DNA of 54,236 bases from Donghicola eburneus (GTDB lineage Bacteria > Pseudomonadota > Alphaproteobacteria > Rhodobacterales > Rhodobacteraceae), in assembly GCF_900115865.1 (NCBI RefSeq), contig NZ_FOXY01000017.1, positions 1-54,236 of the forward strand, read 5' to 3'. The notes under the pieces are model-generated. The model saw nothing but the letters and a program-made list of their open reading frames with translations, had not been told where the DNA came from and did no database searches. Below are positions 1 through 54,236 of the stretch, one piece after another. The position numbers were made by a program, and so were the translations under genes. Each line of letters begins with the position of its first letter. Position 1 is the first letter of the stretch.

Positions 1-660
1 GCTTCATGGACAGCTTCTACGGTCCGATCGGATTTATCACCTCGGTATTGAAGAGGCCGATCAAACATTCGGCGAGTGCATTGTCGTAGGCAGCACCAAC
101 GCTTCCGACAGACAGATCTATGTCTGCATCCGCCGATCAGTCCGTATACTTGATAGACAGATATGGCTAGCCGCGGTCAGGATGGAAAACCAAGCTTTTG
201 TGAGCTGGTGTTTGTCCTTGCCAGATCGCTTGCTCGAATGCGTTGAGAACGAACTGGGTCTTCATTGAAGTCATTGCCCGCCAGCCGACAATTCGCCGCG
301 CAAAGACGTCGATCACAAAAGCCACGCATACAGTGCCTGGCCAAGTGTGCATATAGGCAAAGTCTGACACCCATAGCTGGTTCGGACAGTTCAAGAAGAA
401 GAGACTGTTTACCTTGTCGTCCGGGCACGCTTGCGATGGTGGGCTCATTATTGAGCATCCCAGTGCTACAAGCACAATCGCGAACCGATTGGTCGTGACA
501 ACCTTCTCCCCTCAGACCACACTCCTGACCCCGAAAACCATCATACAAGCTCTCGACAGTACAACGAGCGACGTCTTCACGATCACGACGCAAAACATTC
601 CAAATCTTCCGCGCGCCATAGAGCTTGCGGTTCTCCTACCAGATCGCTTCTATCTTGAGA
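1..660 (-). pseudogene. IS3-family transposase orfB, degenerate
   Basis: Minus-strand translation gives the integrase core in pieces. One frame has KLYGARKIWNVL followed by VARCTVESLYD (about 540-630). Another frame (167-475) has NQLWVSDFAYMHTW, then FVIDVFARRIVGWRA and SLVFHPDRG. The C-terminal SVGSVGAAYDNALAECLIG follows at about 40-105. Stops interrupt it: TAG at 167-169 just after the HPDRG motif, TGA at 137-139, and TAG at 17-19 where the family has Trp in a GPW motif. At least one frameshift near 475 separates the first two pieces. It continues past the window edge and cannot make a functional transposase. Confidence 0.8.
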
Positions 661-689
661 CACAAACAAGCCTCGGACTTTGCCCAGGC

Positions 690-910
690 CAAGGCCCGGG
701 ATGAGTTAGGTCTAGAACCAGGTCGTCTTCGTGCGGCAGAGATTCTTTGTGCCGCAGCCCAGATTCAAGAATTACGCCGAGCTTAATGCTTTGCTCCAAA
801 ACCGCTGCGTGGCGTGGCCAAGGCCAATCCCCAGCTAGACCGCAAGGATCGAATGACTTGGGAGCTGTTCCAAGCGGAGTGCGAGAGCCATTGTCCGTAT
901 GTCGCTACTC
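690..910 (+). pseudogene. IS21-family istA transposase fragment
   Basis: Read in two frames, this piece gives NQVVFVRQRFFVPQPRF followed by KNYAELNALLQNRC, then after a +1/-1 shift near 800 KANPQLDRKDRMTWELFQ and CPYVATLDR. These line up with the region of IS21 IstA proteins that reads VENQV...RFFVP...F..LNAWL..RC...DRTVWE.FE.ER..L.PYV..FDG. A TAG stands where the family has the Glu codon of VENQV. The fragment has neither end of the gene and sits between the two IS3 open reading frames, so it seems to have replaced the start of orfB. The assignment is from remembered family sequence only. Confidence 0.5.
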
Positions 911-917
911 TTGATCG

Positions 918-1286
918 TTAGTCGGCAGGCGATTGCAGCGCAAGCGGCCGAGAGGGGGCTTGAACCGATGGTGCTTCAACTGGCTCACCTAGCTTAGGGA
1001 TATCGTCGGCTTGATGCAGCTCGCGGACCTCTCGTTCCAATTCGCTAAACCGAGCTTTCTTCGCAGCTGTCGCGCGTGGCCCGTCGCGGCCATCGCGTTC
1101 GGCTTGCCGCACCCAAACGCGAAGACTGTTCGGCGAACAGCCCAGTTTCTCTGCGATCGAAGCGAGCGCCGCAAACTCCGGGCTATACTCATCGCGGTGC
1201 TCCATCGCCAACCGAACCGCGCGTTTGCGAAATTCGGGTAAGTATGGCTTCGAGCTTCTTTGTTTTCTGTTCTCCATAACAGGCAA
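918..1286 (-). pseudogene. IS3-family transposase orfA, C-terminally scrambled
   Basis: This is the helix-turn-helix protein that binds the ends of IS3-type elements. Residues 11-70 (YLPEFRKRAVRLAMEHRDE, then SIAEKLGCSPNSLRVWVRQ) are a good match to orfA of the IS3 group that starts MEN(K/R)K. The match runs through the leucine-rich LEREVRELHQADDI up to about residue 96 (position ~999). The remaining 26 residues are unrelated and Pro-rich, where the family would read roughly LRKASAYFA. The tail has therefore been replaced or frameshifted, probably by the event that brought in the IS21 fragment. The start is the ATG of MPVMEN or MEN three codons later. Confidence 0.7.
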
Positions 1287-1328
1287 TGCTCCGAGAATTT
1301 AGCCCTCCCGTAAAGTTCGGGCGGTTCA

Positions 1329-1671
1329 CTGCTTGTAGAGGGAGCATTCACTACCGAAGAACTCTGCGACAACATCAGCTTCGATTACATGTAAGCGGTA
1401 GGAACCGCGCATTGCGAGAGCAAGATCTTCTCTAGAAGACGTGCGGTTTTTTATTGACCCCCGCATTCGCTCTGAGAGGTCTGCTTAGTAAAGCCGTAAG
1501 CTTTTCTCCTCTGAAGCGTGTGCCTTTGCATCTATTGCGAGGTTTAGAAGCGCGCCAAAGGTCACCAGCCAAGTTGATCGCGAGATTGTTCGGTGAGGCT
1601 GCGTCAGCATGAAGAACCAAAACAGCCCACGCAAGCGAGGGCCGAGAAAGTCGCTCGACCCCCGAGGCAGC
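1329..1671. other. Intergenic stretch with a hairpin and T-run
   Basis: I see no gene here. On the plus strand GCGGT-AGGA-ACCGC (1395-1408) forms one small hairpin. The same AACCGC (1403-1408) can instead pair with GCGGTT (1443-1448), enclosing a second hairpin TCTTC-TCTA-GAAGA (1426-1439). Six T residues follow (1447-1452). The arrangement looks like an intrinsic terminator or the 3' end of a small RNA, but no plus-strand gene precedes it except the transposon debris. The rest has higher AT and no reading frame resembling a known protein. Confidence 0.4.
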
Positions 1672-2088
1672 CTAGGCTGCAGCTGCTTTTTGTGCATCAA
1701 TCATGACGCCAGCGAGGACGCCATAGGTTTCGGCCCATGCCTCCTTTACTTCGGGTGTGAAATCGTCACCGAGGCCTTTGCCAAGGGTGAAGAGCAGGGC
1801 CTCGCCAACGTAACCGTAGTGTTCGGGCGTGACTTCGTAGCCGTTATGACGACGGCCTAGGTCTTGGACTGCGGGCAGGATTTCGTCCAGCTTGGTCAGG
1901 CCGTTCACGGCGATGGCCAGCATCTGCATCAGTTTTTTCTTCTGCTCCGACATGTCATCGGGAAAGAGCGGACGTACTTGGGGGGCAAGTTCGAAGAGTT
2001 TGTCATAGAAGATGTCGGCTGCGGGACCAGCGATTGGCGCCACTTTTTTAAAGCTGTCTTGCACGAGGGTGATTTTCTCGGGGGTCAT
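1672..2088 (-). CDS. Single-domain bacterial hemoglobin
   Basis: A 138-residue globin of the Vitreoscilla hemoglobin/flavohemoglobin-head type. It binds oxygen and nitric oxide and may take part in NO dioxygenation with an outside reductase. Visible features are FYDKLFELAPQVRPLF (residues 27-42, with the B10 Tyr position), the segment ending in EHYGYVGEALL whose His at about residue 90 is the proximal heme ligand, and the C-terminal AWAETYGVLAGVMI. The flavin reductase domain of flavohemoglobin is absent. The start at 2088 is chosen because AAGGA lies nine bases ahead; an ATG at 2097 would leave no room for it. It is the last gene of the operon, five bases after the cytochrome c gene, and the NsrR-like regulator upstream fits a role in NO defence. 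Confidence 0.88.
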   Translation of the reverse strand: MTPEKITLVQDSFKKVAPIAGPAADIFYDKLFELAPQVRPLFPDDMSEQKKKLMQMLAIAVNGLTKLDEILPAVQDLGRRHNGYEVTPEHYGYVGEALLFTLGKGLGDDFTPEVKEAWAETYGVLAGVMIDAQKAAAA

Positions 2089-2093
2089 GTCTC

Positions 2094-2537
2094 TCATTCC
2101 TTGTTGTGTTCGATGAAGGCCAGTGCCTCGGCCTCGCCGCCGCTCGCCCAAACCATAAAGGTCACGGCTGCAGCGATCTCTGCGTCGCTTAGGTCGCGGT
2201 TGCCGCCACGGGCCGGCATTTCGGTGTAGGTTTTGCCCACAAAGCCTTGGGTGGCGTGGTCAATCAGAGTGGGCAGCCCCTGAGCGATGCGGGGCTGCCA
2301 TTTCTTGGTTGCGGTGATCTTGGGCGCTCCGGTGGCTTTGTTGCCGCCGTGGCAGGCCATGCAGGTGCCCTCCCAGACTCCTTTGCCCTGAACCAGTGTT
2401 GGGGCGTCTGGTTCGGGCAGCCGGTCGGCAGTGACGAAGCCGTCCAGCCCACGGGTGGACAAAACGTCAGAAAGTGTCACTTCAGCCGCTGCAGGGGCAC
2501 CCGCAAGGAGCGCCGCGCAGATTACCGCACGCCGCAT
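2094..2537 (-). CDS. Class I monoheme cytochrome c (c5 type)
   Basis: A 147-residue exported cytochrome. It begins with a cleavable signal peptide (MRRAVICAALLAGAPAAAE), has one heme site CMACH at about residues 59-63, and the c5-like distal region MPARGGNRDLSDAEIAAAV, whose Met is the likely sixth ligand. It should be a soluble or loosely bound periplasmic electron carrier. The start at 2537 follows GGAG by seven bases and lies only four bases after the stop of the DUF3365 gene, so the two are probably translated together. In context it may carry electrons to or from the 11-heme cytochrome. The partner is inferred, not seen. Confidence 0.85.
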   Translation of the reverse strand: MRRAVICAALLAGAPAAAEVTLSDVLSTRGLDGFVTADRLPEPDAPTLVQGKGVWEGTCMACHGGNKATGAPKITATKKWQPRIAQGLPTLIDHATQGFVGKTYTEMPARGGNRDLSDAEIAAAVTFMVWASGGEAEALAFIEHNKE

Positions 2538-2541
2538 CAGA

Positions 2542-3111
2542 TCACTCCACAGGGATGCGGATAACCACACCGCCCATCACGTCACCGCCTTCGAAGTCGG
2601 TTTTGGGCGAGTCCTTGTGATCGTTGTGGCAAGAGGTGCACGCCTCGGCCACCGCAACGTCGGCGTAAAACGCGGTAAAGTAGTTCTGACCGCCAAGCTC
2701 TTCCTCTCCATAGAAATTCTCGCCGGGGTTATCGACGAGGTACTGAAGCCCCTCTTTTTCGAGGTCGGTTGCTGGAGCGTTCTGCTTGTTGATCGGCCAG
2801 AGCGACAACAGCGAGTACGAGAAAGCATCGGTTTCTTCGGCCACCATCTCCGCGCCAAAGCGGAACATCTGTGCGGGCAGAACCAGCGCTTTTTCATCTT
2901 CGAAGTGCTCGGAGGCGGTGATGACTTTTTCTTTGACCGCCAGTCGGTTGACGATCATGCGGGTGTAGACCGTGCGGTCCGAGGACATAACAAGATGCAG
3001 CAGATCCGCGACTTCTTGCTCTTCCATTTCAGCGTGGACGGCAGTGGCTCCGCTGAACGCCATTGCGCCGCAGAGAAGGACTGCTTTGATTTTTGTTCCG
3101 TAGCTGGTCAT
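2542..3111 (-). CDS. DUF3365 (Tll0287-like) heme c protein
   Basis: A 189-residue exported protein with signal peptide MTSYGTKIKAVLLCGAMAFSGATAVHA (about 1-27), a mostly helical body, and one heme c motif CTSCH near residue 158, followed by KTDFEGGDVMGGVVIRIPV. The spacing and C-terminal glycine-rich strand are those of the DUF3365/Tll0287 family, whose members bind heme c in a PAS-like fold and often form sensor domains or stand-alone periplasmic heme proteins. Here it stands alone, without a kinase or cyclase domain. It lies between the 11-heme cytochrome and the small cytochrome c. A ligand-sensing or electron-carrying role is possible; the sequence does not decide. Confidence 0.75.
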   Translation of the reverse strand: MTSYGTKIKAVLLCGAMAFSGATAVHAEMEEQEVADLLHLVMSSDRTVYTRMIVNRLAVKEKVITASEHFEDEKALVLPAQMFRFGAEMVAEETDAFSYSLLSLWPINKQNAPATDLEKEGLQYLVDNPGENFYGEEELGGQNYFTAFYADVAVAEACTSCHNDHKDSPKTDFEGGDVMGGVVIRIPVE

Positions 3112-3166
3112 AACTATCTCTCCTGTTGGATTATGATTTGGCAGGGGTTTGCGTGGGACCGTGCGT

Positions 3167-4633
3167 TCATTGGTTGGCGCCTTGGTCGGACGGTTCTACG
3201 CGGCTTGTCGCCCAATCGATGCTTTCGATGTGGCGGGATGGTTGGCCCTTGAAGTTGTTTGCGATCAGCGCTGGATCAGCGAGCGCATCAATCGCAAAGC
3301 CCAATCCATGACAGTCTAGACAGACAGAGCGGATCATCTTCTCGTTCGGGCGAAGGTTGTCGTTCTGGTTGTGGTTGGTGACGGCAAAGCCTTTTTTCTC
3401 GGACTGCGGCATGTGGCAGGTCGCGCAGGTCACGCCGGTGCCTGCTAGGGCATTGCCAGTGGTTTCCGCCTGCCAGAGGGCAAAGTGCGGGCTTTCCTCA
3501 TAGCTCTGGCTGTGATCGTCATTGTGGCAGCTAAGGCAGGCTGTGACAGCGGTTTGCTGCGGCTCTTCCTTGTGCGGCGAATGGCACGAGGTGCAGGTCA
3601 TTCCTTGACCATGAGCGTCATCCGACAAATCGACCAAGGCTTCGTCCGTGCTCATCATCGGCGGCGGGGCGGGGTCGTTCAGATAGGCGTTGAGCGCGGT
3701 CACCAAGCCTTCGGGGGCATCTTTCCAGCCGAGAGATTTCAGCTGTTTGCCCGCGTCCCGAGGCTTCGAGATTTTCGAGTGCTGGCGCATCCCGTGACGG
3801 CCCAAGGAGAAGCTCTTGGCGGCGGGCTTGTGACAGTCCGAACAAATGCCCTCTTCGGGGTGGTCGTTCCACGCTTGCTCTTCGGGGGCGTGACAGCTGG
3901 TGCAGGTCACATCCGCCGCAGCGTGGGCGGTGCCCGCCCAATCGTGAGCGATTTCGTCGTCCTGAACCGGCGCATCGAGCGAGGCCAAATAGGTCTCAAT
4001 CTCTTCCGTGCTGCTGGCGCGGGGCAATTGGGGCAGGGCGGCAGCGGCGACCACGGGTTCGTCCATCAGCCACGGTGCGCCTGCATGTTTCACAAGGAAA
4101 TCCTCATAAAGCGCGCGGTTGTCATGGTAGTTGTGGCAGCCCGAAGAGGCACAGGTGTCAAAGGTCAGGTTCGCGTGGCTCTCGCGGTCCTTGCGAATGT
4201 CCTGATCGCCTTCGGAATGACAGGCCACGCAGTAGTCGCCTTGCAGGGTCACCATCATCGGCAGGGTGATTTCCGGCTGGTGCTCGGAATGGCAGGACGT
4301 ACAGAACCGCCCGTCGATCTTTTCCCAGTAGCTGGCCATCCGCGGATTGGTGAATTTCTTTTTCGGGTGGCTGTCGTCGGCCTCTTTCAACTCGTCTTTG
4401 TGGCAAGTCGTGCAGGTCTTGTTGATGTCCTTTTTGATCGCGGCCTGACTGTCGAACGGGTCCGAAGTGTGGCAGGTTTCGCAGGCGATCTCGAGTTGGT
4501 GGTGAGCTCCAGCCGTCTGACCGGGCAGCAAGACCGTCCGGTCGCCGCCGATATAGAGCGCCGCGAAAACCGCGCCTGCGCCGACAAAGGTCAGCAGGCT
4601 CCAGAGCATCCAAAGAAGGGCGTTGCGTGACAT
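3167..4633 (-). CDS. Membrane-anchored 11-heme cytochrome c
   Basis: A 488-residue protein with an N-terminal membrane anchor (residues 5-30) and a large periplasmic part. Ten CXXCH heme motifs start at Cys 51, 74, 111, 135, 244, 264, 347, 366, 403 and 438, and one CX4CH motif (CASSGCH) starts at Cys 161. The first half loosely resembles cytochrome c3/NapC-NrfH-like multiheme proteins. The second half has HFALWQAETTGNALAG and CATCHMPQSEKKGF. I see no CXXCK active-site heme of NrfA type. The stop of the membrane flavoprotein gene lies 12 bases ahead, so the two are very likely co-transcribed. A plausible job is receiving electrons from that protein's b hemes and reducing a nitrogen compound. 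The substrate is unknown. Confidence 0.8.
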   Translation of the reverse strand: MSRNALLWMLWSLLTFVGAGAVFAALYIGGDRTVLLPGQTAGAHHQLEIACETCHTSDPFDSQAAIKKDINKTCTTCHKDELKEADDSHPKKKFTNPRMASYWEKIDGRFCTSCHSEHQPEITLPMMVTLQGDYCVACHSEGDQDIRKDRESHANLTFDTCASSGCHNYHDNRALYEDFLVKHAGAPWLMDEPVVAAAALPQLPRASSTEEIETYLASLDAPVQDDEIAHDWAGTAHAAADVTCTSCHAPEEQAWNDHPEEGICSDCHKPAAKSFSLGRHGMRQHSKISKPRDAGKQLKSLGWKDAPEGLVTALNAYLNDPAPPPMMSTDEALVDLSDDAHGQGMTCTSCHSPHKEEPQQTAVTACLSCHNDDHSQSYEESPHFALWQAETTGNALAGTGVTCATCHMPQSEKKGFAVTNHNQNDNLRPNEKMIRSVCLDCHGLGFAIDALADPALIANNFKGQPSRHIESIDWATSRVEPSDQGANQ

Positions 4634-4645
4634 CTGTTGCCCTCC

Positions 4646-6637
4646 TTAGAACGCGTAACTTGTTAAAACATGGGCGAGGATCAGCAGCGGCAGCGGCCAG
4701 ATCATCACGATATGGGCCCAATTGGGCCAGCGGCGGGCGGGTTTGCGAGCGGTGCCGATGCGGCGCGCGCGCAACTCGTGGTCGCCGCCTGTTGCCAGAC
4801 CGGCTGCCGCGCCAAACACCAGCGTCGCGGCAAAGCTGACAAAGAGCATGAGGTTCAGGTTGTCCCCCGGTCGTAGGCCGGTGTGCACGATTAGTCCAAT
4901 CGCGGCCAAGGCACCAATCCCCAGATGGATCAAACGCCAGCCGTCATAGGATCCAAGCTTATCTATAAAACGCAGACGCTTGCGAAGGCCGATCGCAATC
5001 GCGGCCAACGTGAGCCCCAGCAGGATGAAGCCCGTCCACTGCCGCACGATATTGTCGCGCCACAACCAAACGCGCAGGCTCTCAGCGTCGAAATTGCTGG
5101 GGTAAGGAATGCGCGGTACAAGCGCGACGGTCAAAGCAGCTAATGCGGCCAGTGCGGACAAAACCAGAATGGGGCGATACCAGCGAACGGGCTTGGGGGC
5201 TGCGCCGCTGTTCACCATCTCGTCCAGAAGGGGAACGCAGGTTCCGCAGACCGTGCCAGCACCGGTCGCCGCGCTCAGCGCTTCGGGGGTCTTGGCCCCG
5301 CCCGCCATCGCGTCTCTTAGCCGCCCGCAGGTCACACCGGTGCAGTTGCACACAGTGGCGGCATTCGGCATTTGCGAGATGTCGCCGTCCTCTTCAACCC
5401 AGAGCGACCCGCCGCGCAGGAAACGGCCCACCATCCACGGAAAAATCAACGCTTCGTTCTGAATGGCACTTTGTACGCGACTGGCCTGAGGCCAACTGCC
5501 CACGGCAATGGCCCCGACCAAACGTCCCCCGCGTAGGAAAATTCGGCGATATCCAGTGTCGTCGCGCCAAGTATGGCTGCGGACGTCCGGCGCGACTTCT
5601 AGTTGCTCGACCTGACCGACAGAAAATACGTCTGCGCCGATGACTTTTAGCTTGGTGGTGGGTGTTGAGCCTTGGTAGCGACCATGCTCCCCCAGAATGT
5701 CAGCAACTGCCGCATCAGCTTGTTCATAGCCCGGTCCGACCAGACCATGCACGACGCCGTTGTGTTCGGCACATTCACCAATCGCGTAGATGTCCGGATC
5801 CGAGGTCCGCATTGCATCATCAACGGTGATGCCACGGCTAAAGCTCAGCTCGGCGGTGCGCGCCAGATCAGTTCGGGCGCGGACGCCAGTGCAGATGATG
5901 ACGGTATCACATGGCAGGACTGTTCCATCCGCAAGGCGCACCGACTCGACCCGATGCTCGCCTTCGATCGCTTTGACAGCAACGCTGGCTCACAGCGTGA
6001 CGCCAAGCTCTAGAATTTTCTCGGCCAACAGCGCGCCGCCCTCTTCATCAAGCTGACGGGGCATGAGCCGGTTTTCGTGCTCGACTACGGTGACTTGGGC
6101 CTGCCGCTGCTGCATGCCGCGTGCGGCCTCAAGGCCCAAGAGACCACCACCGATCACAACGACGCGCCGGGCGCTGATACTCCGCGCCATCAGGGCCGAC
6201 GCGTCCTCGGCCGAGCGGAATGTGAATACACCGGGCAGATCGCGTCCCGGGACCCCGGGGATAAAGGCCCGCGAGCCCGTCGCGATAATCAGTTTTTCAT
6301 ATGGCCAGATTTGCCCGTCGGCGGTCGTCACAAAACGTTGCGCACGGTCGATGGATTTCGCACGCATTCCGGTGAGGAGACGCAAATCCTGTTCGGGGTC
6401 ATCAAATCCGGGAGTGACAATCTCACCGAACTGCACCGCGCCCGCAAGAAGAGGCGTAAGCTTGACGCGATTGTAAGGCTCGAACCGTTCTGTCGATAGA
6501 ACTGTCACTGCGAGCCCGCGTTTCGCCAAAAGCGTCGCGGCGCGCGCACCCACTGGGCCGCCTCCGATCACCACAATACGGGAGCGAGCGGACTCAATTA
6601 GAGGGTGTTCTTCGGTGAGGGCTGGCTGTGCTGGCAT
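4646..6637 (-). pseudogene. NirB-like flavoprotein fused to BFD [2Fe-2S] and a diheme-b membrane domain, one in-frame TGA
   Basis: Two same-frame reading frames (5990-6637 and 4646-5941) form one 663-residue protein split by TGA at 5990-5992. Residues 20-330 are an FAD/NAD(P)H oxidoreductase of NirB/nitrite-reductase-large-subunit type (VVIGGGPVGARAA, second nucleotide site VVVIGGGLLGLEAARGM, later IYAIGECAEH). Next is a BFD-like [2Fe-2S] domain with Cys 430, 432, 464 and 467. Then come about five membrane helices. Two helices each carry a pair of His 14 residues apart (571/585 and 642/656), the pattern of two stacked b hemes. The siroheme part of NirB is missing. The TGA stands where the family has Gly in L-G-A, so GGA to TGA is the simple explanation. 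It is the first gene of the operon. Confidence 0.75.
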
Positions 6638-6964
6638 TTCACTCGCAAGGGTTTGGTCGTGGAAGTTCCACGCCGCTTCGTGCGCCCATAAGGCGCAGGG
6701 AAATCAACATAAATTCGGGACGAACGTTGTCTCGGAAGCGGCCAACCTCGTTGTCAGCACATTCTTGATGCTACATCAGGTTGAACAAACGAGAACCTTT
6801 TTCTGTACTGCAGCTGAATAAGAGGCATCGCACGGGGGCCTCCGGGCCGCCTTGGTGAATTTCTATACATTCATTTTGGGTGAATGATTAAATCTGGTGC
6901 GGTGTGTGAATGGTGGCCGGCTGCTGAAGTGCGAGTACGGCCCGAATCCAGATGGCTCCGCGGA
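6638..6964. promoter_or_regulatory. Control region between nsrR-like gene and the heme operon
   Basis: No gene is seen in these 327 bases. Two palindromes stand out. TGATG-CTA-CATCA lies at 6766-6778. It resembles an FNR/Dnr site but has one base too many between the half-sites. CATTCA-N7-TGAATG lies at 6868-6886 within an AT-rich patch. The operon starting at 6637 must be transcribed from here toward lower coordinates, so both lie in a suitable place for an NO-responsive operator. Which one, if either, is bound by the NsrR-like protein cannot be told from the sequence. Confidence 0.45.
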
Positions 6965-7393
6965 TCACTCGCCGCCTGTCAGCGACAATATATCGATCGC
7001 TTTGGGGTTCCGCGCGATCACTTGCTCAACCGTGTAGTTGTCCAGCACTCGAAAGAAGGCTTGCTTCGCCTCTGACATGATGCAGATCAGCCCGCATTCA
7101 GGCGCAAGAATACAGGACGAGCAATCGACCAAAGCTTGGCCGCCCTCCGTATGACGTACAATTTGTCCCACGGTCAGCTCCGATGGCGAAATGGCAAGCC
7201 TAATGCCGCCAGTGCGTCCTCGCACAGACTCAAAGAAGCCTGCGCCAACCAGATCAGTGGTGAGCTTCATGATATTTCCTTGCGGCAGGCCATACACTTT
7301 GACGATCTCCGAAATCTGCACCAAGCGCGCTTGATTGATCGCAAGGTAGAGGCTGACCCTTAGGGCATAATCCGAATAGCGCGTAAGTTTCAT
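6965..7393 (-). CDS. nsrR: Rrf2-family regulator, NsrR-like nitric-oxide sensor
   Basis: A 142-residue winged-helix protein. Residues 1-60 are the Rrf2 DNA-binding part (MKLTRYSDYALRVSLYLA, then GLPQGNIMKLTTDLVGAGF and SVRGRTGGIRLA). The cluster-binding segment VDCSSCILAPECGLICIM has Cys 91, 94, 100 and 104. With the following FRVLDNYTVEQVI this is much closer to NsrR than to IscR or RirA. NsrR proteins hold an Fe-S cluster that NO destroys, which relieves repression. It points the same way as the heme operon that starts 327 bases downstream, and that operon ends in a hemoglobin gene, a common NsrR target. Target assignment is inference. Confidence 0.8.
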   Translation of the reverse strand: MKLTRYSDYALRVSLYLAINQARLVQISEIVKVYGLPQGNIMKLTTDLVGAGFFESVRGRTGGIRLAISPSELTVGQIVRHTEGGQALVDCSSCILAPECGLICIMSEAKQAFFRVLDNYTVEQVIARNPKAIDILSLTGGE

Positions 7394-7655
7394 CGACTTT
7401 ACATCCTGAGCCGTCTGCTAACCGGTCTCTTCGGCTGTGTCGTGATGGCCAGAAGGGACTCTGTCGCTTGCTTGGCACAGAACAGATTTGGAAACAAAGG
7501 TGTATGCGTTCAGGTTAGTGGTACGCTGCGATATCCACTGAAGACGGCTAAACTTTTCGCTTGGGTATGAGGTGTTGGAGCGCCAGGACGGCACTAACGG
7601 CGCGCTGGCTGACCTAAGCAGGTACACCAGAATTACTTGTTTTTTGGGGTAAATG

Positions 7656-7730
7656 TGGCTGGGGTGGTAGGATTCGAACCTACGGTGCGCGGTACCAAAA
7701 ACCGGTGCCTTACCACTTGGCTACACCCCA
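7656..7730 (-). tRNA. tRNA-Gln (UUG anticodon)
   Basis: The minus strand folds as a full cloverleaf. The acceptor stem starts UGGGGUG at 7730 and pairs with the CACCCCA end. The D arm contains AGCCAAGUGGUAAGGC, the anticodon loop UUUUGGU gives UUG, and the T arm is GGUUCGAAUCC. The CCA end is encoded (7656-7658). The 75-base length includes CCA. The 262 bases between this gene and the nsrR start hold nothing I recognise. Confidence 0.95.
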
Positions 7731-7816
7731 GCAGCAGTGTGAGGCGGTGTTTACTCAAAGCGTTTGGGGGCCGCAAGGGGGGTGAAGTAAAAAAAACACC
7801 CCAATTTCGATTTTTC

Positions 7817-8350
7817 TCAGTCGAAGACTTCGTCTGCTTTGACGCCCCAAATTCCGGCCTTGGGAGTCCAGCCGCGGTAGTCGGCGACGCGTAGCTCGCA
7901 CCAGGTGGGAATGCACTCGACGATTTGGGCAATCACTCCCTTTTCCAGTCGCGCAATTTCTGTCGCGCGCAGGTCGGGGCTGGCGTAGAGGCTGACCATC
8001 TCTTCGTCCACGAGCGCCGTACGCCGACCAGAGAGCAGGGCATAGTGAATCCAGCCGCCAGCGCCGTCATGGTCGCGAATGCGGCGCCAGTGTCCGTATT
8101 CTGCTGTGACTTCGACGGGCAGATCCTTGCGTTTGAACTCCCAATCAACGCGGTGTGTCTGACTGGGGCCGCGACGCACGTTCGCTTTGGACGACTTGAT
8201 CGACACAAAGCGGGGGAGGGGCAGGTTGGTGACGGGGCCGCGCGCCTCTTCCTCAGGCGCGGGTTGTACGTCTTGGGCGAAAAGAGGGGTGCTGGTCAGG
8301 AGAGCGGCGATCAGAGCCGCACCAAGGATGGGAAATCCGCGAAAGGTCAT
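7817..8350 (-). CDS. Exported SH3-domain protein
   Basis: A 177-residue protein with a signal peptide (MTFRGFPILGAALIAALLTSTPLFAQ). It has two SH3-like stretches: the first reads KANVRRGPSQTHRVDWEF to GGWIHYALLSGRRTA, the second starts at VSLYASPDLRATEIARLEKG and ends near DYRGWTPKAGIWGV. Such bacterial SH3 repeats usually bind cell-wall peptides or other surface ligands. An upstream in-frame ATG at 8455 would overlap the divergent gene and lacks a signal peptide. The ATG at 8350 is the better start. The last residues (ADEVFD) are close to the tRNA gene. The specific role is unknown. Confidence 0.8.
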   Translation of the reverse strand: MTFRGFPILGAALIAALLTSTPLFAQDVQPAPEEEARGPVTNLPLPRFVSIKSSKANVRRGPSQTHRVDWEFKRKDLPVEVTAEYGHWRRIRDHDGAGGWIHYALLSGRRTALVDEEMVSLYASPDLRATEIARLEKGVIAQIVECIPTWCELRVADYRGWTPKAGIWGVKADEVFD

Positions 8351-8448
8351 CTGCTCTTTGTCTTTTTTCAGTGGGGTTCTTGTGCTGGCCCGTGTCATGG
8401 GACACTCTGCCAGCAACAGCGCGATATGGAAAGATGCGGAGGTTCCGA

Positions 8449-9435
8449 ATGCCATCAGAGCGTTTGAAAGTTGTTGTGACGCGACGCCTGCCAGAAGCAG
8501 TCGAAACGCGGATGAAAGAACTTTTCAATGTAACTTTGCGTGAGAACGATCAGCAGATGAGTCGCGAGGAATTGGTCGCGGCCATGAAGGATGCGGATGT
8601 TCTGGTGCCGACACTGACCGATACTTTGGATTCGTCGGTGTTGTCGTCAGCGGGCGATCGGCTGAAGCTGATTGCAAACTACGGGGCGGGGATTGACCAT
8701 ATCGACGTTCATACCGCGCGTCAGCGAGGCATTCTGGTGTCGAACACCCCCGGCGTGGTCACTGAAGATACGGCGGACATGACGATCGCGCTAATCCTTG
8801 CGGTCACGCGCCGCATTCCCGAAGGACTGGCGACCATGCAGTCCGGGGATTGGGCCGGTTGGGCGCCGACGGCCCTGCTCGGGGGGCGCGTAGGTGGCCG
8901 CCGCTTGGGTATTCTGGGGATGGGCCGGATCGGTCAGGCGGTGGCGCGGCGGGCCAAGGCATTTGGCATGCAGGTGCACTACCACAATCGTCGCCGCTTG
9001 CGTCCCGAGATCGAGGACGAGCTGGAGGCGACCTACTGGGAGAGCCTTGATCAGATGGTGGCGCGTATGGATATCATTTCCATCAACTGTCCGCACACAC
9101 CTGCCACGTTCCACTTGATGAATGCGCGGCGCTTGAAGTTGATGAAACCGAATGCGGTTATCGTGAATACTTCGCGGGGCGAAGTGATCGACGAGAATGC
9201 TCTGACGCGGATGCTGCGCGCGGGCGAGATTTCGGGGGCTGGCCTCGATGTGTTTGAACACGGGCATCAGATCAACCCGCGTTTGCGTCAGCTGAACAAC
9301 GTGGTTCTTCTGCCGCACATGGGCTCGGCGACGATCGAGGGGCGTTTGGAAATGGGCGAGAAGGTCTTGCTGAACGTCAAAACCTTTGCCGATGGGCATC
9401 GTCCACCGGATCTGGTGGTGCCGGCGATGCTTTGA
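8449..9435 (+). CDS. D-isomer specific 2-hydroxyacid dehydrogenase (glyoxylate reductase type)
   Basis: A 328-residue NAD(P)-dependent dehydrogenase that should interconvert 2-oxo and D-2-hydroxy acids, with glyoxylate or hydroxypyruvate the likely substrates. The Rossmann motif is LGILGMGRIGQAVARRA in mid-protein, preceded by ANYGAGIDHIDVHTARQRG and followed by INCPHTPATFHLMN, NTSRGEVIDE and the late VVLLPHMGSAT, which supplies the catalytic Arg-Glu-His set. The start at 8449 follows GGAGG by six bases. Two longer in-frame starts would run into the divergent SH3 gene. The 98-base gap to that gene must hold both promoters. Confidence 0.88.
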   Translation: MPSERLKVVVTRRLPEAVETRMKELFNVTLRENDQQMSREELVAAMKDADVLVPTLTDTLDSSVLSSAGDRLKLIANYGAGIDHIDVHTARQRGILVSNTPGVVTEDTADMTIALILAVTRRIPEGLATMQSGDWAGWAPTALLGGRVGGRRLGILGMGRIGQAVARRAKAFGMQVHYHNRRRLRPEIEDELEATYWESLDQMVARMDIISINCPHTPATFHLMNARRLKLMKPNAVIVNTSRGEVIDENALTRMLRAGEISGAGLDVFEHGHQINPRLRQLNNVVLLPHMGSATIEGRLEMGEKVLLNVKTFADGHRPPDLVVPAML

Positions 9436-9492
9436 TCTGCGCGCCTGCGTGTGGCGGGCGCTGGCGCAGTTGGGTATTTAGACCAAGAAAGA

Positions 9493-9511
9493 GGGGGCCG
9501 TGCTGGCCCCC
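9493..9511. terminator. Bidirectional hairpin between convergent genes
   Basis: GGGGGCC-GTGCT-GGCCCCC is a perfect seven-base-pair stem between the ends of the dehydrogenase gene (plus) and panB (minus). The following bases are only moderately T-rich on either side (TTGTTCGTTCTT on plus, TCTTTCTT on minus), so it could stop transcription from both directions, perhaps with help from Rho. Confidence 0.6.
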
Positions 9512-9521
9512 TTGTTCGTTC

Positions 9522-10331
9522 TTAGCGGTAGACTTCGTCTTCGGTGGGGAAGGCGCGGGATTTGACGTCCGCCGCGTAGTCGCTGACAGCCTGTTCGATC
9601 ATCGGGCCGAGTTGGCCATAGACTTTGACGAATTTCGGAGTCCACGGGTTCAGGCCGAGCATATCTTCGAGCACCAAGATCTGACCGTCGCATTCGGCGC
9701 TGGCTCCAATTCCGATCGTGGGGATGTCGATCTGTTTTGTGATCCTTGCCGCCAGCGGTTCGACCATGCCCTCGAGCACGATGGCAAAGGCGCCGGCTTC
9801 GGAGACGGCTTTGGCGTCTTCTTCATGCAAGGGCCAGCTGTCCTCATCGCGGCCTTGGGTTTTAAAGCCCCCAAGAACGTGGCTCGATTGCGGCGTCAGC
9901 CCGATATGCGCCATGACGGGGATGCCGCGTTCTGTCAGGAATTTGATGGTTTCTGCCATGCGCTTGCCGCCCTCGAGTTTCACCGCGCCGCAGCCGGTTT
10001 CCTTCATGATGCGCGCTGCGTTGCGGAAGGCGATGTTGGGGCTTTCTTCATAAGTTCCGAAGGGCATGTCGACGACGATCAGTGCCTTTTGGGTGCCCCG
10101 CACCACAGCTTTGCCGTGCATGATCATCAGGTCCAGAGGCACGCCCACGGTCGATTCCATGCCGTGCATCACCATGCCAAGGCTGTCGCCCACCAGAATG
10201 AAATCCGCGTGTTTGTCGACAATTGCGGCCGTGTGCGCGTGGTAGCTGGTCAGCGAGACGATAGGTTCGCCTCCTTTGCGCTGTGCAATCTGGGGGACAG
10301 TGGTGCGGCGGACCTGTTTCTGTGCGCTCAT
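9522..10331 (-). CDS. panB: 3-methyl-2-oxobutanoate hydroxymethyltransferase
   Basis: A 269-residue TIM-barrel enzyme of the first committed step to pantothenate. It transfers a hydroxymethyl group from methylene-tetrahydrofolate to 2-oxoisovalerate to give ketopantoate. Family features are [11 protein letters not shown]-like (here [11 protein letters not shown]), [14 protein letters not shown] (Mg-binding Asp), [36 protein letters not shown] and [16 protein letters not shown]. Length is normal for the family. The start overlaps the panC stop by four bases, so the pair is one transcriptional unit transcribed panC then panB. Confidence 0.95.
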
Positions 10332-11173
10332 GGCGTAACTTCCTTCTGATCGATCAGCATGACGCCACCAACCTCGACCGAGATCATGATGGCGGTCAGT
10401 CCGGTCAGGGGACCGGAAATGTCTGCGAGTGTCTCGGCCGCGACGATATCACAGCCCACGAGTTTTGCACGGGGCTCCGCGCCTATGGTGTCCCCTATGA
10501 TTTGGTGTAGCTCTGCGACAGTGGCACCGGTTTTAGCGGCGGCGTCTGCGGCGGCCAGAGATTGGCTTAGAACCACAGCAGCGGCGCGATCTTCGGGCGA
10601 GAGGCGCACATTGCGGCTGGACATGGCTAGACCGTCGGATTCGCGGACGGTGGCTTGACCTACGATTTCGATCGGCATGTGCAGGTCGCGGACCATCCGG
10701 TGGATCACTTGCAACTGCTGGTAATCCTTTTCGCCGAAAATCGCGACATCCGGCTGGATGATGTTAAAGAACTTGGTGACCACAGTGGTCACGCCGCGGA
10801 AATGACCGGGGCGTACCGCTCCGTGCAGCATGTTCGCCAGTTTGGTCGTCTCGACAATGGTTTCCGCGCCCTCGGGATAAATCTCTGATGCATCGGGTAA
10901 GAAAACGGCATCAACGCCTTCGGCCCGTAGCATGGCCAGATCGCGGTCGGTGTCGCGCGGGTATTTGGCCAAATCGTCGGGATTTTCGAACTGGGTCGGG
11001 TTCACGAAGATCCAGACCACCACGCGGTCGCCCTCGGCACGTGCGCGACGCACCAGAGTCATATGACCCTCGTGCAGGTAGCCCATGGTCGGCACCAGAG
11101 CGACTCGGTCTCCTGCCTGCTTGTAGCCGGCAACAGTCCCGCGAATCTGGGCAATTGTGGTGCAGATTTCCAA
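10328..11173 (-). CDS. panC: Pantothenate synthetase
   Basis: A 281-residue cytoplasmic enzyme that joins pantoate and beta-alanine using ATP. It carries the adenylate-forming motifs [18 protein letters not shown] near the N-terminus, FVNPTQF, and [18 protein letters not shown], followed by the KMSKS-like [10 protein letters not shown]. Full length for PanC. It is the first gene of the panC-panB pair and stands 178 bases from the divergent GcvT-type dehydrogenase. A panD gene is not in the window. Confidence 0.95.
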
Positions 11174-11351
11174 TTTGGGCCCCTCCCTTTGGCGTCATAG
11201 GGCTTCTATCTTTCTGCGGGGGCAAGAACAACGACTGTATCATGCGACGTTGCGGTCGGTTTTATGCCGCAAAATGTCGGCTGGACCCTGCGGCAGAACA
11301 TACGATCTGACTAGATAGAGCGAAAGAATTCTGCCCGCAGGGAGTCCCTTG

Positions 11352-13853
11352 ATGAAAACCCAAGTCAAAGCGCTGGTTGTCGGTGGTGGTGCCATCGGTG
11401 CATCCGTAGCCTATCACCTGGCCAAAGCCGGTTGGGACGATGTCGTCCTGATGGAACGCGACGAGTTGACCGCCGGCTCGACCTGGCATGCCGCCGGTCT
11501 GCTGCCCCTGTTCAACATGAGCTACGCGGTCAGCCACATCCACCAGTACTCGGTGGAGTTCTACAAATCGCTCGAGGAAGAAACCGGCCTGAACGCGGGC
11601 TTCTCGATCGTGGGCAACCTGCGTATGGCCCGCACTCAAGAGCGTATGGACGAATATATGCTCTACGCCTCGACTGCCGAGACTGTGGGCGTTCCCTACG
11701 AATTCATGACTCCCGAGCAGATCAAAGAGCGTTGGCCGCTGGTTAATGTCGAAGGTCTGGTTGGCGCGATCTACCACCCCACCGACGGTTACATTAACCC
11801 TGCAGACGTCACTCAGGCGATGGCCAAGGGCGCCCGTCAGCGCGGCGTCGAGGTCTATCGCAAGTGTCAGGTGGACGACTACGAATGGACCGGCACTGAG
11901 TGGATCGTGCGCGGTACCATCATGGTCGAAAAGGGCGGCAACCTTGTCCCCGGCGAAGAAAAGTTCGAAATCCGCGCCGAGCACGTTGTCACCTGTACCG
12001 GTAACCACGCACAGCGCACCGCCAAGATGCTGGGCATCAAGATGCCCGCCATCCCCGTTGAGCACCAGTTCATCGTGACCGAGCCCGATCCCGCGCTGGT
12101 CGAATACCGCAAGGATCACCCCGAGCACCCCGTTCTGCGTGACGCCGATGCGAAGTGGTACGTCCGCGAAGAGCGCGGCGGCTGGATCCTTGGCCCGTAC
12201 GAGCTTGGCGCGCCCGCATGCTTCGAATACGGTGTGCCCGACAGCTTCCGTGCGGACCTGTTCCCGCTGGATCTGGAGCGCATCGAAGAAGAATACATGG
12301 CGATGATCGAGCGTATTCCTTCGACAGAAGAAGTGGGTCTGAAAGACGACTTCAACGGCCCGATCTGCTACACCCCCGATGGCAACCCGCTGGTTGGCCC
12401 CGCACCTGGTCTGCGCAACATGTGGCTGGCCGAAGGTTTCAGCTTTGGCATCACCGCGGCAGGCGGCACCGGCTACTATCTGGCTCAGATGATGGTTGCT
12501 GGCGAAGCCGAGATCGACATGGCGTCGCTCGACCCCAAGCGTTTCGGCCAGAAGTGGATGACCACCGAATACGGCGCGCGCAAGAACGAAGAAGCTTACG
12601 AGCACGTCTACATTCTGCACCAGCCCGATGAAGAGCGTGAAGCCTGCCGTCCCCTGCGGACCGGTCCCGCCTATGAACGCCAGAAGGCGCGCGGCGCACA
12701 GTTCGGCTGCGTGAACGGCTTCGAGCGTCCCAACTACTACGGCCCGCTAGATGCGCCTGATAACTTCGATCACGAGGCCCGCAGCTTCCGCCGTGGCGGC
12801 TGGTGGCAGTACGCCGTCGAAGAAGCAAAAGCGATCCGTGAGGGCGTTGGTGTTGTCGACGCGACCGCCTTCACCAAGCACCTTGTCAAAGGCCCCGGCG
12901 CGACCGCGTTCCTTGACTGGTTCACCTGTAACAAGCTGCCCAAGACCGGCCGCATCAACCTGACCTATGCGCTGACCAAGCTGGGCACTGTGCGCACCGA
13001 ATACACCATCGTCCGTCTCAAGGATGACGAGTACTATCTGGTGTCCGCAGGCGCTTGGCACGAGTACGATCAGGACTTCCTGATGAAGGCTGCCGAGGAC
13101 ATGGAAGCTGAGTTCGGCCGCATCGACATTCAGGATGTGACCACCCAGTGGGGCGTTTTCGCCATCGCCGGCCCCAAGTCGCGTGATCTTCTGAAAAAGA
13201 TCATCAAGGACGCAGATCCCGAGACTGCCCTGTCGAACAAGCGCTTCCCGTGGCTGTCGGCGCGCCAGATCGAACTGGGTATGTGCCCCGTGAATGCGAT
13301 CCGCGTGGCTTACACCGGTGAGCTGGGCTGGGAGCTACACCACCCGATCGAAATGCAGAACTACCTGTTTGACCTGCTGGAAAAAGCGGGCGCAGAGTTC
13401 GACATGAAGTGGGTCGGTGCCCGTGCACAGAACTGGCTGCGTCAGGAGAAATCCTACCGCGCGTTCGGCAACGAACTGGGCCGCGACGCGACCCCGCTCG
13501 AAGCAGACCTGCCGCGCTTTGTGGACATGTCCAAAGAATTCCACGGTAAAGCCCCGATGGAAGCGACCGGCATCCGCAGCAAGTGCGTGACTGTTCTGAT
13601 CGACGGACCCGAAGATGCCGATCCGTGGGGCCGCGAGGCACTGTACATCGACGGTACCAAGATCGGTCGTCTGACTTCGGGTGGTTACTCGGTGGCGTTC
13701 GGCAAGTCGATCGGCATGGGCTACGTGAAGCCAGAGCATGCTGTGCCCGGCACCAAGGTGCAGGTGAAGATGTTCAACCAGCTGTTCGACGGTGAGATTG
13801 TGGTCGACAGCCCCTACGACAGCAAAAACGAAACCATCCGCAAGGACGGTTAA
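11352..13853 (+). CDS. FAD-dependent GcvT-family dehydrogenase (dimethylglycine/sarcosine dehydrogenase type)
   Basis: An 833-residue two-part enzyme that should demethylate an N-methylated glycine derivative and pass the methyl group to tetrahydrofolate. The N-terminal half is a DAO-type flavoprotein with VVGGGAIGASVAYHLA (about 9-24) and GSTWHAAGL, where His46 is at the place of covalent FAD attachment in dimethylglycine dehydrogenase. The C-terminal half is a GcvT aminomethyltransferase domain (VVDATAFTKHLVKGPGA, AYTGELGWELHHP, FVDMSKEFHGKAP). The ATG at 11352 has GGAG seven bases ahead; a TTG directly before it is less likely. Codon choice is unusually biased toward GC-ending codons, which suggests high expression. 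The exact substrate cannot be fixed from sequence. Confidence 0.85.
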   Translation: MKTQVKALVVGGGAIGASVAYHLAKAGWDDVVLMERDELTAGSTWHAAGLLPLFNMSYAVSHIHQYSVEFYKSLEEETGLNAGFSIVGNLRMARTQERMDEYMLYASTAETVGVPYEFMTPEQIKERWPLVNVEGLVGAIYHPTDGYINPADVTQAMAKGARQRGVEVYRKCQVDDYEWTGTEWIVRGTIMVEKGGNLVPGEEKFEIRAEHVVTCTGNHAQRTAKMLGIKMPAIPVEHQFIVTEPDPALVEYRKDHPEHPVLRDADAKWYVREERGGWILGPYELGAPACFEYGVPDSFRADLFPLDLERIEEEYMAMIERIPSTEEVGLKDDFNGPICYTPDGNPLVGPAPGLRNMWLAEGFSFGITAAGGTGYYLAQMMVAGEAEIDMASLDPKRFGQKWMTTEYGARKNEEAYEHVYILHQPDEEREACRPLRTGPAYERQKARGAQFGCVNGFERPNYYGPLDAPDNFDHEARSFRRGGWWQYAVEEAKAIREGVGVVDATAFTKHLVKGPGATAFLDWFTCNKLPKTGRINLTYALTKLGTVRTEYTIVRLKDDEYYLVSAGAWHEYDQDFLMKAAEDMEAEFGRIDIQDVTTQWGVFAIAGPKSRDLLKKIIKDADPETALSNKRFPWLSARQIELGMCPVNAIRVAYTGELGWELHHPIEMQNYLFDLLEKAGAEFDMKWVGARAQNWLRQEKSYRAFGNELGRDATPLEADLPRFVDMSKEFHGKAPMEATGIRSKCVTVLIDGPEDADPWGREALYIDGTKIGRLTSGGYSVAFGKSIGMGYVKPEHAVPGTKVQVKMFNQLFDGEIVVDSPYDSKNETIRKDG

Positions 13854-13932
13854 TTTCTCTACTCCCCCAGAGAAAAAGAAGCGCTGTGCAGGGTCCCCCT
13901 TGCGCGGCGCTTCGCAGTTCCGAGCGACTTAA

Positions 13933-14364
13933 TTATTTGCGGCCAAAGTCTGCGGTGGTTACCACGCCATCGCCATTTCGATCCATTTGGCCGATCCATG
14001 CTTCGGTGCGGCCCAAAAACTCTGCTCGGCTGACGCGGCCATCGCTATCGGCATCGTTATATGCCAAGTGCATGCCTCCCTCGGCATTCTTCATCGCGCC
14101 GTTGCCATGACCGCCTTGGCCTTCCATGTCGTTTTTGCGGGCTTCATCGAAATTCTTGTACTCTTCGCCGTCGATGAAGCCGTCTTCGTCCGCATCAAAG
14201 CTATAGAAGACATCGCCCCGACGCTCTTGGGCTTCGGCCAGCGTGACTTGACCGTCGCCGTCGAGATCCCAGTTCTCGATGAAATGCGAGCCGGGGACGC
14301 CATTTTCTGCCAGAGTGACAGAGGCGGCGAAGATCAGGGGCAGGGCCAGCTGGATGGGTTTCAT
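13933..14364 (-). CDS. Exported four-EF-hand calcium-binding protein
   Basis: A 143-residue protein with signal peptide MKPIQLALPLIFAASVTLA and four twelve-residue EF-hand loops: DLDGDGQVTLAE (33-44), DADEDGFIDGEE (57-68), DADSDGRVSRAE (104-115) and DRNGDGVVTTAD (128-139). All have the acidic residues at positions 1, 3 and 5. The last ends in Asp instead of the usual Glu, so it may bind more weakly. A linker rich in Gly, His and Asn (80-99) separates the two pairs. AAGGA precedes the start by six bases. It presumably binds calcium in the periplasm. Nothing else is known from the context. Confidence 0.88.
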   Translation of the reverse strand: MKPIQLALPLIFAASVTLAENGVPGSHFIENWDLDGDGQVTLAEAQERRGDVFYSFDADEDGFIDGEEYKNFDEARKNDMEGQGGHGNGAMKNAEGGMHLAYNDADSDGRVSRAEFLGRTEAWIGQMDRNGDGVVTTADFGRK

Positions 14365-14429
14365 GGAATGTCCTTTCTTGCTTTGCTGCATCTTAAACGC
14401 AGGAAAAAATATATTCCGGCTATGGAATA

Positions 14430-14771
14430 TTAATTTTTTTCGGTAAATGCGTCAAAACACTCCAGTGCCTTGGCGGCGTACATCATCGACGGACCACCCC
14501 CCATCTGGATGGTCATACCCAGACAGTCCGCGACCTCCTCTCGGGTTGCGCCGCATTTGATCAGCGCGTCTACGTGCAAGGTAATGCAGGCCTCGCAGCG
14601 AGTTGCGACGGCAATCCCCAAAGCCACGAATTCTTTGGTTTTGAAATCCAGCGCACCATCCTGTTTGACGGCTTTGCTCAAGGTGCCAAAGCCTTTGGTT
14701 ACGTCTGGGATGGCTTTGTTCAGGTTGCGTAGTTGGTCCTTGGTTGAGTCGATCTTGTCTTGCCAGCTCAT
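14430..14771 (-). CDS. Carboxymuconolactone decarboxylase / AhpD-like protein
   Basis: A 113-residue member of the AhpD-like family. The signature is VALGIAVATRCEACITLHVDALIKCGATREEVAD, with a CXXC pair (CEAC) and a His three residues after it (the family's catalytic set for alkylhydroperoxidase activity). A second Cys-rich tail (ALECFDAF) follows. The start at 14771 has AAAGG eight bases ahead; an ATG six codons earlier lacks one. Small stand-alone members of this family often act in peroxide or organic-hydroperoxide reduction, but none has a proven role here. Confidence 0.85.
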   Translation of the reverse strand: MSWQDKIDSTKDQLRNLNKAIPDVTKGFGTLSKAVKQDGALDFKTKEFVALGIAVATRCEACITLHVDALIKCGATREEVADCLGMTIQMGGGPSMMYAAKALECFDAFTEKN

Positions 14772-14839
14772 GTATTCTGCCTTTCGCATATTTCAGCGAC
14801 AGCAAAATCATTTGGCAAAGCTAAGTGCCTTGATCGATA

Positions 14840-15970
14840 TCAACCGCGCAAACGATCCGGCGATACGGCAAACACTGTCTCGGTCGGCAGGCTAGAGGCC
14901 CGACCGCTGATCAAATCCGCAAGCAGATCGCTTAGGGCTGGCGCGGTTTGGAAACCGGTGCCCCCTTGGCCAGCAAGCCAAATGAACGATGGGTTTAGCG
15001 GATCGGCCCCGACCACTGGCGAGCGGTCGGCGGCAAAAGTGCGTAATCCGGACCATGTGTTGTTCACGCGGGTCACGGACAGGGTCGTCATATCCTCGAA
15101 CCGGGCAAGGCCATGGGCCAGAACGCTCTCGTCCGGGGCTGAGTCGGTCGGCATGACCGGCTCCTCTTCGCCGCAGGACAGCAGCATTCCGTTCCCGGTC
15201 GGCTTTGCGTACCAGCGCCCGCCCGCCGCGCGGACATAGGGCCAGCGGCGGACATCGTGTCCCGCGGGGCTGGGCAAGTCGATCATCGACTGCCGTAGAC
15301 AGGCCAGCCCAAGCGGCGGAAGCCCCGCCAATCCCGCGATCACATCAGCCCACGCCCCCGCCGCATTAATCACGAACCGAGAGCGGACCACGCTGTCCGC
15401 GCTGGCAATCTCCCACCCCTCAGAGGTTTGGGTCATCCCCAGAACCTGCGTGTTTGGTCGTAACTCTGCGCCATCTGCGCGGGCTTGATCAGCGTACCCT
15501 TTGATCAGGCTGTGTACGTCCATATCCAATGCATCGTTGGACCACGCGGCCCGCGATACCGTGCCTTGGTTCATCAGCGGAAAATAGACACCTGCATCCT
15601 CGATCGGGATAGGGGACAGATTGCCTGCGCGCATCTCGTAGTCGAAATATTGCTCTTCGCCTGCGCGGCCAAGGAGCAGCATCCCCCGTTTGCGCAGAAC
15701 GCCCCCGTTGGCGAAGTGCAAATGGGTCGTGCTGGCTTCGGTCAAAACGCGCACGGCCTTGCTACCATGATGGGGCAGGAACATTTCTGACGAACGGCCA
15801 GAGGCGTGATAGGCCAACTGGCGCTCTGCCTCTAGGATCACGACAGACCCCAGCGGCGCCAACGCAGCCGCAGCCGACAGCCCTGCAATCCCGCCACCGA
15901 CGATCGCAAAGTCATAAATTGCCGGTTTCCGGCTGTTCCGCCGGAAGAGGTTAGAGAGAATGCCTGCCAT
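14840..15970 (-). CDS. FAD-dependent DAO-family oxidoreductase
   Basis: A 376-residue flavoprotein of the D-amino-acid oxidase/glycine oxidase fold. The dinucleotide-binding motif FAIVGGGIAGLSAAAALAPLG lies near residue 20 and is followed by ASGRSSEMFLP, INAAGAWADVIAGLAG in mid-protein, and the C-terminal WLAGQGGTGFQTAPALSDLLADLI that closes the FAD site. It should oxidise an amine or amino acid. The start at 15970 gives the normal spacing to the FAD motif; longer frames run into the terminator of the upstream operon. It stands after that terminator and may have its own promoter. Confidence 0.85.
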   Translation of the reverse strand: MAGILSNLFRRNSRKPAIYDFAIVGGGIAGLSAAAALAPLGSVVILEAERQLAYHASGRSSEMFLPHHGSKAVRVLTEASTTHLHFANGGVLRKRGMLLLGRAGEEQYFDYEMRAGNLSPIPIEDAGVYFPLMNQGTVSRAAWSNDALDMDVHSLIKGYADQARADGAELRPNTQVLGMTQTSEGWEIASADSVVRSRFVINAAGAWADVIAGLAGLPPLGLACLRQSMIDLPSPAGHDVRRWPYVRAAGGRWYAKPTGNGMLLSCGEEEPVMPTDSAPDESVLAHGLARFEDMTTLSVTRVNNTWSGLRTFAADRSPVVGADPLNPSFIWLAGQGGTGFQTAPALSDLLADLISGRASSLPTETVFAVSPDRLRG

Positions 15971-16036
15971 GGTGCACCGCGAGTGCTCGATTTTATATTT
16001 GTACTCCGATTCACGCGGCAAGACGCAAATTGCAAT

Positions 16037-16067
16037 AAAAAACCGCGCCCGAACGCTCGGACGCGGT
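16037..16067 (-). terminator. Intrinsic terminator after the purine operon
   Basis: Read on the minus strand, ACCGCGTCCGA-GCGT-TCGGGCGCGGT forms an eleven-pair stem with one G-T pair and a four-base loop, followed by six T residues. It lies 24 bases after the stop of the BMP substrate-binding protein gene, so it should end the seven-gene xdh/nucleoside-transport transcript. Confidence 0.9.
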
Positions 16068-16090
16068 CTCATTTTGCAATTTTTATCGGC

Positions 16091-17173
16091 TTATTGCGGG
16101 ATTTCGCCGGTGATGCCTTCGACGTAGAAGTTCATGCCCGCCAGAGTGCCATCGTCTGCGGTCTCACCTTCGGCCAGCCAAGCGCTGCCGTCCTGCTTGT
16201 TCAGCGGGCCGGTAAAGGGGTGAACTTCGCCAGATGCAATCGCGTCTTTCAGAGCCAAAGCCGCTTCTTTGACGTCTGCGGGTACCGCATCGGTGATCTC
16301 GCCGATGCCGACCATGCCAGCGCCGATGCCGTCCCAAGTGTTCGCGGTTTCCCAAGTGCCATCAATGACAGCCTGAGTGCGTTCGATGTAGTAGGGCGCC
16401 CAGTTGTCGATGATCGACGAGACGCGCGGCATGGGTGCGTACTCGATCATGTCGGACGCTTGGCCAAAGGTGTAGACGTTTCCAGCTTCCTGAGCGGCTG
16501 CCTGAGGGGCAGTCGAGTCGGTGTGCTGCAGGATCACGTCTGCGCCTTGTTCGATCAAAACCTTGGCGGCGTCAGCTTCCTTGGCGGGGTCAAACCAAGT
16601 GTAGGCCCAGACGATTTTGAATTCGACGTCGGGGTTCACCTTCTTGGCCTGAATGTAGGCGCTGTTGATGCCACGGATTACTTCGGGGATCGGATACGAT
16701 CCGATGTAGCCGATGATATTCGACTCAGTCAGGTTGCCAGCGATCAGACCCTGTACCGCGCGACCTTCGTAAAAACGGGCCGAGTAGACCGACACGTTGT
16801 CAGCGGTCTTGTAGCCGGTGGCGTGTTCGAATTTCACATCGGGGAACTTTGACGCGACATTGATGGTCGGGTCCATGTAGCCGAACGAGGTGGTAAAGAT
16901 CAGGTCTGCACCCTCGAGCGCCATCTGGGTCATCACACGCTCGGAGTCGGGACCTTCGGGGACCGATTCCACGAACACGGTTTCGACCTGATCGCCAAAG
17001 TGCTCTTCGACGGCCAGACGGCCTTCGTTGTGTTCATAGGTCCAGCCGCCGTCGCCCACAGGACCGACGTAGACAAAGCCGACTTTGGTTTTCTCGCCAT
17101 GGCCTGCTGCCATTGCGCCGGTTGCAACGCCGAGCGCCATAGTGGCGGTGGCCAGATGCTTGATGAGTTTCAT
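16091..17173 (-). CDS. BMP-family nucleoside ABC transporter substrate-binding protein
   Basis: A 360-residue exported protein of the BMP/PnrA (basic membrane protein) family, the purine-nucleoside binding part of an ABC importer. It has a signal peptide (MKLIKHLATATMALGVATGAMAAG). Family hallmarks follow: VGFVYVGPVGDGGWTYEHN near residue 30, DLIFTTSFGYMDP, then IIGYIGSYPIPEVIRGINS and VIVQHTDST-like VILQHTDSTAPQAAA, and a GxFTGP-like region HPFTGPLNKQDG. The start at 17173 has AGGAG nine bases ahead. It is the last gene of the operon, 35 bases after the second permease, and a terminator follows. Confidence 0.9.
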   Translation of the reverse strand: MKLIKHLATATMALGVATGAMAAGHGEKTKVGFVYVGPVGDGGWTYEHNEGRLAVEEHFGDQVETVFVESVPEGPDSERVMTQMALEGADLIFTTSFGYMDPTINVASKFPDVKFEHATGYKTADNVSVYSARFYEGRAVQGLIAGNLTESNIIGYIGSYPIPEVIRGINSAYIQAKKVNPDVEFKIVWAYTWFDPAKEADAAKVLIEQGADVILQHTDSTAPQAAAQEAGNVYTFGQASDMIEYAPMPRVSSIIDNWAPYYIERTQAVIDGTWETANTWDGIGAGMVGIGEITDAVPADVKEAALALKDAIASGEVHPFTGPLNKQDGSAWLAEGETADDGTLAGMNFYVEGITGEIPQ

Positions 17174-17208
17174 TCTCTTCAACTCCTGTTGGTGGTCTTT
17201 TTATGGCC

Positions 17209-18129
17209 TCAGTTCGAGGCGTGGAATGGGCGGCCCAAAGAGGCCGGAGCGCGGGAACGATCCGCGGACATGATAACCAACACAAGAATGGTTACCAGAT
17301 AGGGGGACATTGCCAAATACTCGACGGGGATCGCGGCACCGGCGGCCTGCAGGTTCAGCTGGAGCACGTTCACCCCACCGAACAGATAGGCGCCAAGGAT
17401 CACGCGACCCGGCTTCCAGCTGGCAAAAACGACAAGCGCGAGGGCGATCCAGCCGATGCCAGCGGTCATGCCCTCGGTCCACTGGGGGACACGGACGAGG
17501 CTCAGGTAGGCACCGCCGACTCCTGCACAGGCCCCGCCAAAAGCGATAGCGGCAAAGCGGATCAGGACGACCTTGTACCCCAAGGCATGGGCGGCATCGT
17601 GGTTTTCGCCAACAGCACGCAGGATCAGACCCGCCCGTGTACGGTGTAGGAAGAACCAGATCGCGATGGCCAAAACCAGCGCGAGGTAGACCATCAGGTC
17701 ATGGGTAAAGAGCACGCGCCCGACAAAGGGGATATCGGCCAGCATCCCAAGATCCAGCTTGGGTGTCGAGGGCGGCTTGATGCCCACGTAGTCGCGGCCC
17801 AACAGCGCCGAGAGCCCGAGCCCAAAGAGCGTTAACGCGAGGCCCGATGCAACTTGGTTGGCCAAAAAGACCTGCGTGAGCAGGGCAAAGAGCAGCGAAA
17901 GCAGCGCGCCCGCAATGGCAGCACACAGGAATCCGAGGGCAGGGGAGCCAGACTCAACCGCGATGATGAAACCAGCCACTGCGCCAGTGATCATCATCCC
18001 CTCGACCCCGAGGTTCAGGACACCCGCGCGTTCCACGATCAGTTCACCCAGAGCGGCGAAGAGCAGCGGCGTCGCGGCGACCATCAGGCTGGCCAACAGC
18101 AGGACAGGATTGATCGAAGACAGGTCCAT
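17209..18129 (-). CDS. Nucleoside ABC transporter permease (second)
   Basis: A 306-residue integral membrane protein with about eight to nine hydrophobic segments. It starts with INPVLLLASLMVAATPLLFAALGELI followed by VERAGVLNLGVEGMMITGA, the standard opening of the smaller permease in BMP-type nucleoside importers. The contact loop is near GENHDAAHALGYKV. The ATG overlaps the stop of the first permease (TGATG). A GTG one codon earlier is possible. It pairs with the next-upstream permease to form the channel fed by the BMP protein. Confidence 0.9.
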   Translation of the reverse strand: MDLSSINPVLLLASLMVAATPLLFAALGELIVERAGVLNLGVEGMMITGAVAGFIIAVESGSPALGFLCAAIAGALLSLLFALLTQVFLANQVASGLALTLFGLGLSALLGRDYVGIKPPSTPKLDLGMLADIPFVGRVLFTHDLMVYLALVLAIAIWFFLHRTRAGLILRAVGENHDAAHALGYKVVLIRFAAIAFGGACAGVGGAYLSLVRVPQWTEGMTAGIGWIALALVVFASWKPGRVILGAYLFGGVNVLQLNLQAAGAAIPVEYLAMSPYLVTILVLVIMSADRSRAPASLGRPFHASN

Positions 18130-19211
18130 CACGCGGCCTCCTTGGCTGTGGGGCGGAAGCGGTAGTTGGTCAACAAATCCATAGCGAGCAGGAAGAACAG
18201 CAGCATCCCTTGGAAAACCTGAATAGCTGCCAGCGGCAGGCCCATCTGGCTCTGAGTGATCTCGCCGCCGATATAGGTCAGTGCCATCAGAACGCCCGCC
18301 AGCAAGATGCCAATCGGATTCAATCGGCCAAGAAAGGCCACGATGATCGCGGTAAAGCCGTAGCCGACGTTGAAGTCGATGCTGACCTGACCTGCTGGGC
18401 CTGCGATTTCAAATAGGCCCGCCATACCGGCTAGACCGCCCGAGATACCCATGCAGATCAGAACCATGCGCGTTGGGTTCACGCCCGCGAATCTGGCTGC
18501 ACGCGGTGCCATACCCGACATGCGCAGGCTGAAGCCGAACATGTGACGGCTCAGGACGATATAGGCGAAAATCACTGCGATCAGCGCGGCAACCACACCC
18601 CAGTGCATGCCCGTTCCAGAGATGATCTCGGCGTTGTGGGCGCTAGGATATTGCTGCAGGTTGCGCGATCCGGGGAAACCCATGCCCTCGGGGTTTTTCA
18701 TCAGGCCCAAGGCCATCGAGGCCAGCAACTGCTCGGCCACGTAGACCAGCATCAGCGAAACGAGAATTTCGTTGGTGCCAAATCGGACCTTCAGGACCGC
18801 TGGGATCAGGCCCCAGAGCGCGCCGCCAATCGCCCCTGCGATCACCATCAAGGGCAGCAGAATGAACAGTTCCATCGGGTAAAGCGCCAATGCCAAGCCT
18901 GCGCCGCAAAGAGCGCCAATGATATATTGCCCTTCGGCTCCGATGTTCCAAATTCCTGCGCGAAAGCCAAGGCTTAGGCCGATGGCAATCAGGATCAGGG
19001 GCGCGGCTTTGACCATTAGCTGCGGGCGGTAGTAAAACGCATATTCGCCAAACAGCGGTTCGTAGAAGATCTTTTCCAGTGCCAAGAATGGGTTCACGCC
19101 CAGCACCGCAAAGAGTGCGCCGCCAAACACCATGGTCAGCAGGACCGCCACGACGGGCGCCCCCCAGTTCCATTTGCCCGAGGGGATCGGGCGTTTTTCA
19201 ATCTTAAACAT
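18129..19211 (-). CDS. Nucleoside ABC transporter permease (first)
   Basis: A 360-residue membrane protein, the larger of the two permeases. It has an N-terminal helix (VVAVLLTMVFGGALFAVLG), the family motif GIWNIGAEGQYIIGAL near residue 105, and later AARFAGVNPTRMVLICMGISG, the cytoplasmic contact loop. The start ATG lies inside the end of the ATPase gene (eight-base overlap). The longer frame that begins at 19238 would only add residues inside the ATPase gene. Together with the second permease it should carry purine nucleosides or free purines. Confidence 0.9.
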   Translation of the reverse strand: MFKIEKRPIPSGKWNWGAPVVAVLLTMVFGGALFAVLGVNPFLALEKIFYEPLFGEYAFYYRPQLMVKAAPLILIAIGLSLGFRAGIWNIGAEGQYIIGALCGAGLALALYPMELFILLPLMVIAGAIGGALWGLIPAVLKVRFGTNEILVSLMLVYVAEQLLASMALGLMKNPEGMGFPGSRNLQQYPSAHNAEIISGTGMHWGVVAALIAVIFAYIVLSRHMFGFSLRMSGMAPRAARFAGVNPTRMVLICMGISGGLAGMAGLFEIAGPAGQVSIDFNVGYGFTAIIVAFLGRLNPIGILLAGVLMALTYIGGEITQSQMGLPLAAIQVFQGMLLFFLLAMDLLTNYRFRPTAKEAA

Positions 19212-20724
19212 GGGCGGCCTCCATGCCATGTGCGCCACCCATCATCAGACCGATTTCTTCGATCGTCAGGCCCGCGGCGGGGCGGGCTTGGGTCAGGCGC
19301 CCTTCGTTCAGGGCGGCAAAGCGGTCGCTGATTTCCATAAGTTCGTCAAGGTCTTGGCTGATGCATACGATTGCGGCACCTTCGGCAGCCAAGTCCAGCA
19401 GGGCCTGACGGATCGCAGCGGCTGCACTCGCATCAACACCCCAAGTCGGCTGGTTCACGACCAGAACGTGGGGCGCTTGCAGGACCTCTCGGCCAATGAC
19501 GAATTTCTGCAGGTTCCCGCCCGATAGCGCCCGCGCAGCCACATGCGGGCCTGGGGTGCGTACGTCGAATTGATGAATAATCCGCTCGGCATACCCTTTG
19601 GCGGCGGCCCAGTTGATCCAGCCTCCTTTGGCGAACGCTTGACGGGTCACACCCGTCAGCAGGGCATTCTCGGTCAGGCTCATATCCGGCACGGCAGCAT
19701 GCCCCAAACGCTCTTCGGGGGCGGCCAGCAGGCCGAGACGCCGACGCGCTGTCGGTCCAAGATTGCCGACCGGCTTGCCATTCAAACGAACCTGCTCCGC
19801 AGCGCAAAGCCGTTCGCCAGACAGGGCTGCTAGGAGTTCGTCCTGACCATTGCCCGCGACGCCGCCAATTCCAAGAACCTCGCCCTTGTGCAGGGTCAGA
19901 GTGATGTCTCGAAGGCTGGTGCCAAAGGCTTGGGCCGGCGGCAGGTTCAGCCCGCTGACATGAAGAGCCACTTCGCTAGAGGACACATCAGCCGCCCGCT
20001 TGGGCGGCTTCAGGCTAGTGCCGACCATCATCTCAGCCAATTCGGCGGCGGTTTTCTGGGCGGGAATGCAGGTCGCGACCTTCTTGCCCAAGCGCAGAAT
20101 GGTCGCGTTGTCACAGAGCGAGCGGATTTCTTCGAGCTTGTGCGAGATATAGAGGATCGCTGTCCCTTCGGCTGAAAGCTTGCGCAGGGTCTTGAACAGG
20201 ATCTCGACCTCTTGGGGTGTTAGAACGCTGGTCGGTTCGTCCATGATCAAGAGTTTGGGGTCCTGCAGCAGGCAGCGAATAATCTCGACGCGCTGCCTTT
20301 CGCCTGCGGACAGATCGCCCACGGTTCTGTGCGGGTCCAAGGGCAACCCGTAGGCGTCCGAAACGGTTCGGATCTTCGTTGCCAGTTCGCCTTGGGGCGG
20401 CGGGTTATCCATGCCCAACGCCACATTTTCGGCCACAGACAGCGCGTCGAACAGCGAGAAATGCTGGAACACCATCGCAACGCCTGCTGCACGGGCTGCA
20501 TTCGGACTGGCAGGCACAAAAGGAGCACCATTCAAGGTCATCTTACCGCTGTCCGGAGAGACCAACCCGTAAATCATTTTGACCAGAGTGGACTTGCCCG
20601 CCCCATTTTCGCCAAGCAGGGCGTGAACTTCGCCCTGCTGGATGTCGAAGCTCACGTCGTCATTCGCGACGACTCCAGGATAGGCCTTGGTCAGCCCAGA
20701 GAGTGTTAAGAGTGGCGTGCCCAC
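19204..20724 (-). CDS. Nucleoside ABC transporter ATPase, two nucleotide-binding domains
   Basis: A 506-residue ATPase with two ABC domains in one chain, as in sugar and BMP-type nucleoside importers. The first has Walker A GENGAGKST (about residues 38-46), signature DLSAGERQRVEI and Walker B LLIMDEPTSVLTP. The second has a degenerate Walker A (GVAGNGQDELLAAL), signature ALSGGNLQKFVIGRE and an altered Walker B (VLVVNQPTWGVD) with Asn-Gln in place of Asp-Glu, a common asymmetry in this family. The start is GTG at 20724 and overlaps the xdhC end by 19 bases. The overlap ties transport to xanthine oxidation. Confidence 0.9.
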   Translation of the reverse strand: MGTPLLTLSGLTKAYPGVVANDDVSFDIQQGEVHALLGENGAGKSTLVKMIYGLVSPDSGKMTLNGAPFVPASPNAARAAGVAMVFQHFSLFDALSVAENVALGMDNPPPQGELATKIRTVSDAYGLPLDPHRTVGDLSAGERQRVEIIRCLLQDPKLLIMDEPTSVLTPQEVEILFKTLRKLSAEGTAILYISHKLEEIRSLCDNATILRLGKKVATCIPAQKTAAELAEMMVGTSLKPPKRAADVSSSEVALHVSGLNLPPAQAFGTSLRDITLTLHKGEVLGIGGVAGNGQDELLAALSGERLCAAEQVRLNGKPVGNLGPTARRRLGLLAAPEERLGHAAVPDMSLTENALLTGVTRQAFAKGGWINWAAAKGYAERIIHQFDVRTPGPHVAARALSGGNLQKFVIGREVLQAPHVLVVNQPTWGVDASAAAAIRQALLDLAAEGAAIVCISQDLDELMEISDRFAALNEGRLTQARPAAGLTIEEIGLMMGGAHGMEAAHV

Positions 20725-21623
20725 TGCGTCCCATCCCCGCTTGTTATTTCATCATTTGGTGAATTCAGTAGCGCAGCAGCCACCCCAACGGCAATGGCTT
20801 GCGGGTGTTTGCCCAACGCAGGATTTCCAATTGGGCAGGTGATGCGCGAAATCTGGTCCTGCGGGTGCCCCAAGGTCATCAGCCGCTTCTGGAACCGAGC
20901 CCATTTGGTGTCCGACCCGATCAGCCCGCAGAACCCGAATCCCCGCGTGAGCAGCGCGTGACACAGCGCGAAGTCGATCTCGTGGCTGTAGGTCAGGATC
21001 AGGTGCATGGCTTCTGTGGGCGCATGCATGGCTAACCGGTCAGGCTGGGCTGCGATGGCAGTCTCAATACCAGCGGGGCAGGTCTCGGGGAAACGGTCCG
21101 CGGCTGTGTCGATCCACGTGATCGCAAAGTCCGGCAGTGGGGACATCGTGTGCACGATCGCGCGCCCCACATGGCCCGCGCCCCAGATCCACAAAGGTGT
21201 GCGCGTAGGAGCGAGCGTCTCGGCAAACCAACCCGAGTGCAGACCTTCGCAGCTGGGCGGTGTACCGTCTGAAACACCAGGTAAAGGGCGTGCCCACAGT
21301 CCGTCGCTGGGCAATGTCGCCAATCGCGTTGCGTCAAAGATTTCCGTCAGGACCCGCACCGATCCACCACAGCATTGGCCCAAGGCCGGTCCTAACGGGT
21401 ACAGGCGTGCAATATCCCGACCGTCGGTCAAGCTTTGGCGGGCGGCGGCAGCGGCATCGAACTCAAGCCGACCGCCCCCGATCGTGCCACTTTGTCCCTC
21501 TGGCCAGACCAGCATTTCCGTGCCCGCCCCGCGCGGGACAGAGCCGCGCGCCTCTAGGATGACGACGCGCGCCACGGTGCCATGTGCTGCGACAGCGGCT
21601 TCGAGTGCGGCCCGATCAAGCAA
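20706..21623 (-). CDS. xdhC: Xanthine dehydrogenase accessory protein XdhC
   Basis: A protein of about 305 residues of the XdhC/CoxI family, which sulfurates the molybdenum cofactor and hands it to xanthine dehydrogenase. Family features are RVVILEARGSVPRGAGTEMLV, TIGGGRLEF, LGQCCGGSVRVL with the Cys pair, the Rossmann motif LWIWGAGHVGRAI and FCGLIGSDTKWARFQKRL. The likely start is TTG at 21623, giving MLDRAALEAAVAAHG as in other XdhC proteins. A longer frame to 21716 lies wholly within xdhB and shows no family resemblance. Overlap with xdhB is eight bases. Confidence 0.85.
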   Translation of the reverse strand: MLDRAALEAAVAAHGTVARVVILEARGSVPRGAGTEMLVWPEGQSGTIGGGRLEFDAAAAARQSLTDGRDIARLYPLGPALGQCCGGSVRVLTEIFDATRLATLPSDGLWARPLPGVSDGTPPSCEGLHSGWFAETLAPTRTPLWIWGAGHVGRAIVHTMSPLPDFAITWIDTAADRFPETCPAGIETAIAAQPDRLAMHAPTEAMHLILTYSHEIDFALCHALLTRGFGFCGLIGSDTKWARFQKRLMTLGHPQDQISRITCPIGNPALGKHPQAIAVGVAAALLNSPNDEITSGDGTQWARHS

Positions 21624-23928
21624 GACCGCGCACCCTTTGCACTGCGGCCAAGACTCGTTCTGGCGTCGCAGGTGCAGCCAGCGCAGGGTAGGCCGTGCCG
21701 CAGAACGCCACGGCATCAGACAGGGCCATCAAGACAGAGACTCCAAGGCAGAAGGGCGGTTCGCCCACGGCCTTGGATCGATGAATGGTAGCCTCGGGGT
21801 TGTCGCTCTCGTACAAGGCGACATTGAACACCTGCGGCCGATCCGAGGCAGCTGGAATTTTGTAGGTCGATGGGGCATGGGTGCGCAGACGCCCTTGATC
21901 ATCCCACACCAGTTCTTCGGTCGTCAGCCAGCCCGCCCCTTGGACAAACCCGCCTTCGATCTGGCCGATGTCCAGCGCAGGGTTCAGGCTGCGCCCTGCA
22001 TCGTGCAGGATGTCGGTCCGCAAAATGCGATACTCGCCGGTCAGCGTGTCTACCACCACTTCGGAGCAAGCCGCCCCATAGGCAAAGTAATAGAAGGGGC
22101 GCCCTTCGCCCTTGATCCGGTCCCATTGAATGTCGGGTGTCTTGTAAAAGCCTGTCGCCGACAGGCTGACGCGCCCCTCGTAACATTCCTTGGCCGCGGC
22201 CGGGAACGTTAGTGTGTCGCCACCCACACGTACCACGCCGCCTTCAAATAGTACTGCACTGGCCGTGGTCTGACGAACAGAAGCCAAGTGTTCAGCCATC
22301 CGGTCCCGTACCGCCTCGCAGGCAGTAAGGACAGCCATACCATTCAGATCCGACCCCGAAGATGCCGCCGTGGCCGAAGTGTTCGGCACCTTGGACGTGT
22401 CCGTCGCGGTCAATCGGACTTGGTCGAGCGAAATGCCAAACGTGCTGGCGGCCACTTGCGCGACCTTCTGGTAGAGTCCTTGCCCCATCTCGGTCCCGCC
22501 GTGGTTCAAGGCGACGGAGCCATCTTGGTAGACATGCACCAAGGCACCTGCTTGGTTCAGATGGGTCAGCGTGAACGAGATTCCGAATTTCACCGGCGTC
22601 ATCGCGAGCCCGCGCTTCAAAACAGGGTTCTCTGCGTTCCACGCCGCAACCGCCGCGCGCCGCGCAGCGTAGTCACATCCCGTCGCCAGATCAGAAGTCA
22701 GCCCATGCAGGATGAAGTCGCTGACCTCTTGGCCATAAGGTGTCACCTGTTTCGTCTTGGCAGATAGCCCCCCGTCTGGGCTCTCCATCTCGGCGTAGTA
22801 GTTGACCTTGCGCACCTCTAGCGGGTCCAATCCCAACTGGTGTGCGATCTGATCCATTACCCGCTCGACACCCACCAGACCTTGCGGGCCACCAAAGCCT
22901 CGGAACGCGGTCGCGCTTTGGGTGTTGGTGCGCAGGCGGTGGCTCTCGATGCGGACGTTTTCGAGCAGGTAAGCATTGTCCGCATGCAGCATCGCGCGGT
23001 CTGCCACCGGCAGGCTCAAATCCTGCGCCCATCCGCACCGCGTGTAGTGAATGAAATCGATCCCACGCACGCGGCCATCATCGTCAAACCCGACCTCATA
23101 AGAGATGCGGAAGTCGTGACGCTTGCCCGTGATCACCATGTCATCGTCACGGTCATAGCGCATTTTGCAGGGCTTACCGGTCATCGACGCGGCGATCGCG
23201 CAAGAGACGGCCAGCGCGTTGCCTTGGCTCTCTTTGCCCCCAAAGCCGCCGCCCATGCGGCGCACTTCGACTTTGACCCCATGCATTGGCAGGCCCAAGG
23301 CGTCCGCGACCTTGTGCTGGATTTCACTGGGGTGCTGGGTCGAGGAATGAACGACCACATCGCCATCATCTTGGGGCAGGGCAAGCGCGGCCTGACCCTC
23401 TAGGTAAAAGTGTTCTTGTCCACCCATGTCGATGACGCCTTCGGCTCGATGGGGGCTGTTGCCAATCGCGCTCTGGGCATCGCCGCGGCTGTAGATGCGC
23501 GGACCTTCTTCGAAACGGCTGTCGGCGGCCATCGCCTCTTCGATCGTAAAGATCGGGGGCAGGGGGCTGTAGTCAACCTTCGCCAGCGTTGCGGCCTTGC
23601 GCGCTGCTGTGTGGCTCGTGGCGACGACCAGAAAGATGGGCTGCCCGACGTAGTGCACCGTATCGGTGGCCAGAAGCGGCTCGTCATGGGTCGAAGGCGA
23701 GACGTCATTCTCGAACGGGAGGTCTGCGGCGGCGAGAACAGCGATGACGCCGTCTGCCGCACGTACAGCGCTCAGGTCCATCGCGGTGATTGTGCCGTGC
23801 GCCTCGGTCGATTGACCGAAAGCCAGATGCAAACAGCCAGCAGGTGTCGGAATGTCGTCTACGTAGCGCGCCGCGCCCGTGACGTGCAGCCGCGCGCTGT
23901 CGTGCGGAGAGGGACGGTTGACGCTCAT
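21616..23928 (-). CDS. xdhB: Xanthine dehydrogenase molybdopterin-binding subunit
   Basis: A 770-residue large subunit that binds the molybdenum cofactor and oxidises hypoxanthine to xanthine and uric acid. It opens with the usual SARLHVTGAARYVDDIP, has the cofactor loop RRMGGGFGGKESQGNA in the first third, the TATAFRGFGGPQ-like SATAFRGFGGPQGL, the GTEMGQGLYQKVAQVAA stretch, and the C-terminal GEPPFCLGVSVLMAL, where the conserved catalytic Glu region (KAVGEPP) is present. Full length for bacterial XdhB. The start overlaps the xdhA stop by four bases. Confidence 0.95.
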   Translation of the reverse strand: MSVNRPSPHDSARLHVTGAARYVDDIPTPAGCLHLAFGQSTEAHGTITAMDLSAVRAADGVIAVLAAADLPFENDVSPSTHDEPLLATDTVHYVGQPIFLVVATSHTAARKAATLAKVDYSPLPPIFTIEEAMAADSRFEEGPRIYSRGDAQSAIGNSPHRAEGVIDMGGQEHFYLEGQAALALPQDDGDVVVHSSTQHPSEIQHKVADALGLPMHGVKVEVRRMGGGFGGKESQGNALAVSCAIAASMTGKPCKMRYDRDDDMVITGKRHDFRISYEVGFDDDGRVRGIDFIHYTRCGWAQDLSLPVADRAMLHADNAYLLENVRIESHRLRTNTQSATAFRGFGGPQGLVGVERVMDQIAHQLGLDPLEVRKVNYYAEMESPDGGLSAKTKQVTPYGQEVSDFILHGLTSDLATGCDYAARRAAVAAWNAENPVLKRGLAMTPVKFGISFTLTHLNQAGALVHVYQDGSVALNHGGTEMGQGLYQKVAQVAASTFGISLDQVRLTATDTSKVPNTSATAASSGSDLNGMAVLTACEAVRDRMAEHLASVRQTTASAVLFEGGVVRVGGDTLTFPAAAKECYEGRVSLSATGFYKTPDIQWDRIKGEGRPFYYFAYGAACSEVVVDTLTGEYRILRTDILHDAGRSLNPALDIGQIEGGFVQGAGWLTTEELVWDDQGRLRTHAPSTYKIPAASDRPQVFNVALYESDNPEATIHRSKAVGEPPFCLGVSVLMALSDAVAFCGTAYPALAAPATPERVLAAVQRVRGLA

Positions 23929-25286
23929 GGCTGGACCTCCAGCACGCTGGTCAGGGTGCCTTGGCTCTCGGCGAAATAACGGGTCAGCAAGTTGCGCGCC
24001 ACGGTCAGGCGGTAGTCCGCACTGGCCCGCATATCGCTGAGCGGAGAGAAGTCCTGCGCTAACGCGTCATGGGCGGCGGTGATCGTCTCTGTCGTCCATG
24101 GCTGCCCAATCAGGGCGGTTTCCAGGTGGCTTGCCCGCTTTGGCGTGCCAGCCATGCCACCAAAGGCGATACGCGCGGTGGTGACCGCGCCGTCCGAAAC
24201 GCTGATGTTGAACGCGCCACACAGCGCAGAGATGTCCTGATCAAACCGCTTGGAGATTTTGTAGACCTTCAGCCCTTTGGCAGCCAGCGGAATGGCGACG
24301 CCTTCGACAAATTCGCCCTGGGCGCAATCTTGTTGCCCATATTCGATAAAGAAATCTTCGAGCGGTAGGGTGCGCCGTGTATCGCCATGCCTCAGATGCA
24401 AGGTCGCGCCAAGGGCGATCAAGGCAGGCGGGCTGTCCCCGATCGGCGATCCATTGGCAATGTTTCCGCCAAGCGTCGCGGCAGAGCGGACTTGGGTCGA
24501 CCCGTAGCGCCGCAGCATCTCTGCAAAGGATGGATAATGCGGGGCAATGGCCTCGCGCAGTGTCTCGATCGTGACACCTGCACCGACATACATCTGGTCG
24601 TCGTCGATGCTTATCTGCTTGAGGTCATCGCAGGCGTGCAAGAAAACGACGGGTCCAAGGTCTCTCATCTGTTTGGTCACCCAAAGCCCTACATCGGTTC
24701 CGCCCGCAATGATGCGGGTGTTCGGCTGCGCGGTGAGGATGGCGGCGAGCTCATCACCGGATGTGGGCAGCGCCGCATTGGGGAGGGTAGTTAGAGCCGC
24801 TTTGTCCGCAGCGACCCATTCGGGAACGGGAGCGGAGGCGGCCGCTTCGGCGGCGCGGATGATCGGAGCGTAGCCTGTGCAGCGGCAGAGGTTGCCTGCC
24901 AGCTGGTCATTAAAATCGGTTACGCCTGTCGCGTGGGCTGTGGCCATCGACGCAATAAAACCGGGGGTGCAGAAACCGCACTGGCTGCCGTGTTTTTCGA
25001 CCATTTCCTGTTGCACAGGATGCAGGGTGCCATCGTCGGCGCGGATGCCTTCGACCGTGCGAATGGCTTTGCCCGCAATCTGGGGCAGAAACAGAATGCA
25101 GGCATTCAAAGCGCGAATGCCTTGATCGTCTTGCACCATAACGGTGCATGCGCCGCAGTCGCCCTCGTTGCAGCCTTCTTTGGTGCCAGTCAGGTGTTGT
25201 GTCAGTCGTAGCCAGTCGAGCAGAGTCTCCGTGGGCGGGATCTCTGCGGTCACGGTCTCTCCGTTCAGAAGAAACGTGGTTTTCAT
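23925..25286 (-). CDS. xdhA: Xanthine dehydrogenase small subunit (2Fe-2S and FAD)
   Basis: A 453-residue subunit that passes electrons from the molybdenum site to NAD. The N-terminal plant-type [2Fe-2S] site is CNEGDCGACTV (Cys 39, 44, 47). A second [2Fe-2S] domain has GSQCGFCTPGF and NLCRCTGY. The rest is the FAD-binding domain (IIAGGTDVGLWV, TLGGNIANGSPIGDSPPALIALGA) and the CO-dehydrogenase flavoprotein C-terminal domain. The start at 25286 is the ATG that gives MKTTFLLNG. It is the first gene of a seven-gene operon (xdhA-xdhB-xdhC-ATPase-two permeases-BMP protein), facing away from dnaE across 275 bases. Confidence 0.95.
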   Translation of the reverse strand: MKTTFLLNGETVTAEIPPTETLLDWLRLTQHLTGTKEGCNEGDCGACTVMVQDDQGIRALNACILFLPQIAGKAIRTVEGIRADDGTLHPVQQEMVEKHGSQCGFCTPGFIASMATAHATGVTDFNDQLAGNLCRCTGYAPIIRAAEAAASAPVPEWVAADKAALTTLPNAALPTSGDELAAILTAQPNTRIIAGGTDVGLWVTKQMRDLGPVVFLHACDDLKQISIDDDQMYVGAGVTIETLREAIAPHYPSFAEMLRRYGSTQVRSAATLGGNIANGSPIGDSPPALIALGATLHLRHGDTRRTLPLEDFFIEYGQQDCAQGEFVEGVAIPLAAKGLKVYKISKRFDQDISALCGAFNISVSDGAVTTARIAFGGMAGTPKRASHLETALIGQPWTTETITAAHDALAQDFSPLSDMRASADYRLTVARNLLTRYFAESQGTLTSVLEVQP

Positions 25287-25463
25287 AGTGATACTAAATG
25301 CCGCTTTACCATGGCTGGCCGTGCTGGCGAGACTTCGATGCGGCGTAGAAGTCACGCGGGCTTTCAGTCAGGAAACCCTAAAGAGCTACGGTTTGACAAG
25401 GGCGTTGGTGCGAAACTGCGCTTTTTTCCTGCATTTGCCGTGGAAATGGGCGGAGAGGTCAGA

Positions 25464-25525
25464 GGGGCTCTGCCCCGCCTGCCGCTGGCAGGCCCCCCGG
25501 GGTTTTTGAACCAAGATGAAGAGGG
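25464..25525 (+). repeat. Tandem hairpins with a CCCCGGGG-TTTTTGA tail (REP-like element)
   Basis: GGGGC-TCT-GCCCC (25464-25476) is followed directly by GCCTGCC-GCT-GGCAGGC (25477-25493), then CCCCCGGGG and TTTTTGAACCAAGATGAAGAG. The layout of two GC hairpins plus a TATTT/TTTTT...CAAGAAGAAG tail is one I associate with intergenic palindromes of Rhodobacteraceae. The element is placed between divergent genes xdhA and dnaE, so it is not an ordinary terminator for either. Confidence 0.5.
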
Positions 25526-25561
25526 GTTTTCGCGGTGCGGGGGCGAGGGTAGTGTCGCAGC

Positions 25562-28500
25562 ATGAGCACTGATCCCCGATTCATTCACCTGCGCGTCCAC
25601 ACCGAATATTCGCTCCTTGAGGGGGCGGTGACAGTCAAGAAACTGCCTGGCCTCTGTGCCGATGCGGGGATGCCCGCTGTGGCGGTTACGGATACCAATA
25701 ACAACTTCTGTGCATTGGAGTTTTCCGAATACGCCAAGGGGGCCGGCATTCAGCCGATCTTGGGCTGTCAGGTGTCCGTGCGGTATGTGGAGCCTGCGGT
25801 GGGCGAGCGTCCGCGTATGCCTGCGCCGGTGGTTCTGCTGGCGCAGAATGAAGGGGGCTACATGAATATGATGAAGCTCAATTCTGCGCTTTATTTCAAG
25901 CGGGACGGAGAGCCGCCGCAGGTTACTTTGGAAGAGTTGGAAACGTATTCGGGCGATCTGATTTGCTTGACCGGCGGGCCCGACGGGCCTGTGGGAATGC
26001 TCTTGCAACAGGGGCAGCGGCCAGCGGCCGAGGCGTTGATGCAGCGGCTTTCGTGCATGTTTGGCGATCGGCTATATGTGGAGTTGCAGCGCCATCCGGC
26101 TGAGGATGGATTGCCCCATAACGAACGGCAGAGCGAGCGCGGATTGGTCGAGATGGCCTATGCGATGGACCTGCCTCTGGTGGCGACCAACGATGTCTAT
26201 TTCCCCAAGCCCGAGATTTACGAGGCCCATGACGCGTTGATTTGTATCGCCGAGGGGTCCTATGTGGACCAAGCCGAGGCGCGGCGGCGGTTGACGCGCG
26301 AACATTACTTCAAGTCGCCACAGGAAATGGCGACCCTGTTTGCCGATCTGCCCGAGGCCTTGGAAAACACCATCGAAATCGCCAAGCGGTGCGCCTATAA
26401 GGCGGAGAAGCGCGCGCCCATTCTGCCCAAGTTCGCCGATGACGAGGTCGAGGAACTGCGTCGTCAGGCGTGGGAAGGTTTGGACAAGCGTCTGGCGGTG
26501 ATTGAGGCTGTCGCGGACCGGTCCGAATACGAAGCGCGTCTGAAATTCGAGCTGGATATCATCGAGGGGATGGGTTTCCCCGGATACTTCCTGATCGTTG
26601 CGGACTTCATCAAATGGGCCAAGGAACACGATATTCCCGTTGGTCCTGGGCGTGGTTCGGGTGCGGGTTCGCTGGTGGCCTATGTTCTGACGATCACCGA
26701 CCTTGATCCCCTGCGCTATAGCTTGCTGTTCGAACGTTTTCTGAACCCGGAACGTGTATCGATGCCGGACTTCGACATCGACTTCTGCATGGATCGCCGC
26801 GAAGAAGTCATCCAGTACGTGCAAGAGAAGTACGGGCGGGACAAGGTCGCGCAGATCATTACGTTCGGTGCGCTGCTGTCCAAAGCGGCGGTGCGCGACG
26901 TGGGCCGTGTTTTGCAAATGCCTTATGGTCAGGTGGACCGCCTGTCCAAGATGATCCCCGTCGAGGGGGTCAAGCCTGTGTCGATCAAGCAGGCCCTGAT
27001 GGACGAACCTCGCCTGCGCGAAGAGGCGCGGAGCGAGCCAGTGGTGGACCGCCTGCTGACCTATGGCCAGCAGATCGAGGGCCTCCTGCGGAATGCTTCG
27101 ACCCACGCGGCGGGTGTTGTGATTGGCGACCGTCCGCTGGACGAATTGGTGCCGCTCTATCAGGACCCACGGTCAGACATGCCTGCGACCCAATTCAACA
27201 TGAAGTGGGTGGAACAGGCGGGTCTGGTCAAATTCGACTTCTTGGGTCTGAAAACGCTGACCGTGATTCAGAACGCCATCAACCTGATCCACAAAGGCGG
27301 ACGCGATCTGCATGTGGGGCCGGACGGCAAGCAGCTGTATGTCCCCGCAGAAGGGGCCGAGAACCAGATCAACGCGATCCCCTTGGATGACGAGCGGACC
27401 TACAAGCTTTATGCCGATGCGAAGACGGTCGCCGTGTTCCAGGTGGAAAGCTCGGGCATGATGGATGCGCTCAAGCGCATGAAGCCCACCTGTATCGAAG
27501 ACATCGTTGCGCTTGTGGCCCTGTATCGCCCCGGCCCGATGGAAAACATTCCCGTCTATTGCGAGGTGAAGCACGGGCTGCGGCCTCTGGAATCCATCCA
27601 CCCCACGATCGACCACATCCTTGCCGAAACGCAGGGCATCATCGTTTATCAGGAACAGGTGATGCAGATCGCGCAGGTCATGGCGGGCTACAGCCTTGGC
27701 GGCGCGGACTTGCTCCGCCGCGCGATGGGTAAAAAGATCAAAGAGGCGATGGACGCCGAACGCCCAAAGTTCACCGAAGGGGCCAAAAAGAACGGCGTCG
27801 ACGACAAGAAAGCAGGCGAGGTTTTCGACCTGCTGGAGAAGTTCGCGAACTACGGCTTCAACAAATCCCACGCGGCGGCTTATGCGGTGGTGTCCTACCA
27901 GACCGCTTGGCTCAAGGCGAACCATCCGGTCGAGTTCATGGCCGGTGTCATGAACTGCGATTCCCACCTGACTGAAAAGCTGGCCGTCTATGCTGACGAG
28001 GTCCGCAAAGCCAAGGAAAAGGGCGGTCTGGGGATCGAGATCGTGCCGCCTTGCGTCAACCGCTCGCTCGCGACATTCGATGTGACGGATGGCAAGCTGG
28101 TCTACGCTTTGGGCGCACTCAAGAACGTGGGCGAAGACGCGATGCGGATGATCGAACGGGCGCGGGACGGGCAGCCCTTCAAGACGCTGTTCGATTTCGC
28201 CCGCCGAGTGGATCTGAAGCGCGTGGGCAAGCGCCCGCTGGAGATGCTGGCGCGTGCAGGGGCCTTTGATCAGCTGGATTCAAATCGCGCGCGGGTGTTC
28301 GACAGCCTTGATGGTTTGGTACAGTATTCGGCGGCGATCCACGAACAGCGTGCGTCCAATCAGGTGTCACTGTTCGGCGATGCGGGCGATGACCTGCCCG
28401 AACCGCGCCTGTCGAAACGCAACGATTGGCTTCCCGCTGAACGCCTAGCCGAGGAATTCCGCGCCATCGGCTTCTACCTGTCTGGCCATCCGCTGGACGA

Positions 28501-29077
28501 CTACCGCGGCGTGCTGAAGCGCAAAAAGGTGATGACCTTTGACGAACTCAGTCGCAAGGTCCAAGAAGGCCCGCAGATCGCCAAACTGGCGGGCGTTGTC
28601 GCCTCGCGTCAGGAGCGTAAATCGGCCAAGGGCAACCGTTTTGCCTTTGTCCAGATGAGCGACCCGACTGGCCAATTCGAAGTCACGCTCTTTTCCGAAG
28701 CTTTGGAGAAGTCACGCGAGTTTTTGGACAGCGGCTCAAATGTGGTCTGCACGGTCGAGGCCACCTACGAATCAGAGCAGGTCAAACTGCTGGGCCGAAG
28801 TATCGCGCCCTTGGATACCATGGTGGCGGACGCCGGATCGTCTGGCCTGCGGATCTATTTGGACACGCCAGAGGCGCTGCCCATGATGGCGGCCCTGCTA
28901 GAGGACGCGGTCAAAGCCGCCCCCCGCGCCGCCAAAGGCCCAATCTATTGCTGCCTGCTTTCGGACGATCTGCCCGGCGAGGTCGAAATCGATCTGGGCG
29001 CGCAGTTCCCCGTCAGCCCCCAGATAAAGGGCGCGCTCAAGAGCATGAACGGTATTCTGGAAGTCGAAGAGATCTAA
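25562..29077 (+). CDS. dnaE: DNA polymerase III alpha subunit
   Basis: A 1171-residue replicative polymerase, the usual length for DnaE. The N-terminal PHP domain starts HLRVHTEYSLLEGAV (about 9-23). The polymerase core has GPGRGSGAGSLVAYVLTITDLDP and the catalytic PDFDIDF at residues 402-408. The finger region shows FGALLSKAAVRDVGRV and TFAHAAGVV-like STHAAGVVIGDRPL; GFNKSHAAAYAVVSYQTAWLK and the helix-hairpin-helix region follow. The C-terminal OB fold carries VASRQERKSAKGNRFAFVQM. The start at 25562 has GAGGG upstream at moderate distance. It is a single-gene unit convergent with slyX. Confidence 0.96.
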   Translation: MSTDPRFIHLRVHTEYSLLEGAVTVKKLPGLCADAGMPAVAVTDTNNNFCALEFSEYAKGAGIQPILGCQVSVRYVEPAVGERPRMPAPVVLLAQNEGGYMNMMKLNSALYFKRDGEPPQVTLEELETYSGDLICLTGGPDGPVGMLLQQGQRPAAEALMQRLSCMFGDRLYVELQRHPAEDGLPHNERQSERGLVEMAYAMDLPLVATNDVYFPKPEIYEAHDALICIAEGSYVDQAEARRRLTREHYFKSPQEMATLFADLPEALENTIEIAKRCAYKAEKRAPILPKFADDEVEELRRQAWEGLDKRLAVIEAVADRSEYEARLKFELDIIEGMGFPGYFLIVADFIKWAKEHDIPVGPGRGSGAGSLVAYVLTITDLDPLRYSLLFERFLNPERVSMPDFDIDFCMDRREEVIQYVQEKYGRDKVAQIITFGALLSKAAVRDVGRVLQMPYGQVDRLSKMIPVEGVKPVSIKQALMDEPRLREEARSEPVVDRLLTYGQQIEGLLRNASTHAAGVVIGDRPLDELVPLYQDPRSDMPATQFNMKWVEQAGLVKFDFLGLKTLTVIQNAINLIHKGGRDLHVGPDGKQLYVPAEGAENQINAIPLDDERTYKLYADAKTVAVFQVESSGMMDALKRMKPTCIEDIVALVALYRPGPMENIPVYCEVKHGLRPLESIHPTIDHILAETQGIIVYQEQVMQIAQVMAGYSLGGADLLRRAMGKKIKEAMDAERPKFTEGAKKNGVDDKKAGEVFDLLEKFANYGFNKSHAAAYAVVSYQTAWLKANHPVEFMAGVMNCDSHLTEKLAVYADEVRKAKEKGGLGIEIVPPCVNRSLATFDVTDGKLVYALGALKNVGEDAMRMIERARDGQPFKTLFDFARRVDLKRVGKRPLEMLARAGAFDQLDSNRARVFDSLDGLVQYSAAIHEQRASNQVSLFGDAGDDLPEPRLSKRNDWLPAERLAEEFRAIGFYLSGHPLDDYRGVLKRKKVMTFDELSRKVQEGPQIAKLAGVVASRQERKSAKGNRFAFVQMSDPTGQFEVTLFSEALEKSREFLDSGSNVVCTVEATYESEQVKLLGRSIAPLDTMVADAGSSGLRIYLDTPEALPMMAALLEDAVKAAPRAAKGPIYCCLLSDDLPGEVEIDLGAQFPVSPQIKGALKSMNGILEVEEI

Positions 29078-29109
29078 TCGCGCGGTCCGCTCTTTGCGGC
29101 CAGCCAACA

Positions 29110-29162
29110 GTGAGTATTTAGGGCAAAAAGAGGCTGCGCTTTCTGCTTTGTCTAAATACTCA
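29110..29162. terminator. Inverted repeat between dnaE and slyX
   Basis: GTGAGTATTTAG (29110-29121) and CTAAATACTCAC (29151-29162) are a perfect twelve-base inverted repeat around a 29-base centre, between the convergent ends of dnaE and slyX. The arm has the form GAGTATTTAG-n-CAAAAAG, the same tail motif found at 9471-9494 and 25500-25525. It may end transcription from both sides, though no long T-run is present, or it may be a pair of inverted copies of a family-wide repeat. Confidence 0.6.
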
Positions 29163-29179
29163 CGGCGCAACGGCAGCCG

Positions 29180-29386
29180 TTAGTAGTGCGGTGGCCGTTC
29201 ATCGCCGACGATCTCGGCGGCGCCGTCTGCGTATTCCCGCGCAGCCTCGCGTTCCATGAGCAATTGCACCCGCCGTGTCAGAATTGCGATTTCCGTGTCT
29301 TGCCGTGCGACGATGTCTGACATGTCGTCCACGGATTTCAGCAGATGCGCCACGCGCTCTTCAAGTTGGTTGATCCGGTTTTCCAT
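29180..29386 (-). CDS. slyX: SlyX-family small coiled-coil protein
   Basis: A 68-residue protein with a predicted coiled coil (residues 2-48: heptad-like [20 protein letters not shown], then [18 protein letters not shown]) and the C-terminal RPPHY that marks the SlyX family. The biochemical role of SlyX is not established. It is a single gene, divergent from hisS. The 108 bases between the two starts must hold both promoters. Confidence 0.85.
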
Positions 29387-29494
29387 GCTGTTTTCCTTGC
29401 GCGTCGTTTTGGCTTTGTCACGTGCCGCCGCTTGCCCCCGCGGCGTTCAAACGCTACACCCCGCCGCGAAAAGAACCCTATCTGGAGTGTTCCC

Positions 29495-30991
29495 ATGGCC
29501 AAAGTCAAGAAACAGCCCCGGCCCAAGGCCGAAACCCCCAAAGGCTTTCGTGACTATTTCGGCCATGAAGTCACCGAGCGTCAGGAAATGCTGCGCCAGA
29601 TTGCCGAGGTCTACAGCCACTATGGCTTTGATGCTCTGGAAACCAGCGCTGTCGAAACCGTCGAGGCGCTGGGGAAATTCCTGCCTGACGTGGATCGCCC
29701 GAACGAAGGCGTGTTTGGCTGGGAAGAGGATGACAGCGGCTGGGTTGCTCTGCGCTATGACATGACCGCGCCTTTGGCCCGGGTCTATGCGCAGTTCCGC
29801 AACGACCTGCCGACCCCCTATCGCCGCTATGCGATGGGCCCTGTCTGGCGCAACGAAAAGCCCGGCCCCGGCCGCTTCCGCCAGTTCTACCAGTGCGATG
29901 CAGATACCGTGGGCGCACCATCAGTCGCGGCGGATGCCGAGATTTGCGCGATGCTGTCGGATACTCTGGAGCGTGTGGGCATCCCGCGCGGCGACTACAT
30001 CGTGCGCATCAACAACCGCAAGGTTCTGAATGGCGTCATGGAAGTGGCGGGCGTTCTGGACCCCAGTGACGAGACTAAGTTCGAGGCAGAGCGCGGCATC
30101 GTTCTGCGCGCCATCGACAAGCTGGACCGCTTGGGCGAGGACGGCGTGCGCGCCCTGCTGGGTGAGGGCCGCAAGGACGAAAGCGGCGACTTTACCAAGG
30201 GTGCTGGACTGGCTGACGCGCAGGCCGACGTGGTCATGGGTTTCATGGATGCCCGCCGAGACATCGGCGCCGAAACACTGGCCCGTTTGCGCGAACTGGT
30301 TGGCGAGAGCAAGATCGGCTCCGAAGGGGTGGACGAGCTCGAAGAGATCGCGACCCTTCTGGATGCCCAAGGCTACGGCCCCGACCGTATCATTGTCGAC
30401 CCCTCGGTCGTGCGCGGTTTGGGGTATTACACCGGCCCCGTCTACGAGGCCGAACTGACCTTTGAAATCTTCGACGAAAAGGGACGCAAGCGCCAGTTCG
30501 GTTCGGTGGCCGGTGGTGGCCGCTATGATGATCTGGTCAAGCGCTTCACTGGTCAGGCAGTCCCTGCGACTGGTGTCTCGATTGGTGTGGACCGTCTGCT
30601 GGCCGCTCTGCGCGCCAAGGGCCGCATCGGTCAGGACAGCGCCCGTGGCCCTGTGGTTGTCACCGTGATGGATAAGGCCCGTATGGCCGACTACCAGCTG
30701 ATGGTGCGCGAGTTGCGCGAGGCTGGCATCCGCGCCGAGGTCTATCTGGGTAACCCCAAGAATTTTGGCAACCAGTTGAAGTATGCGGACAAGCGTAACA
30801 GCCCCGTGGCCGTCATCGAAGGTGGAGACGAGGCCGAGCGCGGGGTCATCCAGATCAAGGACCTGATCCTTGGCGCCAAGATCGCCGAAGAGGCGACCCT
30901 TGAGGAGTGGAAGGACCGTCCGTCGCAGTACGAAGTGGCACGCGGTGATCTGGTCGCCAAGGTGCGCGAAATTCTGGATCTGTACAAATGA
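29495..30991 (+). CDS. hisS: Histidyl-tRNA synthetase
   Basis: A 498-residue class II synthetase that charges tRNA-His. It opens with [19 protein letters not shown]. Motif 2 is [21 protein letters not shown]-like (about 120-140), the histidine-binding loops are [13 protein letters not shown] and [12 protein letters not shown], and the C-terminal anticodon-binding domain begins near [15 protein letters not shown]. The start at 29495 has GGAG ahead; a frame extending to 29345 would cover the slyX promoter. It leads a hisS-hisZ-hisG operon with four-base overlaps, an arrangement common in alphaproteobacteria. Confidence 0.95.
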
Positions 30992-32073
30992 TCGACCGTA
31001 GTGCCCCCCGCAAACTGGCAGCCGAACTGCGTGCGCAGTTCGAAGCCCAAGGCGCGGTGCCTGTAGAGCCACCGTTCCTGTTGCCGGCGGAGAAATTGCT
31101 CGACCTTTATGGCGAGGATATTCGCGGCCGTGCCTATGTGACCTCGGACCCCGCTCGGGGCGAGATGTTCATGCGTCCCGACTTCACCGTGCCTGTGGTC
31201 GAAATGCACATGGCCCAAGGCGCAGAGCCTGCGCGCTATACCTATGCAGGCGAGGTTTTCCGCCGTCAGGAAGAGAACCCTGACCGTGCCATCGAATACC
31301 TGCAGGTCGGTTACGAAGTGTTTGACCGCGCCGATCCTGTCGGGGCCGAGGCCGAGGTGTTCGCCCGTATCGCCGAAGTTTTGAAGCCGATGGGGCTGAA
31401 GGCGGTGACCGGCGACATCGGTTTGCTGCGTGCCGCTATTGAGGGCCTTGAGACCACCGAGCGTCGCAAGGCTGCCTTGCTGCGCCACATCTGGCATCCC
31501 CGCCGGTTCCGCGCTTTGCTCGATCGTTTTTCGGGCCGTGCACCTGTGCCCGCCGCCCGTACCGCTCTGCTGAACGCTCCTGATCCGATGGCGAACGCGG
31601 GCCCAATGATCGGCCTGCGCTCTGCTGCTGAGATTGAGGAGCGCATCACCGCGCTGAAAGAAGACGCCGCAACCGCACCGATTTCCGAGCGGGAGATCGA
31701 GCTGATCGAGGCTCTATTAGATGTGCGCGAAACCGTGCCTTTTGCGCTAGAGCAGCTCCGCGATCTGGCAGTTGATCTGCCCGCGATCAATGACGCTGTG
31801 GAGCGGATGGCGGCCCGTAGCGCGGCGCTTGAGAAACTTGGCGTTTCGCTCGAGTCACTGGTGTTCGAGGCGACCTACGGCCGGACCTCGATGGAATATT
31901 ACGACGGTTTCGTCTTTGGCCTAATTGCCGAGGATCGCCCCGATCTGCCCCCCGTGGCGACGGGTGGGCGCTATGACGCGCTGACCTCGAAACTGGGGCA
32001 GGGGCGTGAAATTCCGGCTGTTGGCGGCGTCATCCGTCCTGGGCTGGTTCTGGACCTCGGAGGTCTGTCATGA
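30988..32073 (+). CDS. hisZ: ATP phosphoribosyltransferase regulatory subunit
   Basis: A 361-residue paralogue of the HisRS catalytic domain that lacks charging ability. It works with the short HisG as the first, feedback-controlled enzyme of histidine synthesis. Class II-like pieces are [32 protein letters not shown] and the late [15 protein letters not shown] and [19 protein letters not shown]. The anticodon-binding domain of HisS is missing. The ATG overlaps the hisS stop by four bases, and its own stop overlaps hisG by four. Confidence 0.93.
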
Positions 32074-32768
32074 CGATCAAAATCGGTGTGCCCTCGAAGG
32101 GCCGTTTGATGGAAAAGACCTTTGACTGGTTCGCAGAGCGGGGCGTGTCCCTGTCGCGGGCGGGGTCCGAGCGTGAATACGCGGGCAAGGTCGAAGGGAT
32201 CGAAGGCGTCGAACTGGTGCTGTTGTCCGCGGGCGAAATTCCCCGTGAACTGGCGGCGGGCCGCATCCATCTGGGTGTGACGGGGCAGGACCTGATCCGC
32301 GAAAAGCTGAGCCAGTGGGAGCAGCGGGTCGAGGAACTGGCAGAACTTGGGTTTGGTCAGGCGGACCTGATTATTGCGGTGCCGCAGGTCTGGGTTGATG
32401 TGGATACGCTGGAAGATCTGGATGCGGTGTCTGCGGCCTTCCGCGCTGAGCATGGCTTCCGCCTGCGAATTGCCACGAAATACCACCGTCTGGTGCGCGA
32501 GTACCTGAAAGAGCATGGCGTTGCCGACTACCAGTTGGTCGACAGCCAAGGCGCGACCGAGGGCACGATCAAAAACCTGACCGCCGAGGCCGTGGCAGAC
32601 ATCACCAGCTCTGGTGAAACCTTGCGCGCGAACCACCTTAAGATTCTGTCGGATGCATTGGTGCTGCGGTCTCAGGCGACACTGTTCAAGGCGCGCGGTT
32701 TGAAGCTGAGCGACGAGGATCGCGCCACACGCACCGAGCTGCTGAAAAAGCTCGGTGTCTGGAACTGA
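32070..32768 (+). CDS. hisG: ATP phosphoribosyltransferase catalytic subunit, short form
   Basis: A 232-residue enzyme that joins ATP and PRPP in the first step of histidine synthesis. It is of the short HisG type that needs HisZ, and lacks the C-terminal ACT-like regulatory domain. Motifs are KIGVPSKGRLMEKTFDWF at the N-terminus, RIHLGVTGQDLIRE and the PRPP loop with DSQGATEGTIKNLTAEAVAD-like sequence in the last third. It is the last gene of the hisS-hisZ-hisG unit and converges on the DUF1489 gene 33 bases on. Confidence 0.94.
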   Translation: MTIKIGVPSKGRLMEKTFDWFAERGVSLSRAGSEREYAGKVEGIEGVELVLLSAGEIPRELAAGRIHLGVTGQDLIREKLSQWEQRVEELAELGFGQADLIIAVPQVWVDVDTLEDLDAVSAAFRAEHGFRLRIATKYHRLVREYLKEHGVADYQLVDSQGATEGTIKNLTAEAVADITSSGETLRANHLKILSDALVLRSQATLFKARGLKLSDEDRATRTELLKKLGVWN

Positions 32769-32801
32769 TCTGATATGGGGCGCTGCGGCGCCCCTTTGCT
32801 T

Positions 32802-33233
32802 TTAGATCACACCGATGTCGGCAAGTGCGGCGGATAGTTCTGGCGGAAGATTGTCTTCGCTCTCGCGCCCTTTGCGCAGATCACGTGGGCTGTCTTCGGG
32901 CTTGAGGTAGCGCCAGCCTTGGAACGGGCGGCGCGGGGCAGGTTCGGTGCGCTGCACTTCGTCGTCCAGTACGATCCCGCAGCGGCGGATGCCGTCGCCT
33001 GTATCGACCTCGTCCAGACCGATGATCCGCTGGCGCGCCAGAATCACGCCCTTGAACACCCAGTAGAGCGATCCGCCGTTCAGAATTTCGGCTTCGCGTT
33101 TGGGCCACATGCGAGTGACGTGGCGAATCCGCCCGTCCGGCCCTTTGGCCCGCGGGTTCTTTTGCCAATTTAGCAGATCTTCGACCTGTTCCGCGCCGAC
33201 GCAGAGCTTCAGCAGATTGATGTATTCAGACAT
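32802..33233 (-). CDS. DUF1489 family protein
   Basis: A 143-residue cytoplasmic protein that I assign to DUF1489, found across alphaproteobacteria with no known function. It has INLLKLCVGAEQVEDLLNWQ, then RHVTRMWPKREAEILNGGSLYWVFKG with the nearly invariant Trp/Lys/Arg cluster, VILARQRIIGLDEVD and the late RPFQGWRYLKPEDSPRDL. The start at 33233 gives the usual MSEYINLLKL opening; the longer frame covers the control region of nrdJ. It is divergent from nrdJ and convergent with hisG. Confidence 0.8.
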   Translation of the reverse strand: MSEYINLLKLCVGAEQVEDLLNWQKNPRAKGPDGRIRHVTRMWPKREAEILNGGSLYWVFKGVILARQRIIGLDEVDTGDGIRRCGIVLDDEVQRTEPAPRRPFQGWRYLKPEDSPRDLRKGRESEDNLPPELSAALADIGVI

Positions 33234-33605
33234 TGTTAACCACCTTGGATCGGTACTTAGCCGATTGTCAGGGGGGGACAAGACGCTTGCTGTGACTTTC
33301 CAGCAGAGAGTTTTCCACAGGCACTTGTGAATACCGCGCAACCTTAGGGGGAAATCCCTAATGGCCCGAATTAAAGGTGCAAGAAGAGGATGCCTTAACC
33401 CTCAGAAGGGAAGGCGTTTTTTCAATGTCTGCTAGATCTCGCAACACGCAGTCGAAAAAGGCATCCCCCTAAATGTAGGGATGTGGATAATTATTTATCC
33501 TATATATGGTGACAAAAAGGCTGTTTTCGGCGATAAACGCGTTGACCAAACATGGCGTCTGCACTAGCTAGCGCCTCCGGACCATCACAAAAATTCGAGG
33601 CTGAA
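33234..33605 (+). promoter_or_regulatory. Structured control region ahead of nrdJ
   Basis: About 370 bases without a gene. On the plus strand it holds, in order: DnaA-like TTTTCCACA (33311-33319); hairpin TTAGGG-N6-CCCTAA (33344-33361); the terminator-like hairpin described separately (33392-33422); GGATGCCTT (33388-33396), which can pair with AAGGCATCC (33458-33466); hairpin CCCTA-AATG-TAGGG (33467-33480); a perfect DnaA box TGTGGATAA (33482-33490); and an NrdR-like palindrome ATCCTATATATGGTGA (33497-33512). The NrdR consensus as I remember it is close to ACACWATATATWGTGT. I see no cobalamin riboswitch. DnaA and NrdR control would fit a reductase gene. Confidence 0.5.
33392..33422 (+). terminator. 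Terminator-like hairpin upstream of nrdJ
   Basis: GCCTT-AA-CCCT-CAGA-AGGG-AAGGC forms a nine-pair stem with a two-base bulge and a four-base loop, followed by G and six T residues. No plus-strand gene lies before it on that side, since the DUF1489 gene runs the other way. It therefore must end either a leader transcript of nrdJ (attenuation) or a separate small RNA. Confidence 0.65.
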
Positions 33606-35867
33606 ATGACCCGCTTTGCTGCCCCCATTGCCGAACAAATCTGGGATATGAAGTACCGTTTGAAACAGGCAGACGGGCAGCCGATTGATGGCACGGTCGA
33701 GGACACTTGGCGCCGAATCGCGACGAGCCTCGCGTCGGTCGAGAAAGACCCCGAGACTTGGGAAAAGAAATTCTACGGCGCGCTCGAGGATTTCAAATTT
33801 CTGCCCGCTGGCCGCATTACCGCAGGTGCTGGCACCGGCCGCACAGTGACCCTGTTTAACTGCTTTGTGATGGGCACGATCCCCGACAGCATGGCGGGAA
33901 TCTTTGACATGCTGAAAGAGGCCGCGCTGACCATGCAGCAGGGCGGCGGCATCGGTTATGACTTCAGCACCATTCGCCCCCGTGGCGCGGATGTCAAAGG
34001 CGTGGCGGCAGATGCGTCCGGCCCGCTGTCTTTCATGGACGTTTGGGATGCGATGTGCCGCACCATCATGTCCGCAGGCAGCCGCCGCGGCGCGATGATG
34101 GCCACCATGCGCTGCGATCACCCCGACATTGAGGATTTCATCACCGCGAAATCCGACGCAGCCCGTCTGCGCATGTTCAACGTGTCCGTTCTGGTCACCG
34201 ACGCGTTCATGGAAGCGGTCAAGAACGATGGCAGCTGGGAACTGAAATTCGGCGACAAGGTATACAAAACCGTCGAGGCCCGTGATCTGTGGAACAAGAT
34301 CATGAAGTCGACCTACGACTACGCCGAGCCCGGCGTAATCTTTATCGACCGCATCAACACGATGAACAACCTCGGCTACTGCGAGAGCATTGCTGCGACC
34401 AACCCTTGCGGCGAGCAGCCCTTGCCGCCCTATGGCGCGTGCTTGCTGGGCTCGATCAACATGGCCCGTCTGGTGGACAATGCGTTCGAGGACGGCGCTG
34501 TTCTGAACGAGGACAAGCTCGAAGAGCTGGTCGCTCTGGCTGTGCGCATGATGGACAACGTAGTCGATGCCAGCCGCTTCCCGCTGGAAGCGCAGGCCCG
34601 CGAAGCAGAACAGAAGCGCCGCATCGGTCTGGGTGTGACCGGTTTGGCGGACGCGCTTTTGATGGTTGGCCTGAAATATGGCTCTGACGAAGCTGCAGCG
34701 CAGACTGAAAAGTGGATGAAGCTGATCGCTCGTGCGTCCTATCTTGCGTCGGTCGAGCTGGCCAAAGAAAAGGGCGCTTTCCCGCTGTTCGACGCCGAAG
34801 GCTACCTGTCCTCGGGCAACATGAAGCAGATGGACGACGACGTCCGCGCCGAGATCGCAGAGCACGGTATCCGCAACGCGCTGCTGACCTCGATCGCGCC
34901 CACAGGCACTATCTCGCTGTATGCGGGCAATGTCAGCTCGGGCATCGAGCCGGTCTTTGCATACGCCTACAAGCGCAAGGTTCTGCAAAAAGACGGCAGC
35001 CGCACCGAAGAGGAAGTGGTCGATTACGCTGTTCAGATGTGGCGCGAAAAGAAGGGCGACGCAGAACTGCCCGACTACTTCGTGAACGCGCAGACGCTGG
35101 AGCCTTCGGCCCACGTGAAAATGCAGGCGGCCGCGCAGAAGTGGATCGACAGCTCGATCTCCAAGACCATCAACTGCCCCGAAGACATCAGCTTTGATGA
35201 TTTCAAGGACGTTTACATGGCGGCATGGGATCAGGGATGTAAGGGCTGCACAACCTACCGTCCGAATGACGTGACCGGGTCGGTCCTGTCCGTCAGCGAA
35301 GAGAGCGAGAAGGCCCCCGAGCAGGACGAAGGCGCAGATGTCGTCTACCTGTCCGAGCCTCTGGACCGTCCGCAGGCGCTGGAAGGCAACACCTACAAGC
35401 TAAAGTGGCCTGATAGCGAGCACGCGATCTACCTGACCATCAACGATGTGATCGTCGGCGGCCGCCGCCGTCCGTTCGAAGTCTTCATCAACTCCAAGAA
35501 CATGGAGCACTTTGCCTGGACCGTCGCGCTGACCCGCATGATCTCGGCCGTGTTCCGCCGTGGCGGGGACATCACCTTTGTCGCCGAAGAGCTGAAAGCC
35601 GTGTTCGACCCTCGTGGCGGTGCTTGGATCCAAGGCAAGTACATCCCCTCGATCCTCGCGGCGATTGGTAGCGTGATCGAGCAGCATCTTGTGTCCATTG
35701 GCTTCATGGAAGGCGAAGGCATGGGGCTGAAAACTGACCCCCAAGCGCAGGTGGTTAATCTCGACCAGCCCAAAGGCAAATCCTGCCCCAGCTGTGGCCA
35801 GTATTCGATGATGATGGTCGAAGGATGCATGACCTGTTCGTCTTGTGGTCACAGCAAGTGCGGATGA
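33606..35867 (+). CDS. nrdJ: Adenosylcobalamin-dependent ribonucleotide reductase (class II)
   Basis: A 753-residue enzyme making deoxyribonucleotides with vitamin B12. The ten-stranded barrel carries MQQGGGIGYDFSTIRPRG, MSAGSRRGAMMATMRCDHPDI, the active-site NPCGEQPLPPYGACLLGSIN with its thiyl Cys, and IAPTGTISLYAGNVSSGIEPVF-like sequence. The later GCKGCTTYRPND is typical of the class II group. The C-terminal tail has CPSCGQ and CMTCSSCGHSKCG, a zinc-ribbon and redox-Cys end. I chose ATG 33606 because GAGG stands five bases ahead and MTRFAAPIAEQIWDMKYR is the usual opening. ATG 33552 would add 18 residues but has no ribosome site. Confidence 0.92.
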   Translation: MTRFAAPIAEQIWDMKYRLKQADGQPIDGTVEDTWRRIATSLASVEKDPETWEKKFYGALEDFKFLPAGRITAGAGTGRTVTLFNCFVMGTIPDSMAGIFDMLKEAALTMQQGGGIGYDFSTIRPRGADVKGVAADASGPLSFMDVWDAMCRTIMSAGSRRGAMMATMRCDHPDIEDFITAKSDAARLRMFNVSVLVTDAFMEAVKNDGSWELKFGDKVYKTVEARDLWNKIMKSTYDYAEPGVIFIDRINTMNNLGYCESIAATNPCGEQPLPPYGACLLGSINMARLVDNAFEDGAVLNEDKLEELVALAVRMMDNVVDASRFPLEAQAREAEQKRRIGLGVTGLADALLMVGLKYGSDEAAAQTEKWMKLIARASYLASVELAKEKGAFPLFDAEGYLSSGNMKQMDDDVRAEIAEHGIRNALLTSIAPTGTISLYAGNVSSGIEPVFAYAYKRKVLQKDGSRTEEEVVDYAVQMWREKKGDAELPDYFVNAQTLEPSAHVKMQAAAQKWIDSSISKTINCPEDISFDDFKDVYMAAWDQGCKGCTTYRPNDVTGSVLSVSEESEKAPEQDEGADVVYLSEPLDRPQALEGNTYKLKWPDSEHAIYLTINDVIVGGRRRPFEVFINSKNMEHFAWTVALTRMISAVFRRGGDITFVAEELKAVFDPRGGAWIQGKYIPSILAAIGSVIEQHLVSIGFMEGEGMGLKTDPQAQVVNLDQPKGKSCPSCGQYSMMMVEGCMTCSSCGHSKCG

Positions 35868-35891
35868 TCTAAGTAATTGATTTTAAAATGA

Positions 35892-35924
35892 AAATATGCC
35901 CTCAGTATTGTGGGCGTATTTTTT
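35892..35924 (+). terminator. Intrinsic terminator after nrdJ
   Basis: AAATATGCCC and GGGCGTATTT pair as a ten-base stem (one wobble pair) around a loop of about ten bases, and the stem runs into a T-run ending near 35924. It lies 24 bases after the nrdJ stop. A second gene, transcribed the other way, ends just after it. Confidence 0.8.
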
Positions 35925-35949
35925 ATGTGCTATACTGATTGAAGTGACG

Positions 35950-36378
35950 CTAACCAGCGTCGTAATCGATCACCTTTTGGGCGAGGGTGCGAAAGAGCTC
36001 TTTTTCGGGGTCGTTCAGGCCGGCCAGCACATCGTTCTGCAATGCTTCGACGATCGGTAAAATTGCGTCGAATTCTTTTTGGCCGAGCTTGGTGGCGCGG
36101 ACCTCTCTGGCGCGGCGGTCACGGCGGCTTACTGTGCGCTCCACATAGCCCTTTTGCTCCAGCCGATCGATGACTCCCCCGATCGTCGCGCGATCATAGG
36201 CGATTCTCGCTGCGACGCTGGCTTGGTCGATCCCCGGATTGGCAATGATCGCATCCAGCGCGGCGAACTGCACTGGCGTCAGGTCGCGGCCCTCTGCCTG
36301 CATTCGCTGCGAGAATACATGAGTCGAAATCTGGTTCATGCGCCGAATCAAATGTCCGGCCATCTTAGAAGCGTGCAT
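35950..36378 (-). CDS. MarR-family regulator, MobR-like
   Basis: A 142-residue winged-helix repressor. It opens MHASKMAGHLIRRMNQISTHV, has the recognition region LTPVQFAALDAIIANPGIDQ and ASVAARIAYDRATIGGVIDR, then the wing VERTVSRRDRRAREVRATKLG. The start at 36378 has AAGGA six bases ahead. It is divergent from an aromatic hydroxylase gene resembling 3-hydroxybenzoate 4-hydroxylase. In Comamonas testosteroni the hydroxylase gene mobA is controlled by a MarR regulator, MobR, which responds to 3-hydroxybenzoate. A similar role is likely here by analogy. Confidence 0.85.
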   Translation of the reverse strand: MHASKMAGHLIRRMNQISTHVFSQRMQAEGRDLTPVQFAALDAIIANPGIDQASVAARIAYDRATIGGVIDRLEQKGYVERTVSRRDRRAREVRATKLGQKEFDAILPIVEALQNDVLAGLNDPEKELFRTLAQKVIDYDAG

Positions 36379-36438
36379 GGCAGATCCTTTTCGCGCAAGA
36401 ATTATAACGAAAAACAATATATTAAGAGAAAAGAGATG

Positions 36439-36473
36439 TATACTTACTTTTTTCTTGGAATTTAATAAGTATA
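36439..36473. promoter_or_regulatory. Inverted-repeat operator candidate for the MarR regulator
   Basis: TATACTTA (36439-36446) and TAAGTATA (36466-36473) are a perfect eight-base inverted repeat with 19 bases between them, in the AT-rich gap between the divergent regulator and hydroxylase genes. The base composition here is far lower in GC than the flanking genes. Its place suits control of both promoters by the MarR protein. Confidence 0.55.
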
Positions 36474-36519
36474 GATACTAAATAGGGGAAGAGATCGCGG
36501 ACGCTAAGGGGAGAGGCAA

Positions 36520-38418
36520 GTGCAATTCTATGAGAACGGTTTTCGGGGTGGGGATCCGGACATCCGCAATGCAGCGTCATCACGCCGTGATCGGGGGCCC
36601 TTTGCGCCGTTGCCCGAGAAGGTTGATGTGCTGATCTCTGGGTGTGGACCGGCTGGGCTGTGTTTGGCGGCACAACTGGCGCGGTTTCCGGACATTGAAA
36701 CGATGATTGTCGAGCGCAAGCCGGGGCCCTTGGAAAAGGGACAAGCCGATGGCGTGAATACCCGCACGATGGAGATGTTTCAGGCCTTTGGTTTCGGCGA
36801 AAAGGTCAAGCGCGAGAGCTACTGGGTCAACCAGACCACGTTCTGGACGCCGGACCCTGCAAAGCCCGCACACATCAAGAGGGTGGGACGCGTGCAGGAC
36901 GTGCCTGACGACTCCTCTGAGATGCCGCATACGCTGATCAATCAGGCCCGCATTCACGAGCTCTTTTTGGATGTGATGCGAAATTCGGCGTCTCGGTTGG
37001 AGCCAGACTATAGCTGGCAGGTTTTGGACGTCACCGTTGATCCCGATGCCGAGGATTATCCGGTCACTGTCACGCTCGAGAATACCGGTGTGAATGCTGG
37101 CGACACGCGAAAAGTACGAGCGCGTTACGTTGTTGGCTGCGATGGCGCGCGCTCCAAGGTGCGCGAAGCCATCGGCGGCACCCTGCACGGAGAAGCGGCC
37201 CATCAGGCTTGGGGCGTTATGGATATCCTTGCGAATACCGATTTTCCGGATGTCCGCCAGAAGTGCCTGATTGCCTCGCAATCCGAGGGCAATATTCTGA
37301 TTTTGCCGCGCGAAGGGGGCTATCTGTTCCGCATGTATGTGGAGTTGGACAAGCTGAACCCCGACGAGCGTGTGTCGAGCCGCAATTTCACGGCAGATGA
37401 TATGATTGCTGCCGCAAACCGGATCATGGCGCCCTACACCATCGACGTAAAGGAGATCGCGTGGTGGTCAATCTACGAAATCGGCCATCGCCTGACAGAT
37501 CGTTTCGATGATGTTCCCGCAGGAGAAGACCGCGATCCACGCGTGTTTACCGCTGGTGATGCATGTCACACCCACAGCCCCAAGGCGGGTCAGGGGATGA
37601 ATGTATCGATGCAAGATACGTTCAATCTGGGCTGGAAGCTGGTTCATGTGCTGCAGGGGCGCGCCGATCCCAGTCTATTGCGGACCTATTCTGCCGAACG
37701 CTGGGTCGAGGCAAAGCGCCTGATCGATACAGACCACCAATGGGCGCGCATCATGTCCGCGCCTCCGGGGCAGTCGGAACTGGATGGCGCCGGAATGCCG
37801 CGCTTTCAAAAGCAGTTCATCGAAAACCTTGAGTTCACCGGTGGTTTGGCCGTGAAATATGATCAGTCGTCTCTGGTCGGGGCGCCGGATCATCAGGACT
37901 TGGCAAAGGGCCTGATCGTGGGCAAACGCTTTCACTCAGCACCTGTGGTTCGTCTGGCAGATGCGATGCAAATGCAGTTGGGGCATGTGGCTGACGCGGA
38001 CACCCGCTGGCGGGTCTATGCGTTTGCCGGAGAGGATGCGGCGAAGCTATATGGCCTTGCCGACTGGCTTGAGCAGGACCCGCAGTCGCCGATTGTGCGC
38101 CATACGCGCGATGGAGAAGATATCGATAGCATCATTGATGTGCGCGCAATCCTTCCAGCGACCTTTGACACATTGGCCTATGAGGAGATGCCGTCGCTGT
38201 TGAAGCCAAAGAAAGGGCGTTACGGGCTGCAGGACTACGAAAAGGTGTTCTGTCTCGACCACAAAGATCAAGGTGACATCTACGAGATGCGCGGGATTGA
38301 TCGGGCGCAGGGGTGCGTTGTTATCGTTCGCCCCGACCAGTACGTGGCTCAGGTTCTGCCGCTCGATGCGCGTGCCGAGTTGACGGATTTCTTCGCGGGC
38401 GTACTGCGCCCGACTTAG
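36520..38418 (+). CDS. FAD aromatic hydroxylase, 3-hydroxybenzoate 4-monooxygenase type
   Basis: A 632-residue flavoprotein monooxygenase of the phenol 2-hydroxylase/MobA group. The FAD motif is LISGCGPAGLCLAAQLA (residues 39-55); the DG motif is VVGCDGARSKVREAIGG; the GD motif is VFTAGDACHTHSPKAGQGMNVSM. A C-terminal thioredoxin-like domain (from about 460) is typical of this group. The start is GTG at 36520 with GAGAGG just upstream. It should add a hydroxyl group to a phenolic acid such as 3-hydroxybenzoate, giving protocatechuate, with NADPH. The divergent MarR gene is likely its regulator. No ring-cleavage genes are in the window. Confidence 0.8.
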   Translation: MQFYENGFRGGDPDIRNAASSRRDRGPFAPLPEKVDVLISGCGPAGLCLAAQLARFPDIETMIVERKPGPLEKGQADGVNTRTMEMFQAFGFGEKVKRESYWVNQTTFWTPDPAKPAHIKRVGRVQDVPDDSSEMPHTLINQARIHELFLDVMRNSASRLEPDYSWQVLDVTVDPDAEDYPVTVTLENTGVNAGDTRKVRARYVVGCDGARSKVREAIGGTLHGEAAHQAWGVMDILANTDFPDVRQKCLIASQSEGNILILPREGGYLFRMYVELDKLNPDERVSSRNFTADDMIAAANRIMAPYTIDVKEIAWWSIYEIGHRLTDRFDDVPAGEDRDPRVFTAGDACHTHSPKAGQGMNVSMQDTFNLGWKLVHVLQGRADPSLLRTYSAERWVEAKRLIDTDHQWARIMSAPPGQSELDGAGMPRFQKQFIENLEFTGGLAVKYDQSSLVGAPDHQDLAKGLIVGKRFHSAPVVRLADAMQMQLGHVADADTRWRVYAFAGEDAAKLYGLADWLEQDPQSPIVRHTRDGEDIDSIIDVRAILPATFDTLAYEEMPSLLKPKKGRYGLQDYEKVFCLDHKDQGDIYEMRGIDRAQGCVVIVRPDQYVAQVLPLDARAELTDFFAGVLRPT

Positions 38419-39158
38419 GCGCCTGCCGTTTCCGCTCCTTCTGCTGAAACCGGCGTCTCGGGGTAGACGTCGGGAAAGTCGGGAAGCACCACTTCGATCT
38501 GCAACAGGCCATCCGAGGTCATCGCAGCTGTCGCGTTTCCATGAAGTGCGGCGGCTGTGATTTTAACTTGAAAGACGACTGGATCACGGACATCGGAAAA
38601 GTCACCCTGATCAAACTTCATCGGCATAAAAAAGCGGTCGACATTGGTTTCGCGCACTGCGGTTGATGGCGTCGTGCCTACGATACGCAGATACCGGCGA
38701 CCTTCTTCGCGAACCGTTCTGATCGTACAGGCTTCCGGTGCCGAACTGACCATGTGGAGCGATTTGTCCAGCGCCAGATAAATTTCTTCGAGTTTGACCG
38801 GATCAGTGAAGGGATCTTGTGACACGTCGAATGACAACGCAGACGAAAGCTCTAGCCTGCCGACGATTTCCTCGAGCTTGGTGATACGCTCTGGGTTGTT
38901 CGTAGCCAAGGCGCGGCGCATGCATTGGGTGAGCAGTTGAAGGATTGTTTGCCCCTTCTGAGAGGCATTGATGATCTGCTCGGTCCAGTTTTCCAGAGCG
39001 TCTGGATCTGTCTTCACGTCCTCTTTTAAGAGCGTTGCAAAGCCGTTGCTGTGACGCAAAGAGGCGGACACGTCATGATGCAGGGCACTGACGTAAAGGT
39101 TAAAGCTCTCGAATACTGCATCGTAAGAGAGCCGGTCGTTCTGCCGATCTTTTACCAT
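38415..39158 (-). CDS. Degenerate histidine-kinase-like protein (possible phosphotransferase)
   Basis: A 247-residue protein that keeps an H-box but not a working ATP site. SALHHDVSASLRHSNGFATLL (residues 24-44) lines up with the H-box of the neighbouring sensor kinase, CSHDLQEPFRMIGAFSEML, placing His28-Asp29 at the phosphoacceptor. The later part (YLALDKSLHMVSSAPEACTI) lies where a HATPase N-box would be, but its Asn and the glycine loops are missing. The fold and its place after a kinase and a response regulator suggest a phosphotransfer or docking protein comparable to ChpT, or an inactive kinase partner. It converges with the hydroxylase gene with a four-base overlap. Confidence 0.55.
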   Translation of the reverse strand: MVKDRQNDRLSYDAVFESFNLYVSALHHDVSASLRHSNGFATLLKEDVKTDPDALENWTEQIINASQKGQTILQLLTQCMRRALATNNPERITKLEEIVGRLELSSALSFDVSQDPFTDPVKLEEIYLALDKSLHMVSSAPEACTIRTVREEGRRYLRIVGTTPSTAVRETNVDRFFMPMKFDQGDFSDVRDPVVFQVKITAAALHGNATAAMTSDGLLQIEVVLPDFPDVYPETPVSAEGAETAGA

Positions 39159-39168
39159 AGATGCCTCT

Positions 39169-39618
39169 TTATTCTGTAGCCGGTTTTGGGGGCAACCGGA
39201 CGATGCTCAGCCAAAAGGTTTCGATGTCTTGGACCACCTTTACAAAGGACGAAGCCTTGAGCGGTTTTGAGACAAAGCAATTTGCATGAAGGTTGTAACT
39301 CTTGATCCGGTCCGCATCGGACTCTGAGGTGGTTAATACGACGACTGGAATGCGTCGCAAATCCTCTTGGGTCTTCATCGACGCCAGAACCTCGTGCCCA
39401 TCTGTTTTGGGTAGGTTCAAATCCAAGAGGATCAGGTCAGGCGTCGGTGCGTCTTCGTAGCCGTTTCTTTTGTGCAAAATATCCAGCGCTTCGTCCCCGT
39501 CGCGGGCGATCAGCAAGTGGTTTGCTAGCTTGGCTTCGCGCATGGCAACTTGGGTTAGGACGATGTCTCCCTCATTGTCCTCGACCAGCAGGATGACGAC
39601 TTTGTTTGCGTGGCTCAT
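39169..39618 (-). CDS. Single-domain response regulator (CheY/Rcp1 type)
   Basis: A 149-residue receiver domain without an output domain. The acidic pair is in LVEDNEGDIVLTQVA (Glu13/Asp14), the phosphoacceptor is Asp66 in DLILLDLNLPKTDG, the switch Thr is in VVVLTTSESDADR and the Lys is in CFVSKPL. The EDNEGD start and NGYEDAPTPDLILLDLNLP are typical of the Rcp1 class that pairs with sensor kinases carrying a PHY- or PAS-type sensor. The start overlaps the kinase stop by four bases (ATGA), so the two are made together. Confidence 0.9.
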   Translation of the reverse strand: MSHANKVVILLVEDNEGDIVLTQVAMREAKLANHLLIARDGDEALDILHKRNGYEDAPTPDLILLDLNLPKTDGHEVLASMKTQEDLRRIPVVVLTTSESDADRIKSYNLHANCFVSKPLKASSFVKVVQDIETFWLSIVRLPPKPATE

Positions 39619-42248
39619 GCTGTGTGGTCCCCTTGTTTTGGTAGGGTGAAATAGAATGTAGACCCCTCCCCAAATGTGGACTCGACCGAGATCGTGCCGC
39701 CGTGGCGTTCGACGATCTTGCGGCAAATCGCGAGTCCGATCCCCGTTCCGGGGATTTGGTCACGACGATGGAGGCGTTTGAAAATCTCGAAAATCTTACT
39801 CAGGTTCTTTTCGGCAATACCGATGCCGTAGTCCTGAACCTCAAAGCGCCAAACATCGCCTTGGTCGCGGCAGCGCACGTGCACGCGGATTGGGCCTTCG
39901 GCTTTGGCATATTTGATCGCGTTCCCGATCAGGTTCTGGAACAACTGCATCAACTGCACTCTGCTAAATGGAACAGAGGGCAAGTCCTCCTGAGTTAACT
40001 CCAGCTTGCGCTCCGAGGTTCCGCGGAAGTTGGCAAAAATCTCGTGCACGACGACGCGGCTTTCGACCAGAGTGAGCTGATCGCTGCCGTGTTCGACACG
40101 GCTGTAGTCCAAGATATCTCGGATCAGGCACATCCCGCGGTCAGACGCATCAGTCAGGAATTTCAGATAGAGCGTGGTTTGCTCGTCGATCTGACCTTGG
40201 CTGTTTAAATGGGTCTCCAGCATTTCAGAGAACGCACCGATCATACGGAAGGGCTCTTGCAAGTCGTGCGAACAGATGTGGGCGAACTGCGTCAGTTCTT
40301 CGTTCGACCTTTCCAACGACTCCAGTAGCGCAATTTGCGACTGCTCTAGGTGGCGACGGTCTGTTATGTCGTAAAACACTATGACATAACCCTCTTCTTG
40401 TCCTGAGCCCGAGGCAATTGGCGTTGCCGACAAAGACAGGCTGAGTGGGTGATCGCCATAATTCGCTGGATGCAGCTCGATATCTTCGATCCGGCCAAAT
40501 TCAATCAATTGGTCAATCGTCGGCTTGCTCTTGGACTGGGCATAAAAGAAAGGCAGAGCTGAAAAGCGGCGTCCGACGAGCAGACAGCGTTCGGTCTTTA
40601 GAAGCCTAGCTGCGGCGTCGTTGGCGAGGCGCACATTTTTGTGCCGATCTAGGTAAATCAGCGCCTCTGACGTGTTCGAGATTACCAGCTCTCGTTCACG
40701 CGCCATGTACTCCAAGCGCGCTTCTCGGTTCTGCAGATCATGGGTTGTGATCTTGAGCAGACCATTCTGATGAGAGACGGCCATGCTCCGGTTGATTGCA
40801 ATCGCCAAGAGCAAGGTCACGATCATCCCCATTGGCAGTACGGCTTGCGATAGCGTCTGAACTTCTGCACGCACAAAGTCTTTGTCGGGGACCATGCGCA
40901 GTGACCATGTTCTGTTCAGAACGCTGATTTCTCGCTGATCCGCAAAGGATGGTGCGGTTTCGAATTGCGATGGGACGGACAGTATCGTGGCATCTTCGTC
41001 CCAAATCTCGACCGAGAAGTTTACGAAGTCTTCCCGTAGCCAAGCGGTGATCATCGGTTTGAGTTCGATGGATGCGGCGATCAATCCGCGGAATTCGGTG
41101 TCGCGGATGATTGGCGAGAATAGAACGATGCTCTGGCGACCCGTCGACAGGACAAAGGGCTTTGTGAGTACGCTGGAGCCGCGCAGAACAGCCTCGTACA
41201 TGGCCTTGGTGCGATCTGGATTGAAATTCGGCCCAACTCCCATGGCCGGCTGAAGTTCTTTGTAGGGAGCAACCCCGATGATCTTGTAGTCGGTGTCCAC
41301 GAGGCCGATCCCCGGGATTTGCTGGAAATCTGCGGCATATTTTTCCGCGTCCGCTTGCCAGCCCTCGGCGGTGATCACATCTCGCGCTGCTTGCCGATCC
41401 GCCATGCGTTCAAGCGCCTCTTGCAGATTTTCGAATTCGACGGTGATCAACTCTTGGATAAAACTCAATTCGTGATGGACGCCATCGACCGTGTTTTGCC
41501 GGTCGCTCTCCAGCAAATGACGCCAGATTCCGCAGGTGATGAAGACGGCGACCAGGACCACCGCAGAGGTGACAAGAATTTCCTTGCGCTGATTGGGGAC
41601 GGTCGTTTGCAAGCCGCGACTGGCCAGTCCGATCGCAAGGCCAAGGACTACGAAATTCAGGGCTGTATGCAGGGCCATTCCCGTCAACGCGACCCACATA
41701 TAAGAGGCCATAATGTTGACCCCATACGTCGCAAGGCCGGTCAGCCCTAACCCCAGAATGGCCAGCCCCAATGCCGCGATCGTCGCACTGACCCAAGGCT
41801 TGTCACCCATGAGCGACCTAAGGACTCCCGTCACCGCAGCGACGAACAAACCAACCGCTGTGTTTGCCGCCATAAAGCCGCCGGATGATGTCGTGTCGAA
41901 CAGCAGGTCGTCGACGGGCAAGGTCAGCAAGCCAGCATATTTCAAGAGGCTGAGCGTCGGGAGTACACCTGTCAGTACGCCGAAGCCGAAGCTGAATTTC
42001 TCGTTCTCGGCGTTCAGAGCAAAGACCATCAAGGACGCAAAGACAAAGCTGAGCGCCGTGTTGAAAGACATCAAGGAAAAGCCTGGCCAAATATCCAGGA
42101 GGCGGGCGATTCCGAAATACCAACCTGAGAGAGCCGAGATTGATGTAATCAGTACAATTAGTGGCAGAGCATAGAATGCTAAGGTGCGCAGACCTACTTT
42201 GCCTCGGACTCGTTCAAAACCTCTCGGCAGTTGAGAGGCATGAGACAT
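39615..42248 (-). CDS. Membrane sensor histidine kinase with multi-helix, CHASE-like and PAS domains
   Basis: An 877-residue kinase. Residues about 25-235 hold seven or so membrane helices of MASE-like kind. Next is a further helix at 240-260 and a periplasmic CHASE-type sensor (ELITVEFENLQEALERMADR to IPGIGLVDTDYKIIGVAPY), a closing helix, then a PAS domain and a C-terminal kinase core. The H-box is SHDLQEPFRMIGAFSEML with His661; the N-box is NLIGNAIKYA (about 772-781) and the ATP loops are DYGIGIAE and GTGIGLAI. The start at 42248 has AAGGA about ten bases ahead; a longer GTG frame to 42281 has none. It is the first gene of a kinase, regulator, kinase-like set. The signal is unknown. Confidence 0.85.
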   Translation of the reverse strand: MSHASQLPRGFERVRGKVGLRTLAFYALPLIVLITSISALSGWYFGIARLLDIWPGFSLMSFNTALSFVFASLMVFALNAENEKFSFGFGVLTGVLPTLSLLKYAGLLTLPVDDLLFDTTSSGGFMAANTAVGLFVAAVTGVLRSLMGDKPWVSATIAALGLAILGLGLTGLATYGVNIMASYMWVALTGMALHTALNFVVLGLAIGLASRGLQTTVPNQRKEILVTSAVVLVAVFITCGIWRHLLESDRQNTVDGVHHELSFIQELITVEFENLQEALERMADRQAARDVITAEGWQADAEKYAADFQQIPGIGLVDTDYKIIGVAPYKELQPAMGVGPNFNPDRTKAMYEAVLRGSSVLTKPFVLSTGRQSIVLFSPIIRDTEFRGLIAASIELKPMITAWLREDFVNFSVEIWDEDATILSVPSQFETAPSFADQREISVLNRTWSLRMVPDKDFVRAEVQTLSQAVLPMGMIVTLLLAIAINRSMAVSHQNGLLKITTHDLQNREARLEYMARERELVISNTSEALIYLDRHKNVRLANDAAARLLKTERCLLVGRRFSALPFFYAQSKSKPTIDQLIEFGRIEDIELHPANYGDHPLSLSLSATPIASGSGQEEGYVIVFYDITDRRHLEQSQIALLESLERSNEELTQFAHICSHDLQEPFRMIGAFSEMLETHLNSQGQIDEQTTLYLKFLTDASDRGMCLIRDILDYSRVEHGSDQLTLVESRVVVHEIFANFRGTSERKLELTQEDLPSVPFSRVQLMQLFQNLIGNAIKYAKAEGPIRVHVRCRDQGDVWRFEVQDYGIGIAEKNLSKIFEIFKRLHRRDQIPGTGIGLAICRKIVERHGGTISVESTFGEGSTFYFTLPKQGDHTA

Positions 42249-42421
42249 GAAGTAACTTTCCTTGGGATATGACTTATCCACCTAATAAGTTGTATCTGCC
42301 AACAAAACGTATAGCCCGTCAAGACTACAAGCCTTTAGTCAAAATTGACAGTAGGGAAGCTCATACTATCCGATATGGTAGGTTTTACATTCTATCGGCG
42401 GTTGTCGGACATGCCGTCGCT

Positions 42422-43909
42422 TTACGCCTTTGTGGCGCTTCCACGGGTGCCTTCGATACGCAGTACCTGCTGGGCCTGCATACGGCGGCGTAGCGCTCTT
42501 GATGCGGTATCGATCAACGCTGTAAGCAGAATTGTAACAGCGAGCAAGAGTAGCGCCCGATCTATCCGTAACTGCTGTAAGTTGGCCTGCACATAAAAGC
42601 CAAGCGTTGTAATGCCGAGCAGGCCCATGATTGCGCTTTCGCGAAGGATGATTTCCCAGCGGTAGAGACACAGGGCCCAGAAGTTTCCGGTTAGGCGGGG
42701 GAAAAGCTCCCAAGCCCAGAAATTCAAACCTCGCGGCGCGTCGGGTCGGATTGTTAGGTCACCGGATTGGCGCCCCAGCAGATGAGCAATGATTGCGCCA
42801 TTGTGCAGCGCCAGAGCGATGATCGCGGGCAGCATGGAGGGCCCCAGAATTTGCAGGAGGACAAAGGCGAGCATGTACTCCGGCGTAGAGCGGAGAATGA
42901 CCAAGATACCATGTCCCAGCGTTGCCCCGATGTGGCCGGCCACGCGCGGCACAATGATTGGGAAGCTGAGCGCTGCCATCACTGTCGCACCGCCAAAGGC
43001 GATTTGCGACAGGCTGAGGGTCGCGATGGCGCCGGGTAGCGCTTGGTCAACAAGAACCTTTTCAAGCCATGGCAGCCAATCCGCTTCGATCCGCGCGGGG
43101 GCGGGCACGAGATCGGTCAGAAAACGCCACACAGCGCCCTGTCCCATGGGGGGAAATGGCACTTGTGCCAGAGCCCAAATCGACATTCCGATAAATAACG
43201 GGACCAGCCGCCAGCGCACCCAGTGGCGTAGCGGCAGGATCAGTGCGAGGAATATCAGGAACACCGCTGCGGCTTCGGCATAGTAGGCTTGCTTGAAGTA
43301 GCTTTCGAGGTGGAAGCCAAGGGTCGGCAAACCGATGAAACCGAGCACAGCGCTGGACCGAAGCCCACATTCCAGTCGATAGAGGCTATAGGTCCTGATC
43401 TGTGGCAAGCTCGCGGGCAGGCGCACCCAGAGCAGGCGGAGCAAGGGAGATGCGACCTGAGGAAGTGCAGCCTCGGCGCGAGCGTCGGCTTCGTCCAGAT
43501 ATTCGGAAAAGACTTTGGCGAAGATACCAGTGTAGGGCAGGCCGATGGCCAGAACGCCTGTCAGCGGCGACAGCCCCGTGATATTCAGCAGCAGCAAGGC
43601 CCAGAAGATTTCGTGAAGCGCCCGCATCGCAATACAGGGCCACCTGACACGGCGGAGGCGGTAGAACGGGGCCAGAACAAGTCCGATGGTCGCGCCAAAG
43701 GCAACGCCACAAAAGGCAAAGGCAAGCGTGAGGCCTGCCGCGCGCAGCAACTCACCGGGATTATGAAAACTTGGGGTGAGCAGGCCTTCGGCGATGCGGC
43801 TTAGGGTCAGCCACGGATCGGGCCCGCCTGCATTCAGGTCGACAAAGAAAAGGGCCAGCAAACTCGACCCAACCAGCCCCAGCAGCAGATGACGGCCGCT
43901 CAGGCTCAT
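42422..43909 (-). CDS. ABC transporter permease with two fused PhnE-like domains
   Basis: A 495-residue membrane protein with two permease units in one chain. The first (residues about 55-230) has LTLAFAFCGVAFGATIGLVLAP and RLECGLRSSAVLGFIGLPTLGF. The second (about 290-470) has TLSLSQIAFGGATVMAALSFPI and YRWEIILRESAIMGLLGITTLGF. Each half ends in the same E-R/L-x-SA-x-x-G-x-x-G contact pattern as PhnE, so the two arose by duplication and joining, and one polypeptide may replace the usual dimer. It overlaps the ATPase gene by four bases. The transported ion is phosphonate-like or selenate; see the binding-protein entry. Confidence 0.8.
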   Translation of the reverse strand: MSLSGRHLLLGLVGSSLLALFFVDLNAGGPDPWLTLSRIAEGLLTPSFHNPGELLRAAGLTLAFAFCGVAFGATIGLVLAPFYRLRRVRWPCIAMRALHEIFWALLLLNITGLSPLTGVLAIGLPYTGIFAKVFSEYLDEADARAEAALPQVASPLLRLLWVRLPASLPQIRTYSLYRLECGLRSSAVLGFIGLPTLGFHLESYFKQAYYAEAAAVFLIFLALILPLRHWVRWRLVPLFIGMSIWALAQVPFPPMGQGAVWRFLTDLVPAPARIEADWLPWLEKVLVDQALPGAIATLSLSQIAFGGATVMAALSFPIIVPRVAGHIGATLGHGILVILRSTPEYMLAFVLLQILGPSMLPAIIALALHNGAIIAHLLGRQSGDLTIRPDAPRGLNFWAWELFPRLTGNFWALCLYRWEIILRESAIMGLLGITTLGFYVQANLQQLRIDRALLLLAVTILLTALIDTASRALRRRMQAQQVLRIEGTRGSATKA

Positions 43910-44565
43910 GAATAAAGGCTCATGATATCAGCTTGTGACAGCGCGTCGGCTGCGCAATCAATGGCGACTTTGCCGGCCCTCAGGCCGATAATTCGTGTCG
44001 CATAGCCTTGCGCGAGCGCCACATCGTGTAGGGCTAGCACACTTGTTTGAAACGTTTGGGTGACGGTGCGCAGCAAATCGCGTGCTTGGGCCGGATCAAC
44101 AGAAGAAACAGGTTCATCAGCGATCACCACCGCCCCGCGACGCAGGAGGGCGCGCGACAAGGCAACCCGCTGCTTTTGTCCACCAGAGAGCGCGCTGACC
44201 TTGCGCCGACCAAGGCCGCCAAGGCCCGTCTGTGAAAGCACCTCTTCGACTTTGGCGCGTTCAGTCGCTGAGGGCCAGAGAAGCGTGCGCAAATTGCGGG
44301 GTGCGCTGAAGTCGTCCAGACAGCCCATCCACACGTTGTGAAAGACGCTGAGTTGCACAACAAGCCCAGCCTCTTGGGGCGCCAAGGCGACCCGCTGGTC
44401 CGCAAGTCGCGAAAACATTGTATGAAGCAAAGTGCTTTTGCCGACGCCGCTGGGGCCAAGCAAGGCGATCCGCTCGCCTTGCTGAACCGAGAGCGAGACG
44501 CCAGTGAGCACGGGCGTCTCGCCCCATCCCAGCGTCTCGTTTTGCAGCGTGAGCAGAGTCGTCAT
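43906..44565 (-). CDS. ABC transporter ATPase, PhnC-like
   Basis: A 219-residue ATPase. Walker A is LLGPSGVGKSTLLHTMF (about 34-50), the Q-loop has LAPQEAGLVVQLSVFHNVWMG, the signature is SALSGGQKQRVALSRALL, Walker B is VVIADEPVSSVDP, and the switch His is in LALHDVALAQGYA. It is shorter than PhnC of E. coli but has all motifs. It lies between the binding protein, with which it shares TGATG, and the fused permease, and drives uptake. Confidence 0.88.
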   Translation of the reverse strand: MTTLLTLQNETLGWGETPVLTGVSLSVQQGERIALLGPSGVGKSTLLHTMFSRLADQRVALAPQEAGLVVQLSVFHNVWMGCLDDFSAPRNLRTLLWPSATERAKVEEVLSQTGLGGLGRRKVSALSGGQKQRVALSRALLRRGAVVIADEPVSSVDPAQARDLLRTVTQTFQTSVLALHDVALAQGYATRIIGLRAGKVAIDCAADALSQADIMSLYS

Positions 44566-45407
44566 CAGTCGATGATGTCGAGGGCGCGGGCCGTGTCCTC
44601 GATTGGCTGGTACATAACGTTGTCCGCCGCGATGAATTCAGAGCGCGGGAAGCTGGCGAGCAGGTCCGCGTCATCCATGCCGAGCAGGGCATCTTGGACT
44701 TTCTGCGTGAAGCCCTCGCCAAAGCGTGCATCCACGTCGCCGCGGATGGTCCAGTTGTAGTCGGGATAGGGCGGGGTTTTCCAGATGACGGTGGCCTGAT
44801 CCGCTTCTGGCGCGGCTTCTGCTGCGGCAGTGTCGTAAACGGTGTAGTTGAGCGCGCCGACGTCATAAGCGCCAGAGGCCACCAAACGCAGGGTCTGGCC
44901 GTGGTCGCCGCTGAAGCCCACAGTGCTGAACAGGTCTTCGGGCGCTTTGCCGGTCAGCTCGCGGATGTAGAATTCGGGCATCAAACGGCCCGAGGTCGAG
45001 GTCTGCGCGCCAAAGGTAAAGCTGCGCCCCGACAGGTCGGGCAGAGCATCTGCTTCGGTCAGGCCGGTATCAGTGTTCGCGATGAAGTAGGTGACAAAGC
45101 TTTCGTCCTCGGCGCCTTGGGCGATGGCTTGCGAGCCGGGAACCGCCAGACGCGCCTGAACGCCGGACAAGCCGCCGAACCAACCCAGCTGAATCTGGTC
45201 GTTGCGGAACGCCATGACCGCCGCGCCATAATCTTTGACAGGAACGTATTCGACAGCGACGCCAAGCTCGGCCTCAAGGTAGTCGGCGACCGCGCCAAAG
45301 CGTTCGATCAGGCGGGTTTCGTCGTCGTCAGGGATTGCCGAAAAATAGAGAGTGTCCGACAGGGCCGGCGAGGCGGTGCAGAGCAGCGCGAGAAGAAGCT
45401 TTTTCAT
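44565..45407 (-). CDS. ABC transporter substrate-binding protein, phosphonate/selenate type
   Basis: A 280-residue exported binding protein of the PhnD fold. It has a signal peptide (MKKLLLALLCTASPALS) and then TLYFSAIPDDDETRLIERF, VAVEYVPVKDYGAAVMAFRN, and LGWFGGLSGVQARLAVPGS. That last stretch, WFGGLSGVQARL, is what I remember of the group annotated as putative selenate-binding, while true PhnD reads differently there. The lone three-gene set lacks phosphonate-lyase genes. I therefore prefer an oxyanion such as selenate over phosphonate, but only weakly. It is the first gene of the operon. Confidence 0.75.
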   Translation of the reverse strand: MKKLLLALLCTASPALSDTLYFSAIPDDDETRLIERFGAVADYLEAELGVAVEYVPVKDYGAAVMAFRNDQIQLGWFGGLSGVQARLAVPGSQAIAQGAEDESFVTYFIANTDTGLTEADALPDLSGRSFTFGAQTSTSGRLMPEFYIRELTGKAPEDLFSTVGFSGDHGQTLRLVASGAYDVGALNYTVYDTAAAEAAPEADQATVIWKTPPYPDYNWTIRGDVDARFGEGFTQKVQDALLGMDDADLLASFPRSEFIAADNVMYQPIEDTARALDIID

Positions 45408-45469
45408 AACAATTCCTTTGGCTTTCGCCGGGTCTATAGCGACCCGAGAAACAAGGTTCCAGTACGAAG

Positions 45470-45499
45470 CCGCCCCGGACTGAAGGTCAGCCGGGGCGG
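45470..45499 (-). terminator. Hairpin after the helicase gene
   Basis: CCGCCCCGG-A-CTGA-AGG-TCAG-CCGGGGCGG is a thirteen-pair stem with one bulged base and a three-base loop, 14 bases after the stop of the minus-strand helicase gene. No T-run follows on either side, so it may need Rho or simply protect the 3' end. Confidence 0.55.
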
Positions 45500-45513
45500 T
45501 GTGTTCTGGTCAA

Positions 45514-47691
45514 TTATGGGCGCTTGCCGTGGGCGCCGCCGGGCTTGCCCGGTTTGCCGCCTTTGGCCGGTTTTCGGAAGGGCGTCGCGTCGCCGCCTTT
45601 GCCAGCGGGGCGGCCAGGTTTCGCGCCAAAGCCGCGTTTCGCACCGTCAGGTTTGCCGCCCTTGCGGTCGTCCTTGCCAAAGCCGCCTTTGCCGTCCTTG
45701 TTGAACGGGCGCTTGCCCGAAGGCTTCCCGCCGCGGTCATCGCCAAACTTGCGGCCTGCTGGTTTCCCGCCGGGCTTGCCGGGGCGGTCGTCAGAGCGCG
45801 GTGCGCGGGGACGGTCATCACGATCTTCACGTTTGGTTTTGTCCCAGCGCGGCTTGTCCGACTTGGGCTTGTCGCCAGCGGGTTTGTCACCCCAGACTGG
45901 TTTGGTCTTGCGGGCAACGGGGCCATGCGCCTCAACTGGGCAGGGCGTCGGACGTTCAGTGCGTTCAGGACGATCACCTGCAGGGCGAGGCGCACGTTCC
46001 GCAGAGGCGGGACGCGGACGGTCGTCATCCTCGCGCTTGCGCTTGAAGGGACGGTCGTTCTTTTCCGCGAATTTCCGGTTTGACTTGCTGCGCGGCTGGG
46101 GCTTGGAAAGCTTGGGGGCTTCGTCCAGTTGTTTCAGAACGTAGCCGCGGTCGGTGGTCATCGACGCACCGATCTCGTCCAAGAATCCGGCAACGGCATC
46201 GGCGCGAAGCTCGATGTAGCTGACGGTGTCCAGGATGCGCATCGCGCCGATTTCGTCCTTGGTGATGTCGCCGGCACGGCAGATCATCGGCAGCATCCAG
46301 CGCGGGGTGACGTTCTGGTTGTGACCGGCGTCCATCTGGAACCAGACCGACTCGGTGAACTCTTCGCGCTGTTTTCTCGGCGCGGGCGCGTCCACGGACA
46401 TCTGGTCAATCTCTTCGGGGGCCGAACGGCCCGTGTTCAGGGCGCGCAAGTAAGCCAGAGCCAGTTGCTCGACGCTGAAGGTCTGGGTCAGCAGGTCCAC
46501 AGTGGGCTGTTCTGTCGAGGTAGGCGTATCCTGCCACGACTCGTCTGCCAGCATGCGCTCAGAATCCTTGGCAGCCACTTCTTCGGCGGACGGGGCAGAG
46601 CCCCAAGTCGCATTCAGCTTGGCCCATTTCAGCAGGCGTTCTGCTTTCTTGCGGTTCTTCGGGGTCACCATCAACGAGCTAACGCCCTTGCGGCCCGCGC
46701 GGCCGGTCCGGCCCGAACGGTGCAGCAGGGTTTCGTGGTTGCTGGGCAGCTCCGCGTGGATCACCAGTTCCAGATTGGGTAAGTCGATGCCGCGCGCCGC
46801 CACGTCGGTCGCCACACAAACACGGGCACGGCCATCGCGCATCGCTTGCAGCGCGTGGGTGCGTTCGGTTTGGGTCAACTCGCCCGACAGAGCCACGACC
46901 GAGAAACCACGGTTCGACAGGCGCGATGTCATGCGGGCCACCATTGCACGGGTGTTCGCAAAGATGATCGCGTTGGGTGCCTCGTAATACCGCAGAACGT
47001 TAATGATCGCGTTTTCCGAGTCGCGGTCATTGACGACCATGGCGCGGTATTCGATGTCAGAGTGCTGTTTTTGCTCGGAGACCGTGCTGATGCGTAGGGC
47101 ATCGCGCTGGTACTTCTTGGCCATGCGCTCGATTTCTTTGGGCACGGTGGCCGAGAACAGCAGGGTCTGACGCTCTTCGGGGCAGGACCCCAGAATGAAC
47201 TCAAGATCTTCGGAGAAGCCAAGGTCCAGCATCTCGTCTGCTTCGTCCAGCACCACGGCGCGGACGTTGCTCAGGTCGATGGTGTCGCGCTGGATGTGAT
47301 CACGCAGACGCCCGGGTGTGGCAACGACAATGTGCGCTCCGCGAGCGAGCGCACGCTTTTCATCGCGGAAGTCCATGCCGCCAACGCAGGACGCAAGAAA
47401 GGCGCCGGCATCTTCGTACAGCCATACCAGCTCGCGTTTGACCTGCAGGGCCAGTTCGCGGGTGGGGGCGATGATTAGGGCCAAGGGCGCTTCGGCGGCG
47501 CCGAATGTGTCGGCATCGCCGAGAATCGCATTTGCGATAGCCAGGCCGAAGCCAACAGTTTTACCAGAGCCGGTTTGGGCTGACACCAGCATGTCTTGGG
47601 TGCCGAGTTCAGGATTGCTCACAGCTTCTTGAACGGGAGTAAGGCTGGAATATCCACGGCGCTCCAGCGCCTGTGCGAGGGTGTTTTTCAC
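45514..47691 (-). CDS. DEAD-box RNA helicase with DbpA-like domain and basic tail
   Basis: A 725-residue helicase. The core has the Q motif GYSSLTPVQ, Walker A AQTGSGKT (about 38-45), DEAD in VVLDEADEMLDLGF, SAT in LLFSATVP and HRSGRTGRAGRKG. A DbpA/CsdA-type RNA-binding domain follows (SVWFQMDAGHNQNVTPRWML to YIELRADAVAGFLDEI). The last 150 or so residues are low-complexity Lys/Arg/Gly/Pro/Asp repeats (many RPxGD, DDRPxKPGGKP units), as in DeaD. The start could be GTG at 47691, giving MKNTLAQALERRGYSS, or ATG at 47760; neither has a clear ribosome site. It likely acts in ribosome assembly or cold-linked RNA unwinding. Confidence 0.9.
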   Translation of the reverse strand: MKNTLAQALERRGYSSLTPVQEAVSNPELGTQDMLVSAQTGSGKTVGFGLAIANAILGDADTFGAAEAPLALIIAPTRELALQVKRELVWLYEDAGAFLASCVGGMDFRDEKRALARGAHIVVATPGRLRDHIQRDTIDLSNVRAVVLDEADEMLDLGFSEDLEFILGSCPEERQTLLFSATVPKEIERMAKKYQRDALRISTVSEQKQHSDIEYRAMVVNDRDSENAIINVLRYYEAPNAIIFANTRAMVARMTSRLSNRGFSVVALSGELTQTERTHALQAMRDGRARVCVATDVAARGIDLPNLELVIHAELPSNHETLLHRSGRTGRAGRKGVSSLMVTPKNRKKAERLLKWAKLNATWGSAPSAEEVAAKDSERMLADESWQDTPTSTEQPTVDLLTQTFSVEQLALAYLRALNTGRSAPEEIDQMSVDAPAPRKQREEFTESVWFQMDAGHNQNVTPRWMLPMICRAGDITKDEIGAMRILDTVSYIELRADAVAGFLDEIGASMTTDRGYVLKQLDEAPKLSKPQPRSKSNRKFAEKNDRPFKRKREDDDRPRPASAERAPRPAGDRPERTERPTPCPVEAHGPVARKTKPVWGDKPAGDKPKSDKPRWDKTKREDRDDRPRAPRSDDRPGKPGGKPAGRKFGDDRGGKPSGKRPFNKDGKGGFGKDDRKGGKPDGAKRGFGAKPGRPAGKGGDATPFRKPAKGGKPGKPGGAHGKRP

Positions 47692-47901
47692 GTGCTTGTC
47701 TGCTTTCAAGTCAGAGGATTTGGCCGCAAATCCGCAGTTTTCGCGGAAGGGGCGGCGCATCCATACAGCACTAGTCCCGGCGGCAATCGCGCCCGCCTAT
47801 AGCAATTGATGTGTTCTGTACAGGGTCTTTGCTGAAAAGACTCGTGATTTTCATCTTTGGGGGCAGGATTGTTGGCGCTGACATGCTTGCAATGTGTGTC
47901 G

Positions 47902-47911
47902 TGATAGATAA
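47902..47911 (+). promoter_or_regulatory. BioR-type box, upstream copy
   Basis: TGATAGATAA differs by one base from the BioR consensus TTATMKATAA (M is A or C, K is G or T). It lies 55 bases before the bioB start, and 32 bases before a perfect copy. Confidence 0.6.
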
Positions 47912-47942
47912 AACCAACGGGGACAGGGGAGACCCGCGAAAA

Positions 47943-47952
47943 TTATCTATAA
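47943..47952 (+). promoter_or_regulatory. BioR box, perfect copy
   Basis: TTATCTATAA is an exact match to the BioR consensus reported for alphaproteobacterial biotin genes. It lies 14 bases before the bioB start and overlaps no gene. A bound GntR regulator here would block transcription or translation initiation of the operon. Confidence 0.8.
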
Positions 47953-47965
47953 AATGGAGGGCGGC

Positions 47966-48976
47966 ATGGCTGGCCAGCAAAATTGGACTGTCGAAGAGGC
48001 GCGCGAGATTTATAACAAGCCGCTCATGCACCTGCTTTACGAGGCGCAGACTGTGCATCGTGCCCATTTCGATCCCAATCAGGTCCAGCGCTCCAAGCTT
48101 TTGTCGATCAAGACCGGTGGCTGTGCCGAAGATTGCGCCTATTGTTCGCAGTCGGCCCGAAATGGCTCGAAACTGCCCGCGTCCAAGCTGATCGAGGTCG
48201 AGCGCGTGATCGCGCAGGCCAAGAAAGCCAAAGAGGGCGGCGCGACCCGCTACTGCATGGGGGCTGCATGGAGCAGCCCCAAGGACCGCGATATGGATGT
48301 GCTGACCGCCATGGTCGAAGGCGTCAAAGAGCTGGGTATGGAAACCTGCATGACCCTTGGCATGCTTGAGGATAATCAGGTTTCCCGTCTGAAGGATGCC
48401 GGTCTCGATTACTACAACCACAATATCGATACCTCTGAGCGCTATTACAAAGAGATCATCACCACCCGAAGCTTTGACGAGCGTTTGGCGACCCTGACCC
48501 GCGTGCGCGAAGCAGGGATCAAGGTGTGCTCTGGCGGGATCGTGGGCATGGGCGAGCAGATGATGGACCGCGTGGAAATGCTGGTCACTTTGGCGAACCT
48601 ACCCGAAGCGCCCGACTCGGTACCCGTCAACATGCTGATGCCCCAGCCCGACACGCCGCTGGCGAATGTCGAGAAGCTGGACCCGATCGAATTCGTCCGC
48701 ACCGTCGCGCTGGCACGCATCCTGATGCCAACCAGTCATGTGCGCCTGTCCGCCGGCCGCACCGACATGAGCGACGAGCTGCAGGCAATGTGCTTCTTTG
48801 CTGGCGCGAACTCGATCTTTGTGGGCGACACCCTGCTGACCGCCGACAACCCCGAAGAGGACAAGGACGCAATCCTGTTTGCCAAGCTGGGGCTGGAAAC
48901 CATGGAAGCCTTTACCGAAGGTCGCATTTGTAAAAACGAAGCGGCGGATGCTGCGGCAGCTACGGCGGCCGAATAA
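47966..48976 (+). CDS. bioB: Biotin synthase
   Basis: A 336-residue radical SAM enzyme that inserts sulfur into dethiobiotin. The [4Fe-4S] site is CAEDCAYC, preceded by LLSIKTGG and followed by QSARN. Later comes [18 protein letters not shown] and [16 protein letters not shown] with the Asn-His-Asn set. The C-terminal [29 protein letters not shown] holds the Arg that touches the second cluster. The ATG at 47966 has GGAGGGCGGC just ahead; an earlier ATG at 47954 would start inside that ribosome site. It is the first gene of bioB-F-D-A-G-C. Confidence 0.96.
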
Positions 48977-48985
48977 GCCAGACCG

Positions 48986-50116
48986 ATGAAGGCTCTGACC
49001 CGACACGATACCGGCTTGCAGTCGCTCGCATCGCGCGGACGGCTGCGCCGCCTTGCGCCCCGCGCGGGTCTGGACTTTGCGTCCAACGACTACTTGGGGC
49101 TGGCTGGCTCTGACATATTGAAGCGCGCGGCGTTAGATGCGCTAGAGCGTGGCGTCCCGCTTGGGTCTGGTGGGTCGCGCCTTTTGCGCGGCAACCATCC
49201 GGAGCACGAAGCGCTGGAGGCCAAGGCAGCCGCGTTCTTTGGGTCCGAAGCGACACTCTATATGGGTGGAGGCTTTCAAGGAAATGTGGCGCTGTTCTCG
49301 ACGCTACCAGCAGCGGGCGATCTGGTTCTGTATGATGAGCTGGTCCACGCCAGCGCCCACGACGGGATGCGGTTGGGCCGCGCCGATCTGGTGAGCTTTG
49401 ACCATAACAATGCCGCAGATGCGCGTCTGAAACTGTCGGACTGGCAGGCAAAGGGCGGCGATGGCCAAATCTGGATCGCGGTCGAGAGCGTCTATTCCAT
49501 GGAGGGCGACATTGCGCCATTGGCCGATTTCGCCGCGCTGGCCCGCGATGTCGGCGCGATCCTCGTGGTGGACGAAGCCCATGCAACCGGCGTGTTTGGA
49601 TCGGTGGGGCAGGGCATGGCCCATGGCTACGACGGTGTAGAGGTGCTCACCCTGCATACCTGCGGCAAGGGCCTTGGTGTTTCGGGTGCGTTGATCTGCG
49701 GGGCGCGGGTGCTGATTGATACGCTGATCAATCGTGCGCGGCCCTTCATCTTTGCGACAGCGCCGTCGCCTTTCGATGCGGCTTTGGTGCGTGCCGCGAT
49801 CGGTGCTTTGCAGTCCCAGCCGCAGTACAAGGACGCGGCGGAAGCGCGTATCGCCCATGCGCACCAAGAGGCCGCGCGCCTCTGTGGCCTGAACGACCTG
49901 CAAAGCCAGATCATTCCCGTGATCATCGGCGCGGATAAACCGACCATGGCCCGTGCCGAGGCGTTGCAGCACGCTGGTTTTGACGTCCGCGGTATCCGCC
50001 CGCCGACCGTACCGCGCAATACCTCGCGCTTGCGCGTTTCGATCACCGGCAACGTGACCCATGCGGATATCACATCCCTCTTTGAACACATTTCCCGCCA
50101 ACAGGAGGCCGCATGA
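48986..50116 (+). CDS. bioF: 8-amino-7-oxononanoate synthase
   Basis: A 376-residue PLP enzyme that joins pimeloyl-ACP and alanine. Markers are [18 protein letters not shown] (about 30-47), [49 protein letters not shown] and [18 protein letters not shown], whose Lys binds PLP. The start is ten bases after the bioB stop and its end overlaps bioD by four. Confidence 0.95.
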
Positions 50117-50730
50117 GCGCGATCATCGTCACCGGAACCGACACCGGCATCGGCAAAACGATCTTTAGCGCGGGACTGACCGCAGCCCTTGGCGCGACCT
50201 ACTGGAAGCCCGTGCAGTCAGGCCTCGAAGAAGAGACCGACACCGAAATCGTCACCCGCCTGTCTGGCCGACCCGCGTTGCCCGAGGCGTACCGGTTGGA
50301 CATGCCCGCCTCGCCGCACCTCTCGGCCGAAGCAGAGAGCGTTGAAATCGACACCGATCTAGAGATCCCCGAAGTTGAGGGGCCCTTGGTTGTCGAGGGG
50401 GCAGGGGGCCTAATGGTTCCTCTGAATCGGCAGGTGACCTATCTGGATGTGTTTGCTCGTTGGCAAAAGCCGGTGATCCTTTGTGCCCGCACGCAGCTTG
50501 GGACGATCAACCACACTCTCTTGTCCCTGCGCGCGCTGCGGGCCGAGGGCTGTCTTGTCGTCGGAGTCGCATTCATTGGCGAGCCCGAGCCAGAGGTCGA
50601 AGAGACTATTTGCCAGATGGGTCTCGTTGCCTCACTCGGGCGACTGGATGTTATGCCCGAAGTGACGACCGCAGCTCTCGCTAAAGCTTTCGAGGGTATC
50701 GACATGGACCGGATCAAGGATCACCTATGA
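50113..50730 (+). CDS. bioD: Dethiobiotin synthetase
   Basis: A 205-residue ATP-dependent enzyme that closes the ureido ring of dethiobiotin. The P-loop is [17 protein letters not shown] (residues 5-22), followed by [18 protein letters not shown] and the [11 protein letters not shown] acid site. [19 protein letters not shown] is the carbamate region. The ATG overlaps bioF and the stop overlaps bioA, each by four bases. Confidence 0.95.
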
Positions 50731-52010
50731 CCCCGCTTGAGTTCGACCGCGACCATCTGTGGCACCCTTATACCAACGTCGCCAAGCCTGGCCCTGTGCA
50801 TCTGGTCAAAGAGGCCGAGGGCATCTGGCTGACTCTGGATGATGGCACCCGCGTGATCGATGCGATGTCGTCTTGGTGGTGCACGATCCACGGTCATCGT
50901 CACCCACAGATCGTGCAGGCGATGCATGATCAGTTGGACAGTTTGCCCCACGTGATGTTCGGCGGCCTGACCCATGATCCGGCGGTGGAACTGGGAAAGC
51001 GTTTGATAGGCATGCTGCCCGATGCCTTGGATCGCGTGTTCTATTGCGACAGTGGATCTGTGTCGGTCGAGGTCGCCATGAAGATGGCGGTTCAGTACCA
51101 AATGGCGATGGGGCGCACGGGTCGGACAGGCTTTGCCACTATTCGCGGGGGCTATCACGGCGACACTTGGAAAGCGATGAGCGTTTGTGATCCCGTGAAC
51201 GGGATGCACGGGCTCTTCCGTGGCGCGCTCGGGATCGAACACTTTCTGCCGCGCCCGTCGGTGCAGATGGGGCAGGAGTGGCCTGATGATCCCGTGCTGA
51301 ATGGTGTTGCCGAGATGGAGGCGCTGCTGACCGAGCAAGCCGACAATTTGGCTGCTGTTATTCTAGAGCCCGTCGTGCAGGGCGCTGGCGGGATGTACTT
51401 TTACCATCCGCAGTATTTGGTCGAACTGCGCAAACGCTGCGATCAGCAGGGCATTCTTCTTATCTTTGATGAAATTGCGACGGGGTTTGGGCGTACAGGC
51501 AAAGCCTTTGCGCTAGAGCACGCGGGCGTTGTGCCCGACATCATCTGTCTGGGCAAAGCTTTGACTGGCGGGCACATTAGTTTCGCCGCCACCGTCGCGA
51601 CCAAGGATGTGGCCTATGGCATCGGCGAGTCTGAGGCGGGCGTTTTCATGCATGGCCCGACTTTTATGGGCAATCCGCTGGCCTGCGCGGCTGCTTGTGC
51701 GAGCCTCGACCTGATGGCGGACGGAGCCTGGCAAACCCGCGTTGCTCAAATTGAAACGCAGATGCGAGAGGATTTGGAGCCTGCGACGGACTACGACGGG
51801 GTAGTGGATGTGCGCGTCGTGGGGGCGATTGGCGTGATCCAGATGGCAGAGTGGCAAGATACCTCGATTGCTCATCGCAAAGCGCGCCAGTCCGGCGTGT
51901 ACTTGCGCCCCTTTGCTCATAATATCTACACCATGCCCCCGTTCATCACTGAGCCAGAGGATCTAAGCCGCATTACAACCGCTATGCTGGATTTGGCTAA
52001 GGGGCCGTAA
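50727..52010 (+). CDS. bioA: Adenosylmethionine-8-amino-7-oxononanoate aminotransferase
   Basis: A 427-residue class III aminotransferase that gives 7,8-diaminononanoate, with S-adenosylmethionine as the usual amino donor. Marked stretches are [78 protein letters not shown] and [16 protein letters not shown], where the Lys holds PLP. The motif Trp-Trp-Cys of BioA is present. It sits between bioD and bioG with one- to four-base overlaps. Confidence 0.95.
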
Positions 52011-52630
52011 TGCGTTCGGAGTGGTTGCAGCGCACAGGATCGCAGAAGGCGATTGTGGTTTTCGGGGGGTGGGCCCTTGGGTCCGCACCTTTTGCTGCGC
52101 TGCAGGGGGACGCAGACGTTCTGTTTGTTGAAGATTGGCGTGACCTTGATGGGGATTTGCCTGATCTTGGGGTCTACCAATCCCGAGCGCTGATCGCGTT
52201 CTCTTTCGGAGTGGCTGCTGCGGGGCACTGGTTGGCGTTATATGGGGATCCCTTTGATCGGAAGGTCGCTGTGAATGGCACACTGGATCCCGTGAGTGCC
52301 GCGTATGGCATTCCGCCCGATATGGTTGAAGCGACCGCGTCTGCGCTAAGTGAATCGAGCTTTAGTGGTTTTTGTCGCCGCGCTGGCGTAAAGCCTGCTC
52401 CGGCCATCGATGTCGAAGCCCGCCGCGCGGAGTTGCGCGCCGTCGCGCAGCGCGGAATGGCACCAGCGACGCGATTCGACCGGATTTGGCTGTCACGTAA
52501 GGATCGTATTTTCCCAGCCGCTGCCCTTCAGTCTGCTTGGGCGGACCAATCGGCGGCTGTGCGCTGGCTGGATGCCGCACCCCATGCTCCTTTTGAGGTT
52601 GGACAGACGTGGGCGGAGTGGTTGGCATGA
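52010..52630 (+). CDS. bioG: Pimeloyl-ACP methyl ester esterase, BioG type
   Basis: A 206-residue alpha/beta-hydrolase (DUF452) that frees pimeloyl-ACP from its methyl ester. It opens KAIVVFGGWALGSAPF; the nucleophile elbow is ALIAFSFGVAAAGH, with Ser in FSFGV as in other BioG proteins. NGTLDPVSAAYGIPP is the next conserved stretch. The late HAPF is the likely catalytic His. Its start shares a base with the bioA stop, and its stop overlaps bioC. BioG replaces BioH in many bacteria. Confidence 0.88.
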   Translation: MRSEWLQRTGSQKAIVVFGGWALGSAPFAALQGDADVLFVEDWRDLDGDLPDLGVYQSRALIAFSFGVAAAGHWLALYGDPFDRKVAVNGTLDPVSAAYGIPPDMVEATASALSESSFSGFCRRAGVKPAPAIDVEARRAELRAVAQRGMAPATRFDRIWLSRKDRIFPAAALQSAWADQSAAVRWLDAAPHAPFEVGQTWAEWLA

Positions 52631-53382
52631 CTCCTATCCGTGATCGCAAAGTCCATGATAGCTTCCGCCGGAGCTTGCCGAGCTACAGCGCTGAAGCGAG
52701 CCCTCAGCGGCGGATCGCCCGCTTGCTCGTGCAGCGCTTGCTGCGTGTGTGCCCGACCACGAACTTCCGAAGCCTGTTTGAGTTTGGCTGCGGGACGGGC
52801 CACCTGACCGAACCACTTCACCAAGCTTTGCAGATTGAGCGCACGACCCTGAATGATCTGGTGGCAGATGTGGCGCAGGATATCGTGGTCCCGTTCGAGG
52901 CGTTTATCGGCGGTGCGGTCGAAACGGTTGCATGGCCCGCAGATGTGGACTTGATCGCCTCGGCCTCTGCTCTGCAATGGCTGGAGGACCCCGATGCGCT
53001 GTTGCGTAGGCTTGCCGAGCATCTTGCACCGCACGGTTGGCTCGCGCTTTCTACCTTTGGACCGCAGCAGTTTGTCGAGCTGCAAAAGCTAGGGTCTGAT
53101 GCTGGTGCGCCAGGCTATATCACACCGGACAGGATTGGGGCGGCGCTGAGCGCTGACCTGAGAGTTGTTGATCTGGGGGCTGCAACCTTCAAGCTGTGGT
53201 TCGACAGCCCAACCGAAGTGCTCCGCCACCTGCGGCGTACTGGGGTGAACGGCCGTGCATCGGGACGATGGACCCGGCGGGACCTAGAGCAGTTCTCACA
53301 GGCCTATGTCGACAGATTTGCTGTCGCGGGGCGAGTGCCGCTGACTTACCACCCTGTTTGGGTTATCGCGACCAAACCTTGA
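52627..53382 (+). CDS. bioC: Malonyl-ACP O-methyltransferase
   Basis: A 251-residue SAM-dependent methyltransferase that caps malonyl-ACP to start pimelate synthesis. SAM-binding motif I is LFEFGCGTGHLTEPL (about 50-64), motif post-I NDLVADVAQDIV, and LIASASALQWLEDPDALLRRLAEHL matches BioC. The late LRHLRRTGVNG and YVDRFA are also typical. ATG at 52627 overlaps the bioG stop (ATGA). The gene ends exactly where the convergent GntR gene ends, so no terminator space lies between them. Confidence 0.93.
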   Translation: MTPIRDRKVHDSFRRSLPSYSAEASPQRRIARLLVQRLLRVCPTTNFRSLFEFGCGTGHLTEPLHQALQIERTTLNDLVADVAQDIVVPFEAFIGGAVETVAWPADVDLIASASALQWLEDPDALLRRLAEHLAPHGWLALSTFGPQQFVELQKLGSDAGAPGYITPDRIGAALSADLRVVDLGAATFKLWFDSPTEVLRHLRRTGVNGRASGRWTRRDLEQFSQAYVDRFAVAGRVPLTYHPVWVIATKP

Positions 53383-53994
53383 TTACCCGAACCGGCTGAT
53401 GTGGCGTTGCAGCACCATGACCGCGCCCTCGATGTCGCGTTTGCGCACTGCCGTCATGATGGCACGATGCTCCAAATCTTCGCGACGGCGCCACCGGTCC
53501 GCGCCATGTCGCAGGAAATGACGCGCTGACAGAAGCTGCAGGTCGTCAATCTCTCCGATCAGTCGGGGCATGTCGCAGGCCGCAATAGTCGCCAGATGGA
53601 AACCACGATTGGCAGCTTCCCATGTTCTGACGTCTTCGGCTTGATCGCAAATTCTTTGCAACTCTTCGGCGCGGCGAATTTGGGCTTCGGAAAGGCGGGG
53701 AATCGAGTGACGCAGGGCCACAGGTTCCAGAGCGAGTCGCATGACCTTGAGCTCTTTGACCGCGTCAGGGTCCAGCGGTGCGACGCGTACACCTTGGCGG
53801 GGCAGGGCGACCGCGAGCCCGCGGCCAACAAGATGCAAGAGCGCCTCACGAACTGGCACATGGCTCGCGCCGAACTCTTTGGCGATATGGTCCTGTCGCA
53901 GCTTGTCACCGGGTTTCAGCTCTCCCTGCACGATACGCTTGGTTAATGCGGCACTGATAACGTCAGAGCTTTTTTGGCGAACCGTGCTGTCCAT
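53383..53994 (-). CDS. bioR: GntR-family regulator with FCD domain, probable BioR
   Basis: A 203-residue regulator. Residues 10-70 form the GntR winged helix (LTKRIVQGELKPGDKLRQDH and IAKEFGASHVPVREALLHLVGRG). Residues 85-195 form an FCD ligand domain with His/Asp positions (HLATIAACDMPRLIGEIDDL, DLEHRAIMTAVRKRDIEGA). Alphaproteobacterial BioR is a GntR regulator that binds TTATMKATAA boxes, and the bioB leader has two. This gene abuts the operon end, so BioR is the natural name. I see no such box in its own upstream region. Confidence 0.65.
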   Translation of the reverse strand: MDSTVRQKSSDVISAALTKRIVQGELKPGDKLRQDHIAKEFGASHVPVREALLHLVGRGLAVALPRQGVRVAPLDPDAVKELKVMRLALEPVALRHSIPRLSEAQIRRAEELQRICDQAEDVRTWEAANRGFHLATIAACDMPRLIGEIDDLQLLSARHFLRHGADRWRRREDLEHRAIMTAVRKRDIEGAVMVLQRHISRFG

Positions 53995-54083
53995 TGCGCT
54001 GGTGTCTTCCCGTGGTTGTGTGGGGCGGAGTTAACCCCAAAACAAAGGGGGACGACAGACCCCTCCCTACATCTTGTTGCTGT

Positions 54084-54236
54084 TTGATTTTGAGTATTTT
54101 GGATTTTTTTGAGTTTTTTGGATTTTGTGTTGATTTGGGGGTTGCGACTCTTTGTTGGTATCCGTAGAAGGCCCCTCACCGGCGGCGCTGAGGCGCGGTT
54201 GGGGCGGACGGGACGGTCGGAAGGCTGGAAGGTTCG
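54084..54236 (+). promoter_or_regulatory. Probable rRNA operon promoter and leader
   Basis: A very T-rich tract (about 54084-54136) is followed by TTGCGA (54142-54147), a 17-base spacer and TAGAAG (54165-54170), a good -35/-10 pair. Just downstream is a GC hairpin built from CCCCTCACCG and CGGTTGGGG (about 54172-54208), then CGGACGGGACGGTCGGAAGG and the end of the window. This layout is what I recall of 16S rRNA leaders in Rhodobacteraceae. No rRNA sequence itself is in the window. Confidence 0.45.

Follow-up and report, generated by a model that had tools for sequence, protein, structure and literature searches.

What does an operon do that places a membrane flavoprotein, an 11-heme cytochrome c, a DUF3365 heme protein, a monoheme cytochrome c and a globin next to a regulator of the Rrf2 type? 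The question is raised by a 54,236-nucleotide stretch of DNA (the window) from the marine bacterium Donghicola eburneus. An initial annotation, made from the sequence alone, had proposed that electrons pass from NAD(P)H through FAD, a [2Fe-2S] cluster and two b hemes to the multiheme protein, which would reduce NO, nitrite or hydroxylamine. The reading we arrived at, plausible though short of probable, is that of a relay that responds to NO and moves electrons from NAD(P)H through the inner membrane to the periplasm, with the 11-heme protein (Mhc11) as presumed conductor.

Operon layout and the interrupted flavoprotein

The operon lies on the minus strand (7393-1672) in the order Rrf2 regulator, flavoprotein, Mhc11, DUF3365 protein, cytochrome c and globin (Table 1). 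The spacing between the regulator and the operon is 327 bases, and the gaps from flavoprotein through globin are 12, 55, 4 and 5 bases; the five-gene order and the gaps of 4, 5, 12 and 55 bases claimed initially were thus recovered on the minus strand. The conservation of gene order and domain content is evident from the comparison of loci, and the order appears to be more than chance, because it recurs across many genera.

Table 1. Features of the operon in the window (positions of the whole stretch)
Feature	Position	Strand	Basis or remark
Single-domain globin, 138 aa	1672..2088	-	Pfam Globin 2.9e-16; no signal peptide by eye
Monoheme cytochrome c, 147 aa	2094..2537	-	Pfam Cytochrome_CBB3 3.4e-12; signal peptide by eye
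DUF3365/Tll0287-like (sCache_heme) monoheme protein, 189 aa	2542..3111	-	Pfam PF11845 4.2e-21; signal peptide by eye
Mhc11, 11-heme cytochrome c, 488 aa, N-terminal hydrophobic helix	3167..4633	-	heme motifs, alignment of relatives
Mhc11 C-terminal domain, residues 206-488, hemes 6-11	3170..4018	-	homologous to ONR/HAO/NrfA superfamily by alignment
Flavoprotein gene, coding for NirB-like FAD/NAD(P)H, BFD [2Fe-2S] and C-terminal membrane domains	4646..6637	-	domain search; broken by in-frame TGA
Membrane domain, 190 aa, four invariant His (98, 112, 169, 183 of domain)	4649..5218	-	read as putative two-heme b-type cytochrome
In-frame TGA, codon 216 of flavoprotein	5990..5992	-	13/14 fetched relatives open here
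Candidate operator TCATTCA-N7-TGAATG between regulator and operon	6868..6887	.	conserved palindrome
NsrR-type Rrf2 regulator, 142 aa, Asp8 and Cys91/94/100	6965..7393	-	Pfam Rrf2 96 bits; alignment to S. coelicolor NsrR 5n07

The operon, its gaps and its heme count stood as first described, and so did the conserved flavin, [2Fe-2S] and membrane domains of the flavoprotein; its description as one protein did not, as the TGA at codon 216 divides the frame, leaving 215 codons on one side and 447 on the other. In 13 of 14 relatives from other genomes the frame stays open over its full length (661-671 aa; 91% identity in the nearest), while the fourteenth (genome G008, locus L047) carries a deletion fusing the flavoprotein with Mhc11. 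The intact relative of locus L048 (663 aa) carries both the FAD and BFD domains. The dN/dS values against the sister sequence are 0.05 and 0.06 on either side of the TGA, and any loss of flavoprotein function would accordingly be recent. Because of the interruption, the window's copy of the operon may not work, unless the TGA is a sequencing error.

The membrane domain gave no family match over the cut-off and no PDB sequence naming it. Its four His are present in 79/79, 79/79, 79/79 and 78/79 rows, that is, in every row covering the site, which supports the two b hemes postulated earlier; with helix placement and heme binding judged by eye, the domain may be a two-heme b-type cytochrome. The route from NAD(P)H over FAD, [2Fe-2S] and two b hemes to the multiheme protein fits the conserved domains.

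Distribution, regulation and ligand-binding partners

Relatives of Mhc11 were found in 13 of 394 genomes of the family, D. eburneus included; the search matched 40 genomes, from which 27 weak matches (E 8e-10 or worse) were left out of the count. Within the genus, four genomes were sampled and one had no Mhc11 match. By tblastn (E <= 1e-3), 386 stretches in named genomes encode an Mhc11 relative, of which the best 80, many metagenome-assembled and some near-copies, were kept, and the following counts refer to these. Alignment A2 comprised 64 rows, P0004 plus 63 loci, and alignment A3 comprised 62; in the heme count L096 was dropped (internal stop), and L099, L103 (11 CXXCH) and L117 (partial) deviate.

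The recurring core consists of the membrane domain with its four invariant His, the 11-heme protein and the DUF3365 (sCache_heme) protein. It occurs in form a (31 loci), with an NAD(P)H-flavin-[2Fe-2S] front end and usually a globin, and in form b (44 loci, one clade), where the front end is GPP34 (GOLPH3-like) and the globin is missing; five loci (L077, L085, L094, L114 and L117) were placed in neither. The link between flavin and globin rests on one evolutionary switch. Cytochrome c is encoded in 22 form-a loci and globin in 28; cytochrome c is absent from the other 9 of 31 and from 44/44 form-b loci, yet the DUF3365 protein is present in 71/75. A strict co-occurrence of the five genes with nsrR, as raised by the initial annotation, fails: among the 31 flavoprotein-type loci, all five genes occur in 20 and NsrR is adjacent in 4.

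An Asp8-type Rrf2 regulator stands, as alignments indicate, beside some operons of both forms, the adjacent regulators numbering 4/31 in form a and 6/44 in form b (four of the six, L080, L081, L112 and L116, being near-copies). With the NCBIfam models the window's regulator scored 103 bits for NsrR (equivalog cut-off 182) and 101 bits for RirA, both under the cut-off. Its D8, C91, C94 and C100 align with the [4Fe-4S] ligands of ScNsrR (5n07; ligands from excerpts of PMC5411485). RirA has a conserved Asn at residue 8, and the Asp8 ligand separates NsrR from RirA (PMC10510648, excerpts); as Asp8 was found in 12/12 operon-adjacent Rrf2 regulators, the window's included, a RirA identity was rejected, and the NO-sensor label given at the outset is favoured. 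The RirA model scored above NsrR in two of the four regulators scanned (L080 by 26 bits, L048 by 4), and a distant Rrf2 gene, 4.8 kb from the Mhc11 gene of L069, has Asn8. In L127, an Rrf2 gene lies 7.7 kb from Mhc11 on the opposite strand.

Where the regulator stands upstream (form a), a conserved palindrome precedes the operon and is a candidate operator: it was found at the same place in 6/6 loci whose adjacent regulator lies upstream as in form a, with 0-1 mismatch, and in the window's genome the operator is the only exact match among the matches listed. In form b, two regulator-bearing loci were scanned, L073 and L080, and neither showed a palindrome upstream.

The DUF3365 protein scored 76.3 bits with PF11845 (cut-off 24.1), and its relatives have CXXCH in 75/75 rows reaching the motif (L082 is cut by the contig end). 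The 75 rows that have the motif show no Cys in the 120 residues ahead of it or after it, and so lack the axial Cys of redox-type sCache_heme proteins. As M82, invariant in 76/76, sits close to the site of the missing Cys, His/Met ligation may close the heme; NO-binding members of the family are characterised by a labile or open sixth site and by slow NO release. In the sCache_heme preprint, the stand-alone member was redox-like and its C59A variant still lost NO fast; the preprint's main text does not contain the words 'multiheme' or 'genomic neighborhood'. Both DUF3365 and multiheme occur in PMC9230427, where, in the parts examined, a DUF3365 protein is named in a table only.

The nearest solved chains to the globin are 3s1i/3ubc, with hemoglobin 1vhb and flavohemoprotein 1gvh also matched. 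Its Y28, Q49 and H81, which we take to be the B10 Tyr, E7 Gln and proximal His of NO-dioxygenase-type globins, are invariant in 13/13 globins, in agreement with the NO-linked hemoglobin first suggested.

Mhc11 as conduit or reductase

The 11 heme motifs of Mhc11 (10 CXXCH and one CX4CH) agree in number with the initial count, and its C-terminal domain is, as judged from alignment, homologous to the superfamily of octaheme nitrite reductase (ONR), HAO and NrfA. This homology of the C-terminal half, the NsrR-type regulator and globin in the operon, and the invariant H383, which adjoins a stretch aligned with the active-site His stretch of NrfA, all favour the original proposal that Mhc11 itself, supplied with electrons from NAD(P)H, reduces NO, nitrite or hydroxylamine in the periplasm. 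However, the catalytic heme motif CXXCK was found in 0/80 relatives, and between the aligned paired ends there are two hemes, two fewer than the four in ONR, whose heme order and numbering we presume here. There are 32 residues between motifs 9 and 10 and 46 past heme 11, versus 68 and about 161 in NrfA L137. Full membership among the ONR/NrfA enzymes was rejected on the missing CXXCK, the two fewer hemes and the absence of both the active-site loop before the CHMP heme and the long C-terminal part. Moreover, 11 invariant non-motif His are available for 11 hemes, although OcwA shows that a His can sit above a heme that is open (PMC6703420, excerpts). This relative, which lacks CXXCK and whose hemes include open ones, still reduces nitrite, slowly (PMC6703420, excerpts), and some NrfA clades use CXXCH instead of CXXCK (PMC8840924, excerpts). 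On balance, reductase activity of Mhc11 is unsupported and rather unlikely; for a protein that lacks both a CXXCK heme and a C-terminal helical domain and is two hemes short, a conduit seems the better reading than the proposed enzyme.

Other destinations for the electrons can be imagined. A respiratory bypass independent of quinone and bc1, passing electrons from NAD(P)H through the monoheme cytochrome c to terminal oxidases when NO or other stress damages the chain, would suit the built-in path from cytosol to periplasm, the cytochrome c of 22/31 form-a loci and the presence, in 14/14 genomes tested, of two or more strongly scoring heme-copper oxidases; we consider it distinctly unlikely, as cytochrome c is so often missing where DUF3365 is kept and an 11-heme conduit seems excessive. 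Reduction of ferric iron or another extracellular acceptor under an iron-type Rrf2 regulator is very unlikely: the higher RirA scores in 2/4 regulators and the matches of Mhc11 to cytochrome c3-type families (8/64 also to the MtrC/MtrF model) point towards it, while Asp8 in place of RirA's Asn8 (PMC10510648, excerpts), the globin, and the lack of an outer-membrane porin or surface cytochrome among ten neighbouring proteins covered by a general, not porin-specific, scan led us to reject an extracellular metal reductase. That the operon is dying in the window's own genome, with a real TGA and a copy that no longer works, is quite improbable; the TGA, the gene-joining deletion in the related genome G008 and the one genus genome lacking Mhc11 are consistent with it, and against it stand the low dN/dS, which would make any loss recent, and the chance that the stop is a sequencing error.

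The proposed relay and known systems

From the earlier interpretation, the relay retains the electron route and the NO-sensor label, and drops the reductase role of Mhc11 and the strict co-occurrence. NO would attack the regulator's cluster and so switch the operon on. Electrons would then pass from NAD(P)H through FAD, the BFD [2Fe-2S] cluster and the two b hemes of the membrane domain to the 11 c hemes of Mhc11, a presumed ONR-family derivative that, having lost the catalytic heme, would act as conduit and electron store and not as a nitrite, NO or hydroxylamine reductase. Mhc11 may keep the sCache_heme protein reduced, and likewise the monoheme cytochrome c in loci that encode it. The ligand-binding ends would be the sCache_heme protein in the periplasm, whose heme without the redox-type axial Cys is the likeliest point for NO or another small ligand to meet the relay, and the globin in the cytosol, a putative second, NO-dioxygenase-like arm probably drawing electrons from the same flavoprotein.

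Several observations count against the relay: the invariant M82, the C59A result, the sparse adjacent regulators, the higher RirA scores and the Asn8 near L069, and further the missing form-b palindrome, the single evolutionary switch behind the flavin/globin link, the nitrite reduction by OcwA (PMC6703420, excerpts) and the interrupted flavoprotein. There is also little sign of endogenous NO, given that NirK over the cut-off is absent from 13/14 genomes tested and a third, NorB-like heme-copper oxidase (our interpretation of third COX1-family matches at 243-255 bits) from 12/14; most of the tested hosts lack a NorB-like NO reductase.

A bolder view, which we hold to be rather unlikely, is that of an undescribed trans-envelope nitrosative-stress system, in which a membrane b cytochrome, an 11-heme conduit (a nitrite-reductase fold minus the catalytic heme) and a periplasmic NO-binding heme-Cache protein are powered by an NAD(P)H/NirB-like front end or, in one clade, via a GOLPH3-like (GPP34) domain. 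A wire that was once a multiheme enzyme would then feed a former sensor domain turned enzyme or scavenger. If the relay holds, there would be a conserved, NO-controlled route by which electrons from NAD(P)H cross the inner membrane to reach a multiheme wire, a physiological partner for some stand-alone heme-Cache proteins, and an example of how a nitrite-reductase fold can become a conduit. The fusion of a GOLPH3-like domain to a membrane domain with four invariant His is an odd case in itself. Cultured relatives (Donghicola tyrosinivorans, Actibacterium, Thalassococcus) would allow a direct test of the relay function, and the operon is intact in D. tyrosinivorans DSM 100212 and Actibacterium ureilyticum LS-811. 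Literature searches, covering part of the matching papers, found no description of such a system and did not contradict the initial statement to that effect.

Among known systems, MsrPQ, NOX and ferric reductases carry electrons from a cytosolic flavin via membrane b hemes to the opposite side. The flavoprotein would follow the same overall route, with no sequence relation shown and with an 11-heme c protein as acceptor in the operon. Its likeness to NirB, the large subunit of NADH-nitrite reductase, covers the FAD/NAD(P)H and BFD domains (model positions 1-198 and 213-467); beyond 467 the model of 794 positions, with its C-terminal siroheme reductase part, is unmatched and the membrane domain follows instead, and plain NirB was rejected. 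From ONR/HAO/NrfA, Mhc11 differs further by an extra domain at its N-terminus, which holds five hemes and a hydrophobic helix. The titles for OcwA and for the undecaheme cytochrome 6qvm describe them as cell-surface proteins, and the excerpts mention no flavin/b-heme membrane partner such as that in the operon. The DUF3365 protein resembles sCache_heme (DUF3365/Tll0287) proteins in PF11845 and CXXCH but, unlike the redox-type members, has no axial Cys, and it sits in a multiheme operon. The globin shares Y28, Q49 and H81 with single-domain globins and the globin domain of Hmp; whereas Hmp has its reductase fused, the operon globin has none, and the operon flavoprotein may serve instead.

Layout of the operon and its interrupted flavoprotein gene

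We consider the operon to represent a real, conserved electron-transfer module, which on the searches made is apparently undescribed in the literature, and which has a swappable front end and, adjoining some copies, an NO-type regulator. The order of the six genes and the gaps between them were borne out as given in the initial annotation, all on the minus strand (see table).

Features of the operon and its surroundings (window positions)
Feature	Position	Strand	Remark
tRNA-Gln (ttg)	7656–7730	minus	upstream of regulator
Rrf2 regulator, 142 aa	7393–6965	minus	
Flavoprotein gene	6637–4646	minus	327 bases past regulator
11-heme cytochrome c (Mhc11)	4633–3167	minus	
DUF3365 protein	3111–2542	minus	
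Cytochrome c	2537–2094	minus	
Globin	2088–1672	minus	
Transposable-element remains (integrase core, HTH_Tnp_1 pieces)	167–1286		between operon and contig end

That annotation missed that codon 216 of the flavoprotein gene is TGA (5992–5990). Fourteen relatives were retrieved from other genomes: 13 have a full-length open frame, and in the fourteenth, G008 (locus L047), a deletion fuses the flavoprotein with Mhc11. The two parts of the gene that flank the stop give dN/dS values of 0.05 and 0.06 relative to the nearest sister, so the TGA is either a recent loss or a sequencing error. Values of dS against the sister genome's locus (L034) are uneven across window positions 4633–1672 and the flavoprotein gene, at 0.26–0.47 for Mhc11, DUF3365 and cytochrome c and about 1 for flavoprotein and globin, as if the middle tract of the operon had been exchanged. 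The G008 deletion lies at about 9530–9660 of L047, where the flavoprotein runs into the latter half of Mhc11; the regulator and the genes for DUF3365, cytochrome c and globin are retained despite it.

Distribution and two forms of the module

Of 394 genomes from the family, 13 (its own counted, G008 partial) encode a clear relative of Mhc11 (E below 1e-100), as do three of the four sampled genomes of the genus; at E ≤ 1e-20, the counts were 4/385 for the class and 3/398 for the phylum, own genome included. A scan of named species genomes gave 386 stretches encoding a relative, and the locus counts below cover the best 80 of these, a Donghicola tyrosinivorans contig among them. Of those 80, 78 encode the membrane domain and 75 the DUF3365 protein. 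Ahead of Mhc11, 31 loci carry a NirB-like FAD domain followed by the membrane domain (form a), and 44 have a GPP34 (GOLPH3-like) domain in its place, joined to a membrane domain of the same type (form b; GPP34 E-values of 7.5e-37 to 2.6e-41 for the three scanned); the remaining five were assigned to neither. All form-a loci have DUF3365, 28 globin and 22 cytochrome c; all five genes occur together in 20, and with the regulator in four. DUF3365 is present in 40 of the 44 form-b loci, and globin and cytochrome c in none. That the flavin domain and the globin are missing together suggests a partnership between them, but this is one event: all 43 form-b rows lie beyond a single branch (support 100/100) of the Mhc11 tree, so that one front-end swap is enough.

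The fusion of GPP34 with the four-histidine membrane domain occurs in 44 of the loci L070–L122 (e.g. L083:8810–9985 and L106:8810–9985), and a literature search for GPP34 together with multiheme found no paper. The module is present twice or three times in several genomes (L074/L082/L083, L091/L100, L070/L096, L088/L089, L095/L118, L094/L117), as form b wherever the form is clear; L094 and L117 end at contig ends.

Regulator and genome context

By NCBIfam the choice between NsrR and RirA is undecided, every score being under both cut-offs, with RirA scoring above NsrR in two of four regulators scanned. Residue 8 does tell the two apart: in NsrR it is an Asp that serves as a cluster ligand, and RirA has Asn there (PMC10510648). 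Aligned to solved NsrR, the window's regulator matches Asp8 and all three Cys. Asp8 is present in 12/12 regulators adjoining operons: six stand by form-a operons, those of the window and G008 among them, and six by form-b operons, where four are near-copies; a more distant Rrf2 gene near the L069 operon has Asn8. Asp8 in the adjoining regulators is the best evidence for a link to NO. An inverted repeat, TCATTCA-N7-TGAATG, occupies the same position in all six form-a loci with an adjacent regulator, did not turn up in any further locus scanned, two form-b loci with a regulator among them, and in the window (6868–6887) is the sole exact match in the genome among the matches listed.

All 14 genomes tested, each of form a, encode at least two strong heme-copper oxidases. 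A third with a NorB-like score occurs in two, the window's not among them, and NirK exceeds the cut-off in one; with both so scarce, the module is not tied to denitrification in these genomes.

Proposed electron route and the DUF3365 protein

The NAD(P)H-to-periplasm route initially proposed is well supported as far as Mhc11, whereas the reduction of NO, nitrite or hydroxylamine assigned to Mhc11 is unsupported. Our best guess is a relay against NO, which would deliver electrons to the periplasmic sCache_heme (DUF3365) protein, with the globin forming a cytosolic arm. The globin retains the Tyr-Gln-His set typical of NO-dioxygenase globins, and its nearest solved relatives are chains 3s1i and 3ubc. 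DUF3365 is the most conserved of the three proteins compared, with a median identity within form a of 72.5% (Mhc11, 58.3%; membrane domain, 55.3%) and between forms of 60.4% (51.9% and 36.6%, respectively).

A preprint of 2026 gives DUF3365 proteins the new name sCache_heme and describes a stand-alone, Cys/His-ligated member as redox-like, its C59A variant still losing NO fast, and a Cys-less, HAMP-linked member as binding NO tightly (PMC12889525). The operon's protein is stand-alone, like the redox-like one, but its mature part has no Cys beyond the heme motif, and an invariant Met82 lies near the place of the missing residue; judged from these residues, its heme could therefore either be accessible to NO or have its site taken up by Met.
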